Made by a program: the position numbers and the translations under genes | Shown: in pieces, positions 1-64,000 of the stretch | Position numbering within the stretch: the stretch's first letter is position 1 | Layout: every line of letters begins with the position of its first letter | The notes under the pieces: model-generated | What the model saw: only the letters and a program-made list of their open reading frames with translations | Databases searched by the model: none | What the model was told of the DNA's origin: nothing | Origin: Sporosarcina sp. Marseille-Q4063 | Lineage (GTDB): Bacteria; Bacillota; Bacilli; Bacillales_A; Planococcaceae | Length of the DNA: 64,000 bases | Assembly (NCBI RefSeq): GCF_018309085.1 | Contig: NZ_CP070502.1 | Location: 496,001 to 560,000, forward strand | Direction: 5' to 3'

Positions 1-1222
1 CACGAAGTGCATCATCGATACCCATCGCGCGCATTTGTCGAGCAAATTTCCGTACAGATGCATCAAAGTTAAAGTCCGTCATTTTAAATAAACGTTCGAT
101 TGTACTGCCTGAAAGCACATATGCACCGTCGTCATCACGCGAAATTTCGAATTCCGGAGCTTCTCTTTCGTGTTTATAAAGAACTGCGTTTTCACTTTCC
201 TCTTCGATATCCGTTAGCGGGAATTCAGGCGTTGCATCAATCAAATCAGCAACCGCGAAAATAAGTGGGTCGAGTCCTTTTCGAGTCACGGCTGAAATCG
301 GAAAGATTTTTACATCATCTTCTAATTTCTCTTTGAATAAACGAAGGTTTTCTTCCGAATCAGGCATGTCCATTTTATTGGCCACGATGACTTGAGGTCG
401 CTCTGTTAAACGTAGATTATATTGTTTTAGTTCTTCATTAATCGTCACATAATCTTCGTACGGATCGCGGCCTTCCATCGCTGACATGTCAATCACGTGA
501 ACAATTACACGCGTCCGCTCAATATGACGTAAAAATTGATGTCCAAGGCCGACACCTTCATGCGCGCCTTCAATCAAACCGGGCAAATCGGCGATGGCAA
601 AACTGCGGCCGTCTTCCGTTTCGACCATGCCAAGATTCGGAACGAGCGTTGTAAAATGATAATCCGCAATTTTCGGTTTTGCTGCCGATATGACAGATAG
701 AAGCGTGGATTTACCGACACTCGGGAAACCGACAAGTCCAGCATCCGCAAGCACTTTCAATTCCAATACGATTTCTTTTTCGATCCCTGGCTCGCCTTTT
801 TCGGAGAGTTCAGGCGCCGGGTTTTGCGAGGATACGAAACGGCTGTTTCCACGTCCTCCACGGCCTCCGCGAGCAATGACTGCTGTTTGCCCATGCTCGA
901 CCAAATCCGCGATGATAGTACCCGTCTCGCTGTCTGTAACGACTGTTCCGGGCGGGACCTTGACGACCATATCTTCCGCATTTTTTCCGTGCATATTTTT
1001 ACCCATTCCGTGGACTCCACGCGGCGCTTTAAAGTGACGTTGATAACGGAAATCCATTAATGTGCGCAAACCTTCTTCAACGATAAAAATGACATCCGCG
1101 CCGTCACCGCCGTCACCGCCTGCAGGACCGCCGAACGGAATATACTTTTCCCGACGGAACGCAACCATTCCATCACCACCGTCACCGCCTTTTACATATA
1201 TTTTTACGTGATCTACAAACAT
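1..1222 (-). CDS. obg: GTPase Obg (C-terminal end cut by window edge)
   Basis: Ribosome-associated, essential GTPase of the Obg family, linked to 50S assembly and, in Bacillus, to stress and sporulation signalling. About 407 residues are visible, against roughly 430 in the family, so only the last part of the C-terminal domain lies outside. The N-terminal glycine-rich OBG fold ([15 protein letters not shown]) is followed by the G domain with P-loop [19 protein letters not shown] and the NKMD specificity motif. The ATG at 1222 has AGGAGGAAG just upstream. It follows spo0B by 11 nt, the same pairing as in B. subtilis. Confidence 0.97.
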
Positions 1223-1233
1223 ATAACTTCCTC

Positions 1234-1752
1234 CTATTGTCCAATTAACTTGAACACCCATAAATTATGTGAAATCGTTTCTTCAATTTTGAGGTTATCT
1301 GGACTTATTCGTGTCTCTTTAGTTTCAGGTAACTCGCCATTTATCGTTATCGTTATGGACCACTCTTTTTCCTCAGCAAAAATGTCAAAGTGAACGTCAT
1401 AATCAGATAGCGGATCAATCACTTCTTCAATTTCATTGAAAACAGCCTCTAAATAGGCGACAAGAGTATCATCATTTACATTTCGAGGTCCTTTTTTAAT
1501 CGCGCATGTCAACGTACTACGAAATGCCGTATAGACCCAGTCGAATGTTAATAACCATTGCTGCACTTTTGGAAAACCGAATCCGGACAATAAAGTGCGC
1601 TGGCCCATCGCTTTTGTCGTCTTGAGAATTACTTTTCTAGCTTCTGAAGGATTCCCAAGATCAAGATGCATTAAAATGATTTGGAGATCATTTAGAAAAT
1701 CATGGCGTGCAAATGCTAATAGTTCGCTTGATGTCAATTCCTCTTTACCCAT
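1234..1752 (-). CDS. spo0B: Sporulation initiation phosphotransferase Spo0B
   Basis: Phosphorelay protein passing phosphate from Spo0F to Spo0A. The N-terminal helix carries [10 protein letters not shown], which matches the phospho-accepting H-D-x-x-N-x-L-Q pattern of Spo0B; the rest resembles a degenerate histidine-kinase ATPase-like domain. About 172 residues, near the family's usual 180-190. I chose the ATG at 1752 because GGAG lies 8 nt upstream; an in-frame GTG at 1759-1761 has no free Shine-Dalgarno. It lies between rpmA and obg exactly as in B. subtilis. Sequence similarity in this family is low, so the call rests on the motif plus position. Confidence 0.9.
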
Positions 1753-1867
1753 TCCCCACACTCCATCACTTCTATATCTACATACAGTATAGCATTTCTT
1801 CCAGAATTTACGATATAGAACGAAAAATAGTATGGTCGAAAGTGGTATAAGTTATTTCCTAAAGAAC

Positions 1868-1901
1868 AAAAAAGAGAACTGCTTGAAATTCTGCAGTCCT
1901 C
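1868..1901 (-). terminator. Intrinsic terminator after rpmA
   Basis: On the minus strand a 9-bp stem (GAGGACTGC / GCAGTTCTC, one G-U pair) with a 10-nt loop is followed by six T. It ends the rplU-prp-rpmA transcript and separates it from spo0B-obg. Confidence 0.85.
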
Positions 1902-1924
1902 TCAATCTATTAATTGGTTTAAAA

Positions 1925-2215
1925 TTAAGCTTCTTGAGCTTCAGCATATACGCTTACTTTCGTTTTCGTGCGGCCGTAACGCTCAAAGCGTACGACGCCG
2001 TCAATTTTCGCGAAAAGTGTATCGTCGCTGCCGAGACCAACGTTTTCACCTGGGTGAACTTTAGTTCCGCGTTGACGGTAAAGGATTGATCCGCCTGAAA
2101 CGTATTGTCCGTCAGAGCGTTTTGCGCCAAGGCGTTTTGACTCTGAGTCACGACCGTTTCTAGTTGAACCTGCTCCTTTTTTCGATGCGAAAAACTGGAG
2201 ATCTAATCGTAGCAT
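1925..2215 (-). CDS. rpmA: 50S ribosomal protein L27
   Basis: L27 of the large ribosomal subunit, whose N-terminus reaches towards the peptidyl-transferase centre. The 96-residue product begins [18 protein letters not shown]: it keeps the Firmicutes N-terminal extension with the LxLQFF/ASKK cleavage site that must be removed by the cysteine protease Prp, encoded by the adjacent upstream gene. The ATG at 2215 has AGGAGG 8 nt upstream; a longer reading from GTG at 2224 would place the start inside the Shine-Dalgarno spacer. Followed by a terminator. Confidence 0.98.
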
Positions 2216-2227
2216 GTGTGCCACCTC

Positions 2228-2557
2228 CTACTTTTTGAAGATGAGTTTTATATGTTGCCCGTAGTCTGTTTCAATCGTCTGCAAAGATACAATCATCGCT
2301 TGTACAATTAGTTGAATATCGGCATCTTTTTCCACGTCTTCCGGAAGCAAGACTTTCAAATACCCGCCGTCATCTCCTTGGAGAATTTCGGGAGTAATGC
2401 CTGTAAGTGCGATGATGGCATTCACAGCACCAAATGATACTGCAGAAGCACCTGCACAAACAAGATCTTTTCCATGTTCCGCGAAATCGGCATGACCTGA
2501 CATTTCAAATGCATGTATGCGGTCTGATCGATCTTTCGTAATCGTCACTGTAATCAT
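2228..2557 (-). CDS. prp: Ribosomal processing cysteine protease Prp (YsxB)
   Basis: Cysteine protease that trims the N-terminal extension of L27 in Firmicutes. The 109-residue protein shows the expected dyad: His22 in SGHADFAEHG and Cys34 in LVCAGASAVSFG, the same numbering as the characterised S. aureus enzyme. It lies between rplU (6 nt away) and rpmA (12 nt to the L27 start), so enzyme and substrate are co-transcribed. The L27 of this window carries the matching cleavage motif, which makes the functional link specific. Confidence 0.95.
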   Translation of the reverse strand: MITVTITKDRSDRIHAFEMSGHADFAEHGKDLVCAGASAVSFGAVNAIIALTGITPEILQGDDGGYLKVLLPEDVEKDADIQLIVQAMIVSLQTIETDYGQHIKLIFKK

Positions 2558-2563
2558 GATGGA

Positions 2564-2872
2564 TTATGCGTTAATTCCGTCGATAACTACTTTTGTGAAC
2601 GGCTGACGATGACCTAGTTTTCTGTGATAGTTCTTTTTTGGCTTATATTTGAAAACAGTAAGTTTTTTACCGCGGCCTTGTTGAACGACCTTAGCTGTAA
2701 CAGTAGCGCCTTCCACGAATGGAACGCCAACTTTTACGTCGTCTCCACCTACGAATAAAACTTTGTCAAAAGTGACAACATCGTTGACTTCGCCAGCAAC
2801 TTTCTCAATGAAAATCTCTTGTCCTTGTTCAACTTTAACTTGTTTTCCACCAGTTTCAATAATTGCGTACAT
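2564..2872 (-). CDS. rplU: 50S ribosomal protein L21
   Basis: L21 of the large subunit, 102 residues, the usual Bacillus length. It starts [17 protein letters not shown] and ends with the RNA-binding [19 protein letters not shown] region. First gene of the rplU-prp-rpmA operon, with AGGAGG before the ATG and a structured leader and sigmaA-type promoter upstream (2873-3012). Confidence 0.98.
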
Positions 2873-2977
2873 ACTTGCACCTCCTCATAGACTCAGACTC
2901 GCCTTAAAAGGTGACCCTCATCGGATTCTTGAACCTTTTCAGTGCGGTTGTAGCACAGGTGCGCTACAAACAATAAC
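2873..2977 (-). ncRNA. Putative L21 leader (autoregulatory 5' UTR)
   Basis: The about 100-nt leader between the promoter and rplU folds into at least two stem-loops: TTGTAGC / GCTACAA, and an AAAAGGT / ACCTTTT stem, ahead of the Shine-Dalgarno. Firmicutes rplU mRNAs are known to carry a conserved L21 leader thought to bind L21. Position and hairpin order fit; I could not test it against the covariance model. Confidence 0.6.
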
Positions 2978-2983
2978 ATTAAA

Positions 2984-3012
2984 ATATTACCACGTAGAAA
3001 TCATTTCGTCAA
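2984..3012 (-). promoter_or_regulatory. sigmaA-type promoter of rplU-prp-rpmA
   Basis: Minus strand reads TTGACG, 17-nt spacer, TAATAT. The -35 lies just upstream of and the spacer overlaps the last codons of spoIVFB, so the ribosomal operon starts from within the 3' end of the sporulation gene. Confidence 0.75.
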
Positions 3013-3615
3013 CACATTTATTTTTAAATTAATAAAGGCCTGTTCATATCTTCGAAAACGGAAAGAAGTGTAGTTTTGAATGAGTAGAAATACCGCTAAT
3101 AAGAGATACGGAACTGTATTTGGAAGATGGAATGACAATGCGATCGAAATGACAGTTAAGATGCACATCGAATAAATTAGCATGATCGATTTTGCGCGCG
3201 CTTCAAAACCTTTCGTTTCCAATACGGCAGCAACTACATGTCCGCCGTCCAGCGGCAAAATCGGCAGCAAGTTTAGCCCAAGTAAAAACAATTGAATTTT
3301 TGCTACAAAGTCATCACCTGGAAACTCAAGTACCAACGCGAAAAAAAGAAGGACTAACGTTGCGGCTGGCCCCCCAAGAGCAAGATAGATGCGATGTTTT
3401 CTGCGCGCGGTAAGTCTGCCCGGTATAACCAGTTCACCACCGTAAGGCATAATTGTACAAGATCGGACGCGCAGCCCCAGTATGTATGCGCAAATGAGGT
3501 GACCTGCTTCATGAATCAAAAGAGAAATGAAAATTAACGTATAGACCGATAAATCTCCAGATATGATCAGGAATAAAAATACCGGGAGAAGTATTGGATG
3601 CAAACGAAATTTCAT
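3001..3615 (-). CDS. spoIVFB: SpoIVFB, site-2-type membrane metalloprotease
   Basis: Intramembrane zinc protease (M50B family) that processes pro-sigmaK in the mother cell. About 204 residues with several hydrophobic segments. The zinc motif is LLIHEAGHLICAY (HEAGH, near residue 35) and the second metal ligand region is LLPILPLDGGHVV (Asp in PLDGG, near residue 120). Its start overlaps the spoIVFA stop by 4 nt, so translation is coupled with its regulator. This spoIVFA-spoIVFB-rplU order is standard for Bacillus. Confidence 0.95.
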   Translation of the reverse strand: MKFRLHPILLPVFLFLIISGDLSVYTLIFISLLIHEAGHLICAYILGLRVRSCTIMPYGGELVIPGRLTARRKHRIYLALGGPAATLVLLFFALVLEFPGDDFVAKIQLFLLGLNLLPILPLDGGHVVAAVLETKGFEARAKSIMLIYSMCILTVISIALSFHLPNTVPYLLLAVFLLIQNYTSFRFRRYEQAFINLKINVLTK

Positions 3616-4154
3616 TCAACCGCACCTGATAAATAAGCTGGGAGTAAAGAAGAATCCAAATGAATGCCGTCGCGTTTCACCATAATGTATATGGCTTCCT
3701 CATCCATTAATGCCAGCGTGTCCCCTTTTTTCACAGAAGTATAAGGAAGTTTTTCAAATGTACCGACAAAACCATACGTCACTTCGTCGCCGTCGTCATA
3801 GAGAACGGTCACTGTTTTTCCAGTGTCTCTTGTCGATCCGGTGAAAACGACGAGTCCATTCGACTGCGCTTCAATTGCGATTGGAACGGTATACGACACA
3901 AGAACGCCGTTTTTAAAAGGCTGCATCGACTCATACGCCGGTAGTAATCCGCCTTCATGGCTCACGATTGTCGTGTCGTCTTCGGGTTCCTTTATTATGG
4001 AGGATACCCATTTTTTCATCGTTAAAAAGTCTTCACCTGTTGTGACATATTGAGTGACGGGCTTCCCAATCGTCCCCGCACTTTCCAATTTAGCCACACC
4101 AATGACGCCGATCGTAAATAGTATCGCGATTACCCACTTCACACGCCATTTCAT
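3612..4154 (-). CDS. spoIVFA: SpoIVFA, regulator of SpoIVFB
   Basis: Membrane partner that holds SpoIVFB inactive until the SpoIVB signal arrives. One transmembrane segment near the N-terminus (WVIAILFTIGVIGVAKLE) is followed by an extracytoplasmic domain resembling a degenerate LytM/M23 fold (VVFTGSTRDTGKTVTVLYDD, YTSVKKGDTLA) without a clear zinc site. About 180 residues, shorter than the B. subtilis protein (about 264), mainly in the N-terminal part. The ATG at 4154 was preferred to a GTG at 4160 because of the spacing to GGTGG. Upstream is repeat-rich intergenic DNA; a sigmaE promoter is expected but I did not identify one. Confidence 0.88.
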   Translation of the reverse strand: MKWRVKWVIAILFTIGVIGVAKLESAGTIGKPVTQYVTTGEDFLTMKKWVSSIIKEPEDDTTIVSHEGGLLPAYESMQPFKNGVLVSYTVPIAIEAQSNGLVVFTGSTRDTGKTVTVLYDDGDEVTYGFVGTFEKLPYTSVKKGDTLALMDEEAIYIMVKRDGIHLDSSLLPAYLSGAVE

Positions 4155-4293
4155 CCACACACACCACCCATTTTTCTCAGTATATGTAGCGTGGGGGGAA
4201 AATAGTAATGGGCAGTGTGAAGATTATATTTTTTTGAATTTAAATTAATAGAATGTAGTAATAGAAGTGTATACGGCTAACATCTCATTAATA

Positions 4294-4445
4294 ACGCTTC
4301 GGCGCTAGGGAAAGATTGAACTGTATCTTTCCGCACTTGGTGGATGCCTCCCGCAATAAGCCTGATAGAAGATCACAGCTTCAAGATAACCACTGGCAAG
4401 GCGCCTACGCTGGATTATCTTGATAGACTGTGACGTTTCTTTTAA
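4294..4445 (+). repeat. Intergenic repeat family A, copy 1
   Basis: Begins ACGCTTCGGCGCT, contains the hairpin GGAAAGAT...ATCTTTCC, then GGTGGATGCCTCCCGC, a second inverted repeat (TCAAGATAA / TTATCTTGA) and ends near GCGCCTACGCTGG...GACGTTTCTTT. Partial copies occur at 34184-34310 and 48325-48419 in the same orientation. It is the longest of the three copies and holds both internal hairpin modules. No coding potential seen. Confidence 0.85.
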
Positions 4446-4730
4446 TAAGCCGCTGAAAAAGCATGGTTAATATATAGTTTCCGTCATTGAACTTGATTTA
4501 GTGCTCCAAGGAAAGAGCGAACTTCTCATTCGCTCTCCCTTCGCCTTTCCTGCGGGCGAGCAAGTGCAAAGGTCGGATAATATTATATATATACAATAAA
4601 AAATGCCGAATTAATCTTCAGCATTTTCCACATACATAATTATATAGTTTAAGTACATTGTTTCAAAAACCCGTTTCTTTTTCTTTTACTCAGATAAACA
4701 CTTTGTGCTATTGTCTTAACAATTTAGGGA
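4446..4730. other. AT-rich intergenic stretch with one hairpin
   Basis: No gene seen. An inverted repeat AGAGCGAA (4514-4521) / TTCGCTCT (4529-4536) lies within a CTTTCCTGCGGGCGAG-rich patch that looks like a degraded repeat remnant. The rest is AT-rich. Confidence 0.5.
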
Positions 4731-4916
4731 TTAATATTCATCATCATCGTCATTAGACCATATATCAATAAGTTCACCAACTAACAAATTTCCTTTCTTT
4801 AAGTTTTCACGATTAGCCATAACTTCACTTTTTGGTATTATTCCATCTTCAACCGCATCTTCTAATCTGTCGAGTTCATCTTCTGTCAATCCCCAATCAT
4901 CATGTCCTTTACCCAT
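4731..4916 (-). CDS. Small acidic hypothetical protein
   Basis: I do not recognise this family. The 61-residue product is soluble, rich in Asp and Glu, with a helical middle (LTEDELDRLEDAVEDG) and an acidic tail NDDDDEY. A strong Shine-Dalgarno (AAGGAGGAG, 6 nt before the ATG) supports real expression. It sits alone between repeat families A and B, in DNA more AT-rich than the flanking operons, and may have arrived with the roughly 1 kb that separates the two repeats here but not at the other loci. No cysteines, membrane segment or known motif. Confidence 0.65.
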   Translation of the reverse strand: MGKGHDDWGLTEDELDRLEDAVEDGIIPKSEVMANRENLKKGNLLVGELIDIWSNDDDDEY

Positions 4917-5456
4917 TTTTTCTCCTCCTTATAAGTGTTTTGTATTCTCTCTCACAAATTCCATGCTTATTCCTTTTGTACTTTCTTATTGAACAAACTC
5001 GTTAGTTCAATAAGAAATAATTCCTTTATTCTATTACCGCCAAAGCTTATAAATTCCTATACAAGTTAAAAATTTCAGCTGTTTTTAAACGTGACCAACT
5101 TGTTCAAATATGAATTGTATGGTTTTTTATCAATTCGTCATAACGATCTTTCGTTGTTTTTAAAAATAAAATTAGCACTTAGGATTGAACTGCTAATTGA
5201 TGGTCTAATATGATGTTATTTGAGGTGCGTAATTGTATGTTATTTGCTTGTTTGTACCTCTAAGACAAGCCCGTTACAATCTGCTACATGGATGTTTTTG
5301 TTTATATCTAATAAGTTGGAGTTTCTTTAGTCAGTGTGTGTAAGTTATAACAAGTACAGATTTTGAAATTGTTTATATCGGGGATGTTAGACTAAGATTA
5401 TCTCTTTAAATTCATTTAGTACTTGTAAATTTACACATTGAAAAGAAGACGAAAAA
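4917..5456. other. AT-rich intergenic DNA, no gene seen
   Basis: About 540 bases with low GC, frequent stop codons in all frames and no convincing Shine-Dalgarno-start pair. Holds the upstream region of the small acidic gene. No RNA gene or repeat recognised. Confidence 0.6.
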
Positions 5457-5647
5457 AATAAATTTTCTCTATATAATGAAATCTATAGTTGATTGGAGTG
5501 GAGGGCGGCGACTCCAGCGGGATGAAGCGGGACATATGGAGAAAGAAGTTCATTTCTCCTTTGGTGAGACCCCACAGGAGCGCTTTTTGCGACGAGGAGG
5601 CTCACCGCCCGCCCCGTGGAACGCGTCCGCCCGGAACTCCAATCAAC
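5457..5647 (+). repeat. Intergenic repeat family B, copy 1
   Basis: A 160-bp core (5488-5647) is bounded by a perfect 12-bp terminal inverted repeat, GTTGATTGGAGT and ACTCCAATCAAC. The interior is GC-rich and self-complementary (GGGCGGCGACTCC, GAGACCCC, GAGGAGGCTCACC, AACGCGTCCGCCCGGA). About 30 bp of the left flank (AAATTTTCTCTATATAATG-type) are also shared with copies at 34389-34547 and 48513-48668. This copy has a longer middle than the others. Elements of this general look occur widely in Bacillales genomes; I know no assigned function. Confidence 0.88.
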
Positions 5648-5676
5648 GGTATCGACAGATACCGCCTTTCCAGAAA

Positions 5677-5723
5677 TTAAAAAATAGTACAAGAGGCGTA
5701 TAAAACTCACCTCCCATACTATT
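5677..5723 (-). terminator. Intrinsic terminator after minD
   Basis: Minus strand: AATAGTA ... TACTATT outer stem with an inner GAGG / CCTC pairing, then TTTTTTAATTT. It closes the mreBCD-minCD transcript and lies 30 bp from the family B repeat. Confidence 0.75.
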
Positions 5724-5730
5724 AATAACC

Positions 5731-6531
5731 TCATACCTTCGAAAATATCGATTTGATTCGACCAAAAAATCCTTTATTGCTCTGATCAAATGACATCAAC
5801 GCAACGGATTCTCCAAGAATTCTGCGTGAAATATTCCGGTAGCCGATTGCAGCCGGATTAGTTGGATCCATCACGACGGGCTCGCCTTTATTGGATGAAC
5901 TAATAACATTTTCATCATCCATGACAATACCCAGAAGATCAATAGATAAATGCGTTGTAATATCATTCACATCAAGCGCATCGCCAGAATTCATCAGATT
6001 TCGCTTAATACGATTGATGATAAGCTTCGGCGGTTCGATATCCTCTTGTTCAAGCAACCCGATAATTCGGTCCGCATCACGAACAGCAGAAATCTCCGGC
6101 GTCGTCACAACAATCGCGCGGTCCGCACCCGCCACCGCATTTTTATACCCTTGCTCAATTCCAGCCGGGCAATCAATTAAAATATAATCATAATCACGTT
6201 TCAACTCGGTTATTAACGCCTTCATCTGTTCTGTGTTCACTGCGTTTTTATCTGTAGTCTGCGCAGCAGGTAATAAAAAGAGACCATCTTCAAAGCGCTT
6301 ATCTTTCACAAGCGCTTGTTGAACTTTGCATCGTCCTTCAACGACATCAACCAAATCATAGATGATCCGGTTTTCAAGTCCGAGAATGACGTCAAGATTT
6401 CGTAAGCCGATATCAGTATCAACGAGACAAACTTTCTTCCCTTGAAGTGCCAATGCAGTCCCAAGATTCGCAGTTGTCGTCGTTTTACCAACACCGCCCT
6501 TACCTGATGTAATTACGATAGCTTCTCCCAA
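5731..6531 (-). CDS. minD: Septum site-determining ATPase MinD
   Basis: Membrane-associated ATPase that positions the division inhibitor MinC. The deviant Walker A motif SGKGGVGKTT is near residue 10, with DTDIGLRNLD and the DCPAGIEQG region following; the C-terminal GFFGRIKSIFSKV is the amphipathic membrane-targeting helix. The start is a TTG at 6531 giving MGEAIVITSGKGG (266 residues, as in the family); GGGGG lies 8 nt upstream inside the end of minC. A longer open frame reaches 6669 but only overlaps minC. Start and minC stop are 1 nt apart. Confidence 0.97.
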   Translation of the reverse strand: MGEAIVITSGKGGVGKTTTTANLGTALALQGKKVCLVDTDIGLRNLDVILGLENRIIYDLVDVVEGRCKVQQALVKDKRFEDGLFLLPAAQTTDKNAVNTEQMKALITELKRDYDYILIDCPAGIEQGYKNAVAGADRAIVVTTPEISAVRDADRIIGLLEQEDIEPPKLIINRIKRNLMNSGDALDVNDITTHLSIDLLGIVMDDENVISSSNKGEPVVMDPTNPAAIGYRNISRRILGESVALMSFDQSNKGFFGRIKSIFSKV

Positions 6532-6532
6532 A

Positions 6533-7216
6533 CTAGATGCCCCCTTTGAATGTAGATAGTTGTGGTCGGAGGATCCGGAGCTCCTGCAACCGGTCAATCG
6601 CGATGAAGCCTTTCGGATGAATATATGCACATTCCATTTCCGGTTGCTCAGACAAAATGGTAATTTCATCCGTCATCAACTGCATCTCTTCAGCGATTAA
6701 TAAATGCGTCGCCTCAAGCCAAGATGCCGCAATAACAGCTTCGCGATTGCCTTTCGATCCAGCATGAGCAATCCCTTTTAAACGTCCAAGTACATATATG
6801 CTTCCCGCCGCTTCAACGCGGCCGCTTGGATTGACATCCCCGATAACGACCAGGTCGCCGTCCGCTTTCACGACTTGTCCCGATCGCACGATGCCAATAA
6901 AAGTTTCAGATTGCTTTTCTTGTATTCTAGTATTGCATTCTTCCATAGTGATGACATCACTTTGAATTCTTGAAACTCGTAAATTCGGCGAACCATGAAT
7001 AATATTCATGATTTCCCGCAAATCATTTTCGTTACAGTACCGATTGCCCGTGTCGACACGGACTTCTGCAAGGCCATCTAACCCATCTTCGGCTACTTTG
7101 TTACGAAGTTCGGCAAGTAAATCCGAATAGGAACATTTATCATCGAGACGTAGAACGAGACCGTCCTTCGTCCCTTTGATTACTACATACTGTTGCTGTT
7201 TCGTCAATTGCGTCAC
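6533..7216 (-). CDS. minC: Septum site-determining protein MinC
   Basis: FtsZ-polymerisation inhibitor. The 227-residue protein has the N-terminal alpha/beta domain and a C-terminal beta-helix region with GDVNPSGRVEAAGSIYVLG and LKGIAHAGSKGN, typical of MinC and the surface that meets MinD. Part of mreB-mreC-mreD-minC-minD, 18 nt after mreD. Confidence 0.95.
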   Translation of the reverse strand: MTQLTKQQQYVVIKGTKDGLVLRLDDKCSYSDLLAELRNKVAEDGLDGLAEVRVDTGNRYCNENDLREIMNIIHGSPNLRVSRIQSDVITMEECNTRIQEKQSETFIGIVRSGQVVKADGDLVVIGDVNPSGRVEAAGSIYVLGRLKGIAHAGSKGNREAVIAASWLEATHLLIAEEMQLMTDEITILSEQPEMECAYIHPKGFIAIDRLQELRILRPQLSTFKGGI

Positions 7217-7234
7217 CTCGTATTTCTCCTCTTT

Positions 7235-7759
7235 TTAAAGAGCTTCACTTCCTTTAAGCAAAACTCGATTATCAATTAACTTCTTAAATATCCACCCGAA
7301 CATAATGACAAATAATGAATTTGCAATCATCGTCGGAATAAGCCTAGTCGAAATAAACACATCTGGTTCGATCGATGTCAAGGCGATTAAACTTACAAAT
7401 GAGTACGATAAAACTTCTAGCAAGGCTACGAGTAATAAAGTTAAAATCATAACTGTAATAATATGTTTATGCACATAGCGGATAATTCCGGCGGCGATAT
7501 AACAGATCAATGGATATAGAAATGCATATAATCCAATAATATCAATGTAAAACGTATCATACAAGAGGCCAAAGACAATTCCGTAAATGATTGCGCGCTG
7601 TCGGCTATAATAAACTGCGATAAAAACAAGGTAAACGATGACAAAACGTGGCACGAGAATGTAAAGAGTCTCTCCCACCTCTATCGGTGAAAACAAGCTA
7701 AAAACGGGCTCCAGGAAGAAAAGTAAAACGGCAATAAGAGGGATGATAGACCTAATCAT
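7235..7759 (-). CDS. mreD: Rod shape-determining protein MreD
   Basis: Polytopic membrane component of the elongation complex. The 174 residues contain about five hydrophobic segments and the family feature of an acidic/Tyr-rich loop around residues 60-75 (YDTFYIDIIGLYAF). Start overlaps the mreC stop by 4 nt (ATGA), indicating translational coupling. Confidence 0.93.
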   Translation of the reverse strand: MIRSIIPLIAVLLFFLEPVFSLFSPIEVGETLYILVPRFVIVYLVFIAVYYSRQRAIIYGIVFGLLYDTFYIDIIGLYAFLYPLICYIAAGIIRYVHKHIITVMILTLLLVALLEVLSYSFVSLIALTSIEPDVFISTRLIPTMIANSLFVIMFGWIFKKLIDNRVLLKGSEAL

Positions 7760-8649
7760 GATCCATCCTCCCCCTCCGTACCTGCCGTCCCGTCGCCATC
7801 CGTTCCCTCTACTGTTTCAGATTTCCTCATCGCAACAATGACATGGTCAAGCATGGAAAACTTGGCAGCCGGTCGAATGTAAGCGAGCTTCGTCAGCCCG
7901 TAATCATCCGTTGAAACTTCGGTTATTTCCCCGATGGAAAGCCCTTTCGGAAAAATTCCGCCAAGTCCCGAAGAAATTACTTTATCGCCGACTTCAATCT
8001 CAAAACTGGAGTCAATACGCTTCATGATGAGCTCTCCGCGCGCTTGGTCATAGCCTTCGATAAGTCCAAATGCGGGTTTATCACCTGGAACAACGGCAGA
8101 AACACGGAAATTTCGATTTTCCGTTGAAAGCAATTCAATCGTCGAAGTAGTAGATGAAGTATTAATCACTTTTCCGATTAACCCACCCGCCGTGACAACT
8201 GCCATATTCTTCTTAATTCCATGGGCTTGGCCTTTATCAATAATAATCTTTTCTTCCCATTGATCCGGGTTTCTCGCAATGACCGTTGCGTGAACTGGAT
8301 CATAAGCTCGCAAATCTTCTTTTTTACCGATGATTTCACGAAGACTATCATTTTCGGCTTGGACATCTGCAAGTTCGGATTGGATTGCTGCATATTCACT
8401 TAGACGTGTTTTCAACTTCTTATTTTCTGCATATGTATTCAAAACCCCGTCGATATTGCCAATGACATCTGTTATGTAATGCGCGGGCTTAGAGAAAAAC
8501 GATTGCCCGAAGCCGACGACATCTTTTACAATTTGTTCCGGTAAGGAGGCGTTTTGCCGATCACGCAGAGAGAATGATATTAAAGCCACAAGGACAATTA
8601 CGCCCACGAGCAATAAAATCAATCGTTTATTTGAAAAAAATCGCGGCAT
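7756..8649 (-). CDS. mreC: Cell shape-determining protein MreC
   Basis: Bitopic scaffold linking MreB to the periplasm-side wall synthesis enzymes. One N-terminal membrane segment (LILLLVGVIVLVALISF), a coiled coil (about residues 65-110) and the paired beta-barrel domain with VISSGLGGIFPKGLSIGEI. About 297 residues. The ATG at 8649 has GAGGAGG 9 nt upstream; a TTG at 8667 would overlap that site. The C-terminus is a short Gly/Asp/Glu-rich tail (EGTDGDGTAGTEGEDGS), commonly variable. Confidence 0.95.
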   Translation of the reverse strand: MPRFFSNKRLILLLVGVIVLVALISFSLRDRQNASLPEQIVKDVVGFGQSFFSKPAHYITDVIGNIDGVLNTYAENKKLKTRLSEYAAIQSELADVQAENDSLREIIGKKEDLRAYDPVHATVIARNPDQWEEKIIIDKGQAHGIKKNMAVVTAGGLIGKVINTSSTTSTIELLSTENRNFRVSAVVPGDKPAFGLIEGYDQARGELIMKRIDSSFEIEVGDKVISSGLGGIFPKGLSIGEITEVSTDDYGLTKLAYIRPAAKFSMLDHVIVAMRKSETVEGTDGDGTAGTEGEDGS

Positions 8650-8730
8650 TGCCTTATTCCTCCTCAAGCATCCTTTTTAGGCGATGCAAATCTCTCTATT
8701 AGTTTAATAGAGAGATTGCGCCAAACCTAA

Positions 8731-9747
8731 TTATCTAGCTTGCATTTTTTTAATGACATCAAAATTATCTAACGCTTTACCTGTACCAATTGCAACACAA
8801 TCAAGTGGTTCTTCTGCAATGAAGACAGGCATATTTGTTTCTTCCGAAATCACTTTTTCGATATTTCTTAGAAGCGCCCCACCACCAGTTAGAACGATTC
8901 CGCGTTCCATAACATCTGACGATAATTCAGGTGGAGTGGTTTCCAAAGTTTTACGAACGCCTTCAATAATTTGTGTAATCGACTCGCGTAACGCGTCCGC
9001 GATTTCATCTGAAGTAATTTCAATCGTTTTCGGCAAACCAGTCAATAGGTCTCGTCCACGAATTTCCATCTTTTCAGTTTTAGTCGTCGCACTTGCTGAA
9101 CCAATATCCACTTTAATCGCTTCTGCAGTACGTTCACCAATTGTTAAGTTATACGTTTTACGGATATAGCTTGTAATCGCAATGTCCATCGTATCGCCTC
9201 CGACACGAATCGACTCGCTTGTTACAATACCGCCAAGTGAAATAACTGCAACTTCAGTCGTTCCGCCCCCGATATCGACAACCATGCTACCTGTTGGCTC
9301 CCAAACCGGAAGTCCCGCACCGATTGCAGCCGCGAATGGCTCTTCAATCGTATACGCGTCTTTCGCGCCAGCTTGACGTGATGCGTCAATAACTGCACGC
9401 TGTTCGACAGATGTAATTCCGTAAGGCACACAAACCATTACGTTCGGCTTTTTAAATGATCCGCCAGAAGCTTTCATGGCTTCTCTCATATAATGTTCAA
9501 TCATCGCAGTCGTAATTTCATAATCAGCGATGACTCCGTCTTTCATCGGTCTCGTTGCTATAATTGAACCAGGTGTACGTCCAATCATGTTTCTCGCTTC
9601 GCTACCAACAGCGACGATTTCACCTGTATGTGTGTTTTTTGCCACGACTGAAGGTTCGCGTAATACGATACCTTTCCCTTTTACAAAAACTAGCGTATTT
9701 GCTGTTCCCAAATCAATTCCTACGTCTCTTGCACCAAATCCAAACAA
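8731..9747 (-). CDS. mreB: Rod shape-determining actin homologue MreB
   Basis: Actin-like filament protein that organises lateral wall synthesis. The 338-residue product starts [19 protein letters not shown] (phosphate 1 loop), with [13 protein letters not shown] (phosphate 2) and [11 protein letters not shown] (adenosine loop). The initiator is TTG at 9747 with AGGAA about 8 nt upstream. First gene of mreBCD-minCD, with a promoter candidate at 9807-9835. Confidence 0.97.
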
Positions 9748-9806
9748 ATCTGTTCTTCCTTTCTTCTGAACCGCTTATATACGGCATTCATCAAATCATA
9801 CACCAC

Positions 9807-9835
9807 ATTATAGCGGAAAAGCGAAGAAAGTGATA
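9807..9835 (-). promoter_or_regulatory. Candidate promoter for mreBCD-minCD
   Basis: Minus strand TATAAT at 9807-9812 with a weak -35 (TATCAC) 17 nt upstream. It is the only good -10 between radC and mreB. Confidence 0.5.
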
Positions 9836-9838
9836 GGG

Positions 9839-10549
9839 TTACATATACCCTTTTTCTTTAAGGCTGATGAACTGATGGTCCCCGATTATGACATGATCGA
9901 TAACTTCAATCCCCATTAAAGCCCCAGCCTCGGTTAGTCTTTTCGTCACTTCGATGTCTTCCGGTGACGGCGTCGGATTGCCCGAGGGATGGTTATGAGC
10001 ACAAATTATGGAAGCCGCAGATCTTTTTACCGCTTCGCGAAAAATTTCCCTTGGATGTACTATACTGGAATTCAATGATCCGATAAAAATCGTTTGCTTA
10101 TGAAGCACTTCATTTTTCACATTTAAAAATAAGACGACGAAATGTTCCTGCGTGAGCGAAGACATATCCGTCATTAAGTAAGCTGCTGCATCTTCTGGCG
10201 AGCGAATGGTATACCGGCCTTCTGAATGCTTTTGATACATACGTTTTCCTAACTCAGCGGCCGCCAACAATTGCACGGCTTTCGCTTGTCCAATGCCGTT
10301 AATCTTTGTAAACTCCTCGACGGTAGCGTTACGTAAATCTTGAATCTTATCGAATGACGATAACACGCGATTTGACAGAACGAGAACAGATTCATCCTTT
10401 GTCCCCGTCCGAAGCAATATCGCGATCAATTCTTGGTTCGATAAACTAGGCGCACCTTGCCTGACAAGCCGTTCACGCGGCCTGTCCGCAATGTGAACAT
10501 CACGAATCATCATTTTGGGTTCGAGGTCCAATTCCAGGTTAATTGTCAT
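9839..10549 (-). CDS. radC: RadC/YsxA family JAB-domain protein
   Basis: Member of the RadC family: a helix-hairpin-helix-like N-terminal region (NGIGQAKAVQLLAA) followed by a JAMM/MPN metal site, AHNHPSGNPTPSPED, with the His-x-His and Asp ligands intact. Historically called a DNA repair protein; its activity is unproven. About 236 residues. The ATG at 10549 sits 9 nt after AGGGGTG; a GTG at 10561 would overlap it. In B. subtilis maf lies between spoIIB and radC; no maf is present here. Confidence 0.92.
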   Translation of the reverse strand: MTINLELDLEPKMMIRDVHIADRPRERLVRQGAPSLSNQELIAILLRTGTKDESVLVLSNRVLSSFDKIQDLRNATVEEFTKINGIGQAKAVQLLAAAELGKRMYQKHSEGRYTIRSPEDAAAYLMTDMSSLTQEHFVVLFLNVKNEVLHKQTIFIGSLNSSIVHPREIFREAVKRSAASIICAHNHPSGNPTPSPEDIEVTKRLTEAGALMGIEVIDHVIIGDHQFISLKEKGYM

Positions 10550-10723
10550 TTCCTGCAACACCCCTGACTCACCAATAAAGTTATGTAGGTCGATGCAGGT
10601 ACAACAACGCTTTTACAAAAATTCTTCATTAAATCTCCTCCTTGCCATCATTCTAGCGGAGAACATTCAATGAGAAAATTGAGTATAAATGTAGATAATG
10701 GAATTTCGACCTGTTATTCAACC

Positions 10724-11377
10724 TCAAAAATCAATCTTCACGCAGTCCTGCTTACTCGCATAATGGGCAAGCAAATGTAGTCGAACGACTCGAACATCGT
10801 CTGTAAATGCCGTAATCGCAGTCAATTGTTCATTGAAAACTGACACCGTTTCGCTTTCATTTTCAGTTTCCAAATTTTTTATTTTCGCTACTGTATCGGC
10901 AACCAACGAATCCCGCAGCAATTTAGCCCCTACCGCTTCGCAACTACCTACATGTGCCGTGACTTCTTTGCGAAATGTTTCCCCGCTGTCGCTATCCATG
11001 ATTTCCGCATCCGACAAACCAACCGATGACCAAATGTAGTACTTACCTTTGGAGACCCCATCACCTTGAATAATAGCAGCTGAAGCTAATGACGGATCAG
11101 CGGCTTGAAAAGTTGCAGCAGATTCCGCACTTGAAAAAACACCATGTTGTCTCGCAAACAGTTTTAGTGGAACAACTTGCGTGTCTACTGGTTTTTCGTC
11201 CTCTGACGCGGCTGGACCAGTCGTCGGGATTTCCGGCTTTTTAGGTTCGCTACCAAGTTTTTCGTTTGCCCCGACAATGATGAATCCGACTACTGCCACA
11301 GCAGCAATCCCAATAATAATCCCTTGAATAATTGCCATTACATAAGTGCCTTTTTTAAAATTTCTGCCGAATTTCAT
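10724..11377 (-). CDS. SpoIIB-like SPOR-domain membrane protein
   Basis: Single N-terminal membrane segment (IIQGIIIGIAAVAVVGFIIV) after a basic start, a Pro/Glu linker, then a SPOR-like module (LKLFARQHGVFSSAESAATF ... IQGDGVSKGKYYIWSSVG) that would bind denuded septal peptidoglycan. A C-terminal helical region of about 70 residues follows. It occupies the position of spoIIB, between the comC-type peptidase gene and radC, so a role in engulfment-stage septal wall remodelling is likely by synteny. It is shorter than B. subtilis SpoIIB (217 against about 332 residues). Two cysteines (near 145 and 212) are in the extracytoplasmic part. Confidence 0.65.
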   Translation of the reverse strand: MKFGRNFKKGTYVMAIIQGIIIGIAAVAVVGFIIVGANEKLGSEPKKPEIPTTGPAASEDEKPVDTQVVPLKLFARQHGVFSSAESAATFQAADPSLASAAIIQGDGVSKGKYYIWSSVGLSDAEIMDSDSGETFRKEVTAHVGSCEAVGAKLLRDSLVADTVAKIKNLETENESETVSVFNEQLTAITAFTDDVRVVRLHLLAHYASKQDCVKIDF

Positions 11378-11547
11378 TTTCCTTCACCCCGTTTTGTCCT
11401 GCTTTAATGGAAAGTATATCCACCGAGCCACCACTTTAAAGCGGCCGGTAAGATTTCCGATCCCATTAAGCCCGATTCGTTCAACCATCATTCAAAAATT
11501 ACCCGCGAATGAAGTATCCCTACTGTTACCGTAGCAGAAAAAAGGTG

Positions 11548-11580
11548 AAAAAAAACATGAGGTCTGTCAGAGACCCCATG
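11548..11580 (-). terminator. Intrinsic terminator of the pilus operon
   Basis: Minus strand stem CATGGGGTCT / AGACCTCATG (10 bp, one G-U), loop CTGAC, then eight T. It lies 14 nt after the prepilin peptidase stop. Confidence 0.85.
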
Positions 11581-11593
11581 AAAATTTATCGAC

Positions 11594-12349
11594 TTATGTA
11601 AACATTGTCATATACCATTCGACAAGGTCAGCCCCCCAGAAATAACAAAGGATAGCCCCAATCGCAATGGAAGGTCCAAAAGGCACAGGCGTTTTTCTTC
11701 CCTTACCCGCTCTCCTCAAAATAATAATGCCGATAATCGAACCGATAAACGCGGCCACAAACAGCGTCAGTAACGTATTGACAGTACCGAGAACTAAACC
11801 GATGACAAAAAACAATTTTATATCCCCGCCGCCCATTCCACCTTTCGACACGACCGCGATGAAATACAGCACCCCGAAACCGACTACAGCGCCCAACAAG
11901 GCGTCCCACCACGGCGTTAAAGGGATTAGTATCCGGCACACCAACAACACGATAGCGAACGGTAGAAGCACTTTGTCGGGAATAAGCATATAAGCAATAT
12001 CAGATACCGTAATAATGACAAAAAGAGACAAAAATAATATCGCGACAACTAATTCCAGACTAAATCCAAGCTGAAAATAAGCCAACGCGAATAAAGCACC
12101 AGTCACAAATTCCATAAATGGATAAATGAAACTAATCTTCGTATTACATCCCCTACACTTTCCTTTCAAGAAGATGTAGGAAAAAACCGGAACAAGGTCA
12201 AGTACCCCAAGATTCCGGTTACAATTCGTGCAATGCGACGGCGGTGAAACAATGGATTCTTTCTTCGGAACTCGCAAACCAACAACGTTGAAAAACGATC
12301 CGAAGACAATGCCATATATGAAAAATAAAAGCCCAATAACAATGTCCAT
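11594..12349 (-). CDS. pilD: Prepilin peptidase / N-methyltransferase (PilD/ComC type)
   Basis: Bifunctional aspartic protease that cleaves class III signal peptides and methylates the new N-terminus. The 251-residue membrane protein has the N-terminal tetra-cysteine zinc site (CTNCNRN and CRGCNTK) and the two catalytic Asp motifs, SDIAYMLIPD and GMGGGDIKLF. Last gene of the type IV pilus operon: pilO ends at 12350, one base from its start. Orthologous in position to B. subtilis comC (between folC and spoIIB). Substrates available in the window are the pilin at 14781 and three minor pilins at 27.8-30 kb. Confidence 0.95.
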   Translation of the reverse strand: MDIVIGLLFFIYGIVFGSFFNVVGLRVPKKESIVSPPSHCTNCNRNLGVLDLVPVFSYIFLKGKCRGCNTKISFIYPFMEFVTGALFALAYFQLGFSLELVVAILFLSLFVIITVSDIAYMLIPDKVLLPFAIVLLVCRILIPLTPWWDALLGAVVGFGVLYFIAVVSKGGMGGGDIKLFFVIGLVLGTVNTLLTLFVAAFIGSIIGIIILRRAGKGRKTPVPFGPSIAIGAILCYFWGADLVEWYMTMFT

Positions 12350-13084
12350 TTAATCCCCCATATCCTCAGAGAAAAACGTCGTAAGCTGCACAGTTACATC
12401 CAGCCGTTTATCTGGTTCTTCTTGTGCCAATTCAAGTTCACCAGGTTGATAGAAATTCACTTCATCAATTCGAACGACCCGATCAAGACCTTCGATTTCA
12501 TGTAAAAACTTAAGTAGGTGATCATAATCCAACACCTTTAAATCGATTTTCAGAGAGATAAGCTTTAATTCTTCTGGCAATAAACTGATATCGATTGGCG
12601 TAATTGGTTTTACAAGATCGACTTCTGTTTTCTCTTCGTCTGATTCAGTTTCTTTTTCTTCAACATCAGATTCAGTTTCATCCACTTCTTCCGTAGACTC
12701 CTCTTCCTTCTCTTCAACTTCTGGAGTCGTAATCGTTTGTGATACTTCCGCATCATAATTATTAAACGAAATCGAAACAATTTTAGACTCACTCATCAAT
12801 TCAACTTCTTGAATCGTATGCAGCAAATTATCCAATTCACGACTGACAGGAAGTTTTTTTCGCAAGTCATATTCATTGGCATCGTCTGTTTCGACGACAC
12901 TTAACACAGCCACTTGATTTTCCAATTCGCTATTCTCGATTTTCAATCCTTGAATCGCATATTTAATCCGTGTTTCTTCTTCTCCTTTAGGAAGAATTAT
13001 ATAATAATAAGCGACGCCTATTAAAAGAAAAGCGATTAACCCCACCAGCGCAACTAACCCTTTATTTTCACCCGTTTGTTTCAT
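12350..13084 (-). CDS. pilO: Type IV pilus alignment protein PilO-like
   Basis: Inner-membrane pilus assembly protein. One membrane segment (residues about 9-29), a coiled coil, then an extracytoplasmic ferredoxin-like domain near the C-terminus (ELKLISLKIDLKVLDYDHLL). A strongly acidic Glu/Asp/Ser insert at about residues 122-155 interrupts the domain, unusual for the family and probably a flexible loop. Its start overlaps the pilN stop by 4 nt. The family call rests on topology and gene order, since PilO sequences diverge strongly. Confidence 0.82.
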   Translation of the reverse strand: MKQTGENKGLVALVGLIAFLLIGVAYYYIILPKGEEETRIKYAIQGLKIENSELENQVAVLSVVETDDANEYDLRKKLPVSRELDNLLHTIQEVELMSESKIVSISFNNYDAEVSQTITTPEVEEKEEESTEEVDETESDVEEKETESDEEKTEVDLVKPITPIDISLLPEELKLISLKIDLKVLDYDHLLKFLHEIEGLDRVVRIDEVNFYQPGELELAQEEPDKRLDVTVQLTTFFSEDMGD

Positions 13085-13677
13085 TCCGCGACACCGCCTG
13101 TCCGTATATAGTACGGATCGATCACAACCGTCAATTCATTCGCAAAGCGTTCGACCTTCTCGAAGCTTTCCGTCTGTTCGTCCTCTTCCGCATTACTTGG
13201 AGCCGGGTCAAACGTATAAATTTGTTCAACTTTCACATCTTGGAAATAAGGACTGCTAGATAAATCGCTGACATACGCAACAACTTCAGCCAACGTTTCA
13301 AAATCGACTGCAAATTTTATCGTACTCTCAGAAAAAACATAGTTTCGTAAATATGTATTTTCATTCACGTATTTATTAACTTCAATAAGCAGTGGAGATA
13401 CAGGATAGGACACACTTTCAACAAACTCCACCGAAGTTGCAAGATCAATTTTTACTGGTGTGTCTAAAACGATAATCGACGATTCCAATTCCGCTTTTTC
13501 CACTTGCAATTGTTGCTCCTCGCTTTGAAGCGATTTAATCGTTTTATTCAATGAAATGTATTGAAATGAAAGGTAAATCACCAGTAACACAAAAGCTACC
13601 GCCAGTATAATGGTGAGCCAACGCCTACCAGGTGAAGGTCTGTCAATATGCGGAAGCAGGTTAATCTCAGGAGCCAA
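13081..13677 (-). CDS. pilN: Type IV pilus assembly protein PilN-like
   Basis: The N-terminus carries the PilN signature EINLLPHIDRP, which docks into cytoplasmic PilM, followed by one membrane segment (WLTIILAVAFVLLVIYL) and an extracytoplasmic domain. 198 residues. TTG start at 13677 with GGAGG 9 nt upstream, overlapping the end of pilM by 11 nt. Confidence 0.9.
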   Translation of the reverse strand: MAPEINLLPHIDRPSPGRRWLTIILAVAFVLLVIYLSFQYISLNKTIKSLQSEEQQLQVEKAELESSIIVLDTPVKIDLATSVEFVESVSYPVSPLLIEVNKYVNENTYLRNYVFSESTIKFAVDFETLAEVVAYVSDLSSSPYFQDVKVEQIYTFDPAPSNAEEDEQTESFEKVERFANELTVVIDPYYIRTGGVAE

Positions 13678-14653
13678 GTGAATCTTCCTCCTTCAATGAA
13701 AGACCAATCAACGCGACATGTTTTCGATTCAATTCTTTATAATGCTGTCGAACGAAAGCATCATCAACGATTTCAACGGGCATATCAGTAGTACCTTCCA
13801 ATTGCTCTTTAATATAGGGCATCTCCGGGTTTTCACCAACAAGGACAATTTGATCAACAGACTTTTCGCCTTTATGAAACGAAAATCGGTAAAAGTTCAA
13901 AATCCGTTCCACTTCTAACACTTGTTCAGATAAAGACATCTTATATTCTTCAATTTCACCATCATATGTAAATACATTAATATCCAATAAGTCAGGCGCA
14001 TATTTCCAACTCCGGTTCGGCGTTTCTACTGAATGATACCGAAGAAAATCCACGTTTTCATTTGAATAAATGCTAATCGATAATGCATTTATTGACCAAT
14101 CAGCGACTAAATATGTATTTTCGGAATTGAAATAATCAATCGTTTTTAAAAATCGAATGATGGACAGCATGCGAACATCCAATATTTTGGGATTTAGATT
14201 AATATCATGATAAAGTTGCATAACTTTAACGACTTCCTCTGATGAAGAAGCATAGATAACCGCCTCCCCGTCCCCTTCTTCATGGTCATAAACATCAAGC
14301 AGCGGATTTTCGAAAGGCAAATGAATGGTGCGGCCTAATTCCATTTCAACATACCCTTTTAATTCGTTTGACGTCAATTCTTTCGGGTGATCAAATGTTC
14401 GCATCATGACGGAATGATCCGGAACGAAAAAGCGCAAGTCGTGCCTTGAAATATTCCAATCTTTTACGAGACTTTTAAGAATCTCAAAAAACGTGAGTTC
14501 ATCGACGAGAACTTCATCAACGATAACCCCAGGTGGTAGCGCATATTCATATACTTTTGCCGTTTCTAAATCGCTATCTTGAGTAATGAGACCACGAATG
14601 ACATAATCATTCATTTCAATCGCAACGACTCTATTTTTATTTCTACGAAACAC
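13667..14653 (-). CDS. pilM: Type IV pilus actin-like protein PilM
   Basis: Cytoplasmic FtsA/actin-fold protein that recruits PilN. The protein begins MFRRNKNRVVAIEMNDYVIRG with the first beta-hairpin of the fold, later LVADWSINALSISIY and IVLVGENPEMPYI for the phosphate and adenosine regions. The GTG at 14653 is preceded by AAGGGGG at 8 nt. The frame stays open to 14806, but that stretch contains the pilA terminator hairpin and lacks a Shine-Dalgarno, so the extension is rejected. About 328 residues, normal for the family. Confidence 0.88.
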   Translation of the reverse strand: MFRRNKNRVVAIEMNDYVIRGLITQDSDLETAKVYEYALPPGVIVDEVLVDELTFFEILKSLVKDWNISRHDLRFFVPDHSVMMRTFDHPKELTSNELKGYVEMELGRTIHLPFENPLLDVYDHEEGDGEAVIYASSSEEVVKVMQLYHDINLNPKILDVRMLSIIRFLKTIDYFNSENTYLVADWSINALSISIYSNENVDFLRYHSVETPNRSWKYAPDLLDINVFTYDGEIEEYKMSLSEQVLEVERILNFYRFSFHKGEKSVDQIVLVGENPEMPYIKEQLEGTTDMPVEIVDDAFVRQHYKELNRKHVALIGLSLKEEDSLGS

Positions 14654-14732
14654 TTTGTTGGCCCCCTTAAAAGAAACAATCAATTCATTTATCATCGAAG
14701 GAAACGAATGGGTCGTTTGCTTTGATGGTAAA

Positions 14733-14769
14733 TGAAAAGAAAGACTACAGCAGCGGTGGGCTGCTGTAG
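14733..14769 (-). terminator. Internal terminator between pilA and pilM
   Basis: Minus strand perfect 10-bp stem CTACAGCAGC / GCTGCTGTAG, 5-nt loop, then TCTTTCTTTTC. Lies 12 nt after the pilin stop. It should attenuate read-through, giving more pilin than pilMNOD mRNA. Confidence 0.8.
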
Positions 14770-14780
14770 GTTCGTTAATA

Positions 14781-15266
14781 TTAATTAGCTGGTACTGTTC
14801 CTTCATTATTTAGAAGTTTATTAAGGTTTGCTTCATCAGTTTTACCTAATACAATCCCGGAATTATACTTACTGTTGCTAATATTTGCGAATCGTGAATA
14901 TGATACTGACCAATCGTTGCCTACCCGTTCAGCAGAATAAGTGATATCAACCGTTCCATCCTTTTCCGGAATCCCCTGAACAAAACCTTTCAAAGCTGCT
15001 TGATTACACGTTGTAGTAATCACTTTCTCGGTTCCAACAGTAGCTTCTGTATCTTTACAAGCACCGTCAACAACTGCAATTTTTGCTCCGGAAAGTATAT
15101 TAGATGCTTCTGCCAAAACCGCTTTATCTTTCGTGTTTGCAATTACCTTTCCGATCGCCGGCACTGCAATAACTGCAATAATTGCTAGAATAACAATAAC
15201 TGCTAATAGCTCAATAAGCGTCAAACCTTTTTCGTTATTAAGTTGTTTCTTCATATTCTTAAACAT
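14781..15266 (-). CDS. pilA: Major type IV pilin
   Basis: Class III prepilin: short basic leader MFKNMKKQLNNEKG followed by the cleavage site and LTLIELLAVIVILAIIAVIA, with Glu at +5 of the mature N-terminus. Total 161 residues; two cysteines (DGACKD, TTTCNQ) in the globular domain could form a disulfide. Followed at once by a terminator, consistent with high-level synthesis of the structural subunit. Confidence 0.95.
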   Translation of the reverse strand: MFKNMKKQLNNEKGLTLIELLAVIVILAIIAVIAVPAIGKVIANTKDKAVLAEASNILSGAKIAVVDGACKDTEATVGTEKVITTTCNQAALKGFVQGIPEKDGTVDITYSAERVGNDWSVSYSRFANISNSKYNSGIVLGKTDEANLNKLLNNEGTVPAN

Positions 15267-15359
15267 TTCATTACCCCCACATTTTCTTAGTTTTTAGTAC
15301 GTATTAATAAAAGCGGTCACTCAACTCTTTTCATCACCTCCTTAAAACTGAATTACTTG

Positions 15360-16568
15360 TTAGATTTGCTCATACAAGCTGAACATTGGAACCATTATTG
15401 CGAGGACGATTGTTCCGACAATTGCCGCTAAAAAGACAATCATTAATGGCTCGATTAAAGATTTTAACGTGTCAACCGTCCGGTCCACGTCATCCTCGTA
15501 AAATTCTGCAATTTTTTCTAACATATAATCAAGTGAACCTGTTTGTTCACCAATTGCCGTCATTTGTGTTACAAGTGGTGGAAATAACCAACTTTTTTCG
15601 AGCGGTGCTGACAATGTGCTTCCTTGTTCTAAACTAGCTCTAGATTCCAAAACTACTTTTCCAATCACAGGATTACCAATTACTTTTTCAACAATTGTTA
15701 GTGCGTTTAATATCGGCACCGAACTGCTAAATAAAGAAGATAAGGTCCGAGTCATTCGTGCAATGGCTGATTTTTGAAACAGTTTTCCGAAAATCGGCAT
15801 TTTCAACATGAAATAATGAACCTTGTAATGAAACGAATTGTTATTCTTAAATAAATAATTAAAGCCAAATACAGAAACTAATATAAGAAGTAATAATAAC
15901 CACCAAAATCCTTGCACAAACTCACTAATCCCCATGACAAAAATTGTTATTAACGGTAATTCTGCACCAAAGTCTTCAAACATTGCTATAAAAGTCGGTA
16001 CAATCGTTAACATCAGAAAAATAACTACAGCAATCGTAATAACGAATAAGACTAGTGGATACATCATTGTCGATTGAATCTTCTTTGTTAACGCGTGCTG
16101 TTTCTCGTAATAGAATGCGAGCCGATCTAAAGTTTCATCTAAGTTTCCTGTCAATTCACCAGCCCGGATCATATTAACGAAAAGCGGTGGAAAGACTTTA
16201 CTTTCTTTTGCTGCTGCATCTGAAAATGATGTACCCGATCGAACGTCTTCTTCTACCGCGAATAACGCTTTTTTCAACATCTTACTTGTTGATTGATCCG
16301 CTAATATTTTGGTAGATTCAACAAGCGTAACGCCTGCACGGATAAGTGTCGCAAATTGTCTGCAATAGATGACAAAGTCTTCGTTTTTAACTTTACCGCC
16401 AAGTGAAATTTGCGCGTGCAAAAGGCTTGTCGACTCCGCAATTTCCCTAGGATTTATGCCTTGTCTTCGAAGTTTTGCAACTGCAGCGGCTTCTGTATCG
16501 GCAGAAACGACACCTTTTTTGAATGCACCTGTCGATGTTCGTCCGCTATATTTGAAAACTGTTGACAT
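15360..16568 (-). CDS. pilC: Type IV pilus inner-membrane platform protein PilC
   Basis: Polytopic GspF/PilC-family platform on which the motor ATPases act. 402 residues with two homologous cytoplasmic helical domains (VVSADTEAAAVAKLRRQG; FVNMIRAGELTGNLDETL and VTQMTAIGEQTGSLDYML) and three membrane segments. TAATG junction with pilT (1-nt overlap). Confidence 0.95.
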   Translation of the reverse strand: MSTVFKYSGRTSTGAFKKGVVSADTEAAAVAKLRRQGINPREIAESTSLLHAQISLGGKVKNEDFVIYCRQFATLIRAGVTLVESTKILADQSTSKMLKKALFAVEEDVRSGTSFSDAAAKESKVFPPLFVNMIRAGELTGNLDETLDRLAFYYEKQHALTKKIQSTMMYPLVLFVITIAVVIFLMLTIVPTFIAMFEDFGAELPLITIFVMGISEFVQGFWWLLLLLILVSVFGFNYLFKNNNSFHYKVHYFMLKMPIFGKLFQKSAIARMTRTLSSLFSSSVPILNALTIVEKVIGNPVIGKVVLESRASLEQGSTLSAPLEKSWLFPPLVTQMTAIGEQTGSLDYMLEKIAEFYEDDVDRTVDTLKSLIEPLMIVFLAAIVGTIVLAIMVPMFSLYEQI

Positions 16569-17608
16569 TAATAATCACCTTCAGTCAAAAACTCTTTCGC
16601 TTCACTGTAATTAATGATGCCGTTTGTAATCAGTTGTTGAATGGAAACTTCTAAGGTATGCATGCCTAAGCTTCGACTTGTTTGAATAACGTTTTGAATT
16701 TGATGCACTTTTTCTGATCGTATTAAATTCGCAATGGCAGCTGTTTGAATTAAAATTTCTGTTGCTGCTACCCGGCCACTTCCGTTTTTATTGATGAATA
16801 ATCTTTGTGAAACAACCCCTTGCAAGACGTTTGCAAGTTGTATTCGAACTTGGCTTTGTTGATGGGGTGGAAAGACGTCGATGATTCGGTCAATGGTTGT
16901 TGCCGCACTGCTTGTATGCAAGGTTGCTAATACTAAGTGACCTGTTTCAGCAGCTGTTATAGCTGTTGAAATCGTTTCAAGGTCTCGCATTTCACCGACA
17001 AGTATAATTTCTGGATCTTGTCGAAGTGCTGCACGTAGTCCATTGGCAAAGGTGTTTGTATCTACTCCGACTTCACGTTGGTTGACGATTGACATTTTAT
17101 GTTGATGTATATATTCAATCGGGTCTTCCAATGTAATGATATGTCGAGCCGTATTTGTATTAATATAATCAATCATGGATGCGAGCGTTGTCGTTTTTCC
17201 GGAACCAGTAGGACCAGTCACTAAGATGAGTCCTTGCGGTTTATTCGCTAAATCATAGAGAATGGCCGGCATTCCCAATTTTTCAAAAGATGGAATTTCT
17301 GAAGGAATTCGACGGGCTGCAATTGAAATTTCGCCTCGTTGATGAAACGCATTGACACGGAAACGGCAGATGTCGCCGAGTGCGTAGTTAAAATCGGTTT
17401 CACCTTTCTCTTCAAATTCATCGGCCTTAGCTTTTGGTATAATCTTTTTCGCCATTTTTTCTAAATCCGGGGTTGAGAAAACCCGTTCATCCAATTGGCG
17501 AAGCTGCCCATCAATCCGATAAACTGCTGGAATCCCTTCAGAAAGGTGCAAGTCCGATGCGCCTTCTTCATTCGCTCTTTCTAACAATTTGTCAATTGTG
17601 TTTGGCAT
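16568..17608 (-). CDS. pilT: Type IV pilus retraction ATPase PilT
   Basis: Hexameric AAA-like motor for pilus retraction. 346 residues; N-terminal PAS-like domain (EGASDLHLSEG), Walker [10 protein letters not shown], Asp box, Walker B DPEIILVGEMRD and the AIRNLIRxxK-type retraction motif present as AIANLIRSEK. This last motif distinguishes PilT from PilB and implies active retraction, hence twitching ability. Lies between pilC and pilB. Confidence 0.96.
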   Translation of the reverse strand: MPNTIDKLLERANEEGASDLHLSEGIPAVYRIDGQLRQLDERVFSTPDLEKMAKKIIPKAKADEFEEKGETDFNYALGDICRFRVNAFHQRGEISIAARRIPSEIPSFEKLGMPAILYDLANKPQGLILVTGPTGSGKTTTLASMIDYINTNTARHIITLEDPIEYIHQHKMSIVNQREVGVDTNTFANGLRAALRQDPEIILVGEMRDLETISTAITAAETGHLVLATLHTSSAATTIDRIIDVFPPHQQSQVRIQLANVLQGVVSQRLFINKNGSGRVAATEILIQTAAIANLIRSEKVHQIQNVIQTSRSLGMHTLEVSIQQLITNGIINYSEAKEFLTEGDY

Positions 17609-17621
17609 ATCATCACATCCT

Positions 17622-19286
17622 TTATTCTGATGTCGCTACGCGTAATACTTCTTCGATAGTAGTTAGACCAGCTGCTACTTTATCTAAGCCGTCTTCGACA
17701 AGCGTATTATACCCTTGGCTTTTTGCGTATTCACGAATAACACCAGGGTTTTCTTTATTCAAAATTTGCGTTTTAATCTTGTCGTCAATCGATAAAATTT
17801 CGTGAATTGCGAGTCGACCGCGGTAACCGGTGTCGTTACATGAAGGACAACCTTTCCCCTCACTAATCGTCTCCATCGTCACGCCGTATGCTTCGAAAAA
17901 TTTAGTTTCATGTTCAAGTGGTGCCCGCTCAACCTTACAATCACGACATACTTGTCGAACAAGTCGTTGCGCCATGATTCCAAGTAAGGAAGAAGACAAT
18001 AGGAATGTTTCGATTCCCATATCGATTAATCTTGAAATGGATTCAATAGCGTTGTTCGTATGTAATGTACTTAAGACTAGATGCCCAGTTAATGAAGAAC
18101 GAATGGCAATTTGAGCCGTTTCAATATCCCGAATTTCACCGACCATAATGACATCGGGGTCTTGACGAAGTATGGAGCGTAAACCAACCGCGAAAGTTAA
18201 ACCGACTTCTTCACGGACTTGAATTTGGTTAATCCCTTCAAGTTGATATTCTACCGGATCCTCTACCGTGATAATATTTACTTCTTCATCGTTCAAGTAA
18301 TTCAATCCGGCATATAACGTAGAGGACTTACCTGATCCGGTAGGCCCTGTTATTAATATAATGCCGTTCGGTTTTTCCAGCATGGAATGAAAAAGCTTGT
18401 AGTTCCTATCAGAAAATCCGAGTCGATCCAAATCATTTAAGGCATTGCCAAGGTCGAGGATTCGCATAACAATTTTTTCACCGTAAATGGTCGGCAAAGT
18501 TGAAAGACGTATATCAATCGGTCGGTGATTAACGACTGTTTTTATTCGACCATCTTGCGGAACTCTGTTTTCGGTTATATTCAAATTCCCCATTATTTTT
18601 ACACGGGCAATAATTATGTTTTGCATGTTTTTCGGAACCGAGCGGTCGTTTCGTAAAACTCCATCTACTCTGTAACGAATCTTCAATTCTGTATCTTGCG
18701 GATCGAAGTGAATATCACTTGCCTGTTGCGCTACGCCGCTTGCGATAATTTGGTTGACGAGACGTACAATCGGCGAGTCATCATCTGTTATTTGCGTATC
18801 ATCTTCCTGAACCGATGGCATATTATCCTGAATGACTTCATCCATTGATTCTTGCAGGTCATAATACTTTGTAATCGCCCGAAAAATATCATCCTTTGCG
18901 GCAATGCTCGTTTCAATTTGATAACCAGTAGCCATTCGAACTTCTTCGATGATGAAATAATCCATTGGATCTCCCATGGCAATTAATAATTTATTGCCAT
19001 TTTTTCGGACCGGCATAATATTTGCACGTTTCGCTAATTCTTTCGGGACGATATGCGTCAGTTCCGGGTCAATCGTTTGTTGGCTCAAATGGATACGCGG
19101 AATTCCGAGTTGCATTTCAAGAATCTGTATTAACTGCTGTTCTGTTATAAGTTTTTGTTTTATTAAATAATCACCAATTTTTTCCTCTCGGCTTTTATCG
19201 TTCAATGCTTTTACTAATTGCTGTTCTGAAATAATATTCGATTCAATTAGCAAGTCGCCAAGTCGTTTCCGTGTGGCACGTTTCAC
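17622..19286 (-). CDS. pilB: Type IV pilus extension ATPase PilB
   Basis: Assembly motor. An N-terminal GspE/MshEN domain (LGDLLIESNIISEQQLVKAL and a second repeat) precedes the ATPase core with Walker A GPTGSGKSS, Walker B DPDVIMVGEIRD and a zinc site CRDC...CPSC. MshEN domains can bind c-di-GMP, and two diguanylate cyclases are encoded next door. The GTG at 19286 has GGAGG 8 nt upstream; about 554 residues. Confidence 0.96.
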   Translation of the reverse strand: MKRATRKRLGDLLIESNIISEQQLVKALNDKSREEKIGDYLIKQKLITEQQLIQILEMQLGIPRIHLSQQTIDPELTHIVPKELAKRANIMPVRKNGNKLLIAMGDPMDYFIIEEVRMATGYQIETSIAAKDDIFRAITKYYDLQESMDEVIQDNMPSVQEDDTQITDDDSPIVRLVNQIIASGVAQQASDIHFDPQDTELKIRYRVDGVLRNDRSVPKNMQNIIIARVKIMGNLNITENRVPQDGRIKTVVNHRPIDIRLSTLPTIYGEKIVMRILDLGNALNDLDRLGFSDRNYKLFHSMLEKPNGIILITGPTGSGKSSTLYAGLNYLNDEEVNIITVEDPVEYQLEGINQIQVREEVGLTFAVGLRSILRQDPDVIMVGEIRDIETAQIAIRSSLTGHLVLSTLHTNNAIESISRLIDMGIETFLLSSSLLGIMAQRLVRQVCRDCKVERAPLEHETKFFEAYGVTMETISEGKGCPSCNDTGYRGRLAIHEILSIDDKIKTQILNKENPGVIREYAKSQGYNTLVEDGLDKVAAGLTTIEEVLRVATSE

Positions 19287-19305
19287 ATGAAGTACCTCCA
19301 CTTCT

Positions 19306-20661
19306 TTATTTTTCGTCGGAAGTAATTAAGTTTCCGCCTTTATCGTATTCAGCGCTTTCATCTGCTTTAGCATCTTTATCACTTGTTTTCCCTTCGGTAC
19401 CTGTTTTTTCTTCAGTGTCTGATTTCACTTCGTCGTTGGTCGTCTCTTTCGAAGGACTCTCATCTGAATTCTTATCATCCGTTGTGGAATCAGTTGACTC
19501 TTCGTTTGTCGTTGTTTCTACTGGCGCCGCCGAAGATACTAAAACCACCCTGTTCTTAGGTGGATAAAAGTCACGACTAACGAGTACATCATCTTCGAAT
19601 GAAGAATTCAATTCAGAAATTTTTCTAAAGACTTGAATGCGCAAACCATCTTTACCTTCTTCTACTACCTTTTCTTGTCCCATCGCTAATTCAGGTGAAA
19701 GTCTGTAAATTGTTCTAGGTTTGACATGCTCTTTATCAGAAACATAATAGGTAATCTCGTATTTCGATTTAAATGAGTGCAATTCGACGGCTAACTTGCC
19801 TCCCTTAAGCGATGCAGAAATCATGAATGGCGTTTCAGTTTTGTTAAGGAATTTGAAATCCAGAGTTCTTGCCTGATTTACCTTCGCTTCAATACCGGGC
19901 TGTAAATATTTCGGCATAGCATTTTGAGAATGCCTTTCTAGTATTGTTAAGTCAGTTTGCAAGACTGCGCTGTACAAAGTAGATGCAACAAAATCGGCTG
20001 TTTCTTCACTATAGAACTCATCTACTTCTCCTAACATTGTTAGGAATGAGAATTGTTCATCATTGACGATTGTCGTATCATTCAGTGCTTCGGCTATTGC
20101 TTTAATGCCTGTCCCATCCACAGAAACGTCTTGAATTTCAAAGGAGATTCGTTCTAGATTATCTATGGAAAGTTCTACTTCTGTTGCTTCGACAGAACCC
20201 GCATTTAATAATTGTGCGTGTTCCATGATCGAATTAACTGTTTCATCCACATAAAATAAAGGCGCTTCTTTCAGTAACTCATGAATGTTTTCATCGATGA
20301 CAACTTCAATTGGCAGTTGGGTACTTTTAGTATCTTCCCAAAACTTATACCAAGGCGTTTCTGTTAATGCTATAAACCGATCTACTGTTTTATTAATATC
20401 AAATGTAAAGTAAGAGCCAGGCACACTAATTTTTGCAGTGGTACCTTCAACGATCACATCATTACTTTTCCATTTCTCAACTTCAGAAGCTACTTGCGCT
20501 TGGATTGCCGCTTTCTTCGTTTCCGTAATTTCAATTCCCGCAATCGTAGCATTTGAAGAACCATCTCTAGCGGATGCTTGCAAGCCCGGACTAACCATTT
20601 GATAGATTAGAAATATAATGGCGACTAAACATAATATGGGTAAAAAGGACTTTATTTTCAA
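19306..20661 (-). CDS. VanW-like protein with G5-like segment, first gene of pilus operon
   Basis: Secreted or membrane-anchored protein: N-terminal hydrophobic segment (FLPILCLVAIIFLIYQMV), an unclassified N-terminal domain, a VanW-like domain at about residues 190-320 (ASTLYSAVLQTDLTILERHS, YLQPGIEAKV, FLNKTETPFMISASL), a short G5-like region (EKVVEEGKDGLRIQVFRKI) and a Ser/Thr/Glu/Asp/Lys-rich tail of about 85 residues. TTG start with GAGGGGG 7 nt upstream; pilB follows after 19 nt. Function unknown; location outside the membrane and operon position suggest a wall-level role in pilus passage. The domain calls are by eye. Confidence 0.72.
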   Translation of the reverse strand: MKIKSFLPILCLVAIIFLIYQMVSPGLQASARDGSSNATIAGIEITETKKAAIQAQVASEVEKWKSNDVIVEGTTAKISVPGSYFTFDINKTVDRFIALTETPWYKFWEDTKSTQLPIEVVIDENIHELLKEAPLFYVDETVNSIMEHAQLLNAGSVEATEVELSIDNLERISFEIQDVSVDGTGIKAIAEALNDTTIVNDEQFSFLTMLGEVDEFYSEETADFVASTLYSAVLQTDLTILERHSQNAMPKYLQPGIEAKVNQARTLDFKFLNKTETPFMISASLKGGKLAVELHSFKSKYEITYYVSDKEHVKPRTIYRLSPELAMGQEKVVEEGKDGLRIQVFRKISELNSSFEDDVLVSRDFYPPKNRVVLVSSAAPVETTTNEESTDSTTDDKNSDESPSKETTNDEVKSDTEEKTGTEGKTSDKDAKADESAEYDKGGNLITSDEK

Positions 20662-20677
20662 TGATAAACCCCCTCAA

Positions 20678-20695
20678 TTCGATAGTTTTATCGAA
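20678..20695. repeat. Inverted repeat upstream of the pilus operon
   Basis: Perfect 7-bp inverted repeat TTCGATA GTTT TATCGAA, a few bases before the Shine-Dalgarno of the VanW-like gene. Could be an operator or a translation-controlling hairpin. Confidence 0.6.
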
Positions 20696-20860
20696 TAAAT
20701 TACTAATTTATCTATTAAATAAGTTTATTCTTACAGGGAATGATTTCCTCATTTTTAGTTTATACAATGGTATAGTAAAAAGCAACTAGATTTAATAAAA
20801 TGTATTAGAAACCGGGAACTTGTACCTCGATACGTGGTACTCTTCTCACTGAAAACAACC

Positions 20861-20911
20861 AAAAAATAGCGCGCACGAAGTGACTTTATCACTTTGTACA
20901 CGCTATTTTTT
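20861..20911. terminator. Bidirectional terminator after the diguanylate cyclase pair
   Basis: AAAAAATAGCG ... CGCTATTTTTT with inner AAGTGA / TCACTT stem; T-tracts on both strands. Ends the 24440-20968 transcript before the pilus operon leader. Confidence 0.8.
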
Positions 20912-20967
20912 AATATATAAGCACTAACACCCATCAAGAATCGATAATATTAGACATCGGCCTTTAA

Positions 20968-22716
20968 TTAAACTCTAGCACCCCTAGCTTCACTGTCATT
21001 ATAAACGCCAACCAAATTTCGACCCGATTGTTTTCCGCCAATATAAAGCGCACGATCTGCATTACGAAGTAAATCTTTTGCATTTTCAGCATCTTCCGGG
21101 GCAGTGGCAACACCTAAACTTATCGTTATATTGACGTCAATCGATTTTCTATCGATAGGTTCTTCTTCTGTTAGATCTGGTGTAATTACGAAATTTGTTC
21201 TTTCCACTTCAACACGAATTTCCTCTGCAAGTTCTGAGGCTTCTTCTTTTGTGGTATTCGGTAACACGAAAACAAATTCTTCCCCACCGTATCTTGCCAA
21301 CGTTGTGTTAGTTGTTTTAAAGTTTTTGAGCAAGTCGGCCAGGCTGACTAAGATGACATTGCCACATTCGTGTCCATACGTATCATTAATTTTTTTAAAA
21401 TGATCGATATCCAACATAATGACAGAAAGGCTTGATAACTTCCCTTCATGAAGTTCATTCATATTTTCTTCTAGTTTAGGTTCTAAATAGGAAAAGTTAT
21501 GCAGTTTCGTTAACCCGCATCGCTCACCTTTCTCGATTGTACTTTCATAAAATCGAGCTTTTTCCAATGAAATTGCAAAAAAGCCTGTCAAAATATCAAT
21601 GAGATTCAAACTCTCTGGTTGGAACATGTTTTTACGAAAAGAAGTTAGAATGAGAAAGCCTTCTGTAACCTCATTACGAATAATCGGAGCTGTTAAAACA
21701 CTTCGAATGGTACCGATAAATTCAATAGTCGTTAATGTTTTTATATCTTTTTCATTAAAATAAATCCTTGTAAAAAAAGCATCCAGACCGTCATCAGCCT
21801 TTTTAATATCGTGAAATAAAAGGCCTTTTACCTCTTTCGTTATACCATTCGGTCCGTTGCCCATTAGAGGCACAAAATTAATACCGCCACGAAGATCTAC
21901 CACATACGCGTTATCATACGGAACTACATCTTTTAATTTCACAAGAAATGTTTCAATAACTTCGTCGAATAATAATCGGTCAGCGAGTTCATGTCCAATT
22001 TCAGAAGCACTTGATAGCTGGTCTTTCACTGTTGTGGAACTGTTAAACATTCTTAATATGAACAAAACAATTACGAAAGGAATCCCGATGAGTAGAAGCG
22101 ATTTATTGCTGAGATGCTCATTTAAGAAGTATAGTGCAATTCCGAACGGCACCATGATTATTGTTGACATATAATCCCATAGAGCACCTTTCGAAGTCAA
22201 AGAGAAAATATGTGAATTGAAATGAAAATAGACCTTCAACAATACATTATTGATAAGCGAATATGAAATTGCATAAATCAGTCCGAAATAAAATACTTTA
22301 GAAAAATCCATCGACCCAATGGTGCCACCCAAAGCATGGTAAATTGTCCCGCTTAAAAGTGATGTAAATGCAAAAATCGTAGAATTCACTAAAAACTTAT
22401 GCGTAATAGGCAATGTGCTTTTTTCCGTGAAAAGTATAACTAACATAGCCATTTGTATAAAAACTATTTCGATGAAGAGTCCATACTGTAAGAAGATTGT
22501 CAATGTAATCCAGCGTTCCAATGAAATTGTCATGTTTTGAAATTGAATTGGGAGTAACATCGTTAAAAACATGATTGAAAATAAGATTACAATATTCATC
22601 CAATCAAGTTCTCTTGCAGGGAAATAAGTTTTGGCTAAAAAGAAGGAAGCTGGAACGACAAGCAGCCAAATAAAGAACATGATTATCTGCTGTTTTCTAG
22701 AAACATCCACCGTCAT
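20968..22716 (-). CDS. Membrane diguanylate cyclase (GAF-GGDEF), paralogue 1
   Basis: Makes c-di-GMP from two GTP. About six hydrophobic segments (residues 1-190), a GAF-like region (about 235-390), then a GGDEF domain with MLDIDHFKKINDTYGHECGN and the active-site signature GGEEF. No RxxD inhibitory site is found at the usual position upstream of GGEEF (KTTNTTLARY occupies it), so product feedback is unlikely through that site. 582 residues, ATG at 22716. It follows a clear paralogue by 17 nt. Confidence 0.93.
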   Translation of the reverse strand: MTVDVSRKQQIIMFFIWLLVVPASFFLAKTYFPARELDWMNIVILFSIMFLTMLLPIQFQNMTISLERWITLTIFLQYGLFIEIVFIQMAMLVILFTEKSTLPITHKFLVNSTIFAFTSLLSGTIYHALGGTIGSMDFSKVFYFGLIYAISYSLINNVLLKVYFHFNSHIFSLTSKGALWDYMSTIIMVPFGIALYFLNEHLSNKSLLLIGIPFVIVLFILRMFNSSTTVKDQLSSASEIGHELADRLLFDEVIETFLVKLKDVVPYDNAYVVDLRGGINFVPLMGNGPNGITKEVKGLLFHDIKKADDGLDAFFTRIYFNEKDIKTLTTIEFIGTIRSVLTAPIIRNEVTEGFLILTSFRKNMFQPESLNLIDILTGFFAISLEKARFYESTIEKGERCGLTKLHNFSYLEPKLEENMNELHEGKLSSLSVIMLDIDHFKKINDTYGHECGNVILVSLADLLKNFKTTNTTLARYGGEEFVFVLPNTTKEEASELAEEIRVEVERTNFVITPDLTEEEPIDRKSIDVNITISLGVATAPEDAENAKDLLRNADRALYIGGKQSGRNLVGVYNDSEARGARV

Positions 22717-22733
22717 TCCCTTCCTTCCTTTTT

Positions 22734-24440
22734 CTATTTAATATAACCAGCAACACGATTTCGTCCGGCTTGTTTCGCGCCTAGATAAAGTGAACGGTCC
22801 GCATTGCATAACAAAACTTTTGCTTCATCAGCATCCTCAGGCGCATTCGATACGCCTATGCTTACAGTAATCGATATCAGGACTGGTGCACTTTGATTAT
22901 TCAGGCTTGGGTACACTTGAAATGCATAACTTTCAATTTCAGAACGAATTTGTTCTGCAAATATCTTTGCATCGTACTTGGACATTCCTGGAAGTATTAA
23001 AACGAACTCTTCTCCCCCGTACCTCCCGACGATTCCTGTTTGAGGAACATGTTTCTTTAAAATCCGAGCAAGCGTCTGAAGTACTTCATTCCCGCTTTGA
23101 TGGCCATACGTATCATTAACCGCTTTAAAATGATCAATATCCAACATTAATACCGATAGTTCATCTATTAATCCTTCATTTACAAGTTTCATCTCGTATT
23201 CTAGTCGGTCTTCCAAAAACCCAAAGTTATATAGTTTGGTAAGTGCGCAACGTTCACTTTTAATTACCTTTTCTTCGACGTTGCGCGCTTTCTCCACGGA
23301 CACCGTGAAATATGAACAAAGAATGTCTAAAATTTGAAGATGATATTCCTTAAATGCCGATCTTCTTTGCGTTGAAAGAAAAAGCACCGTTTCAATGTTT
23401 TGATCACGTGAAATTGGTAAACAAAGAACACTTTGCATTTGATCAGGGGCATAATCTTTAGAGTCTTTCTCCCACTCATCTCGCTTCGAATAAATAATAG
23501 GTTTATTCCACATGAGAACTGATCCCGCGATACCTTGTCCAGGTGAAAGTCGATTAAAAATAACTTCAACGAATGCTCCTTTTTCATAGGAACGCACTAA
23601 TTCTAACCAACCATCTTGATGATTGAATAAATATGCATATTCTGCATTAAACATTTCCGAAACCTTTTCAATAAATTGATCAACGACCTTTTTTTCAGTT
23701 ACATTATTTGAGAGTTGGTGGCCTATTTCACCAGCCTGTTGTAAATTACGATTGATTTCTTCTGTATTGCTATAAATTCGGAGCATATACGTCATTATTA
23801 AAAAGGGGACGCCAAGTAGAAAAACCGCTCCAAATCCAACGTATTCTGTTAAAAAATATAAAGTTAATGAGACAGGGATTACACCAAAACCTGAAGCATA
23901 GTCCGATAATATTTTGTTCGATAAATAATTGGAAGGGGTCGATTTTATATATGAATAGAGCTTTAATAACAAATCCCTAATAAACGAATGGGAAAATTGA
24001 TAACAAAAAAAAACTAAAATAACTGGCCAAAACTCCATCATACCTATTTCACCGCCAACTAGGTGAAATACATTTGCACTAATCATTGATAAAGTGAAAA
24101 ATAGTGCAGAGTTAAGAAAAAATCGACTTAACATTGTATACGTATTACCAGACGTTAACAAAAAAGCAAGCACAGATAGTTGCATCACGATAATTTCAGC
24201 CATTATCCCATATTTCAAGAACACGGGTATTGTTACCCACATGACCAGAAAAAGAGGTTGTCCACCTTTTTTTATTGGATATAACAGCGTGATAAAACCA
24301 AACGCTATGTATATGAATAGATGTATCCAATTGATTTCATGAAGATTGTAATTTGATAATAGATAAATCAGCCCAGGCGGAACTATGACTAACCACACAA
24401 TAAAAGCCCATAAAGTAGTTCTATTATATATTTTCATCAT
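22734..24440 (-). CDS. Membrane diguanylate cyclase (GAF-GGDEF), paralogue 2
   Basis: Same architecture as the downstream gene: about six membrane segments, GAF-like domain, GGDEF domain with MLDIDHFKAVNDTYGHQSGN and GGEEF. The I-site is again absent. 568 residues. Similarity is clear along the whole length, including the N-terminus (WLVIVPPGLIYLLSNY against WLLVVPASFFLAKTYF), so the pair is a tandem duplication. ATG-ATG start; the second (24437) has slightly better spacing to AGGTG. The sensor part differs more than the catalytic part, suggesting different signals. Confidence 0.93.
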   Translation of the reverse strand: MMKIYNRTTLWAFIVWLVIVPPGLIYLLSNYNLHEINWIHLFIYIAFGFITLLYPIKKGGQPLFLVMWVTIPVFLKYGIMAEIIVMQLSVLAFLLTSGNTYTMLSRFFLNSALFFTLSMISANVFHLVGGEIGMMEFWPVILVFFCYQFSHSFIRDLLLKLYSYIKSTPSNYLSNKILSDYASGFGVIPVSLTLYFLTEYVGFGAVFLLGVPFLIMTYMLRIYSNTEEINRNLQQAGEIGHQLSNNVTEKKVVDQFIEKVSEMFNAEYAYLFNHQDGWLELVRSYEKGAFVEVIFNRLSPGQGIAGSVLMWNKPIIYSKRDEWEKDSKDYAPDQMQSVLCLPISRDQNIETVLFLSTQRRSAFKEYHLQILDILCSYFTVSVEKARNVEEKVIKSERCALTKLYNFGFLEDRLEYEMKLVNEGLIDELSVLMLDIDHFKAVNDTYGHQSGNEVLQTLARILKKHVPQTGIVGRYGGEEFVLILPGMSKYDAKIFAEQIRSEIESYAFQVYPSLNNQSAPVLISITVSIGVSNAPEDADEAKVLLCNADRSLYLGAKQAGRNRVAGYIK

Positions 24441-24556
24441 AATTCACCTCTCATAACTTAGTATCTACTATCTCGCTGAATATACTGAAATCTTAACAAA
24501 CTAAACGTACTTTGTCACTTACACAATCGCATAAATTTTCAATTAAACATTATTGC

Positions 24557-25765
24557 CTATCGGTATTTAAGACTTGCTAAAAGATAGAGCGAACCCGTGA
24601 CTATACTCTTGGTATTCGTTTTCTCGACTAGTTCTATAGTGCCTCCTAGAGCAACTAGTACTTTTTTCTTCTTAAAATTACATTTCTCCATTAATTCATT
24701 TCCACTGGCAGCTTCTTTATGCGGGAATGTAATAAACGTAAAAGATTCCGCTACGGGAATAAGTTCGTCCAACGTACCTTTAATGTCTTTTCCTTTTAAC
24801 ATCCCAATCACAAAGTCTACCTTCTCATTCGGGAACTCCGTCTTAATAGTATTTGTAAGCGCCCTAGCAGCTGCAGGATTATGAGCCCCGTCCAAAAAGA
24901 TTCTGGGGGCAATTTCTTGGAATCGATGTGCAAGTTCGGTTTTTGCTATTCCGCTACCAACTTTATCTTCCGAAAGTGATATACCAGCCATAAGTAAGGC
25001 TTGAATCGCAATCGCGGAATTTATACCTTGATGTTCGCCTTTCATTTTGCGCTCACATAACTTGAAGTTTTGTTGCCCTTTAAATTGTTCTTCGTTTTCC
25101 ATACTGAAATCAATGCCGTAAATCCGAAGCAAACTCCCCTTCTCCCCCGCTACTTGCGAAACAACCTGTAAAGGTTCAGTCTGTAAAGGACCAGTTATTA
25201 CTGGAATTCCTTTTTTTATTATCCCAGCTTTATGAACTGCGACCTCATTTAAGGTAGTTCCAAGAAAAGTCGTATGATCAAGTGCTATCGACGTAATGAC
25301 GGACACAAGGGGAATAACTACATTTGTACTGTCTAGTAATCCGCCCATACCAGTTTCGACTAATACGTAATCTGGTTGAGACCGTTTAAAAGAAATGAAT
25401 GCCGCGACAGTCAGGAGTTCAAAATCAGTTAACATACCACTTAGCTCTGTCATTTCTTTAAATGTTTGATTCAATTCTTCTTCTGAAATTGGAGTTCCGT
25501 TCAATCTTATTTGATCGTGAATGTCGAATATTGCCGGTGAAGAAAATACGCCCGTTGAATACCCATTTTCTTTTAATATTGATTCCATAAAAGCAATTGT
25601 TGAGCCTTTGCCATTCGTTCCGGTTACATGAATGATTTTCAACGTCTTTTCAGGGTTTCCAATTACTTGTAGTGCTTTTTGTATGGCTTCTAAACCTGGT
25701 TTTATCGCATCATCGCTGTTAATTCCCCAGCGTTCTTTATATTCTTTCATTTTTGGAATCATCAT
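24557..25765 (-). CDS. folC: Folylpolyglutamate synthase
   Basis: ATP-dependent addition of glutamate to tetrahydrofolate (and usually dihydrofolate synthesis). Mur-ligase-type protein with the P-loop HVTGTNGKGSTIAFME, omega-loop region GMGGLLDSTNV, SIALDHTTFLG, and the C-terminal FLDGAHNPAA. 402 residues, slightly short of the usual 420-430. Two adjacent ATG codons at 25765 and 25762 follow GGGGG. In B. subtilis folC directly follows valS; here minor pilins and two ATP-grasp genes lie between them. Confidence 0.94.
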   Translation of the reverse strand: MMIPKMKEYKERWGINSDDAIKPGLEAIQKALQVIGNPEKTLKIIHVTGTNGKGSTIAFMESILKENGYSTGVFSSPAIFDIHDQIRLNGTPISEEELNQTFKEMTELSGMLTDFELLTVAAFISFKRSQPDYVLVETGMGGLLDSTNVVIPLVSVITSIALDHTTFLGTTLNEVAVHKAGIIKKGIPVITGPLQTEPLQVVSQVAGEKGSLLRIYGIDFSMENEEQFKGQQNFKLCERKMKGEHQGINSAIAIQALLMAGISLSEDKVGSGIAKTELAHRFQEIAPRIFLDGAHNPAAARALTNTIKTEFPNEKVDFVIGMLKGKDIKGTLDELIPVAESFTFITFPHKEAASGNELMEKCNFKKKKVLVALGGTIELVEKTNTKSIVTGSLYLLASLKYR

Positions 25766-25776
25766 AAGTCCCCCGT

Positions 25777-25786
25777 GTGGTAAAAT
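25777..25786 (+). promoter_or_regulatory. Candidate promoter of the ATP-grasp pair
   Basis: Extended -10 on the plus strand (TG-G-TAAAAT), about 40 nt before the start codon; no strong -35. Confidence 0.4.
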
Positions 25787-25798
25787 ATTAGTAGCTTA

Positions 25799-25807
25799 AT
25801 TATATCA
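25799..25807 (-). promoter_or_regulatory. Candidate extended -10 promoter of folC
   Basis: Minus strand TG-A-TATAAT, about 35 nt before the folC start. Overlaps the divergent promoter region. Confidence 0.5.
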
Positions 25808-25824
25808 TGACCGGAGGAAAATCC

Positions 25825-26691
25825 ATGACTAGTTGTTGGGTAATATATAACGGAAGTTTGACAAGTGATAAATTTAAAGATCAGGCAGTATTAATTAAGG
25901 AAGCTGCTGAACGGGCGGGCATAAAAGCTGAGTTGAAGAAAAATTATGAAGTAATAATGGATTTGAGTATTGAATTCAAACATCAACCAGATTTTGTTGT
26001 TTTTCTAGACAAAGATATACTACTTGCGAAGTTTTTGAAAAATAAAGGGATTCGAATATTTAATGATCCCATCGTTATCGAAACCTGCGATAATAAGGCG
26101 AATCAATACTTGGAGTTGTCGAAGCATGGCATTCCAATGCCTAAAACCATTATTGCACCAAAAGTATATCCAGCATTTACGATCGCTGAATCTGGTTATT
26201 ATGAAAAAATTCTCGAAGAATTAAAACTTCCAATGATTATTAAAGAAGGTCATGGATCGTTTGGGATGCGGGTTTATTTAATTGAAACGAAAGAGGAGTT
26301 TTACGCGAAGACAGGTGAACTGCGCGGAGTCGACTACGTTTTTCAAGAGTTTATTGAAACGAGCAAAGGACGAGATATTCGTGTAAATATCGTCGGTGGT
26401 GAAATTGTAGCGGCGATGTACCGCCATTCAGAAACAGATTTTCGAGCTAATATTACAAATGGTGGAGTTGCGAAAGATATTGAATTAACGAATGCGCAAA
26501 AGAATCTAGCTATGCGTGCAGCCGATGCTGTGGGTGCCGAGTTTGCTGGGGTCGACCTATTATTTGGTGAAAATGAAGAACCACTTGTATGTGAAGTAAA
26601 CGCAGCTGCCCATATACGAAATATTTACAATGTCACGGGGATTAATGTAGCCGATTCGATGATTGCGTATATATTGAGGGAAATTGGATGA
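25825..26691 (+). CDS. ATP-grasp ligase, RimK-like (first of a pair)
   Basis: Carboxylate-amine ligase fold: ATP-binding region LPMIIKEGHGSFGMRVYLI, then FQEFIETSKGRDIRVNIVGG and the metal-binding end GVDLLFG...CEVNAAAHIRNIYN. RimK proteins normally end EVN(S/A)xPG; here the loop is NAAAH, which may alter the acceptor site. 288 residues; ATG at 25825 with GGAGG 7 nt upstream. It overlaps the next ATP-grasp gene by 4 nt and is divergent from folC. Substrate unknown: glutamate or another amino acid added to a protein, peptide or cofactor is possible, and context suggests but does not prove a link to folate polyglutamylation. Confidence 0.85.
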   Translation: MTSCWVIYNGSLTSDKFKDQAVLIKEAAERAGIKAELKKNYEVIMDLSIEFKHQPDFVVFLDKDILLAKFLKNKGIRIFNDPIVIETCDNKANQYLELSKHGIPMPKTIIAPKVYPAFTIAESGYYEKILEELKLPMIIKEGHGSFGMRVYLIETKEEFYAKTGELRGVDYVFQEFIETSKGRDIRVNIVGGEIVAAMYRHSETDFRANITNGGVAKDIELTNAQKNLAMRAADAVGAEFAGVDLLFGENEEPLVCEVNAAAHIRNIYNVTGINVADSMIAYILREIG

Positions 26692-27485
26692 AAGGTTATG
26701 TTTATTATTCCAGGGAAGAATCAATAAGGAATCGCGCGTTTATCCATGATTTAATAGACGAAGCGAACAAAAGTGGCATTGATCTCCAACTGATTGTTGA
26801 TGATGAACAACCAGATGCTGATGCAGATTTCATATTGTTCAGAGACCGGAATCCGGAAATATCTGCATCATTTGAGCGACAAGGGTTTCGAGTTTTTAAT
26901 CGTTCTGAAGTGAATGGGATTGCGAATGATAAACTTCGGACATTTGAATTAGCCACTCTATTGGGTGTGCCAGCAGTTCCAACTAAAAAACTTCGTTCAA
27001 TAAATGATATTCAATCTTACCCCGTTGTTATAAAAACTGCGGATGGTCATGGTGGAAATGAGGTATTTCTTTGTAAGTCTGCGGTAGAAGCAAAAGGATT
27101 TATTTCTAAATTTACAAATAGAAGCCTTATTGTTCAACCATATACTGAATCGAATGCAACCGATGTTCGTGTTTTTGTTATTGGAGAAAAAATTGTAGGG
27201 GCTGTTAAACGTAGGGGTAATGATTCGTTTAAATCTAACTACATTTTAGGTGGGTCTATTGAAAAATATAAAATGTCCAGTTGGCAGGAAAATGAAGTTG
27301 TTCGGATTGCAAAAGCACTTAAAAGCGACTACATTGGAATCGACTTTTTATTGCTCACCAATGGACGTTTGATATTGAATGAAATCGAAGACCCTGTCGG
27401 AGCACGATCGTTGTATCAAACGCATGATTTTTCAGTTGCAAAGAAATTGATGGATTATATATTGATAAAACAAAATTACCGATAA
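26688..27485 (+). CDS. ATP-grasp ligase (second of a pair)
   Basis: A second ATP-grasp protein of 265 residues, translationally coupled to the first (ATGA). Recognisable parts are YPVVIKTADGHGGNEVFLC (ATP lysine and glycine loop), IVQPYTESNATDVRVFVIG and the metal-ligand end GIDFLLLTNGRLILNEIED. The end differs from the first enzyme (NEIEDPVGARS instead of EVNAAAH), so the two are not simple duplicates. The N-terminal domains share the xxYVYYS/xxWVIYN start and a spaced DFxxFxD motif. Likely to act together, either as successive ligases or as a heteromer. Confidence 0.8.
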   Translation: MKGYVYYSREESIRNRAFIHDLIDEANKSGIDLQLIVDDEQPDADADFILFRDRNPEISASFERQGFRVFNRSEVNGIANDKLRTFELATLLGVPAVPTKKLRSINDIQSYPVVIKTADGHGGNEVFLCKSAVEAKGFISKFTNRSLIVQPYTESNATDVRVFVIGEKIVGAVKRRGNDSFKSNYILGGSIEKYKMSSWQENEVVRIAKALKSDYIGIDFLLLTNGRLILNEIEDPVGARSLYQTHDFSVAKKLMDYILIKQNYR

Positions 27486-27704
27486 ATATATTATATCGAT
27501 TAAAACTCCCGTATTATCCTGTTTGGAATAAGTTTCATATAATTATAAATAAAAAATTGATCTCATTAAATTGATTACCAAATTACTTGAGTCTACGTAA
27601 TTATCGTAGTAACGATTTAAAAAATAAATAGCGTATGTAAGTAAAGACCCTAAATCCGAGATGCCAAATAAATCGATAGCAATAGAATGCGTAGGTATTT
27701 CACA

Positions 27705-27742
27705 AACAATAAAAGCTTCGTAGCGATTTATTCTACGAAGCT
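27705..27742 (-). terminator. Terminator after the minor pilin operon
   Basis: Perfect 10-bp stem AGCTTCGTAG / CTACGAAGCT with a 9-nt loop, followed on the minus strand by TTTATTGTTTG. It may also stop read-through from the ATP-grasp pair. Confidence 0.75.
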
Positions 27743-27769
27743 AACAATTATTGATTAATCAGGACAAAC

Positions 27770-29008
27770 TTAATATTTTACATCTACTTCAAAATTTGGT
27801 GTTTCAGGATTAGCTTCGTAACTGGCACCTTCAATAACTGTTGACCCGGCACACTCATTAACAAATGCTGATAATGATCCAGTTCGTTTTTGACTGTCCT
27901 TTGCATTTGAAGGCCAATTAGGTTTAACAGCGCCTGAATAAAAAACTACGCGATTATCTGCGGTTTTCTTATCGAAAGTTAATTTTTCCACTTTGTCTTT
28001 TGGAAAACCATCAATATTTATACAAAACATACCACCGGGACTTACTTCTATATCTTTCCCAATAGTTAATTCCCCAATTCCCATTCCGTTGCCATCTTTA
28101 ATTCCTAGCAAAATAACCCTTCCCGCGACCTCCATTTTTAAATTATTTACCACCTTAATAGTCTGTGCGATTAATGTAAAGTTCATTTTATTCATATTGT
28201 TTTTTGCGTCCAAGAATCCTTTATGCACCCAAATCAAACCACCCTGATTATTTGGGTTATCGCTATCTACATTGCCGCTAGAGTAAAATTTACCTGGATC
28301 ACAATGTCCATTTACAGTGCAAGGTGAAGTTACTTTTTTATAATCATCTCTTGATTGAAAGTAATTAAAGACATCCTCCGGGGCCGTTATATTTTCTGTT
28401 CCGGGATTATCTTCCAATGGTGAAGTTGTTATAAACTCTGGTATATTAAACTCAAGAACTGTACTCAATTCTCTTTCCGGTTGTGAAATGGATGAGCCTA
28501 TTACCTTAAAATTAATTATTATTTTATCTTTCATATTTTCAAATGTTTCAATTGATAATTTTGGATTGCTTAAATTATAGGAAGGTAATGTATGGGTAGA
28601 ATCTAATGGTGTACTGCCTTCAGTCGCAAATGAATTGATAGAGCCTTCTAATTTATCCTTATAATGCTTCAGAGCATCGGCCTTAATATCATCTATTGTT
28701 TTGATAGACGTACAAATCGGAAGACTTTTGTTTTTCTGACAAGAATTATAAGCAATTAAGTATGGTTCGATTATCGTTGTAAGGGTACTTTTAGTTGCTT
28801 TAACCTCTTCAATTTCCATTTTATTTAAATAATAATCTATTCCCATCTCTGCCGCGACCACAGCCATATTATTTGTGTCAATAACTTTCTCCTGTTTAGC
28901 GTTACTGACCGACGCAGTTACAAAAGATGCAGAAATTATCATGATGAAAGTGATGACAAAAAGCACGATTAAAAGTGTATATCCTTTTTCATTTCCCTGC
29001 TTCCACAT
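27770..29008 (-). CDS. Minor pilin-like protein with prepilin leader (PilX-like position)
   Basis: Short leader MWKQGNEKG followed by YTLLIVLFVITFIMIISASF, a class III signal with Tyr at +1 and no Glu at +5, which is typical of PilX/GspK-type or tip subunits. The large C-terminal domain (about 370 residues) has about seven cysteines (for example CQKNKSLPIC, CTVNGHCDPG, MFCINID, NECAG), suggesting extracellular disulfides. Third gene of the minor pilin operon; ATG with AAGGAGG 9 nt upstream. Function in priming or adhesion is inferred. Confidence 0.8.
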   Translation of the reverse strand: MWKQGNEKGYTLLIVLFVITFIMIISASFVTASVSNAKQEKVIDTNNMAVVAAEMGIDYYLNKMEIEEVKATKSTLTTIIEPYLIAYNSCQKNKSLPICTSIKTIDDIKADALKHYKDKLEGSINSFATEGSTPLDSTHTLPSYNLSNPKLSIETFENMKDKIIINFKVIGSSISQPERELSTVLEFNIPEFITTSPLEDNPGTENITAPEDVFNYFQSRDDYKKVTSPCTVNGHCDPGKFYSSGNVDSDNPNNQGGLIWVHKGFLDAKNNMNKMNFTLIAQTIKVVNNLKMEVAGRVILLGIKDGNGMGIGELTIGKDIEVSPGGMFCINIDGFPKDKVEKLTFDKKTADNRVVFYSGAVKPNWPSNAKDSQKRTGSLSAFVNECAGSTVIEGASYEANPETPNFEVDVKY

Positions 29009-29022
29009 GTTTTACTTCCTCC

Positions 29023-29481
29023 TTAATTTGTAGTTGACTTGTATCTTGCAAACCTGGTCTTTACTTCAACATTCAATTCCTCGTTTTTCGGATCTTTTAC
29101 TATTAAAGTCGTCGAAAAATCCTTTTCTTTCGGAAGAATAGTTCCAGGGTTATCTAGTAAAGAGTAATGATAATTGCTCCCTATAATACTTTCAACGCCG
29201 TCACATGAGGTTGGTATTTGCACGTTATTGCATTCTTTAAAAACTAGTTTATCATCGCTAGTAACAATAAGTTCGTATGCATCTAAAGTCCGATGTTTTT
29301 GTAATATCAATGAAACTAAATAGTTCGCCTCTTGTTGCATTTTAACTTTTTTTGTTTCTACGACATTATATTTGAAGGAGATAGTAAAGGTCGTCATAAT
29401 AAGTGTACCTATTAATGACACAAGGACAAGTACTGCAAGAAGTTCAATTAATGTAATACCTTTTTCATTTTTTACAAACAT
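29023..29481 (-). CDS. Minor pilin with prepilin leader (PilW/PilJ-like position)
   Basis: Leader MFVKNEKG with ITLIELLAVLVLVSLIGTLI, Glu at +5. 152 residues; two cysteines close together (KECNNVQIPTSCDG). Lies between the other two minor pilin genes with spacings of 14 and 18 nt. Substrate of the prepilin peptidase at 11594. Confidence 0.88.
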   Translation of the reverse strand: MFVKNEKGITLIELLAVLVLVSLIGTLIMTTFTISFKYNVVETKKVKMQQEANYLVSLILQKHRTLDAYELIVTSDDKLVFKECNNVQIPTSCDGVESIIGSNYHYSLLDNPGTILPKEKDFSTTLIVKDPKNEELNVEVKTRFARYKSTTN

Positions 29482-29499
29482 TTTACTATCCTCCTTTTC

Positions 29500-29985
29500 C
29501 TACTTAACTATTTTAGCCTCAATATAGCCATAAGATTCACTATTTATTTTCCCGTCTGCTAATACTTTTAAATGAACCTTGTATAATATAATATTTTCTG
29601 GATGAATTTTACTATCAAGATCTGGAACTGGATCTGTATAAAAGTCTGCTTCATATATATAATCATTTTTTTCATAGTTAATTCTTAATGCATTTTTAGA
29701 TAGATCAACCGGATTTTTAATGACTGTTTCATTAGTTCCTAAAATTATGGCATTAATATCATTCTGGTTCAAGGGACTGACATATGGTTCTTTCTTATTT
29801 TTAATGAGTGCAATTTCTTCTCTAGCAAGGTTCATCGTTTCCAATTTTATTTCTGTCTTTTTATTAAACAATGTCATCTGTGGAAAAATCGTCATAAATC
29901 CTACGAAAACAATACCTAAAATAACCAGGGATGCAAGAACCTCGATAAGGGATAGTCCCTTATCATTCCGAAAATATTTCTGCAT
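29500..29985 (-). CDS. Minor pilin with prepilin leader (PilV-like)
   Basis: Leader MQKYFRNDKG with LSLIEVLASLVILGIVFVGF, Glu at +5, the PilV pattern. The ATG at 29985 has AAAGGAG 7 nt upstream; a longer frame to 30003 lacks a site. 161 residues, no cysteines. First gene of the three-gene minor pilin operon, which is separated from the main pilus operon by folC, the ATP-grasp pair and the cyclases. Confidence 0.88.
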   Translation of the reverse strand: MQKYFRNDKGLSLIEVLASLVILGIVFVGFMTIFPQMTLFNKKTEIKLETMNLAREEIALIKNKKEPYVSPLNQNDINAIILGTNETVIKNPVDLSKNALRINYEKNDYIYEADFYTDPVPDLDSKIHPENIILYKVHLKVLADGKINSESYGYIEAKIVK

Positions 29986-30197
29986 AGCAAATCTCCTTTC
30001 CAAGTTAAACGGTTCCGATTAGTTCTCCTGAAAATAATTACTTTGTAATTCATTACGCCTATATTCAATATTAATAATCACTAAATCTTTCATACTTGAA
30101 TCAATAGTACCACAGATTACAAGGAATATGTTACCACATTCAACTATTTTTTGAATCTTTGCTTTCCATCTGACAAATTGTTACTTATAACGTAATA

Positions 30198-30222
30198 GCC
30201 CCGTCACACGGTGTGACGGGGC
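30198..30222 (-). terminator. Strong hairpin after valS
   Basis: GCCCCGTCAC / GTGACGGGGC perfect stem. On the minus strand it lies 24 nt after the valS stop but its 3' side is only weakly T-rich; on the plus strand it is followed by CAGTTTTATTTT. Probably a terminator, orientation uncertain. Confidence 0.6.
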
Positions 30223-30245
30223 CAGTTTTATTTTGGTGTTTTCAA

Positions 30246-32891
30246 TTAAATCTCCTTCAATTCCTTCATACGCTTCTCTACAGTCGCATATTTCTCAAGA
30301 TAATCCTTTTCCTTAGCACGTTCTTCAGCTACAACTGCTTCTGGTGCATTATTCACAAATCGTTCATTCGCGAGTTTGCCTTGGACAAGTTTGACTTCAC
30401 TTTCCCATTTCTTTAACTCTTTTGCTAAACGAGCTAGTTCTTCATCAATATTTAACAAGCCTTCTAGTGGTAAGAATAATTCTGCGCCTGTGATGACGGC
30501 TGACATTGTTTTGCCTGGCGCTGCGATTCCTTTACCGATTGTTAATGGTTTTGGATTACAGAAACGTTCGATGTATTTTCTGTTCGTTTCGAAAATCTCG
30601 GCTGTTTTGTCGTCTCTTGTTGAAATATAGAGCGGAACTTCTTTACTCATTGGCGTGTTCACTTCTGCACGGATGTTTCGAACGGATCGAATGATGTCCA
30701 TTAGCAATTTCATTTCAGAAGCACGTTCTTTATCGGACAATGATTCATCAACCGTCGGCCACGGCGCGATTGTGATTGATTCGCCTTCGTGTGGGAGGTT
30801 CTGCCAGATTTCTTCGGTGATGAATGGCATGAACGGGTGCAGTAGACGCATCGTATTGTCAAGGACATATGCGAGTACTGAACGCGTCATCTTTTTCGCT
30901 GCTTCATCTTCACCGTATAATGGCAACTTCGCCATTTCGATGTACCAGTCACAGAAGTCATCCCAAATGAATGTGTAGAGTGAGCGGCCTACTTCGCCGA
31001 ACTCATATTTATCGGCTAGATTTGTTACTTGCTCGATGGTTTCATTCAAACGAGTTAAGATCCATGTGTCTGCGACTGATTTCTCGCCGGATAAATCGAT
31101 TTCATCGTATGTCATTCCGTCCATATTCATCAATGCGAAACGGGATGCGTTCCAGATTTTATTGGCGAAGTTCCAATTGGATTCGACTTTATCCATGGAG
31201 AATCGGATATCCTGCCCCGGTGATGCGCCTGTTGAAAGTGTGTAACGAAGTGCATCGGCACCGTATTTCTCGATGACTTCCATCGGATCAATTCCGTTGT
31301 CGAGTGATTTCGACATTTTTCTTCCTTCAGAATCTCGAACGAGACCGTGTATTAAAACGTCTTCAAATGGACGTTCTCCTGTAAATTCGAGTGCTTGGAA
31401 AATCATGCGTGACACCCAGAATGCGATAATATCATACCCTGTAATAAGTGCATTTGTCGGGTAGTAACGTTTGAATTCTTCATTGTCCAAATCAGGCCAA
31501 CCCATTGTTGAAAACGGCCATAGTGCAGATGAGAACCATGTATCTAGGACATCTTCATCTTGTTTCCAATTTTCTATGTCCTCTGGCGCTTCATTGCCAA
31601 CATGAACTTCACCGGTCTCTTTATGGTACCAAGCTGGAATTCGGTGGCCCCACCAAAGTTGGCGTGAAATGCACCAGTCGTGGATGTTTTCCATCCATCT
31701 GAGGTATGTGTTTTCAAAACGATTCGGAACGAAATTGACTTTTCCTTCGCCTTTTTGAAGGTCGATCGACGCTTCCGCAAGTGGTTTCATTTTAACGAAC
31801 CATTGTGTTGATAGGTACGGCTCAACTACCGCGCCACTTCGCTCTGAATGACCGACTGAGTGGAGATGGTCTTCGATTTCAAATAGAACGCCCATTTCTT
31901 GAAGATCTTTGACGATTTCTTTACGACATTCAAAACGATCCATATCTTTATATTTTCCAGCACGTTCATTCATCGATCCGTCTTCGTTCATCACGAGAAC
32001 TCGTTCTAGGTTGTGGCGGTTTCCGATTTCAAAGTCATTCGGATCATGCGCTGGCGTGATTTTAACCGCACCGCTTCCGAATTCCATATCCACGTAATCG
32101 TCAGCAATAATTTCAATTTCACGTCCAACGATTGGAAGCGTCACTGTTTTACCGATTAAATGTTTGTAACGTTCATCTTCAGGGTGAACCGCAACCGCAG
32201 TATCGCCGAGCATCGTTTCAGGACGCGTCGTCGCGATTTCAATGCTGCCAGTTCCATCTGTTAGTGGGTAGCGCATATGATAGAATGCACCCTGCACATC
32301 TTGATGGATAACTTCGATATCCGATAAAGCCGTTTTTGTTTTCGGATCCCAGTTAATGATGTATTCACCGCGGTAAATTAGCCCTTTATTGTAAAGTTTG
32401 ATAAAGACTTCTTGGACCGCTTCCGATAATCCTTTGTCTAATGTAAAACGTTCGCGCGTGTAGTCAAGGCCAAGACCTAGTTTCGCCCATTGTTCACGAA
32501 TATGGGAAGCGTATTCTTCTTTCCAATTCCATGTTTCTTCAATGAATTTTTCGCGTCCCAAATCATAGCGTGATTTACCTTCTGTACGAAGACGTGCTTC
32601 AACACGTGCTTGAGTTGCAATTCCCGCATGATCCATTCCCGGAAGCCATAACGCGTCGTACCCTTGCATGCGTTTCATGCGCGTTAAAATATCTTGGAGT
32701 GTCGTATCCCAGGCATGCCCAAGATGGAGTACGCCCGTAACGTTCGGCGGCGGAATGACGATAGTATAAGGTTCTTTACCGCTTTCTGGTTGGGCTTCAA
32801 AGTACTTCCCTTCGAGCCACCATTGGTAACGGCCATTTTCAATTGTCCCGGGTTCGTATTTAGTCGGCATTGATAAATCTTCAGTTGACAT
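30246..32891 (-). CDS. valS: Valyl-tRNA synthetase
   Basis: Class I synthetase charging tRNA-Val. 881 residues with the HIGH-type motif [12 protein letters not shown] near residue 50, the editing (CP1) domain with [22 protein letters not shown] as [11 protein letters not shown], the anticodon domain and a C-terminal coiled coil ([16 protein letters not shown]). Controlled by a T-box leader and sigmaA promoter upstream (32921-33216). Confidence 0.98.
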
Positions 32892-32920
32892 GGTTAGTTC
32901 CTCCTCTTAATTTTGGATAC

Positions 32921-33180
32921 AAAAAAACTCCGTTCGTCTTAAAAAAGGACGAAGGAGTTGTTCGCGGTACCACCTTTATTTGTGCACAGCAAAAAAATGT
33001 ACACCTCATACTTGTATAACGGCTTCAAACCGGTTTCCACTAATGAAGAATAATCTTGTTCATGGAAACTGCTCACGGGGGACATTCTGTGCATCGTTTA
33101 CAGGGCCTCTCACCGTTGGCACCCTCTCTTTAGAAAATTATGTCACGTACTATTCCCGTTCATCGCATCAATATGCAGTT
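32921..33180 (-). promoter_or_regulatory. T-box riboswitch of valS
   Basis: The minus strand leader contains the T-box sequence AAGGTGGTACCGCGA (about 32962-32977), which pairs with uncharged tRNA ends, followed by a terminator stem AACTCCTTCGTC / GACGAACGGAGTT and a T-run (32921-32959). Upstream lie the long stem I region with GTGGAAACC-type inverted repeats. Uncharged tRNA-Val should favour the antiterminator. I did not assign the specifier codon. Confidence 0.92.
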
Positions 33181-33186
33181 GAATTG

Positions 33187-33216
33187 ATTATATAGGAAAA
33201 CAGGCGAGTACGTCAA
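33187..33216 (-). promoter_or_regulatory. sigmaA promoter of valS
   Basis: Minus strand TTGACG, 18-nt spacer, TATAAT, positioned to start the T-box leader near 33180. Confidence 0.85.
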
Positions 33217-33239
33217 GTAAATCACGAAAGGATTGTGTT

Positions 33240-33431
33240 ATGAGAAAAGGTTATAACCCATACTTATTGCCACCTTGGTTACGGAAATGCAGATTTTATG
33301 CTAAAACCATTATTATTCCGATTGCCGTTTTTCAATTAATTCGCATGTTGATCGTCCCGACAGCCGGCGATTTTCTATTACTGTGCTTTCTCGGAGGATT
33401 AGCTTTCGCTTTGCACCGAAACATTATTTGA
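33240..33431 (+). CDS. Small hydrophobic hypothetical protein
   Basis: Not recognised. 63 residues with two hydrophobic stretches (TIIIPIAVFQLIRMLIV and DFLLLCFLGGLAFAL) after a basic, Pro-containing N-terminus, so a small membrane protein. AAAGGA lies 7 nt before the ATG. Its last 33 bases overlap the 3' end of the convergent SpoVID-like gene. Location between valS and the spore gene is not conserved in B. subtilis to my knowledge. Confidence 0.5.
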   Translation: MRKGYNPYLLPPWLRKCRFYAKTIIIPIAVFQLIRMLIVPTAGDFLLLCFLGGLAFALHRNII

Positions 33432-34043
33432 GCGAAAAAGCGTTGTTGAAACACCGTCTTCTAATCCAGCGAGGAATCCTAATGTTTCATCTTCTTCCCC
33501 ATCTTGAATTGATACGTTTTCATATTTCACAGTGTGTTCTGGAGCAGATTTTTCTTCAACCACTTCGGCTGTTTCAGCAACTTCTGGTGATTCTACTGTA
33601 TCTTCTACTGTAGCTTGGTTCGTACTATCATTTGGGACAACAATGATTTCCCTGTAAGAACATTGCACTTCCCAAATGACTGCAATTGCGCCTTGTCCTT
33701 CCATTTCGCATTGCGCATTTGCCGTAACGATGTTTAAAGGATCATTTGCCTCGGGCGGTAAATCAATATTAAACGGAACTGCATATTCAAAATAGCCTAA
33801 GTTCCCATTAAGCTCGACGTCGTCAATTAAAATTGCAGATTCTACTTGCTCAGTTCTAGGTGCTTCTAGGTCAAATTGGACATTCACTGCTAGATGGTAG
33901 ATGCCAGTCATGCGGACCGATGCTTCGTTGGATCGATCGATTGTGAACCTCGGCGTTACTCTGACCGACTCTGTACCTGTTGGAGTTCCCGTCGCTTCCG
34001 GAAATACAAAGTCCTCTTTCATTTGCCATTGTACAGTTTTCAT
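33399..34043 (-). CDS. SpoVID-like spore morphogenesis protein, short form
   Basis: The N-terminal beta-rich region (VRVTPRFTIDRSNEASVRMT, GIYHLAVNVQFD) resembles the amino-terminal domain of SpoVID, which targets coat proteins to the forespore, and the gene lies in the spoVID slot between hemL and valS. It is only 214 residues against about 575 in B. subtilis and lacks the LysM domain that recruits SafA. After residue 140 the sequence is a low-complexity acidic stretch. AGGAGGAG precedes the ATG. The family call depends mainly on synteny and domain resemblance. Confidence 0.6.
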   Translation of the reverse strand: MKTVQWQMKEDFVFPEATGTPTGTESVRVTPRFTIDRSNEASVRMTGIYHLAVNVQFDLEAPRTEQVESAILIDDVELNGNLGYFEYAVPFNIDLPPEANDPLNIVTANAQCEMEGQGAIAVIWEVQCSYREIIVVPNDSTNQATVEDTVESPEVAETAEVVEEKSAPEHTVKYENVSIQDGEEDETLGFLAGLEDGVSTTLFRSNNVSVQSES

Positions 34044-34183
34044 ATTTTTCTCCTCCTATTCCCTCACAAACAATTGTATGCTTGGTGATTGGTTGTTAGA
34101 AGATGATTTGGGGGAAGTTTTATATTGTTAAGCAAAATATAGCAAGTCCATTGAAAAAGGCCACTAAGCATAACCTACTAAGA

Positions 34184-34310
34184 ACGCTTCGGCGCTGGTG
34201 GATGCCTCCCGCAATAAGCCTGATAGAAAACCACTATCAGTCTTATTGCTCCGGCTACCACTTGTGAGGCGCCTACGCTGGATTTTTATTTGTAGATGAT
34301 TGACGTTTTT
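34184..34310 (+). repeat. Intergenic repeat family A, copy 2
   Basis: Starts ACGCTTCGGCGCT like copy 1 but lacks the GGAAAGAT hairpin module, joining GGCGCT directly to GGTGGATGCCTCCCGC. It has its own internal inverted repeat, CAATAAGCCTGATA / TATCAGTCTTATTG, and ends GGCGCCTACGCTGG...GACGTTTTT. Confidence 0.82.
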
Positions 34311-34388
34311 GTAGTTGAAGATTTGAAAATTGCTTTTATTGTTACGCACTAAATACATACAAAGTTTCACAATTTAAAGTAGTCACTA

Positions 34389-34547
34389 AATAACTTTCTT
34401 TATACAGCGAAAGTAATAGTTGATTGGAGTGCAGGGTGGCGACTCCAGCGGAATCAGCGAGACAGCCGAGACCCTGGACTGAGCGCAGCGAGGGAAGCGG
34501 CTCGGCGCTCGCCCGCAGGAACGCGTCCGCCCGGAACGGAAATCGAC
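34389..34547 (+). repeat. Intergenic repeat family B, copy 2
   Basis: Core 34419-34547 (129 bp) starts GTTGATTGGAGTGCAGGG and ends GGAACGGAAATCGACGG, with GC-rich interior (AGACAGCCGAGACCCTG, GCGGCTCGGCGCTCGCCC, AACGCGTCCGCCCGGA). About 30 bp of left flank is shared. It lies about 110 bp after family A copy 2. Confidence 0.88.
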
Positions 34548-34589
34548 GGTTTCGTAGGCAAAATCAATTGAAATAGGTGCTTTGAGTCA

Positions 34590-34706
34590 CATTAGTCGTT
34601 TCGACAGCCTCTTTAGTCGTTTAGAATTGACTATAGTCGTTTCGATTGGGGTTTTAGTCGTTTGAGGATGCACTATAGTCGTTTCGACGGCGGTTTTGGT
34701 CGTTTG
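34590..34706 (+). repeat. Six-copy 21-nt-period array (GTCGTTT motif)
   Basis: GTCGTTT recurs at 34595, 34616, 34636, 34657, 34678 and 34699, that is every 20-21 nt, usually as (T/G)AGTCGTTT or TGGTCGTTT, with variable DNA between. A matching array in the opposite orientation is at 41285-41402. Confidence 0.85.
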
Positions 34707-34752
34707 GAGTATAGGAAGCGACAGGGGCGAACTATTTCTTTCGATATCCATG

Positions 34753-34795
34753 AAAAAACCGGGTACTTGAACAATAATACGTTCAAGTACCCGGT
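34753..34795 (-). terminator. Terminator of the hem operon
   Basis: Perfect 15-bp stem ACCGGGTACTTGAAC / GTTCAAGTACCCGGT with 8-nt loop, then six T on the minus strand. Confidence 0.93.
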
Positions 34796-34807
34796 ATGAA
34801 TTAATTA

Positions 34808-36100
34808 TTATCGAGCTAACTTTTCAAACACAGTATGGAACGCTTCAACCGTTTTCGCAATATGTTCCTCAGTATGCGCTGTTGAGATGAACATGCCTTC
34901 GAATTGTGAAGGCGGCAAGAAAATGCCTTCTTCCGCCATTAGACGATAGTAATCTGCAAACAATTCAAGATCTGATGTTCTAGCTTTGTCATAATTGATG
35001 ACATCCTCATTCGTGAAGAAGAAACCAATCATCGATCCTGCACGGTTTACTGTGTGCGGGATATTATACTTTTCAGCCGCCGCGCGGAAACCAGCTTCAA
35101 GTTGGTCGCCTAGCTTCATGAAATGATCATAAGATGCTGGTGTTAACTTTTTCAACGTTTCAATACCCGCAGTCATTGCAAGTGGGTTACCTGACAACGT
35201 ACCTGCTTGGTAAACAGTTCCTGCCGGCGCGATGTTTTCCATGATTTCTCTTGACGCACCGTATGCGCCAACTGGTAGTCCGCCGCCAATTACTTTACCG
35301 AGACAAGTAATATCTGGTTGAACATCAAAATGTCCTTGTGCACAGTTGTAACCAACGCGGAAACCTGTCATAACTTCATCGAAAATTAGCATTGACCCAT
35401 TTTCGCTAGTTAATTCGCGGAGACCTTCTAGGAATCCTGGTTGCGGTGGGACAACACCCATATTTCCAGCAACAGGCTCAACAATGATTGCTGCAAGATC
35501 GTCACCGAACTCATCGATGGCAACTTTCACGCTTTCAAGATCATTGTAAGCAACCGTGACTGTGTTTCTTGCAATGGATTCTGGAACGCCCGGGCTGTCT
35601 GGAAGTCCTAGTGTCGCGACACCAGAACCTGCTTTAATCAGCAGAGAGTCGCCGTGTCCGTGGTAGCATCCTTCAAATTTCAAAATAATATTACGACCTG
35701 TAACGCCTCGTGCTAAACGAAGTGCACTCATCGTCGCTTCCGTTCCCGATGACACCATACGTACCATTTCCATCGATGGTACGCGGTCGATAACGAGTTC
35801 TGCAAGTTCATTTTCAGCCAATGTCGGCGCACCGAAACTTGAACCCGTTTCTGCAACACGCTTGATACCTTCAACAACATCCGGATCCGAGTGGCCTAAA
35901 ATAAGCGGGCCCCACGAAAGAACGTAGTCGATGTATTCATTGCCGTCAATATCCGTAATCATTGCACCTTTACCACTTTGCATGAAAATCGGATCCATAT
36001 TCACCGATTTAAATGCGCGTACCGGCGAGTTAACTCCGCCCGGCATTAAGTCTACTGCTTTTTCAAACGCTTGTTTCGAGTTCGTATAATTTTTTTCCAA
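34808..36100 (-). CDS. hemL: Glutamate-1-semialdehyde 2,1-aminomutase
   Basis: PLP enzyme converting glutamate-1-semialdehyde to 5-aminolevulinate. 430 residues; PLP lysine in [14 protein letters not shown], with [11 protein letters not shown] and [14 protein letters not shown] start directly after the hemB stop (TAA-TTG) with GGAGGG 7 nt upstream. Last gene of hemA-X-C-D-B-L. Confidence 0.97.
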
Positions 36101-37081
36101 TTATTTTCCCTCCAACCATTTAGCTGCATCTTTTGCATGGTACGTCATAATTAAGTCCGCACCTGCACGTTTCATACTTGTTAATGTTTCAATCACAATT
36201 TCTTGTTCGTTTATCCAACCATTTTGCGCTGCCGCTTTCACCATCGCGTATTCCCCGCTCACATTGTAAGCAACGACTGGCAAAGTGAAGTTGTTTTTCA
36301 CATCGCGCATGATATCAAGATACGAAAGCGCCGGTTTAACGATTAAGAAATCTGCGCCTTCCTCCACATCTGCTTCTGCTTCACGAATTGCTTCAAGTCG
36401 GTTTGCCGGGTCCATTTGATAGGTTTTACGGTCTCCGGATTGAGGTGATGAATGCGCCGCATCGCGGAACGGTCCGTAATAAGCGGATGCATATTTGACT
36501 GCATACGACATAATCGGGATGTTGACAAATCCTGCCTCATCAAGCCCACGGCGAATTGCCGCGACAAATCCGTCCATCATATTCGACGGCGCGATAATGT
36601 CCGCACCGGCTTCCGCTTGGCTAATTGCCGTTTTCGTCAATAGTTCAAGCGACTGGTCATTCAATACATAGCCGTCTTCAATGACGCCGCAATGCCCGTG
36701 ATCTGTATATTGGCAAAGACAAGTGTCCGCAATCACGACGAGATCCGGATGACGTTCTTTCACAAAACGAGTTGCTTGTTGAACGATTCCTTCATCTGCA
36801 TACGCTTCAGTCCCCACTGCGTCTTTCTTTTTCGGAACACCGAACAATATAATCGACGGGATTCCAAGCGATACCACTTCATCCACTTCGGCAGCTAGAT
36901 GATCCAGCGACAATTGATAGACGCCCGGCATCGATTCAACTGCATTTTTAATATCGTCACCTTCGACGACAAAAATCGGATAGATGAAATCTTCTTTTTG
37001 TAAAACTGTTTCCCTTACCATCGAACGTAGTGTTCCAGAATTACGCAACCGTCTATTTCGACGGAAATTTAATTTATCCAA
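36101..37081 (-). CDS. hemB: Porphobilinogen synthase (ALA dehydratase)
   Basis: Condenses two 5-aminolevulinate. Zinc-binding cysteines in [15 protein letters not shown] and the two Schiff-base lysines in [14 protein letters not shown] and [12 protein letters not shown]. About 326 residues. I prefer TTG at 37081, 8 nt after AAAGGA; an ATG at 37090 abuts that site. The start overlaps the hemD end. Confidence 0.96.
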
Positions 37082-37841
37082 ACGTAACATCCTTTCGGCT
37101 CGCCAATTTATCGACGAGATGCTTTAAAGTATATGTCTCAGGTCGGACATGAACAGTAGCACCGACTTCTTTCAGTGCTTTTTCAGTGACATGCCCGATA
37201 GCTCCTACAGTGTAGCCGTCCCACCCGGTTTTGGGTGCCACTTCTTCTGCGAATATCTCGACAGCTGATGGACTCGCAAATAACACCGAAACAGCCTTTT
37301 CGCGTTGCAATAAATCCACAAGCGCTTCTGTGTTTTCTCCGGCTTTTTCAGTTTTATAGATTGTCCATTCATCAACTTCAAACGGCAATTCCTCACTGAT
37401 TGTAGGTCCTGCAATCGATCCTCGTAGAAATAATAATCGGCGAATATCATTTTCCTCTGGGTCAAATTCTTTCACGAAAACATCTGCACTAAAAACTGTC
37501 GGGATAAATTGCACTGAAAACCCGATTTTTTCAAGTGCGGCTGCGGTGCGTGTGCCGATTGCCGCGATATTTGATGGAATCATGTCAGCAGATACGCCGT
37601 GGCGCTTCATTTTCGCTTCAAATGCCGATACGGCAGTTTGACTTGTGAAAATAAGCCAATCATAAGACGGACTAGCTTCAAGGCGTAATTTATCAGTAGG
37701 CTCTATTAATTCCGCGACTTTTATTAGCGGGAGAGATACTGGATCTCCCCCGTACGTTCTTACCAAATCAAATACATCTTCTGACTTCGGCGTTCCGGTA
37801 AAGACGACTGTCTTCCCTTTTAAAGGTTCACTTTCCTTCAT
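37074..37841 (-). CDS. hemD: Uroporphyrinogen-III synthase
   Basis: Cyclises hydroxymethylbilane with inversion of ring D. 255 residues of the two-domain HemD fold; recognisable [24 protein letters not shown] and [12 protein letters not shown]. Low sequence conservation is normal for this family; the call is secured by position between hemC and hemB, overlapping both (14 nt and 8 nt). Confidence 0.93.
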
Positions 37842-38763
37842 TCATCTCGGCCATCACTTTCTCTATAACATCCCCGGCACCTTCAGCACGTAGTGTTTTT
37901 GCAACTTGCTTCCCTGCTTCAACTGGATCCGAGTGAACAACGCTATCTTTAAATACTTGAGTAGCATCTGGTGAAGCGATGTATCCCGTAAAGTGGATAT
38001 TTGTTCCGTCATACTGCGCATATCCAGCAATCGGAACTTGGCAAGAACCGTTCATTTCCGATAAAAATGTACGTTCCGCATCAATTTCTTTCCATGTTTT
38101 ATCATCCGAAACTTTTGCAAGTTCAGCCAATAATTCTTTATCGTCCACGCGGCATTCGATGGCCAATGCCCCTTGACCGACAGCTGGAATGCAATCTTCT
38201 ACGGACATATATTCAGTCACAACATCGTCATCCCAACCGACACGTTTCATGCCCGCAGCTGCTAGTAAAATCGCGTCATATTCACCATCGCGCAATCTTC
38301 TCATGCGTGTTTCAATGTTTCCGCGAATCCATTTGATCTCTAAATCAGGACGTAGCAACAGTAATTGTGAACTACGACGTAGGCTTGACGTACCGACAAC
38401 CGCGCCTACTGGCAGGTCTAAAAACTTCACATGGCCATTTGAAATGAATGCATCACGTGCATCAACGCGCGGTGGAATGCAGCCGATGATGAGTTCTTCA
38501 GGTAATTCAGCCGGCATGTCTTTTAAGCTATGTACAGCAAAATCGATTTCTTTATTGAGAAGCGCTTGTTGAATTTCTTTTACGAAAAGTCCCTTACCGC
38601 CTACTTTGGATAGCATGACGTCAAGGATTTGATCACCTTTTGTCACAATTTCTTTGATTTCAAATTCGAATGGCACGCCCGCCTCTTTCAGTTGTTCAAT
38701 AAACCATTTTGTTTGTGTCATGGCTAAATTACTTCTTCTCGAACCTACGATGATTTTTCTCAT
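37828..38763 (-). CDS. hemC: Porphobilinogen deaminase (hydroxymethylbilane synthase)
   Basis: Polymerises four porphobilinogens. 311 residues: [12 protein letters not shown] at the start, [12 protein letters not shown], and [12 protein letters not shown] with the cysteine that holds the dipyrromethane cofactor. AAAGG 9 nt before the ATG; hemX ends 27 nt upstream. Confidence 0.97.
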
Positions 38764-38790
38764 TCAACTCAACCTTTCATAAGGGGTTCA

Positions 38791-39621
38791 TTAAACCCAA
38801 AAATGGAATCCGGACAATGTGCTGCCCAGAAAGAAATTAATAATAACAAAGAGGAATACAAATATATTCGCCCATGCGCTGTTATTTCCTCTCAGTCTAC
38901 CTGTATGCATGGCCAATAAAACAAGAATATACAAAATCAGGATTAAAAACGAGCTAACAATCTTAAAGTCAAAGAAAGACCACTCATTCAACACGAGATG
39001 CGCCCATTGTGTTCCAAGAATTAGGCTAATCATCAGTAATGGAATACCGATAATGACGCCGACTTTCATGCCTGTCGCGGTTTGTTGAAGCGACGGTAAT
39101 CGAACAAATTGTTTCGACCATTTCCGCTTTTTCAATATTTTATATAATAATAAATACAAAATCGCATAGACAAATGATATCGCAAAAGCGACATAGGACA
39201 TAATCGCGAATGTAATGTGAATGAAAAGAAGTTCTGATATTAGAGCATCTCCAATTGGCGATTGCTTGATTTGCGTTCTGGCAAATGTATGAATCGTCAT
39301 GAAAATGAAGCCGATAACATTAAGGAAAAACACCATATAACTTGGCTTTGAAAATAAATGCAGCAAAATAGATACCGTTATTAATAGCCAAGCATAAAAA
39401 TAAATTCCTTCAAATAATGATAATATCGGAAAGCGTCTCGTTTCAACAATAAATAGGATTAATGAAGTTGTTTGCATCGCATACACAACGGTCAGTATCC
39501 AAAAAGCGACTCGGTGCGCGATTTTATCTTTATTTAAATAGTCAATGAAATAAAAGACAAGACTGAACGCATACAAGATGACCATCCATTCGTGCAGCCT
39601 CGTCATCGTGATATCAGCCAA
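38791..39621 (-). CDS. hemX: HemX, membrane protein of the hem operon
   Basis: Eight-helix membrane protein of the CcsA/HemX family, shown in B. subtilis to lower HemA levels. 276 residues with conserved LFEGIYFYAWL, LLFIHITFAIMSYVAFA and GTQWAH segments. TTG start at 39621 with GGAAGGG upstream. Between hemA and hemC as in B. subtilis. Confidence 0.92.
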   Translation of the reverse strand: MADITMTRLHEWMVILYAFSLVFYFIDYLNKDKIAHRVAFWILTVVYAMQTTSLILFIVETRRFPILSLFEGIYFYAWLLITVSILLHLFSKPSYMVFFLNVIGFIFMTIHTFARTQIKQSPIGDALISELLFIHITFAIMSYVAFAISFVYAILYLLLYKILKKRKWSKQFVRLPSLQQTATGMKVGVIIGIPLLMISLILGTQWAHLVLNEWSFFDFKIVSSFLILILYILVLLAMHTGRLRGNNSAWANIFVFLFVIINFFLGSTLSGFHFWV

Positions 39622-39729
39622 AACGTTTCAGCCCTTCCTGAAATAGAGTCCGATTTTAAACGATTTAAAAAGGCGTTTCCCCATTTACAGTGTATCATTT
39701 GCAATGAGGAAAAGCCCTTTTAATAATCG

Positions 39730-41094
39730 TCAAAATGACAAATCAGGTTCCGAGGAAAGATGATCTTCCGACCTAGCCGCTAGCCGCTTTTGTGCTAGTC
39801 TGGCCAATTCCTCTTTTTCCTTTTCAACTTCTTCATCGATTCCAAAAATCTGTTGGAATAGCGCAATTTTTTCAGCTGATTTAGGATCCATCGCCATTTC
39901 TTTTACTTGCAAGATTGGATCTCTTAACAGTTGGTTGATAATCGACTTTGTATGTTTGCTTAATACTTTCTTCTCGCGCTCTGTTAAATCCGGAATTTTA
40001 TTCAACATGCTTTCCATCGTTGTTCCTTGAATGCGAAGTGCCTTTTCACGGAGTGCAGTGATTACCGGAACGACACCAAGCGTCGCGAGCCATTCATTAA
40101 ACTCGACAATTTGTCCTTCAATCAACAAGCCGATTTTCTCCGCAGCTTTTTCACGTTCCGCAAGATTCGCATCGACAATTCCTTGTAAATCATCTATATC
40201 ATAAAGAAACACATTCGGAATCTCGCCAATTTTCGGGTCGAGATCTCTCGGCACCGCGATATCGATTAAGAATATCGGATTGCCACGGCGCATTTTCTCA
40301 ACGTTTTTCATTAAATCGTAATCAATAACGAATTTTGTCGCCGATGTTGAAGTAATTAGAATGTCCGCTTCCAATAAAGCGCATTGTAACTCGCTGATTG
40401 GTTTCGCGACGCCACCAAATTTCTTGGCGATTTCTTCAGCAGTTGAAAATGTACGGTTCAAAACAGTTACTTTTTCAGCACCGCTACCTTGTAAATTCTG
40501 GAGAGCCAGTTCGCCCATTTCACCCGCACCAAGTATCGCAATATGCTTGTGATTCAATGAACCGAATATTTGTTTTCCAAGTTCGACTGCCGCATAAGAA
40601 ATCGACACAGCATTTGCACCGATGTCTGTTTCTGAATGCGCGCGTTTAGAAAATGTTACAGCTTGTTTAAACAGCTCATTAAAAACAGTCCCTGTAACGC
40701 CAATAGACTGCGCTTCGAGGAAACTATCACGGACTTGTCCCAAAATTTGCGTTTCGCCGAGCACCATTGAATCCATTCCCGCGGCCACTTTCATTAAATG
40801 CTCGATCGCTTTATCATTCTCATTGATAACGAGGTGAGCCTCGAATGATTCCATTGGCACATTGAACCAATCCGCTAAAAAGCGCTTTACATAATAACGT
40901 CCTGTATGCAATTGATCGACCACTGCATAGATTTCAGTTCTATTACAAGTCGATATGATTGTGTTTTCTAAAATACTTTTTTGTTGTTGCAACGTTTGCA
41001 TGGCTTCTGCCAATTCTGTTTCAACAAACGCCAACTTCTCTCTTATTTCAACAGGTGCAGTTCGATGGTTAACACCTACTACGATTGTATGCAC
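39730..41094 (-). CDS. hemA: Glutamyl-tRNA reductase
   Basis: First committed enzyme of the C5 heme pathway. Catalytic cysteine in [25 protein letters not shown] domain [16 protein letters not shown]; dimerisation domain at the C-terminus. The family N-terminus (M-H-x-(I/L)-V-V-G-V) points to the GTG at 41094 giving 454 residues, close to B. subtilis (455); the frame is open to a GTG at 41115. Opens the hem operon; extended -10 promoter at 41135. Confidence 0.96.
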
Positions 41095-41134
41095 TTCAGT
41101 GCTCACACCTTTCACGTTCTAATTCACTATTTCA

Positions 41135-41143
41135 ATTATAACA
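41135..41143 (-). promoter_or_regulatory. Extended -10 promoter of the hem operon
   Basis: Minus strand TG-T-TATAAT about 40 nt before the hemA start; weak -35. I saw no PerR-type box next to it. Confidence 0.55.
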
Positions 41144-41284
41144 TATTGTGGCCTAAATTTAGTTTCCAATTGTGAACAGCGTATGACTCACACTAGTTTA
41201 TTCAACATATTAAGAACTACTCTAAACTAACTTTACCAAGGATAAAGGACGTTGACAATGGATGTGCATTTTTTGTCGATATAT

Positions 41285-41402
41285 GCCAAACGACCAATAA
41301 AGCGCGGGAAACGACTATAGAAGACTATGAAGCGGCCATAACAGGAGGAAAAGCGACTAAAGCGCACCGCCAAACGACCATAACACCGACTCAAACGACC
41401 AA
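41285..41402 (-). repeat. Six-copy exact 21-nt-period array (GTCGTTT motif, inverted)
   Basis: On the plus strand the CGAC/CGGC core of AAACGAC falls at 41291, 41312, 41333, 41354, 41375 and 41396, exactly 21 nt apart. Read on the minus strand it is the same TGGTCGTTTG / TAGTCGTTT motif as the 34.6-kb array. Lies between hemA and the engB terminator. Confidence 0.88.
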
Positions 41403-41425
41403 TACCACACAACTCTACTAAACAA

Positions 41426-41458
41426 CAAAAACTCGATTGACATAAATCATCAATCGAG
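41426..41458 (-). terminator. Terminator after engB
   Basis: Minus strand 9-bp stem CTCGATTGA / TCAATCGAG, 9-nt loop, then TTTTTG. Confidence 0.88.
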
Positions 41459-41470
41459 CCACGCCGCCTA

Positions 41471-42052
41471 TTACATTCTTTTTTTAATTTCGCCCCACGC
41501 CTCATCCATCCCAATCCCTTTTTCAGATGAAAAAACAATCAGTGGATCTTCAGGACGCATGTTGAGGTTCTCGCGAATGATCTTTTTATGTTTATTCCAG
41601 CTGCCTTTTGGAATTTTATCGGCTTTTGTTCCGATAATAATTGCCGGTAGTTGGTAATGAACTAAAAACTCATACATGATTTTGTCATCCTTGGTCGGCG
41701 GATGACGCAAATCGATAATTTGAACAACCGCTTTTAAGATTTCTCTTTCAACCAAATATGTTTCAATCATTTTCCCCCACGCTTCACGCGAGGATTTAGA
41801 CACTTGCGCGTAACCGTATCCGGGCACATCGACGAAAAACAATTGTTCTTCTATTTTATAGAAATTTAACGTTTGTGTTTTTCCCGGTTTAGATGATGTA
41901 CGCGCAAGGCTTTTGCGTCCAATCATCTTATTGATGAATGACGACTTCCCTACATTTGAACGACCAGCGAGTGCAAATTCCGGATAACCTTCAGTCGGAT
42001 ATTGTTCCGGTCTGACTGCACTCATGATCATTTCAACGTTATTCACTTTCAT
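41471..42052 (-). CDS. engB: Ribosome biogenesis GTPase YsxC/EngB
   Basis: Essential small GTPase for 50S assembly. 193 residues; P-loop GRSNVGKSS, switch region [29 protein letters not shown]. Overlaps the lon stop by 14 nt; GGAGG 9 nt before the ATG. Confidence 0.96.
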
Positions 42053-44381
42053 TTACTGACGCCTCCAATGCAATTTTAAGCACTTCTTCAACGTCACTAA
42101 CGAATACAAACGATAATTCCGCGCGGACACTATCAGGAACATCTTCAACATCCCGTTCATTATCACGTGGCAATACTATCGTCGTTAATCCAGCACGATG
42201 CGCACTTAATGTTTTTTCTTTTACGCCGCCGATTGGAAGTACACGACCGCGAAGTGTAATCTCGCCCGTCATGCCCACTTCTCTTCGGATTTTCCGATTG
42301 GTCAAAGAAGATACTAACGCTGTCGCGATTGTAATTCCCGCGGATGGACCGTCTTTCGGAACAGCACCTTCTGGAACATGAATATGAATATCAGTTGTTT
42401 CGTGGAATAAAGGATCGATTCCAAACGCCTCTGTTTTCGAACGGACGTAAGAAAAAGCCGCTTGTGCAGACTCCTTCATGACATCGCCCAACTTTCCAGT
42501 GAGAACCAAATTACCTTTTCCAGGAGACAATGACACTTCAATTTGCAATGTGTCCCCGCCGACTTGCGTATAAGCAAGTCCTGTCGCAACGCCAATCTGA
42601 TTTTCAGACTCAGCAAGTCCATACCTGAACTTCTTTTTACCTAGAATGGCTTCCAGCGTGTTCGCTGTAATAATAACACGTTTCTTTTCATTCGTGACAA
42701 TTTGTTTTGCCGCACGTCTACATATCGCCGCAATTTGACGTTCCAAACCTCGAACGCCGGCTTCACGCGTGTAATAGCGAATAATATCCAATATCGCTTC
42801 ATCATTAATTCGAAGCTGCGAACCTGTCAGTCCATGTTCTTTCATTTGCTTCGGAATTAAATGATTTTTTGCAATCGAACTTTTCTCTATTTCCGTATAA
42901 CCTGCAATCGAAATAATTTCCATCCGATCGCGCAATGGTCCCGGTATCGGACCTAGATCATTCGCGGTTGCGATGAATAAGACATTGGATAAATTATACG
43001 GTTCTTCAATATAGTGGTCACTGAAAGTTGCATTTTGTTCAGGATCTAACACCTCAAGCATCGCCGATGATGGATCCCCTCTGAAATCATTCGACATTTT
43101 ATCAATTTCATCAAGTAAAAATACCGGATTGATTGTACCGGCTGTTTTCATACCTTGAATGATTCGACCCGGCATTGCCCCGACATACGTACGTCGATGT
43201 CCGCGGATCTCAGATTCATCTCGAACACCGCCGAGTGAAATGCGAACGAATTTACGGTCGAGAGATTCTGCGATTGAACGAGCAAGTGAAGTTTTACCCA
43301 CACCTGGAGGTCCTGCCAAACAGAGTATCGGCCCGCGCAATGAATTTGTTAATTGACGAACCGCTAAATATTCTAGAATACGCTCTTTAACTAATTCAAG
43401 TCCTTCATGATCGCGATTTAAAATTTCTTCGGAATGATTAATATCGAGTTGATCTGTTGTCGCTTCTGACCACGGTAAATTAACAAGCCATTCAATATAA
43501 TTTCGAATAACGCCGCTTTCCGCCGATGCAGCCGGGACTTTTTCATACCGATCCAGTTCGCGTTCCGCTGCTTCTTTTACGCCAGCAGGCATATCCGCTT
43601 CTTCGATACGCGCTTGAAGTTCGGCAACTTCCAATCCTTTGCCGTCCTTATCTCCAAGCTCAGTTTGAATCGCTTTCATCTGTTCCCGCAAATAAAATTC
43701 TTTTTGCGTTCTTTCCATCGCTTCTTTAACGCGTGCATTAATTTTGTTTTCCAATTCGAGAACTTCTTGCTCATTATGTAATTGGCCAATAAGCCATTCG
43801 TAACGTTCTTTCACGTCGAATAACTCCAGAAGTTCTTGTTTCGCTTCGATTTTCAACGGCAAATGAGATGTAACCGTATCCGCTAGTCGCCCTGGTTCAA
43901 CGATTTTGGCTACTGAATCATACGTTTCTTTCTTGATTTTCCTCGAAACTTTGGAGTACTTCTCAAAATAGGAAAGAAGCGTCCTCATTAGTGCTTCCAT
44001 TTCAAAATCTTTTTCAACATTGTCAGCTATGCCAGTTATGCTTGCGACAGAGTAATCCTCTTTTTCTTCATACTTCGTCCATTCGGCACGCTCGACACCT
44101 TCGATTAAGACACGATACGTTCCATTCGGCAACTCGGTCATCGATTTTACATAAGCAAGTGTTCCGATATCATAAAGATCTTCAGGCGTTGGATCTTCAA
44201 CGGACTCATCTTTTTGCGTCGCAAGGAAAATTAGGCTGTCTTGTTCTATAGAATGTTCAATCGCCGCAATGGAGCGACCTCTACCAACATCGATGTGTAA
44301 AATCATTGTCGGGTAAACAAGGACACCGCGAAGTGGCAATAAAGGTATTTCATTTTTTGTAGTCGTTGTTGTCACGTCCAT
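42039..44381 (-). CDS. lon: ATP-dependent protease La (LonA)
   Basis: Quality-control AAA+ serine protease. 780 residues: N-terminal substrate domain, coiled coil ([20 protein letters not shown] region), Walker [12 protein letters not shown], Walker [11 protein letters not shown], and the Ser-Lys dyad in [14 protein letters not shown] and [22 protein letters not shown] precedes the ATG. Follows clpX after a terminator, so it probably has its own promoter. Confidence 0.98.
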
Positions 44382-44410
44382 GTCACCTCCATAAATAACT
44401 AGTTAGATGG

Positions 44411-44463
44411 AAAAAGCTGGCACCCGAAAAGCGCAAGTGTACATACGCATTTGGTGCCAGCTT
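44411..44463 (-). terminator. Terminator after clpX
   Basis: Minus strand AAGCTGGCACC / GGTGCCAGCTT stem with an inner partial stem, then TTTTTCC. Confidence 0.85.
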
Positions 44464-44476
44464 CAACCTGTTTGCA

Positions 44477-45742
44477 TTACGCTGAGGTTTTACCGTTCAT
44501 TAAAACAAATTCAGAACCATCGTCCCGCAGTAAAGTCGGGCTTCCTTCTCCAACAACTGAATCGCGCGTAATTATGCATTCAGTTACTTCTTCAAGAGAT
44601 GGCAGTTCGTACATTACGTCCAGCATAATGTTTTCAATTATCGAACGTAATCCACGAGCACCCGTTTTCCGTTCAATTGCCGCTTTTGCTATTTCAAGCA
44701 ATGCATCCTCTTCAAATCGAAGCACGACATCATCAAGTTCAAGCATTTTTTGGTACTGTTTAACAATCGCGTTTTTCGGTACCGTCAATATTTGATAAAG
44801 CGTTTCTTCGTCTAAAGGTTCAAGGCTTGCTAGAACAGGTAAACGACCGATGAATTCCGGAATTAGACCGAAGTTTTGAAGGTCTTCTGGAATTAGTTTC
44901 GATAAAATCGTCTCTTGTTCTTGAACCGTGTTTGGCTCAGAACCAAAGCCGATCAGTTTTTGACCCATTCTACGTTTAATGATTTCATTGATCCCGTCGA
45001 ATGCGCCTCCTACAATAAAGAGGATATTCGTTGTATCGATTTGAATGAATTCTTGATGCGGATGCTTACGTCCGCCTTGTGGTGGAACACTTGCAACTGT
45101 ACCTTCAAGAATTTTGAGTAGTGCTTGTTGAACACCTTCACCCGAAACGTCACGTGTTATTGAAGCGTTCTCGGATTTACGCGCAACTTTGTCGATCTCA
45201 TCGATATAAATAATACCGCGTTCTGCTTTTTCAACGTCATAATCAGCAGCTTGAATTAGTTTCAACAAGATATTTTCAACATCTTCTCCAACATACCCTG
45301 CTTCAGTAAGGGATGTTGCGTCAGCTATCGCAAACGGCACATCGAGTATACGCGCAAGTGTTTGTGCAAGTAACGTTTTACCGCTACCCGTTGGTCCGAT
45401 TAGGACGATGTTTGACTTCGCCAATTCTACGTCATCAATCTTACTGCCAGAATTTACGCGCTTATAATGATTATAGACAGCAACAGATAGTGATTTTTTG
45501 GCTCTATCCTGCCCGATTAGGTATTCATCAAGTATACTTTGTATATCTCTCGGTTTCGGAACGTCTTTTAGCTCGAATCCTTCTTCTAAGCCAACTTCCT
45601 CTTCCACGATTTCAGCACAAAGTTCAACACATTCATCACAAATATAAACTCCCTGCCCAGCAACAAGTTTACGGACCTGCTCTTGAGACTTCCCACAAAA
45701 CGAACAGTTTAAGTTGTCTTTTTCATCATTAAATTTGAACAT
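44477..45742 (-). CDS. clpX: ClpX, ATPase subunit of ClpXP
   Basis: Unfoldase of ClpP. N-terminal zinc domain with CSFC and CDECVELC, Walker [13 protein letters not shown], Walker [22 protein letters not shown] pore-2 region and the IGF ClpP-binding loop (LIGFGSEP). Start is ATG at 45742 ([12 protein letters not shown]), with GGGGTGA upstream; the frame extends to GTG 45751. 421 residues. Confidence 0.98.
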
Positions 45743-45785
45743 TATGCTCACCCCTATTCAAGTGACAATATTACAAGACTCCAGA

Positions 45786-45813
45786 AGTATAATCAACTAA
45801 TTAGTATTCATAA
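45786..45813 (-). promoter_or_regulatory. Candidate promoter of clpX
   Basis: Minus strand TTATGA, 16-nt spacer, TATACT, about 45 nt before the start. The -35 is weak. Confidence 0.45.
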
Positions 45814-45846
45814 AACCTTGCGAGTAGAACTGGATTTCCCCTATGT

Positions 45847-45875
45847 AAAACAAGGTACGGTATACCGTACCTTGT
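45847..45875 (-). terminator. Terminator after tig
   Basis: Perfect palindrome ACAAGGTACGGTA / TACCGTACCTTGT followed by TTTTAC on the minus strand, 15 nt after the tig stop. Confidence 0.75.
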
Positions 45876-45890
45876 CCTTATTGCTTAATA

Positions 45891-47177
45891 TTATTCAGTA
45901 ATCTTTGCATTTTCTACAAGCAATTCAACTGTTTTATTAAAACGAAGATCGTTTTCTAAAACGCGTGTACCGCCAAGTGCTGTTTTGATTTGTTCAATTT
46001 CCATGCTGAACTGATCAGCCATTTTTTGAAGTTCTGCATCAATATCTTCTTCCGCAACTTCAACTTTTTCAGCTTCGCCGATTGCTTCAAGTGTTAATGA
46101 AACGCGAACACGGTTTAAAGCGTCGTCTTGCATTTGTCCGCGAAGCGCTTCTTCGTCTTGACCAGAGAACTGGAAGTATAGCTCAAGGTTCATGCCTTGT
46201 TGTTCTAGACGCTGACCGAATTCTTCCATCATGCGTTCTACTTCTGACTCGATCATCGCTTCTGGAACATCGATTTCAGCATTACGAGTTGCAGCTTCTA
46301 CAAGGTCGTCGCGAAGTGCAGTTTCAGATGCGCTTAGTTTCTCTTCTGTAGTTTTTTCTTTTAATTTCGTGCGAAGTTCGTCGAGTGTTTCAACCTCTTC
46401 GTCAATTTCTTTTGCAAGTTCATCATTTAGTTCAGGAATTTCTTTTCCTTTAATTTCAGTAACTTTCACTTCGAACATAGCTGGTTTTCCTGCAAGTTCT
46501 GCTGCATGGTATTCTTCTGGGAATGTTACTTCGATTTCTTTTTCTTCTCCGACTTTCATGCCGATCATTTGATCTTCAAATCCTGGGATGAATGATCCTG
46601 AACCAATTTCAAGGTCGAAGTCTTGTGCTTCTCCGCCTTCAAATGGCTCTCCGTCAGAGAATCCTTTAAAGTCTAATTTTACGCTATCGCCGTTTTCTAC
46701 TTCGCCGTCTTCTTTTACAACAAGTTCAGCGAATGCAGTTTGGCTATCTTTTAATTGTTGTTCAATTTCTTCGTCTGTAACTTCTGTATCTAGACGTGTA
46801 ACTTCAAGGCCTTTGTACTCGCCTAGTTTCACTTCAGGTTTCACTGTAACAACCGCTTTGAAAATAAGGGACTTCCCTTTTTCCAACTGCTCGATATCGA
46901 TTTCCGGACGATCTACAGGATCAATTCCCGCTTCTTCAACCGCTAAGCCGTATGCTTCTGGAAGGATGAAATCGAGTGCTTCATTATAAAGTGATTCCAC
47001 ACCGTACATTTTTTCAAACATTTGACGTGGCATTTTCCCTTTACGGAATCCTGGTGCTGTAACGTCTTTAACAACTTTTTTAAACGCTTTATCAAGACCT
47101 TCTTTTACTTTTTCAGCAGGCACCTCTACAGTAAGTGTCCCTTTGTTTCCTTCTTCTTTTTCCCATTTAACTGACAT
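45891..47177 (-). CDS. tig: Trigger factor
   Basis: Ribosome-bound chaperone. 428 residues: N-terminal ribosome-docking domain with [14 protein letters not shown], central FKBP-type prolyl isomerase domain ([33 protein letters not shown]), C-terminal helical chaperone arms. Own promoter at 47245-47272 and terminator downstream. Confidence 0.98.
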
Positions 47178-47244
47178 ATTAAAAACCTCCGAATCTTATT
47201 GGTGAATCTATTTTTGCACGTATATACTTTTTAACAACTCTTTC

Positions 47245-47272
47245 AGTATAGCATACTGACCTCATCTTTCAA
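47245..47272 (-). promoter_or_regulatory. Promoter of tig
   Basis: Minus strand TTGAAA, 16-nt spacer, TATACT with TG extension (TG-C-TATACT). Confidence 0.75.
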
Positions 47273-47284
47273 CATTTTTACTGT

Positions 47285-48265
47285 TTAATCGAAGTTAGAT
47301 AAATCGTCTATTTGTTTGATGAATACATGGAGCGATGTGTTCGGTATTTCTTCCCCCGTGAATAAGCATTCTATGTATTGTACGTACGCATTTGCGACTT
47401 CCTCTGCATCATATTGTCCCCAATTAAACGGAAAGGCTGTGATGGCAAATTTCTCAATTAAACTTTTAGCCATTTCAAATCGCGATGGATCTTTAACTAG
47501 AATTTCTTCTACTGTCGATAGTACGTTTTTCGTGAAAGGGTCTTGGCCAGGCAATGTCGTCCCTGCAGGTATTATGACTAGTTCTTCTCCAAACTTTTTG
47601 ATGGTTACCTCTTTCGAATAACCCGCTTGTTGCAGGAGCGTTACTGCAAATGTAACAATAAGCGGCGATAAATGCACGCTTTCCACAATGTCTTCTAGTA
47701 CTGGAATCATTCCGCGGAGATCCGTTCCTTCTAAAGAAGCAAGTGTATGTTGTTGTGTATAGATATCCATTTCGAGAAAGTCTTCGAATGTGAAGACGGC
47801 TTCTGCAGGACTTGATTCGTCGGTAGTATAACGCATGGACAACCGACTATTCAACTCCCGCAGGTAATTAAATTTCGTTAGTAATTCAGGTGGAATAATG
47901 CCTTCTTCTAAAAGCGTATCAATTGTCATTTCGACTTCTTCATATTCTTGAAGTTGAATACTAATTGTTAAATATAGCTCCATCGCGTCGATGTAGCTTG
48001 CGGTACCGCTATGTAGAAGCCTGGCCGCAACTTCTCTTGCACGATGGAAATCTTTTGTTTCGTATAGCGCGACTGCATACGGCCCCAAAAATTCGGGGTA
48101 ATCGGGTTCATAAATAATCGCTTGGTCAAATGCCTCAACCGCTTTTTCAAATTGTTTATGTTTTACGCTATCGATTCCTTCAGCCACTAACCTTTCAAAA
48201 GTTCCAGGAAATACGATAACATTTTCAGTTTTACGTAACCTGCCGTACTTTTTGCGCATAATCAT
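47285..48265 (-). CDS. TPR-repeat protein (YsoA-like)
   Basis: About 326 residues. TPR-like helices at residues about 25-130 (FEKAVEAFDQAIIYEPDYPE, HRAREVAARLLHSG), then a helical domain of unknown role that includes TIKKFGEELVIIPAG. Same position as B. subtilis ysoA, upstream of tig. ATG at 48265, 6 nt after AGGAGG; a GTG at 48268 is also possible. Function unproven; a scaffold role is inferred from the repeats. Confidence 0.82.
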   Translation of the reverse strand: MIMRKKYGRLRKTENVIVFPGTFERLVAEGIDSVKHKQFEKAVEAFDQAIIYEPDYPEFLGPYAVALYETKDFHRAREVAARLLHSGTASYIDAMELYLTISIQLQEYEEVEMTIDTLLEEGIIPPELLTKFNYLRELNSRLSMRYTTDESSPAEAVFTFEDFLEMDIYTQQHTLASLEGTDLRGMIPVLEDIVESVHLSPLIVTFAVTLLQQAGYSKEVTIKKFGEELVIIPAGTTLPGQDPFTKNVLSTVEEILVKDPSRFEMAKSLIEKFAITAFPFNWGQYDAEEVANAYVQYIECLFTGEEIPNTSLHVFIKQIDDLSNFD

Positions 48266-48324
48266 CACTCACCTCCTGTATCCCGTTTTAAGTAAAAAAT
48301 TGTATTGGGAATTGTTCTTTTTAA

Positions 48325-48419
48325 TTCGCTTCGACGCTAGGGAAAGATTGAACTGTATCTTTCCGCACTTGGCGGATGCCTTACGCTGATTTTTCTTGAT
48401 AGTATGTTGAAGTTTCTTT
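48325..48419 (+). repeat. Intergenic repeat family A, copy 3 (deleted)
   Basis: Has the ACGCTAGGGAAAGATTGAAC hairpin module like copy 1 but jumps from GGCGGATGCCT straight to TACGCTGATT, a deletion between two GCCT direct repeats relative to copy 1. Ends TTGAAGTTTCTTTA. Confidence 0.82.
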
Positions 48420-48512
48420 AATGGTTGCATTTAGCTTTAAATCACTTTTTTCACACATAAATAGGTTTTATCAAAGTCATTCAAAACACGACCTTAGAAT
48501 AGACAGCACCAT

Positions 48513-48668
48513 ATAACTTACTTTGTTTAGTGGAATCTACAGTTGATTGGAGTGCAGGGCGGCGACTCCCGCGGAAATAGCGAGACAGCCGAGACCCTGC
48601 AGGAGCGCAGCGACGAAGCGGCTCGGCGCTCGCCCGCAGGAACGCGTCCGCCCGGAACGGAAATCAAC
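48513..48668 (+). repeat. Intergenic repeat family B, copy 3
   Basis: Core 48542-48668 (127 bp) starts GTTGATTGGAGTGCAGGG and ends GGAACGGAAATCAAC; nearly the same as copy 2 throughout and with the same left-flank similarity. About 120 bp after family A copy 3. Confidence 0.88.
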
Positions 48669-48891
48669 GGCATTGCAGGAATTTCTTTGGATTATCCTAC
48701 AAATCAGTCAACAGTTTTAAGCAAATAAAAATACAAAGGTACCAACTGAAAACACCCTCTATATTTTTATCTTTATATGTATTTACAAGGTAAATTCTTT
48801 TTTAGTATATCCATAAACAGCCATATTATCAACTAACCCACAACAATTGCTCATTCCGATGTTAAGTGTTTGTAAACATCTTCTCTTTTGC

Positions 48892-48919
48892 TTAAAGTAG
48901 TGAAAAAAGATGATATAGT
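48892..48919 (+). promoter_or_regulatory. Candidate promoter of the chromate transporter
   Basis: TTAAAG, 16-nt spacer, TATAGT with an extended TG; about 30 nt before the Shine-Dalgarno. Confidence 0.5.
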
Positions 48920-48955
48920 ATCTAGAAATACTATTTGAAGATAAAGGAGCTAACA

Positions 48956-50146
48956 ATGAAAAACAATAATATAAGCTTCAAATCGCTTTGGGAATTGTTT
49001 CTGATTTCAACGCGGCTGGGATTGACCTCATTCGGCGGGCCTACAGCCCATTTAGGGTATTTTCATGAGGAATACATAAGAAGAAAAAAATGGATGGATG
49101 AAAAAACATATGCAGATTTGGTTGCCTTAGCGCAGTTCTTACCAGGTCCCGCAAGTAGCCAAGTAGGAATAGGTATCGGTGTCATGCGCGCTGGAGTAGT
49201 TGGCGGGATTGTTTCATTTATCGGCTTTACATTCCCTTCTGTAATCGCACTCATTCTGTTTGCTTATTTGCTGACTGGTTATGACGTTGGAAATGCTGGT
49301 TGGATCCATGGGCTGAAAATCGTTGCGGTTGCCGTGGTAGCACATGCAATTTTGGGAATGGCTAAGAACTTAACGCCTGATCTAAAAAGAAAAGCAATTG
49401 CTTTACTTGCGCTTATCGGGACGCTGGTAGCACAATCAACAATTACGCAGGTCGGTGTTATTTTGATCGCTGCAGTAATTGGATTCCTTCTATATAACAA
49501 GCACCCGATAGGTTTGGACAATACAAAATCGAATTTCCCGATTTCTAAAAAAATCTCTGCAATCTGTTTTATATTATTTTTTGGTCTTCTCTTTCTATTA
49601 CCGTTTATTAGAGAACTAACCGGATCCTATTGGATAGCTATGTTTGACAGCTTTTATAGATCAGGTTCACTTGTATTCGGCGGTGGGCATGTCGTATTGC
49701 CTTTGTTGGAACAAGAATTTGTACCAACAGGTTGGATAACTGAAGAAGCATTTTTGGCAGGTTATGGTGCTACACAGGCTGTACCGGGCCCCCTGTTTAC
49801 ATTCGCAGCTTATTTAGGTACTGTCATGAAAGGTTGGATTGGCGGTTTAGTTGCGACAATCGCTGTTTTCTTGCCGGCATTTCTATTAATTGTTGGCGCA
49901 TTGCCTTTTTGGGATCAATTGCGCAGCAACCCTAAAATTAAAGGTGCAATAATGGGTGTGAATGCAGCTGTTATCGGAATACTAATTTCCGCGTTATATC
50001 ATCCGATTTGGACGAGCTCGATTCTGGCACCAATGGATTTTGCACTAGCCGCTTTACTATTCAGCATGCTTTCCTATTGGAAGCTGCCGCCTTGGATTAT
50101 TGTGCTAACAGGTGCACTCGGCGGGACATTATTAAATTTTCTATAA
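48956..50146 (+). CDS. chrA: Chromate transporter (CHR family, two-domain)
   Basis: Full-length bidomain CHR transporter, about 396 residues. Each half has the family signature: GLTSFGGPTAHLGYFHEEY with QFLPGPASSQVG in the first, and SGSLVFGGGHVVLPLLEQEF with TQAVPGPLFTFAAYLG in the second. Expected to export chromate; other anions are possible. The ATG at 48956 has AAAGGAG 6 nt upstream; a TTG at 48935 is in frame but weaker. Monocistronic, flanked by repeat B and a bidirectional terminator. Confidence 0.92.
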   Translation: MKNNNISFKSLWELFLISTRLGLTSFGGPTAHLGYFHEEYIRRKKWMDEKTYADLVALAQFLPGPASSQVGIGIGVMRAGVVGGIVSFIGFTFPSVIALILFAYLLTGYDVGNAGWIHGLKIVAVAVVAHAILGMAKNLTPDLKRKAIALLALIGTLVAQSTITQVGVILIAAVIGFLLYNKHPIGLDNTKSNFPISKKISAICFILFFGLLFLLPFIRELTGSYWIAMFDSFYRSGSLVFGGGHVVLPLLEQEFVPTGWITEEAFLAGYGATQAVPGPLFTFAAYLGTVMKGWIGGLVATIAVFLPAFLLIVGALPFWDQLRSNPKIKGAIMGVNAAVIGILISALYHPIWTSSILAPMDFALAALLFSMLSYWKLPPWIIVLTGALGGTLLNFL

Positions 50147-50153
50147 TATAGTC

Positions 50154-50184
50154 AAAAAACCGTTGAATCTATCAACGGTTTTTT
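50154..50184. terminator. Bidirectional terminator between chrA and the cotJ operon
   Basis: AACCGTTGA / TCAACGGTT stem with A-run before and T-run after, between convergent genes. Confidence 0.88.
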
Positions 50185-50186
50185 CA

Positions 50187-50996
50187 TTAAGATTTCACAC
50201 GTGGTTTTGTCGGATCGTCTGTTGATGGGGGTAGATCAGTTGTCTCGGCTAACTTCATGAGATAATAAGTTTCTTCACGCGCCATATGATCAGCCATCAG
50301 AGGCGTCAGCGTTCCGAGCATTTGTTTAGTAAGACCCATCGCTTCTAATTCATTTAAAAACACTTTAAATAGTTTCATTTCCAAGTCAATTTCCTTGTGA
50401 AATTTTTCGAGTGCAGGAAACTTCATTACATTTGCACGTAAATAACCAGCCATTTCAACCGCCTTAAAATAAAACGCTTCCCAATCTTTCTTAAAATCAC
50501 GACTGGTTTTTTTGTACATCATTTCGACCCCGTCTAAATTCGAGTCTATGGCTCCAGCATGCCCCGCTGCATCTAATAACCATAGCAAGTCATGATGCAA
50601 AGGATGAACCGACGGTGGGATTTGCCCTTTTCCTAAACTCGTAAACAGTCGAATTGCCTCTTCTACCTCGTTGACCATATGATTGATGAATGTTGGCGGT
50701 AGCGAAATTTTTATCTTTCTGACTAAATGTTCCTTTATCAACAATAATTTAAACGAACGTATTTCTTCGCTAGTCCTCTTTGATCTTTTCAATAAATCCA
50801 ACAGCGCCTCTTCATTTAAAGGCTTTTTGGAGGTTGCAAGAAGTTGATCAAACTGTGTTATAAAGTAACTTGCCGTTTTAATTTTTTCGGTCTCACTTGG
50901 CGCTAATGAATCATGAATAAAACGACCATGATCCCCTAAGATTTGAAGCCAAAAGTGAAGTTCAAACAAAGCTGCCTTTTGAAAACTTTTTGGCAA
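50187..50996 (-). CDS. DUF2935 protein, last gene of the cotJ operon
   Basis: About 269 residues with two related all-helical halves, each with a His/Glu pattern of the DUF2935 ferritin/hemerythrin-like fold: FELHFWLQILGDHGRFIHDS in the first and PLMADHMAREETYYLMKL at the end. Metal binding is likely but not shown. I prefer the TTG at 50996, 8 nt after AGGAGG; ATG 51002 lies too close to it. It follows cotJC by 12 nt, so it may be a spore-associated protein made with the CotJ set. Confidence 0.85.
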   Translation of the reverse strand: MPKSFQKAALFELHFWLQILGDHGRFIHDSLAPSETEKIKTASYFITQFDQLLATSKKPLNEEALLDLLKRSKRTSEEIRSFKLLLIKEHLVRKIKISLPPTFINHMVNEVEEAIRLFTSLGKGQIPPSVHPLHHDLLWLLDAAGHAGAIDSNLDGVEMMYKKTSRDFKKDWEAFYFKAVEMAGYLRANVMKFPALEKFHKEIDLEMKLFKVFLNELEAMGLTKQMLGTLTPLMADHMAREETYYLMKLAETTDLPPSTDDPTKPRVKS

Positions 50997-51008
50997 AAAC
51001 ATTTCCTC

Positions 51009-51578
51009 CTAAAATATTTTCTTGCGATCCCGTTCATCTTTAAGTAATTCCACTGATTCCCTAAACCGCAATGAATGAACATTTTCACGTTCACGTAAAA
51101 ATTTCAGCGAATCATTTATTAAGACATCATCTGAGATATCGATAAGCCACTGGTAAGTCGCGCGCGCTTTTTCTTCTGCAGCAATATCCTCATATAAATC
51201 GGCAATCGGATCTCCTTTTGATTGGATATACGTTGCAGTCCAAGGTGCACCGGCAGCATTTTCATAAAAAAGCGAATGACCGTGATTGACGAAGTGTGCG
51301 CCGAGTCCTGCTTCTTCTAATTGTTCAGGCGTGGCATCTTTGGTCAATTTATAGATCATTGTTGCGAGCATTTCAAGATGGGAAAATTCTTCTGTAGCGA
51401 TATCATTTAATACTCCGATTACCTCAGTCGGAACCGTATACCGCTGATTCATATAACGAAGCGCTGCTGCAAGTTCGCCGTCAGCTCCCCCGTACTGTTC
51501 CATTAAATATTTGGCAAGCTTTGGATTACATGTGCCCACTTCTACCGGATATAAAAGCTTCTTTTCATACACCCACAT
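51009..51578 (-). CDS. cotJC: Spore coat protein CotJC (manganese-catalase-like)
   Basis: 189-residue member of the Mn-catalase/CotJC family. Ferritin-like metal ligands are seen as ELAAALRYMNQRY, ATEEFSHLEMLATMI and FVNHGHSLFYENAAG, AAEEKARATYQWL. ATG at 51578 with AAGGGGG 8 nt upstream; the frame runs to 51686 but that part overlaps cotJB. Third gene of cotJABC, expected to be sigmaE-dependent by analogy with B. subtilis. Confidence 0.95.
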   Translation of the reverse strand: MWVYEKKLLYPVEVGTCNPKLAKYLMEQYGGADGELAAALRYMNQRYTVPTEVIGVLNDIATEEFSHLEMLATMIYKLTKDATPEQLEEAGLGAHFVNHGHSLFYENAAGAPWTATYIQSKGDPIADLYEDIAAEEKARATYQWLIDISDDVLINDSLKFLRERENVHSLRFRESVELLKDERDRKKIF

Positions 51579-51594
51579 TACAATTTCCCCCTTC

Positions 51595-51867
51595 TCACCG
51601 CTGCCATGGCCACGGTGCTTGATTCCAACGCCAGCCCATTTCAATTGCCTGTTCGGAAGGAACTGATAAAAGAGACAAAGGTCCATATCGGTTTTCGTAT
51701 TTTCGTCGAATTATGGCTGCTTCCTTGATTGCTTCCCGCCACTGCTCCAAAGCTTCCATATCGTCCGGATGTGTATCAGTGTAAAGCGTTAATTCAACGA
51801 CGACAAAATCGGCTTCTTGAACGAGCAACAGCATTTCCCGTTCTTCTTCAAATGCGCTTAAATTCAC
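51595..51867 (-). CDS. cotJB: Spore coat protein CotJB
   Basis: 90 residues; conserved LLVQEADFVVVELTLYTDTH and the C-terminal aromatic WNQAPWPWQ patch typical of CotJB. GTG start, 6 nt after AGGAGGG, overlapping the cotJA stop by 4 nt. Structural partner of CotJA and CotJC in the coat. Confidence 0.95.
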   Translation of the reverse strand: MNLSAFEEEREMLLLVQEADFVVVELTLYTDTHPDDMEALEQWREAIKEAAIIRRKYENRYGPLSLLSVPSEQAIEMGWRWNQAPWPWQR

Positions 51868-52082
51868 GAAATACCCTCCTCTCTTGAATATCCGTCAACT
51901 AGAATTGGCCAAAGCGATCCTGACATAAGAGCTTCCCGCGGCGAATTTTGTTCCAGACCAGGTGGTTGGTAATCGATAAATATTTGCGGCGGCAAGACAA
52001 ATTCTTTAACTTTCATAGGTGGACATGGATCTAATGGAGACACGTAGGGCGTGTAATACCCCCGGTACATCGACTTCTTCAA
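51864..52082 (-). CDS. cotJA: Spore coat-associated protein CotJA
   Basis: About 72 residues: MYRGYYTPYVSPLDPCPPMK, then FIDYQPPGLEQ and PREALMSGSLWPILVDGY, the CotJA pattern. The frame is open to 52160, but GAGGAG 8 nt before the TTG at 52082 and the usual CotJA length favour the short form. First gene of cotJABC-DUF2935; divergent from a DUF421 gene. Confidence 0.92.
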   Translation of the reverse strand: MKKSMYRGYYTPYVSPLDPCPPMKVKEFVLPPQIFIDYQPPGLEQNSPREALMSGSLWPILVDGYSREEGIS

Positions 52083-52228
52083 ACATATCACTCCTCGAAT
52101 TAGTGTATGAGTGGAGTCTAATTTTGCCACTTCTTTACTTGTTAAGTAATATCGTTTCAACTTATAGATCTTGCGTTTTAGGAAATAATAGCGAGTAGAT
52201 TGAAATATGAAACGAGGAGTCTATATTG

Positions 52229-52930
52229 ATGGATTTTTTTCATAGCCAAGAATCACTGACGACAATCCAATGGATAATACGCGCAATTATTTCTTATGTC
52301 TTTTTACTTTTCGCCACAAAACTTATGGGGCGGCGCTCTATTTCGCAGTTGCGGTTGATTGATTTTACAATTGCTTTAATTTTGGGGAATATTCTTGCTC
52401 ACCCATTATCCGATGAAAAATTAGGAATGAAGGGTTCATTGGTCACGACGACAACATTGGTTGTTTTATATACAATAAGTGTACTTGTAAGTTTAAGATG
52501 GACTTTCTTTAAAAAGTGGATTGAGCCGTCTCCTTTTCCATTAATTAGAGACGGAAAAATACAGTATAAAGGGTTGAAAAAAGCAAGAATTACAATAGAA
52601 CATCTGTTATCTGAAGTGCGAAAAGAAAAAATTGAAGAAGTTCGAAACGTTGCTCTTGCATTGTGGGAACCAGATGGGACTATTTCGTTTTTCATGTTTC
52701 CCCAACTTCAATCATTAACAGCAGAGGACATGCAAATTATTAAAAAACCATTTATCTTCCACACGACAATTATTTTGGAAGGAAAAGTTGATATGAATGT
52801 ACTTCATTCTCATAGCAAAGATACCGCATGGCTTGAAAAAAAAATAGAGATTTTAAATGTGGAAATACCGGCTGTTTTATTGGCGACAATTGACAATAAC
52901 GATAATTTAACAGTGTACACTTATGATTAA
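52229..52930 (+). CDS. DUF421 (YetF-like) membrane protein, copy 1
   Basis: Two to three N-terminal membrane segments with ATKLMGRRSISQLRLIDFTI, then a cytoplasmic/peripheral DUF421 domain (LIRDGKIQYKGLKKARITIE, LLSEVRKEKIEEVRNVALAL, WEPDGTISFF). About 233 residues. GAGGAG precedes TTG/ATG; ATG at 52229 chosen. Function of the family is unknown; several members are spore-associated or stress-related. Confidence 0.87.
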   Translation: MDFFHSQESLTTIQWIIRAIISYVFLLFATKLMGRRSISQLRLIDFTIALILGNILAHPLSDEKLGMKGSLVTTTTLVVLYTISVLVSLRWTFFKKWIEPSPFPLIRDGKIQYKGLKKARITIEHLLSEVRKEKIEEVRNVALALWEPDGTISFFMFPQLQSLTAEDMQIIKKPFIFHTTIILEGKVDMNVLHSHSKDTAWLEKKIEILNVEIPAVLLATIDNNDNLTVYTYD

Positions 52931-52934
52931 TTTT

Positions 52935-52966
52935 AAAAAATGACCTCAATTATGAAGTCATTTTTT
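52935..52966. terminator. Bidirectional terminator between the two DUF421 genes
   Basis: AAAAAATGAC ... GTCATTTTTT. The stop codon of the minus-strand gene lies inside the stem. Confidence 0.8.
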
Positions 52967-53650
52967 GTGTCTATTGGGTTGTTTCTTTATAAAAAAACCT
53001 TCAGTTCTGGACCATTCACAGTATAAAAGTTCTTTCAAATTGGCATAGCCCAATTGCTCCAGTTCAGATTTGAGCCATTGCTTTGATTTTCCAATTGAAT
53101 CAAGTGCATCTTCCTTTATCTGTCCTTCATCGACGAGTAGGATAGTTGGATCCTCTTCGTCAATCTTAAGTTTCATGTCTTCATTCGTAACCCCTTTATA
53201 CTGTGCATACTGATTGATCGAAATCTCACCGCCTGGTTCGATATATAAATCCCTTACTTCTCTCAATGAAAAAATACCATGCATGCGAAGCATTGTTCGT
53301 AATTGTTCCATTTCTAACTGATTTTTATCGATTAATTTTTTATTGAGTTTTCCATTAGCAATAATTTTGTCCGGTTCGCCTTTCAGTAATATGCGTAGTT
53401 TATTGGACTTAGTCACAACTTTTTCAATGATATAGATGACGATTGCCCAAACCGCGACACCAAATAGCAACATAAAAATTGATACTTTATCATCAAATAT
53501 ACTTTCTTCCAATATTCCCCCAAAAACTAAAAGATAAATGATGTCATAGGGTGTCATTTGAGAAAGATGTTTTTTGCCTAACACTCTCAGAACTGTCATG
53601 AGTGCTATAAATCCAACGAGAAGTTTTGCACCGATTAATAAGTAATCCAA
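52958..53650 (-). CDS. DUF421 (YetF-like) membrane protein, copy 2
   Basis: 230 residues with the same layout as copy 1: membrane segments with LRVLGKKHLSQMTPYDIIYLL, then LLKGEPDKIIANGKLNKKLI and LRTMLRMHGIFSLREVRDLY with EPGGEISI. Divergence from copy 1 is high, so this is an old paralogue. TTG at 53650 has AGGTGA upstream; a GTG at 53659 is the outer limit. Convergent with copy 1, with the shared terminator between them. Confidence 0.85.
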   Translation of the reverse strand: MDYLLIGAKLLVGFIALMTVLRVLGKKHLSQMTPYDIIYLLVFGGILEESIFDDKVSIFMLLFGVAVWAIVIYIIEKVVTKSNKLRILLKGEPDKIIANGKLNKKLIDKNQLEMEQLRTMLRMHGIFSLREVRDLYIEPGGEISINQYAQYKGVTNEDMKLKIDEEDPTILLVDEGQIKEDALDSIGKSKQWLKSELEQLGYANLKELLYCEWSRTEGFFIKKQPNRHKK

Positions 53651-53749
53651 TACTATCACCTCATCTTAATATTCTATATCCTCTATATAACCTTTAAGAT
53701 GCTTTATAAAACAAGGGGATTTTTGCATATTTTTGATGGTAAATAGCGA

Positions 53750-53777
53750 TTGACCGTTTAATATGATTGATTATGTA
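53750..53777 (+). promoter_or_regulatory. Candidate promoter of the Asp-rich lipoprotein
   Basis: TTGACC, 16-nt spacer, TATGTA, about 65 nt upstream of the start. Confidence 0.4.
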
Positions 53778-53841
53778 AATTAAGGGTACTTGAAGAAGGC
53801 GCAGGGTAATAAAACATCTAAATTATTAGGAGGAGATTTTA

Positions 53842-54072
53842 ATGGTTACAAGTAAAGGTAGACTTTTGAAAGTTGGCGCAGCTGCAATTTTATCAGTCGG
53901 AATACTCGCGGCATGTGGTGATGATGGTGACGACGACATAATCATTGATGATCCTAACGAAGGAGAAGTCACTCCGAATCCGAATGACGACACGGATTCA
54001 GATGTCGATATCGATATGGATGATAATAATGATGACCCGAATGACGATGTAGACAATGATGACAAAGAATAA
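53842..54072 (+). CDS. Small Asp-rich lipoprotein
   Basis: 76 residues. Signal peptide with lipobox LSVGILAAC, lipidated Cys near residue 25. The mature part (about 52 residues) is almost only Asp, Asn, Glu, Pro and a few Thr/Ile, with repeated DD/ND pairs; it has a very low predicted pI and could bind divalent cations or remain as a disordered acidic brush outside the membrane. AGGAGGAG 6 nt before the ATG; a terminator follows. No known family recognised. Confidence 0.85.
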   Translation: MVTSKGRLLKVGAAAILSVGILAACGDDGDDDIIIDDPNEGEVTPNPNDDTDSDVDIDMDDNNDDPNDDVDNDDKE

Positions 54073-54090
54073 ATAGAGCAGAATGAATGA

Positions 54091-54118
54091 AGAGCAATAG
54101 CGGATTCGCTATTGCTCT
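54091..54118. terminator. Bidirectional terminator after the lipoprotein gene
   Basis: AGAGCAATAGCG / CGCTATTGCTCT, 4-nt loop, followed by TTTCTTT on the plus strand; convergent mgtC-like gene ends 5 nt away. Confidence 0.85.
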
Positions 54119-54122
54119 TTCT

Positions 54123-54845
54123 TTACTGAATAATTTCAATTTCAATTGATTCAATATACGGCAGTGCGTCTAATTCATTATAAAATTGAAAGGCTGGTTT
54201 TTCTGAAGAAGTCGATAAACGTAATTCCATTTCATGTTTTATTAACTGATCTTTGTCGACGATTTGTCTAATTTTTAAATGTTCGACAGTCATTTTAATC
54301 TTATCTAAATAGGCAAGGACATCTGCTATATTTGATTTGTCCGACAGAACTAGAATACATGGCACTTCTTTCGAACGAAGTCGCTTCGGTCCAAACTTGC
54401 TAAGAATAGGCGCTAGCACCTCTACAACAAACATTACACTAATAACAGCAAATGCCGCCTCAATGTAAAAACCGGCGCCGACCGCGATTCCAATACTCGC
54501 AGCTCCCCAAATCATTGCAGCTGTTGTTAAGCCGGTGATCGTATCATTATCTTTTCTTAAAATCGCTCCCGCCCCGAGAAAACCAATACCGCTGACAACT
54601 TGTGCTGCCAGACGAAGTGGATCCATTGTCACGTTAATATCATCTCGCGCAGGAACAAGATAGGCCGATTCTATGGAAACAATGGTCAATAGACAACTGA
54701 ATGTTGCGATGACCGCACTTGTTTTCAGTCCAATTGGCTTCTTTTTAATCTCTCTTTCTACACCAATTATTAAACTCAAAAGTAATGCCAATGTAATTTT
54801 TATTAACACTTCGGGATACATAGCCTGATCCGCAATCCATTCCAA
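54123..54845 (-). CDS. MgtC/SapB family membrane protein
   Basis: Polytopic protein with the MgtC signature LLLSLIIGVEREIKKKPIGL, SGIGFLGAGAILR and ITGLTTAAMIWGAASIGIA, and a C-terminal ACT-like cytoplasmic domain. About 240 residues. MgtC proteins are tied to Mg limitation and to phosphate/ATP homeostasis. The TTG at 54845 is closer to a GGGG site than the ATG at 54863, which lacks one; start uncertain. It follows the kinase-like gene by about 110 nt on the same strand, below the manganese riboswitch. Confidence 0.9.
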   Translation of the reverse strand: MEWIADQAMYPEVLIKITLALLLSLIIGVEREIKKKPIGLKTSAVIATFSCLLTIVSIESAYLVPARDDINVTMDPLRLAAQVVSGIGFLGAGAILRKDNDTITGLTTAAMIWGAASIGIAVGAGFYIEAAFAVISVMFVVEVLAPILSKFGPKRLRSKEVPCILVLSDKSNIADVLAYLDKIKMTVEHLKIRQIVDKDQLIKHEMELRLSTSSEKPAFQFYNELDALPYIESIEIEIIQ

Positions 54846-54953
54846 TACAATCCCCACTCTCATTAACTGATAGATTACTATTACCGTTAATTAAGGATAT
54901 GTAACTTATTGAAAATTTAATTTAGAATATAGTTGGGATTTCAAATTGAAATT

Positions 54954-55559
54954 TCATGCAAAAGAAAGAAATAATCCTTTTTTATAAAGGAATGCGACTA
55001 TATTTAAATAGATGGCAGAAACTTTCTTGGGAAAAAAACGTTTACGATAAAATCGATAATATGCTTTTTTCAGATCATGCCATTGCCTGCAGTTTTTCTT
55101 CTGTCGAAAACGTGCCACGTCAATGATTTTTATCTCGCCATTCGTGGTGATGAATAGGTTTCGCAAATGAATATCAGAAGGATTTAACCCCCTTGCTCTA
55201 GCCAATGAAAGTGCATAATCGATTTCTTTGATATGAGCTGGTTCGATAAACTTTCCTTGTGAAACACAATCAAAAAGTGTCAATCCTTCAATGAAGTCCA
55301 TGACTATGTAATTCAATCCGGCACCGTAAATCGAAGGATAGTAAGAGATACCTTGAAGCGCTTGATATATTTCAGCTTCTTCTTTAGCAATATGCGTGAA
55401 TTCAGGGAAAAATATTTTTATCGCTTTATTAGCTGACTTTATTTTAAAAACAAAGGCACTTCTTCCCGTTCCAATATGCTTTAAAGAATCATCATAACTA
55501 ACTAATCGATTTTTCTTATTAATGATGACTGAATTTGCCAGTGCTTGATAGTTATTCAA
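54954..55559 (-). CDS. Small protein-kinase-like protein under a manganese riboswitch
   Basis: About 201 residues with a reduced Hanks-type kinase fold: glycine loop GTGRSAFVFKI, AIKIFF lysine, EEAEIYQAL, hinge YIVMDFIEGLTL, catalytic-loop-like NPSDIHLRNLFI and DFG-like IKIIDVARF. The HRD is replaced by SDIH and DFG by DVA, so Asp and Asn are retained but the loop is atypical. TTG at 55559, 7 nt after GGAGG. Similar reduced kinases (YrzF/YbdM-like) occur in B. subtilis. Substrate unknown. The 5' UTR holds the riboswitch at 55626-55755. Confidence 0.8.
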   Translation of the reverse strand: MNNYQALANSVIINKKNRLVSYDDSLKHIGTGRSAFVFKIKSANKAIKIFFPEFTHIAKEEAEIYQALQGISYYPSIYGAGLNYIVMDFIEGLTLFDCVSQGKFIEPAHIKEIDYALSLARARGLNPSDIHLRNLFITTNGEIKIIDVARFRQKKNCRQWHDLKKAYYRFYRKRFFPKKVSAIYLNIVAFLYKKGLFLSFA

Positions 55560-55625
55560 AGTTTGTCCTCCAATAGTATAAAGAAATTTAAAAAGAGACG
55601 TTATAACCAATAATTGGCCATAAAC

Positions 55626-55755
55626 GTCTCAAAAATACAAAAGACCTCACCAAATAATCGGTAAGGTCTCGCAAACAACTGCAGTTGCCAACAAAACCGA
55701 GGGATGATTCCCTGTACTGACGACTTTGCTGTATAGCTACTCCCCTTAAAGGAAG
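55626..55755 (-). promoter_or_regulatory. yybP-ykoY (manganese) riboswitch
   Basis: Minus strand leader starts AAGGGGAGTAGC, continues AAAGTCGTCA, CTCGGTTTTGTTGGC and GCGAGACCTTACC, closely matching the B. subtilis yybP and ykoY leaders that bind Mn2+. The GCGAGACCTT end also forms one arm of an intrinsic terminator, AGACCTTACC / GGTGAGGTCT with a T-run (55631-55669). Mn2+ should stabilise the aptamer and relieve termination, raising expression of the gene below. Confidence 0.9.
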
Positions 55756-55780
55756 ATAAAAGTTATTTTAATGTAGGCTT

Positions 55781-55809
55781 AGTATAAACGTTGACTGTTT
55801 CGGAGTCAA
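55781..55809 (-). promoter_or_regulatory. sigmaA promoter of the riboswitch transcript
   Basis: Minus strand TTGACT, 17-nt spacer, TATACT, about 25-30 nt before the aptamer. Confidence 0.85.
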
Positions 55810-55854
55810 TGATTAGGTTATTCTTTCATCCTCCAGATTTCTCCATAGGTGTCT

Positions 55855-55889
55855 ACAAAAAATAAAAAACCCTACCAATGGTAAGGTTT
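55855..55889 (-). terminator. Terminator after the FAD/Rieske gene
   Basis: Minus strand AAACCTTACC / GGTAGGGTTT with a 3-nt loop, then TTTTATTTTTT. Confidence 0.88.
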
Positions 55890-55904
55890 CGAAGACGAAA
55901 CTTG

Positions 55905-57482
55905 TTAATAACCGGAGTCTTCCGACGTCAAATTATCACTCATTTTATAATCATACTTTTGCAACGGCTTTTCTGCCGGGCCTTCAATCACTTCTCCTGT
56001 GAATGAAAATCTCGAACCGTGACACGGGCAATCCCATGTTCGATCCCCGTTGTTCCATTCAACTTCACAGCCGATGTGGGTGCAAGTCGTATCGACAATA
56101 TGGAGTTTCCCTTCATCGTCTTTGTATGCACCTTTTCTATGGCCATCCAGCGTAATGACTGCACCTTCCCCTTTGGATAACGCTTCAGGATTTGTTTTCG
56201 GCGATTCCAGCTTTCCTTTGATTAATTGACCGACAACGTTCGCGTTCTCCTTCAAGAAGTTTTTCAGACTCGGATTCACATAGAAACGTGAAGGCGAATA
56301 CATCTTTTGAAAATTATTCTCTTTCCCTAAAACCATATCCCGGAACAACAGTGCAGCTGCAGTTCCATTGGACATTCCCCATTTACGAAAACCAGTAGCA
56401 ATCAAGATATTCGATTGTCCGGATGTTAATTCACCGATATAGGGTAATTTGTCTAGCGTTATTAAATCTTGGGCTGACCATCTATAAACAATTTTTTCTA
56501 TCCCCAAAACTTCTTCACCGAATTTCTCCAATGCTTTGTAATGTTCCATCGTTTCGATCCCTTGGCCGGTCTTATGGTTTTCACCGACAATAAGTACCAT
56601 TTCTTCCCCGTCAATCGTTACGGAACGCAGTGAACGCGTCGGTTCATCAGCACTGATATAGATACCTTCCGGGAAGTCCTTTTTCGCCTTGACGGCAAGT
56701 GCATACGATCGATCCGCATGCATTCTTGTCGAATAAAGCCCGAGTCCTTCATAAAACGGAAAATGTGAACAAGCGAGAACGTGTTTAGCTGTGATTTTTG
56801 GCGCTAATTCTCCACGTGTGAGCACGACAGGTTTTTCGCCGGTTTCAATATTCACGGCGGTTGTGTTCTCAAAAATCAATCCGCCTTTTTCCGTGATGTG
56901 TTGAATGAGATGGACTAAATATTTGGTTGGGTGAAACTGTGCTTGGTTTTTCATGACAAGTACATTTTGTATATCAATATCGAAAGGAAAACTATCAACC
57001 AGTCCTCCGTCAATACCAATCTTTTCGTAAGCTTCCGCTTCTTTTTCAATCTTTTTTGCATATTTCTCGGAAGTGGCGTATATGTACGCGTCCTGCGTGC
57101 TCAAATCGCAATCGATATTATGTTCATTCACGGTGTCTTTGATAAAGTTTAAGGCTTGGATATTCGCTTCATAATACAAACGCGCGTTGCTTCTACCAAT
57201 ATTACGAATGAATTCATCGTAGATTAAATCATGTTGGGCTGTGATTTTAGCAGTCGTGTGGCCCGTCGTCCCATTCAACACATTTCCTGCTTCGATTACG
57301 GCGACCTTCAATCCTTCATTGACTAAAAGGTAAGCGGATGTAATTCCCGTAATACCCGCTCCTACAATCACGACGTCAACTTCTAAATGATCCTCTAAAC
57401 TTGGAAACTCCGGAAAATCAATATCTGTCCGCCAATAGGACTCAGGATGCTGCGGCAACTTTCCAATTTCATTATTGGTCAC
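55905..57482 (-). CDS. FAD-dependent oxidoreductase with C-terminal Rieske domain (YhfW-like)
   Basis: DAO-type flavoprotein (FAD loop VVIVGAGITGITSAYLLVNE, near residue 40) fused to a Rieske [2Fe-2S] domain at the end, with CTHIGC and CPCHGS as cluster ligands. About 525 residues. The architecture matches B. subtilis YhfW; the substrate is unknown, an amine or amino acid is likely from the DAO fold. GTG at 57482 has GGAGG 7 nt upstream; a TTG at 57500 overlaps that site. Monocistronic, preceded by the 92-bp repeat array. Confidence 0.9.
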   Translation of the reverse strand: MTNNEIGKLPQHPESYWRTDIDFPEFPSLEDHLEVDVVIVGAGITGITSAYLLVNEGLKVAVIEAGNVLNGTTGHTTAKITAQHDLIYDEFIRNIGRSNARLYYEANIQALNFIKDTVNEHNIDCDLSTQDAYIYATSEKYAKKIEKEAEAYEKIGIDGGLVDSFPFDIDIQNVLVMKNQAQFHPTKYLVHLIQHITEKGGLIFENTTAVNIETGEKPVVLTRGELAPKITAKHVLACSHFPFYEGLGLYSTRMHADRSYALAVKAKKDFPEGIYISADEPTRSLRSVTIDGEEMVLIVGENHKTGQGIETMEHYKALEKFGEEVLGIEKIVYRWSAQDLITLDKLPYIGELTSGQSNILIATGFRKWGMSNGTAAALLFRDMVLGKENNFQKMYSPSRFYVNPSLKNFLKENANVVGQLIKGKLESPKTNPEALSKGEGAVITLDGHRKGAYKDDEGKLHIVDTTCTHIGCEVEWNNGDRTWDCPCHGSRFSFTGEVIEGPAEKPLQKYDYKMSDNLTSEDSGY

Positions 57483-57574
57483 AATATATCCTCCATTCAA
57501 TGCTCAGATATTAGTAGGATTCCCGTTTTGGACCACATATATTCCTAATAAAAAACTGAATCGGCGCGATACCA

Positions 57575-58240
57575 CGCGTTACGGGAATAAACCAGCGAGG
57601 TACGGGAGCAAACTGGTCTGTTACGGGAACAACCGACAGCGTTACAGGAACAAAATCGTCGCCCTACGCGTTACGGGAATAAACCAGCGAGATACGGGAG
57701 CAAACTGGTCCGTTACGGGAACAACCGACAACGTTACAGGAACAAAATCGTCGCCCTACGCGATGCGGGAATAAACCAGCGAGATACGGGAGCAAACTGG
57801 TCCGTTACGGGAACAACCGACAGCGTTACGGGAATAAAATCGTCGCCCTACGCGTTGCGGGAATAAACCAGCGAGATACGGGAGCAAACTGGTCCGTTAC
57901 GGGAACAACCCACAGCGTTACGGGAATAAAATCGTCGCCCTACGCGTTGCGGGAATAAACCAGCGAGATACGGAAGCAAACTGGTCCGTTACGGGAACAA
58001 CCGACAGCGTTACAGGAATAAAATCGTCGCTCCGCGCGTTGCGGGAATAAACCAGCGAGATACGGGAGCAAATAGTCCGTTGCGGGAGCAACCGACGGCG
58101 TTACGGGAATAAAATCGTCGCCCTACGCGTTGCGGGAATAAACCAGCGAGATACGGGAGCAAATAGTCCGTTGCGGGAGCAACCGACGGCGTTACGGGAA
58201 TAAAATCGTCGCCCCGCGCGTTGCAGGAATAAACTAGCCA
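57575..58240. repeat. Tandem repeat, seven full 91-92-bp units plus a partial
   Basis: Units start at 57575, 57667, 57759, 57851, 57943, 58035, 58126 and 58217 (periods 92 x5, then 91, 91). Each holds four sub-repeats with a TACGGGAA(T/C)AA-type core, the first unit at 57580, 57601, 57622 and 57643, so 21 nt apart, then a 29-nt step. Consensus sub-unit GTTACGGGAATAAACCAGC. Changes such as AACTGGTCC to AATAGTCC mark the last two units, indicating recent local duplication. Confidence 0.95.
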
Positions 58241-58245
58241 GAGGC

Positions 58246-58287
58246 AAAAAATAAAAAAAGCTTCATCCCGAGAAACAGGATGAAGCT
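58246..58287 (-). terminator. Terminator of the iron ABC operon
   Basis: Minus strand AGCTTCATCC / GGATGAAGCT, then TTTTTTTATTTTTT. Confidence 0.9.
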
Positions 58288-58307
58288 GGTATATATGGTT
58301 TAATTCG

Positions 58308-59048
58308 TCATACACCGATTAGTTCTTCGTACGTGATCTCGATCATATCGGGATTTTCTGTCGGTGAAACGCCGAGCAAATCGCAAGGACGTCCGATTTT
58401 ATCGATTTTGCCGTCTTTAATCTTCACAATGCGGTCTGCTAGTGCGTGTGCGTCGTTTTGATTATGCGTAACAAAAATAGCAGTTGTTTTAGCTTTCTTT
58501 AAAATCCGTCTGAGATCTCCGCGAATTTTCACTTGCAAATCCGTATCCAAGTTACTAAATGGTTCGTCAAGAAGAATCAGTTCAGGTTCGGGTGCCATTG
58601 CTCGCGCAAGCGCAACTCGTTGCTGCTGGCCACCGCTTAATTGGTGCGGGTAACGTTTTTCGAACCCTATAAGTTCAACGAGTTCAAGCACTTCCCCGGC
58701 ACGCTTAACTTTATCTTTACGACTCATTTTCGGGAGCCCAAATATGATATTGTCTTCAACGCTCATATGCGGAAATAACGCGTAGTCCTGGAAAACCATG
58801 CCGATTCCACGTTTTTCAGGCTGAAGAAATGTATCATTGCAAAACATTTTCTTGCCGTTCAAGGTAAATGAACCTCCTGAGGGCATTTCCAGTCCTGCAA
58901 TTAAACGTAGGAACGTACTCTTCCCGCTTCCGCTACGGCCAAGCATCGATATAACTTCCCCTTTTTCCACTGTGAAGGAAAAATCGTCGACTGTTTTCGA
59001 GGAAGTATTAGGATAAGAAAAATTCAAATTATTAATTTCCATATACAT
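58308..59048 (-). CDS. Ferric iron ABC transporter, ATP-binding protein (FbpC-like)
   Basis: 246-residue ATPase: Walker A LGRSGSGKSTFL, Q-loop FQDYALFPHM, signature LSGGQQQRVALARAM, Walker B LILLDEPFSNLD, switch His FVTHNQNDA. The sequence type and operon point to the FbpC/FutC group. ATG at 59048 gives MYMEINNLNFSYPN; the frame runs to 59096 within the permease gene. Two bases after the permease stop. Confidence 0.92.
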   Translation of the reverse strand: MYMEINNLNFSYPNTSSKTVDDFSFTVEKGEVISMLGRSGSGKSTFLRLIAGLEMPSGGSFTLNGKKMFCNDTFLQPEKRGIGMVFQDYALFPHMSVEDNIIFGLPKMSRKDKVKRAGEVLELVELIGFEKRYPHQLSGGQQQRVALARAMAPEPELILLDEPFSNLDTDLQVKIRGDLRRILKKAKTTAIFVTHNQNDAHALADRIVKIKDGKIDKIGRPCDLLGVSPTENPDMIEITYEELIGV

Positions 59049-59049
59049 A

Positions 59050-60693
59050 TTATTTTGGCTCCTCTCTGAGTAACTTATGGAAAACGAAGATTGCAATCGT
59101 GCTCACACCAACAATCAATAGTGAGGCTTGAGATGCTTCCATAATCTTTTCATCACTTGCATATTGGAACGCCTTCGTGGCGAGTGTGTCGTAATTAAAT
59201 GGCCGTAAAATCAGCGTTAAGGGAATCTCTTTTAATATATCTACAAACACCAGGATAAAACCGCTGATAATTGCGCCTTTCATCATCGGAACATCGATTT
59301 TGAAAAATGTTCGAAGGCTCTTGGCGCCAAGCATGCGCGATGCATCACGGAAATTCGTTCCGATTTTATCGAAACCTGATTCAATCGAATTATATCCGAT
59401 TGCGAAAAACCGTATGACATAGGCGCTTATCAACATGAACAGATTGACGCTTAAGACGAGTTCCGAATCGACGCCAAAAAACTGGTAGACAGGCGCCAGA
59501 AACCGGTCAAGCGCAATGAATGTTGTAATAACAGCCACTGCGACAACCACACCGGGTATCGAATAACCGAGAACCGTCAATTTCGGCAACACTTTCGCCA
59601 ACTTGTGTTTAACAGACCTTCCGAAGTTCCCGACAACCAATGAAAAGACAATAATCAAGAACGCACCAAGTCCTGCTACGATAATCGAGTTTTTCGTGTA
59701 AAGCAGTACATCCTCCATCGGTACTTTTCCGATTGTGAGAATGACCCAGTCAATCAATTGCAGGATTGGAATTAAGAACGCCACACTAAAGATGATCAGT
59801 GTGTACAATGTCGCAAAGACCGCTTTCTTCCCTTTAAGTTTTACGAGTGGAAGCGGTCTGACTTTTGTTGTTGAATAACTATATTGCTTTCCGCCTCGCA
59901 GTAAACGTTCGATCATCAAAATGAAAATAACGATGACCATAAGCGAGGCTGCTAGTTTAATAGATGACTCCAAATCACCAAGTCCGAACCACGTTTGAAA
60001 AATAGCGGTGCTGAATGTCTGGATGCCGAAATACTTCACTACCCCGTAATCGTTTAAAACTTCTAAAATGACTAAACTCACACCGCCAATAATCGATACG
60101 CGAGAAATCGGGATCACAACTCTAAAGAAAATTTCCAAAGGGCCTTTTCCTAAAGTTCGCGCACTTTCAATTAAAGAGGCAGATTGATGAGAAAGAAAAA
60201 TTCTTGTAATCATATAAACGTACGGGTAAAGCACCAATGTATAAATGAAAATCGCACCCGGAATATTCATTATATCAAAATAGGCGGGATTCGGCGTTAT
60301 ATCGAAATGGTTACGAAGCGTCTTTTGAATGACCCCCGTGTAATTTATGATGCCATGGTATGTATAAGCACCAATAAAAGGCGGAATCGATAAAGGAAGA
60401 ATAAGTGCCCATTTCATGAAATTCCGAAGTGGAAAGTCATATTGGGCTATGAGCCAAGCAAGACTGAGCCCGATTGAAATTGTGAACAGCGCCGTAAAGA
60501 AAACAAGTGTAAGAGTTGTCTTCACATAATTTAAAAGCATGAACTCTTTAATATGCGACCAATTTTCACTTGCCGGAGCAAAAATGCCTAAAACGATCGA
60601 CAAATTCGGTAAAAACAGCAAGATGATAATTAGTACGGCAGAAATTGTCCACCCATTGACATTAGCAAAACGCTTGTTCATAGCAAAATCCAT
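59050..60693 (-). CDS. Ferric iron ABC transporter permease (FbpB-like, two fused halves)
   Basis: 547 residues, about 12 membrane segments, with two copies of the permease (EAA) motif: ESARTLGKGPLEIFFRVVIP and DASRMLGAKSLRTFFKIDVP. A single-chain duplicated permease is normal for this iron family. AAAGG precedes the ATG. Between the binding protein and the ATPase. Confidence 0.93.
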   Translation of the reverse strand: MDFAMNKRFANVNGWTISAVLIIILLFLPNLSIVLGIFAPASENWSHIKEFMLLNYVKTTLTLVFFTALFTISIGLSLAWLIAQYDFPLRNFMKWALILPLSIPPFIGAYTYHGIINYTGVIQKTLRNHFDITPNPAYFDIMNIPGAIFIYTLVLYPYVYMITRIFLSHQSASLIESARTLGKGPLEIFFRVVIPISRVSIIGGVSLVILEVLNDYGVVKYFGIQTFSTAIFQTWFGLGDLESSIKLAASLMVIVIFILMIERLLRGGKQYSYSTTKVRPLPLVKLKGKKAVFATLYTLIIFSVAFLIPILQLIDWVILTIGKVPMEDVLLYTKNSIIVAGLGAFLIIVFSLVVGNFGRSVKHKLAKVLPKLTVLGYSIPGVVVAVAVITTFIALDRFLAPVYQFFGVDSELVLSVNLFMLISAYVIRFFAIGYNSIESGFDKIGTNFRDASRMLGAKSLRTFFKIDVPMMKGAIISGFILVFVDILKEIPLTLILRPFNYDTLATKAFQYASDEKIMEASQASLLIVGVSTIAIFVFHKLLREEPK

Positions 60694-60715
60694 CCTTTAC
60701 CTTTTCCCCAACAAT

Positions 60716-60741
60716 CCCCTACCGAAAGTCTTCGGTAGGGG
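60716..60741 (-). other. Intercistronic hairpin between binding protein and permease genes
   Basis: CCCCTACCGAA / TTCGGTAGGGG, 4-nt loop, no T-run on the minus strand. More likely an mRNA-stabilising or partly attenuating structure than a terminator; would give more binding protein than permease. Confidence 0.65.
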
Positions 60742-60749
60742 TCCAACTT

Positions 60750-61814
60750 TTATTTCCAGCCGACTTCGTTGAAAATCATGATTGCTTTCGCGTTATGTTC
60801 TCCAAGAGTCGTTAATGGAATATCTTGTTCTTTAAAGTCTCCCCATGATTGAAGGAGTTCTGAAGGTTCTACATTTTCATTCACCGGGTATTCATAATTT
60901 GCAGAAGCAAATTTGCCTTGCGCTTCTTCTCCTGTAAGGAATTCAAGTAATTTAACTGCGTTGTCCGCGTTTTTCGAACCATTGACGACTCCGGCTCCAC
61001 TTATATTTACATGCGCCCCAGTTGTTTCTTGGTTCGGGAAGAATACGCCAAGGCTCTCAGCCACTTTCACTTCTTCCGGTTCTGAGGAATTAAGCATTTG
61101 TCCGAAATAGTATGAGTTCATAATTGCTACGTCACCAATACCCGCTGCGATTCCTTTCGCTTGGTCACGATCTCCGCCCTCTGGATTTCGAGCTAAATTG
61201 TCGACAATGCCCTGTGCCCATTCTTTTGCTTTCTCTTCTCCATCGATTTCGATGAACGAAGCGAGTAGTGATTGGTTATAAACACTTTCTGATGATCGAA
61301 CGAGAACACGGTTTTTCCACTCGTCTTCTGTAAGTGCTTCATACGTGGAAAGTTCCTCAGGTTTTACCTTATCTTTATTATACACTAGAATACGTGCACG
61401 TTTAGTCAAACCGACCCACATATCGTCAACATCACGCAAGTTTTCAGAGATTTGTTTCGATAATTTGTCACTTGACACGCTTTGAAGTAGCCCATCTTCT
61501 TTCGCGCGGTACAGTCTGCCAACGTCAGCAGTTAGAAATAAATCCGCTTTTGTTGCAGTTCCTTCGCGTTTGATCCGTTCGATGAGTACATCTGCTTCGT
61601 CTTTGATAACGTTTACTTTTATGCCAGTTTCTTCTTCAAATTTCTTATATAATTCATTATCCACGTCGTAATGACGGCTCGTATACAAATTCACTTCCGA
61701 CTTTTCGGATTTCTTTGCATCTGTATCAGTGCCGCTTTCTTTTTTGGTTGCGCTTCCACATGCTGCAAGTACGAGCATCATCGCGACAACGATTAAGAAT
61801 AAACTCTTTTTCAT
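60750..61814 (-). CDS. Ferric iron ABC transporter substrate-binding lipoprotein (FbpA/FutA-like)
   Basis: About 354 residues. Lipoprotein signal MKKSLFLIVVAMMLVLAAC with the lipobox LAAC; periplasmic-binding-protein type II fold. Iron-family features include VNLYTSRHYDVDNELYKKF at the start and the tandem tyrosines near NSYYFGQML. ATG at 61814, 8 nt after GGAG. First gene of the operon, with a Fur box and promoter directly upstream. Confidence 0.92.
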   Translation of the reverse strand: MKKSLFLIVVAMMLVLAACGSATKKESGTDTDAKKSEKSEVNLYTSRHYDVDNELYKKFEEETGIKVNVIKDEADVLIERIKREGTATKADLFLTADVGRLYRAKEDGLLQSVSSDKLSKQISENLRDVDDMWVGLTKRARILVYNKDKVKPEELSTYEALTEDEWKNRVLVRSSESVYNQSLLASFIEIDGEEKAKEWAQGIVDNLARNPEGGDRDQAKGIAAGIGDVAIMNSYYFGQMLNSSEPEEVKVAESLGVFFPNQETTGAHVNISGAGVVNGSKNADNAVKLLEFLTGEEAQGKFASANYEYPVNENVEPSELLQSWGDFKEQDIPLTTLGEHNAKAIMIFNEVGWK

Positions 61815-61843
61815 ATGTTCCACTCCAGACAATTGTTTTTGAT

Positions 61844-61858
61844 TGAAAATGATTCTCA
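61844..61858 (-). promoter_or_regulatory. Fur box of the iron importer operon
   Basis: Minus strand TGAGAAT-C-ATTTTCA matches the 7-1-7 Fur consensus TGATAATnATTATCA at 13 of 14 arm positions or close to it. It lies just downstream of the -10, where bound Fur would block transcription under iron sufficiency. Confidence 0.88.
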
Positions 61859-61870
61859 ATCTCATCAATA

Positions 61871-61899
61871 AATATATAATGAGTCCCGGCAGAAGTCAA
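61871..61899 (-). promoter_or_regulatory. sigmaA promoter of the iron importer operon
   Basis: Minus strand TTGACT, 17-nt spacer, TATATT. Confidence 0.8.
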
Positions 61900-62029
61900 T
61901 TTAATATATATAATTTCTAATAATGGGCAGCCCCTTCTCTAGTAATATGTTTTACCAAATACGCCGGTGCAATTATTTCGAATAAGCCGTGTCGAGGAAG
62001 GAAAAGATTACAGTGAAGAAGGTGCAAAA

Positions 62030-62692
62030 ATGAATATTGAAAAGTACAAAGCCATTCAGACTGAGCTATCCAACCAAACTTCTTTGGAAGACAGATGTCA
62101 CAGTATTAAATTTTGTGCTGGCGTTGATGTCGCTTATAAGGAAATAGCAGATACAGAATGGGGCGTCTGCAGCATTGTCGTTATCGATTATGCGACGAAA
62201 GCGGTTGTTGAAAAAACCTCCAGTATCGGGAAAATCACCGTTCCTTATATTCCCGGCTATTTAGCATTCAGGGAACTCCCTCTCGTTATTCAAGCCGCGA
62301 ATAAATTATCAATAGACCCCGACTTATTTATATTCGATGGCAATGGCTATTTGCATCCACGTCATATGGGTATCGCAACACATGCTTCTTTCTTTCTCAA
62401 TAAACCCACATTCGGCGTTGCGAAAAATTATTTTAAAATAGACAATGTTGATTTCACAATGCCTGAGAATGTTTCAGGTTCTTATAAAGATATCATCATA
62501 AGAAATGAAACCTTCGGCAGAGTTTTACGAAGTCATAAAGATGTGAAGCCCATTTTCATCTCTTGCGGGAATTATATTGATTTAGAAAAAACTACTAAAA
62601 TCACGCTGAACTTAATTAACAAGGAAAGCCGAATACCCATTCCAGTTAGATTAGCGGATTTGGAAACGAAACGTATGAGGAAACAACTATAA
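62030..62692 (+). CDS. nfi: Endonuclease V
   Basis: Deoxyinosine 3'-endonuclease for deaminated DNA. 220 residues: CAGVDVAY with the first catalytic Asp, VPYIPGYLAFRELP wedge, FDGNGYLHPRHMGIATHASF with the second Asp and catalytic His residues, KNYFKI lysine and IFISCGNYIDLE, PVRLADLETK at the end. Closely resembles B. subtilis YwqL in these blocks. ATG at 62030 follows GAAGGTG; the frame extends to 61967 without a better start. Divergent from the iron operon. Confidence 0.95.
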   Translation: MNIEKYKAIQTELSNQTSLEDRCHSIKFCAGVDVAYKEIADTEWGVCSIVVIDYATKAVVEKTSSIGKITVPYIPGYLAFRELPLVIQAANKLSIDPDLFIFDGNGYLHPRHMGIATHASFFLNKPTFGVAKNYFKIDNVDFTMPENVSGSYKDIIIRNETFGRVLRSHKDVKPIFISCGNYIDLEKTTKITLNLINKESRIPIPVRLADLETKRMRKQL

Positions 62693-62717
62693 GTAATGTT
62701 TTCGGATCAAAAAACAC

Positions 62718-62752
62718 AAAAAACCCCTATATCGATGAATTGATACAAGGGG
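62718..62752 (-). terminator. Terminator after the aldehyde dehydrogenase gene
   Basis: Minus strand CCCCTTGTATC ... GATATAGGGG imperfect stem followed by TTTTTTGTGTTTTTTG. Confidence 0.7.
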
Positions 62753-62762
62753 ATTAGTTTTC

Positions 62763-64000
62763 TTAGAATGGATACTCGCGTTTATCTTCTTGAACAGAAA
62801 TCCATTTGAATGTCGTGAATTCATCTAATGACCATTCTCCGCCGAACCGGCCGACACCAGAACTCTTTTCCCCGCCGAATGCGACGAGCGGTTCATCATT
62901 CACACTTTGGTCGTTGATGTGAACCATGCCCGTTTCCATTTTCCCGGCAAAAGCCATCGCTTTTTCAGTAGTTCCCGCATGGACAGATCCGCTGAGACCG
63001 AATTGAGTGTCGTTCGCTACGCGAAGTGCTTCTTCTTCGCTCGAAACCGGAATAATTGTCACGACAGGTCCGAACATTTCATTTTTTGCGGTGGACGTTT
63101 CATTCGTCCCCTTTAGAATATACGGTGACATGACATTGCCATCGACTGTGCCCTCAAGCAGAATTTCCGCACCTTCCTCTTTTGCCTTTTCAACTTCCCC
63201 AAGAATACGCTGCACCGCATCTTGGTTAATGAGCGGTCCTATCAAGGTATCAGTATCTGAAGGGTTGCCGACTTTAATCTTTTTCGATAGTTCTACGTAC
63301 TTTTGCGTAAACTCTTCATAAATGTCCTCGTGGACGATAATCCGATTAACAGCCATGCAAATTTGGCCGCTATGCATATACTTACCGAACGCAGCACCAT
63401 CGACAGCGCGTTCAATGTCTGCATCCTCAAGAACAACAAAAGGATTGTTTCCGCCGAGTTCGAGAACAACTTTCTTGATCATGCGACCGCAAATTTCACC
63501 GATATGACGACCGACCCCAGTTGAACCAGTGAAAGAAATCATGCGCGGAATCGGATGTTCGACAAAAGCATCACCGATTTCACCAATATCCGGGACGACG
63601 ACATTCAATACACCTGCCGGAACGCCCGCCTCTTCAAAGATTTTACCAAGAACCGTTCCGCCTGACATCGCTGTCTGTGAATCCGGTTTTAATACAACAC
63701 TGTTCCCTGCTGCGAGCGCTGGTGCAACAGAACGCATCGCTAGATACATTGGAAAGTTGAACGGTCCAATGACTCCGACAACTCCTAAAGGTTTACGGAA
63801 TACTTTATTTTTCTTGCCCGGTACGATTGACGGCGGTGATGTCGCTTCTACATGAAAAGGAAACGATGAAGCGTGTCGCGTAATCGCGATACAGAAATCG
63901 ACTTCCACATTCGCTTTGATAAACGTAGAACCTGAATCTTCAATGAGTAGTTGAACCAATTCCTCTCGGCGTTCCTCCATAATACGTGCCGCTTCATTCA
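62763..64000 (-). CDS. NAD(P)-dependent aldehyde dehydrogenase (N-terminus outside window)
   Basis: Open to the right edge, 412 codons visible of the usual 480-490, so about 70-80 N-terminal residues are missing. Class-typical motifs: GPFNFPMYLAMRSVAPALAA, FTGSTGVGRHIG, catalytic Glu in LELGGNNPF and catalytic Cys in SGQICMAVNR. The end EFTTFKWISVQ...YPF resembles benzaldehyde/vanillin dehydrogenases such as B. subtilis YfmT, so an aromatic aldehyde is a reasonable guess. Methionine at 63980 is internal, since the frame continues (NEAARI before it). Confidence 0.93.
   Translation of the reverse strand, partial: NEAARIMEERREELVQLLIEDSGSTFIKANVEVDFCIAITRHASSFPFHVEATSPPSIVPGKKNKVFRKPLGVVGVIGPFNFPMYLAMRSVAPALAAGNSVVLKPDSQTAMSGGTVLGKIFEEAGVPAGVLNVVVPDIGEIGDAFVEHPIPRMISFTGSTGVGRHIGEICGRMIKKVVLELGGNNPFVVLEDADIERAVDGAAFGKYMHSGQICMAVNRIIVHEDIYEEFTQKYVELSKKIKVGNPSDTDTLIGPLINQDAVQRILGEVEKAKEEGAEILLEGTVDGNVMSPYILKGTNETSTAKNEMFGPVVTIIPVSSEEEALRVANDTQFGLSGSVHAGTTEKAMAFAGKMETGMVHINDQSVNDEPLVAFGGEKSSGVGRFGGEWSLDEFTTFKWISVQEDKREYPF

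Follow-up and report, generated by a model that had tools for sequence, protein, structure and literature searches.

Intergenic gaps of the Sporosarcina chromosome studied here carry arrays of a short direct repeat whose units follow one another at a step of about 21 nt, and in the family examined for selection an 11-nt core is constrained while the DNA between cores drifts. We lean towards, without being confident of, the reading that these arrays are rows of sites for putative DNA-binding proteins, spaced by two helical turns in gaps that would not be transcribed. Two arrays of the GTCGTTT family lie in the 64-kb window, by which we mean the whole stretch of DNA that was analysed (Table 1). 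The exact copies of GTCGTTT in array 1 start at 34595, 34616, 34636, 34657, 34678 and 34699 on the plus strand, with steps of 21, 20, 21, 21 and 21 nt. In array 2 the exact copies are on the minus strand (AAACGAC on the plus strand) and start at 41288, 41309, 41372 and 41393, and two degraded copies, AAGCGGC at 41330 and AAGCGAC at 41351 in plus-strand letters, keep the 21-nt register. The original prediction of six copies in each array is thus exact for array 1 and needs amending for array 2, where four are exact and two degraded. The open reading frame whose end faces array 2 we take to be ysxC, encoding a YihA/EngB-type GTPase.

Table 1. Repeat arrays and neighbouring open reading frames (ORFs) in the window.
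Feature	Positions	Strand	Remarks
Array 1	34591..34705	+	six TWTR-GTCGTTT units, flanked by the hemL terminator and a 214-aa ORF
Array 2	41288..41422	-	six units in 21-nt register and one weak unit, ysxC-hemA gap
Second-family array	57581..58203	+	core ACGGGARYAA, steps 21, 21, 21, 29 (92-nt module)
ORF originally named hemL	34808..36100	-	3' end faces array 1
ORF originally named hemA	39730..41115	-	downstream of array 2
ysxC ORF	41471..42052	-	3' end towards array 2; matched in all 61 genomes

A search of the own genome (3,978,257 bases in one contig) for GTCGTTT N13-15 GTCGTTT gave 99 matches against 0 for the reversed control pattern. With the gap left free from 2 to 32 nt, so that starts could lie 9 to 39 nt apart, 102 pairs were found against 3 for the reversed control; 99 of the 102 start 20-22 nt apart, and the remaining three 19, 33 and 35 nt. 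The 21-nt spacing is therefore preferred and not a product of chance, an outcome without any preference being excluded, and with spacers that are not conserved it is indeed the period that is kept rather than a long unit, as had been proposed. Among 61 genomes such pairs number 99 in the own genome, 81 in G003 and 48 in G012, and 0-3 in each of the other 58; this restriction to three genomes was counted against a protein-bound reading. Judged by sequence the three are close sister species, with YsxC identities of 98 and 96 percent among them and of at most 83 percent for the other members of the genus listed. A stricter form of the pattern, run over 250 genomes of the bacterial family, gave 72 in the own genome, 59 in G003, 34 in G012 and 1 in one further genome. 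A contig scan of named genomes, from which close records may be missing, returned 28 stretches with the pattern: the multi-copy ones were nearly all from S. jiandibaonis, and those from elsewhere were single matches in unrelated bacteria.

From stretches fetched around the pairs (all pair sites of the own genome, 47 of the 48 pairs of G012, and 64 of the 65 listed for G003, which has 81 in total) we delimited 84 arrays with a unit finder that permitted steps of 19-22, 41-43 and 62-63 nt only. As every stretch was chosen for at least one exact-copy pair at 20-22 nt, counts made inside them, including those of steps and placement, are conditioned on that choice, unlike the free-gap count of 102 pairs. 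Conditioned in this way, the steps were 21 nt in 337 cases, 20 in 48, 22 in 7, 19 in 3, and 41 and 42 in one each. The consensus unit is TWTR GTCGTTT followed by about 10 loose positions, often ending in GC; the conserved part is longer, at 11 nt, than the GTCGTTT first proposed, and the claim that spacers are unconserved stands. Six units are the commonest array size (27 of 84), and all units within one array share the same orientation. In these 27 six-unit arrays the conservation of the unit is.85 for the first,.96 for the last and.52 for the fourth. A general rule that outer units are better kept than inner ones was rejected, since it is absent in 18 seven-unit arrays and the delimiting rule may itself produce the pattern. 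We also rejected as a partner element the GCGACTCC / GCTCGCCCGCAGG repeat that neighbours array 1, since only 3 of the 84 arrays have it within 400 nt. Coding repeats (21 nt being seven codons) were dismissed because the 20-nt steps break the reading frame; some arrays overlap short ORFs when ORFs of at least 70 aa are allowed, and these overlaps were taken as spurious. DNA curvature alone was set aside as well, because only some families show a positive A/T autocorrelation at 10-11 nt, the others having none or a negative one.

The selection analysis covers the GTCGTTT family only and rests on orthologous arrays, of which 43 reciprocal pairs were found. In 17 pairs with an equal number of units (72 units) the core is.875 identical and the spacer.499, and for non-corresponding units of the same arrays the values are.845 and.349. 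Five pairs with one-to-one units, picked after the analysis of unit positions and with three of the five from one locus, give.897 for the core (242 sites) and.632 for the spacer (220 sites; Fisher 1e-11). Identity at fourfold sites of the fetched orthologous genes is.652,.666 and.603. Because the spacer falls within or below this range of.60-.67 and the core well above it, the spacer drifts at or above the neutral rate while the 11-nt core changes much more slowly, in agreement with the original prediction that the DNA between motif copies is not conserved. The flanks, with a mean identity of.798 over 100 nt on each side in a gapped alignment, are more alike than the spacers, so that spacers may evolve faster than neutral, partly via unit turnover. 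When both orientations were permitted, which was done for this comparison only, 49 orthologous array pairs were in the same orientation and 1 was inverted (L064/L099).

These values bear directly on the main rival, a selfish or neutral minisatellite process in which step-preferring duplications of 20-21 nt survive in harmless gaps and are homogenised by gain and loss of units. Minisatellites (VNTR) are tandem units in which neighbours are whole-length copies. The arrays share with them the tandem units and, in some cases, growth by whole units: L097 and L090 hold near-identical units, and such arrays have plainly expanded in tandem not long ago. In arrays of 5-8 units lacking identical units, spacer identity is.336 between neighbours and.456,.375 and.428 at distances of two, three and four units, with.345 for random units, and in the same set the base 3' of the core alternates between C and G (104 against 53, exceeding all 5000 permutations). 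One possibility may be that the working unit is a 42-bp pair, or that arrays grow by 42-nt duplications, which would predict the greater likeness of spacers two apart. Larger modules, 82 and 92 nt long, and the placement of 13 of 39 arrays in a single cluster at 2.94-3.02 Mb also speak for a minisatellite process. Against it, neighbouring spacers in this set are no closer than random ones (some arrays left out of the set do hold identical units), and the core is far better kept than the spacer in arrays free of unit turnover, where neutral repeats would lose both equally. It further leaves unexplained why a strict step is common to unrelated sequences. Since the core is constrained while the spacer drifts, we regard this rival as weakened and on the unlikely side.

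Placement was determined with open reading frames, not annotation, as genes. Of the 83 arrays that have called genes as neighbours on both sides, 24 lie in convergent gaps and 4 in divergent ones, and 29 and 26 lie in tandem gaps along and against the genes, respectively; for comparison, these stretches contain 175 tandem, 34 convergent and 49 divergent gaps of 100 nt or longer, among them the gaps that hold the arrays. The median distance is 66 nt from an array to a gene end (n=103) and 134 nt to a gene start (n=63). In 70 of 103 cases a terminator-like hairpin, called by our own rule, separates the array from the gene end, compared with hairpins at 62 of 158 gene ends in gaps lacking such an array and at 24 of 228 gene starts. 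Enrichment between convergent genes had been put forward as a check, and the arrays do favour gene ends and convergent gaps. This preference is weak in six other species, with 9/50 for convergent against 4/64 for divergent gaps (p 0.074) and 14/196 for tandem ones, and 12 of 50 arrays there fall outside called gaps.

The short distance to gene ends could also point to an RNA-level element, the arrays being transcribed and acting as a sponge or as a processing or 3'-end signal. We consider this quite improbable: arrays run along and against genes equally often, they mostly stand past the terminator-like hairpin, the window arrays have no Rfam match, and no folding signal was detected when the first 45 qualifying arrays were compared with redealt spacers (mean z of -0.28 and +0.26 for the two strands). 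A DNA-level role fits better because of this placement, the lack of strand preference and the absent folding signal. The same equality of orientations gives no support to the idea that the two window arrays are meaningfully inverted around the hem genes, nor does the count of 17 of 39 arrays co-directional with replication, on which a replication-polar motif was rejected. Both window arrays are retained in G012, whereas G003 has one unit on the hemA side and another 21-nt family on the hemL side; the bracketing of the hem operon is incidental. Array positions lean towards ori, with dnaA at 2.372 Mb (KS p 2.7e-5; 0.039 excluding one dense cluster), an observation that the original prediction did not contain. 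No functional theme emerged among array neighbours, 63 of 70 proteins scanned with Pfam (10 also with NCBIfam) falling into 106 families of which none has more than 3 members.

In two orthologous gaps one family takes the place of another. The hemL-side gap holds the GTCGTTT array in the own genome and G012, and in G003 a 21-nt array with core ACGTTTCC, which lies behind hemL on the opposite side of another repeat and so at a different base position. A second gap has a TGCAAGCAAA array in the own genome and G012, and the ACGTTTCC family in G003. The ACGTTTCC family counts 39 pairs in G003, 1 in each of two other genomes and 0 in 58 of the 61. In the ysxC-hemA gap GTCGTTT units are present in the own genome, in G012 (three kept) and in G003 (one), the distant G251 and G002 have GTCGTAT arrays, and no array was seen in this gap of G016 and G010. 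The step, and sometimes also the gap, thus persists through the change of core.

Families with other cores share the step. The ACGGGARYAA family has 72 pairs genome-wide against 0 for the control, at 11 loci in our reading of the list, and its steps in 12 arrays read are 21 (74), 29 (9), 50 (19) and six others. A finder of 7-mer arrays with steps of 19-22 nt was compared with twelve other steps, of which neighbouring ones overlap. It called 18 arrays in G225 and 20 in G248 (200 kb each; 0-9 at other steps), 6 in 140 kb of G182 (0-3), 4 in 60 kb of G243 (0-2), 1 in 140 kb of G251 (0-2) and 1 in 60 kb of G254 (0); part of the arrays so called fall in coding sequence. Cores read in arrays of this type include TACGTTTCGATACG, TAAGCGGTGATA, ATCGGTGGTAAA, TTATGCGT and TCTTGAGCGC, the last two with a step of 20 nt, and the TACGTTT family has a step of 19 nt. 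TGAGCGG pairs at 20-21 nt number 88, 74, 68, 65, 35 and 26 in six Sporosarcina genomes against 0 for the control; TGAGCGG matched in 20 of 141 genomes of the bacterial family, and outside the genus with at most 5 per genome, within the control range elsewhere (up to 7). Other Sporosarcina species thus have families with other cores at a 19-21 nt step. Phased arrays in other genera are only suggested, because 700 kb yielded 5 arrays at the 19-22 nt step against 0-4 at other steps; the four examples inspected by eye are L192, L213, L215 and L223. A genus-wide, perhaps family-wide system, in which the geometry would be conserved and each species would have several interchangeable core families with fast-changing binding proteins, is a speculative and rather unlikely extension.

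In architecture the arrays are, by analogy, closest to plasmid iterons, in which several short direct repeats, spaced by about two helical turns, each bind one protein molecule. Short direct repeats at this distance with variable bases between them are found here too, whereas the Sporosarcina arrays occupy dozens of chromosomal loci and no replication gene was found beside them; no replication initiator was seen among the 25 commonest Pfam families of array neighbours (63 of 70 proteins scanned). The arrays might be binding-site sinks, titrating a regulator or replication initiator that belongs to a phage, a plasmid or an integrated element. The likeness to iterons and the difference of families between close species would agree with such a function, but an orientation retained across species at so many chromosomal loci argues against it, as does the count of 0 matches for the GTCGTTT family in viral contigs, where the nearest records may be absent, and we hold it to be improbable. 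A phage link through two other cores was rejected as well: these matched 1 and 19 viral stretches, and 19 of the 20 were viewed and appeared by eye to be coding or simple repeats.

CRISPR arrays combine a constant repeat, a variable spacer and a regular period. All three recur here, at many dispersed loci, and could suggest a CRISPR-like or transposon-like acquisition in which an integrase adds units or moves arrays between gaps. This is very improbable, since the own genome has 0 matches for Cas1 (9 of 14 control genomes match), the spacers of orthologous arrays change in place, and the flanks of 82 arrays show by eye no common sequence or inverted ends. The unit of 21 nt, its dispersal and the drifting spacers also differ from CRISPR. 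REP and BIME elements consist of palindromic units in alternating orientation, with a Y1 transposase flanked by repeats. The arrays resemble them in being intergenic and of many copies, in clustering units near gene ends and in alternating sub-types. They differ in that the units are direct and without a folding signal (45 arrays), and in that the own genome has a Y1 transposase gene (Y1_Tnp) and a broken one with no array of 19-22 nt step in the surrounding 15 and 16 kb. What would mark a protein-bound phased array, a core under purifying selection and a kept step, is present in the sequences.

The nearest published relative is the staphylococcal STAR element (PMC3532100), an interspersed intergenic direct repeat with locus-specific spacers and variable copy number. 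Its core is T(G/A/T)TGTTG(G/T)GGCCC(C/A), its copies are separated by 40 bp or more, its loci differ between species, and its function is given there as unknown with selection proposed (PMC3532100). The GTCGTTT arrays have the same combination of an intergenic short core with locus-specific spacers, and like STAR elements they vary in copy number and occupy different loci in different species; they differ in the core (TWTRGTCGTTT), in the distance (99 of 102 pairs start 20-22 nt apart), and, for Sporosarcina at large, in a step of 19-21 nt, many unrelated cores per genus and spacers that vary within an array. The literature searched, which covers few subscription journals, held no paper on the arrays themselves.

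Taken together, our results fit the proposal of a cooperatively bound protein as far as spacing, core constraint and placement at gene ends and in convergent gaps are concerned, and from these we infer the protein, its cooperativity, the silence of the gaps and the role. Each 11-nt core would be bound on double-stranded DNA by a putative sequence-specific protein, one for each core family. Bound neighbours, two helical turns apart on one face of the DNA, would hold each other, possibly in pairs over the 42-bp double unit. Behind terminators the protein would be safe from displacement by RNA polymerase, and the bound row would most likely insulate neighbouring transcription units or help to organise the chromosome. 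The kept step, the core under purifying selection, the neutral spacer and the absence of a preferred strand speak for rows of protein sites. On the other side stand the several core families per genome, each of which would need a protein of its own, the steps out of phase with the helix (ACGGGARYAA 29 nt, TACGTTT 19 nt), the expansions of the L097 and L090 kind, the flanks that are more alike than the spacers and the weak convergent preference in the six other species.

Bacterial intergenic gaps are thought to hold little beyond promoters, terminators and a few known repeats, and here one genus has many arrays of a common step and unrelated sequences, with a core that is measurably constrained in the one family tested. 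Were the speculative genus-wide extension correct, such a system would be the bacterial equivalent of insulators or of satellite arrays that nucleate chromatin. A protein that binds them would represent a new layer of chromosome organisation, for which the motif itself is a handle; if no protein binds, it is a strict mutational step of about 21 nt that has to be accounted for.

Besides the GTCGTTT-family arrays, the genome carries further arrays of 21-nt period, and the second such family (core ACGGGARYAA) occupies 11 loci genome-wide. The features located are collected in the table, together with two RNA leaders of the window.

Coordinates of RNA leaders and additional arrays in the window and in other stretches (L)
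Feature	Stretch	Position	Strand	Genome	Remark
T-box leader	window	32942-33172	minus	own	
Ribosomal protein L21 leader	window	2885-2959	minus	own	
Long array, second 21-nt family (ACGGGARYAA)	window	57581-58203		own	92-nt module
21-nt array, core ATTGAGCGGACATAA	L057	2115-2356		own	
21-nt array, core GTGCAAGCAAAT	L065	11428-11601		own	
Array of GTCGTAYAGTT units	L170	9811-10964		G182 (relative)	about 1 kb

The array of the relative contains 17 exact GTCGTAT copies and shows a higher order of four units. Among orthologous array pairs only one (L064 and L099) has the array inverted with respect to its flanks. Three-copy TGAGCGG arrays were found in 19 viral stretches (L232-L250), several of them forming repeats of seven codons within long open frames.

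At window 34437-34560, next to the six-unit array 1, stands a repeat rich in G+C, GCGACTCCAGCGG...GCTCGCCCGCAGGAA, and related pieces are present at window 4547, 5508 and 48626. This repeat lies within 400 nt of the array in only 3 of the 84 GTCGTTT-family arrays.

Between 2.968 and 3.020 Mb of the genome (L066-L068) arrays are densely clustered and adjoin very long ORFs of 1185-1883 aa, some of which, judged by eye, look like candidate subtilisin-type secreted proteases. Some arrays of this cluster have near-identical flanks, from which it would seem that gene and array were duplicated as one.
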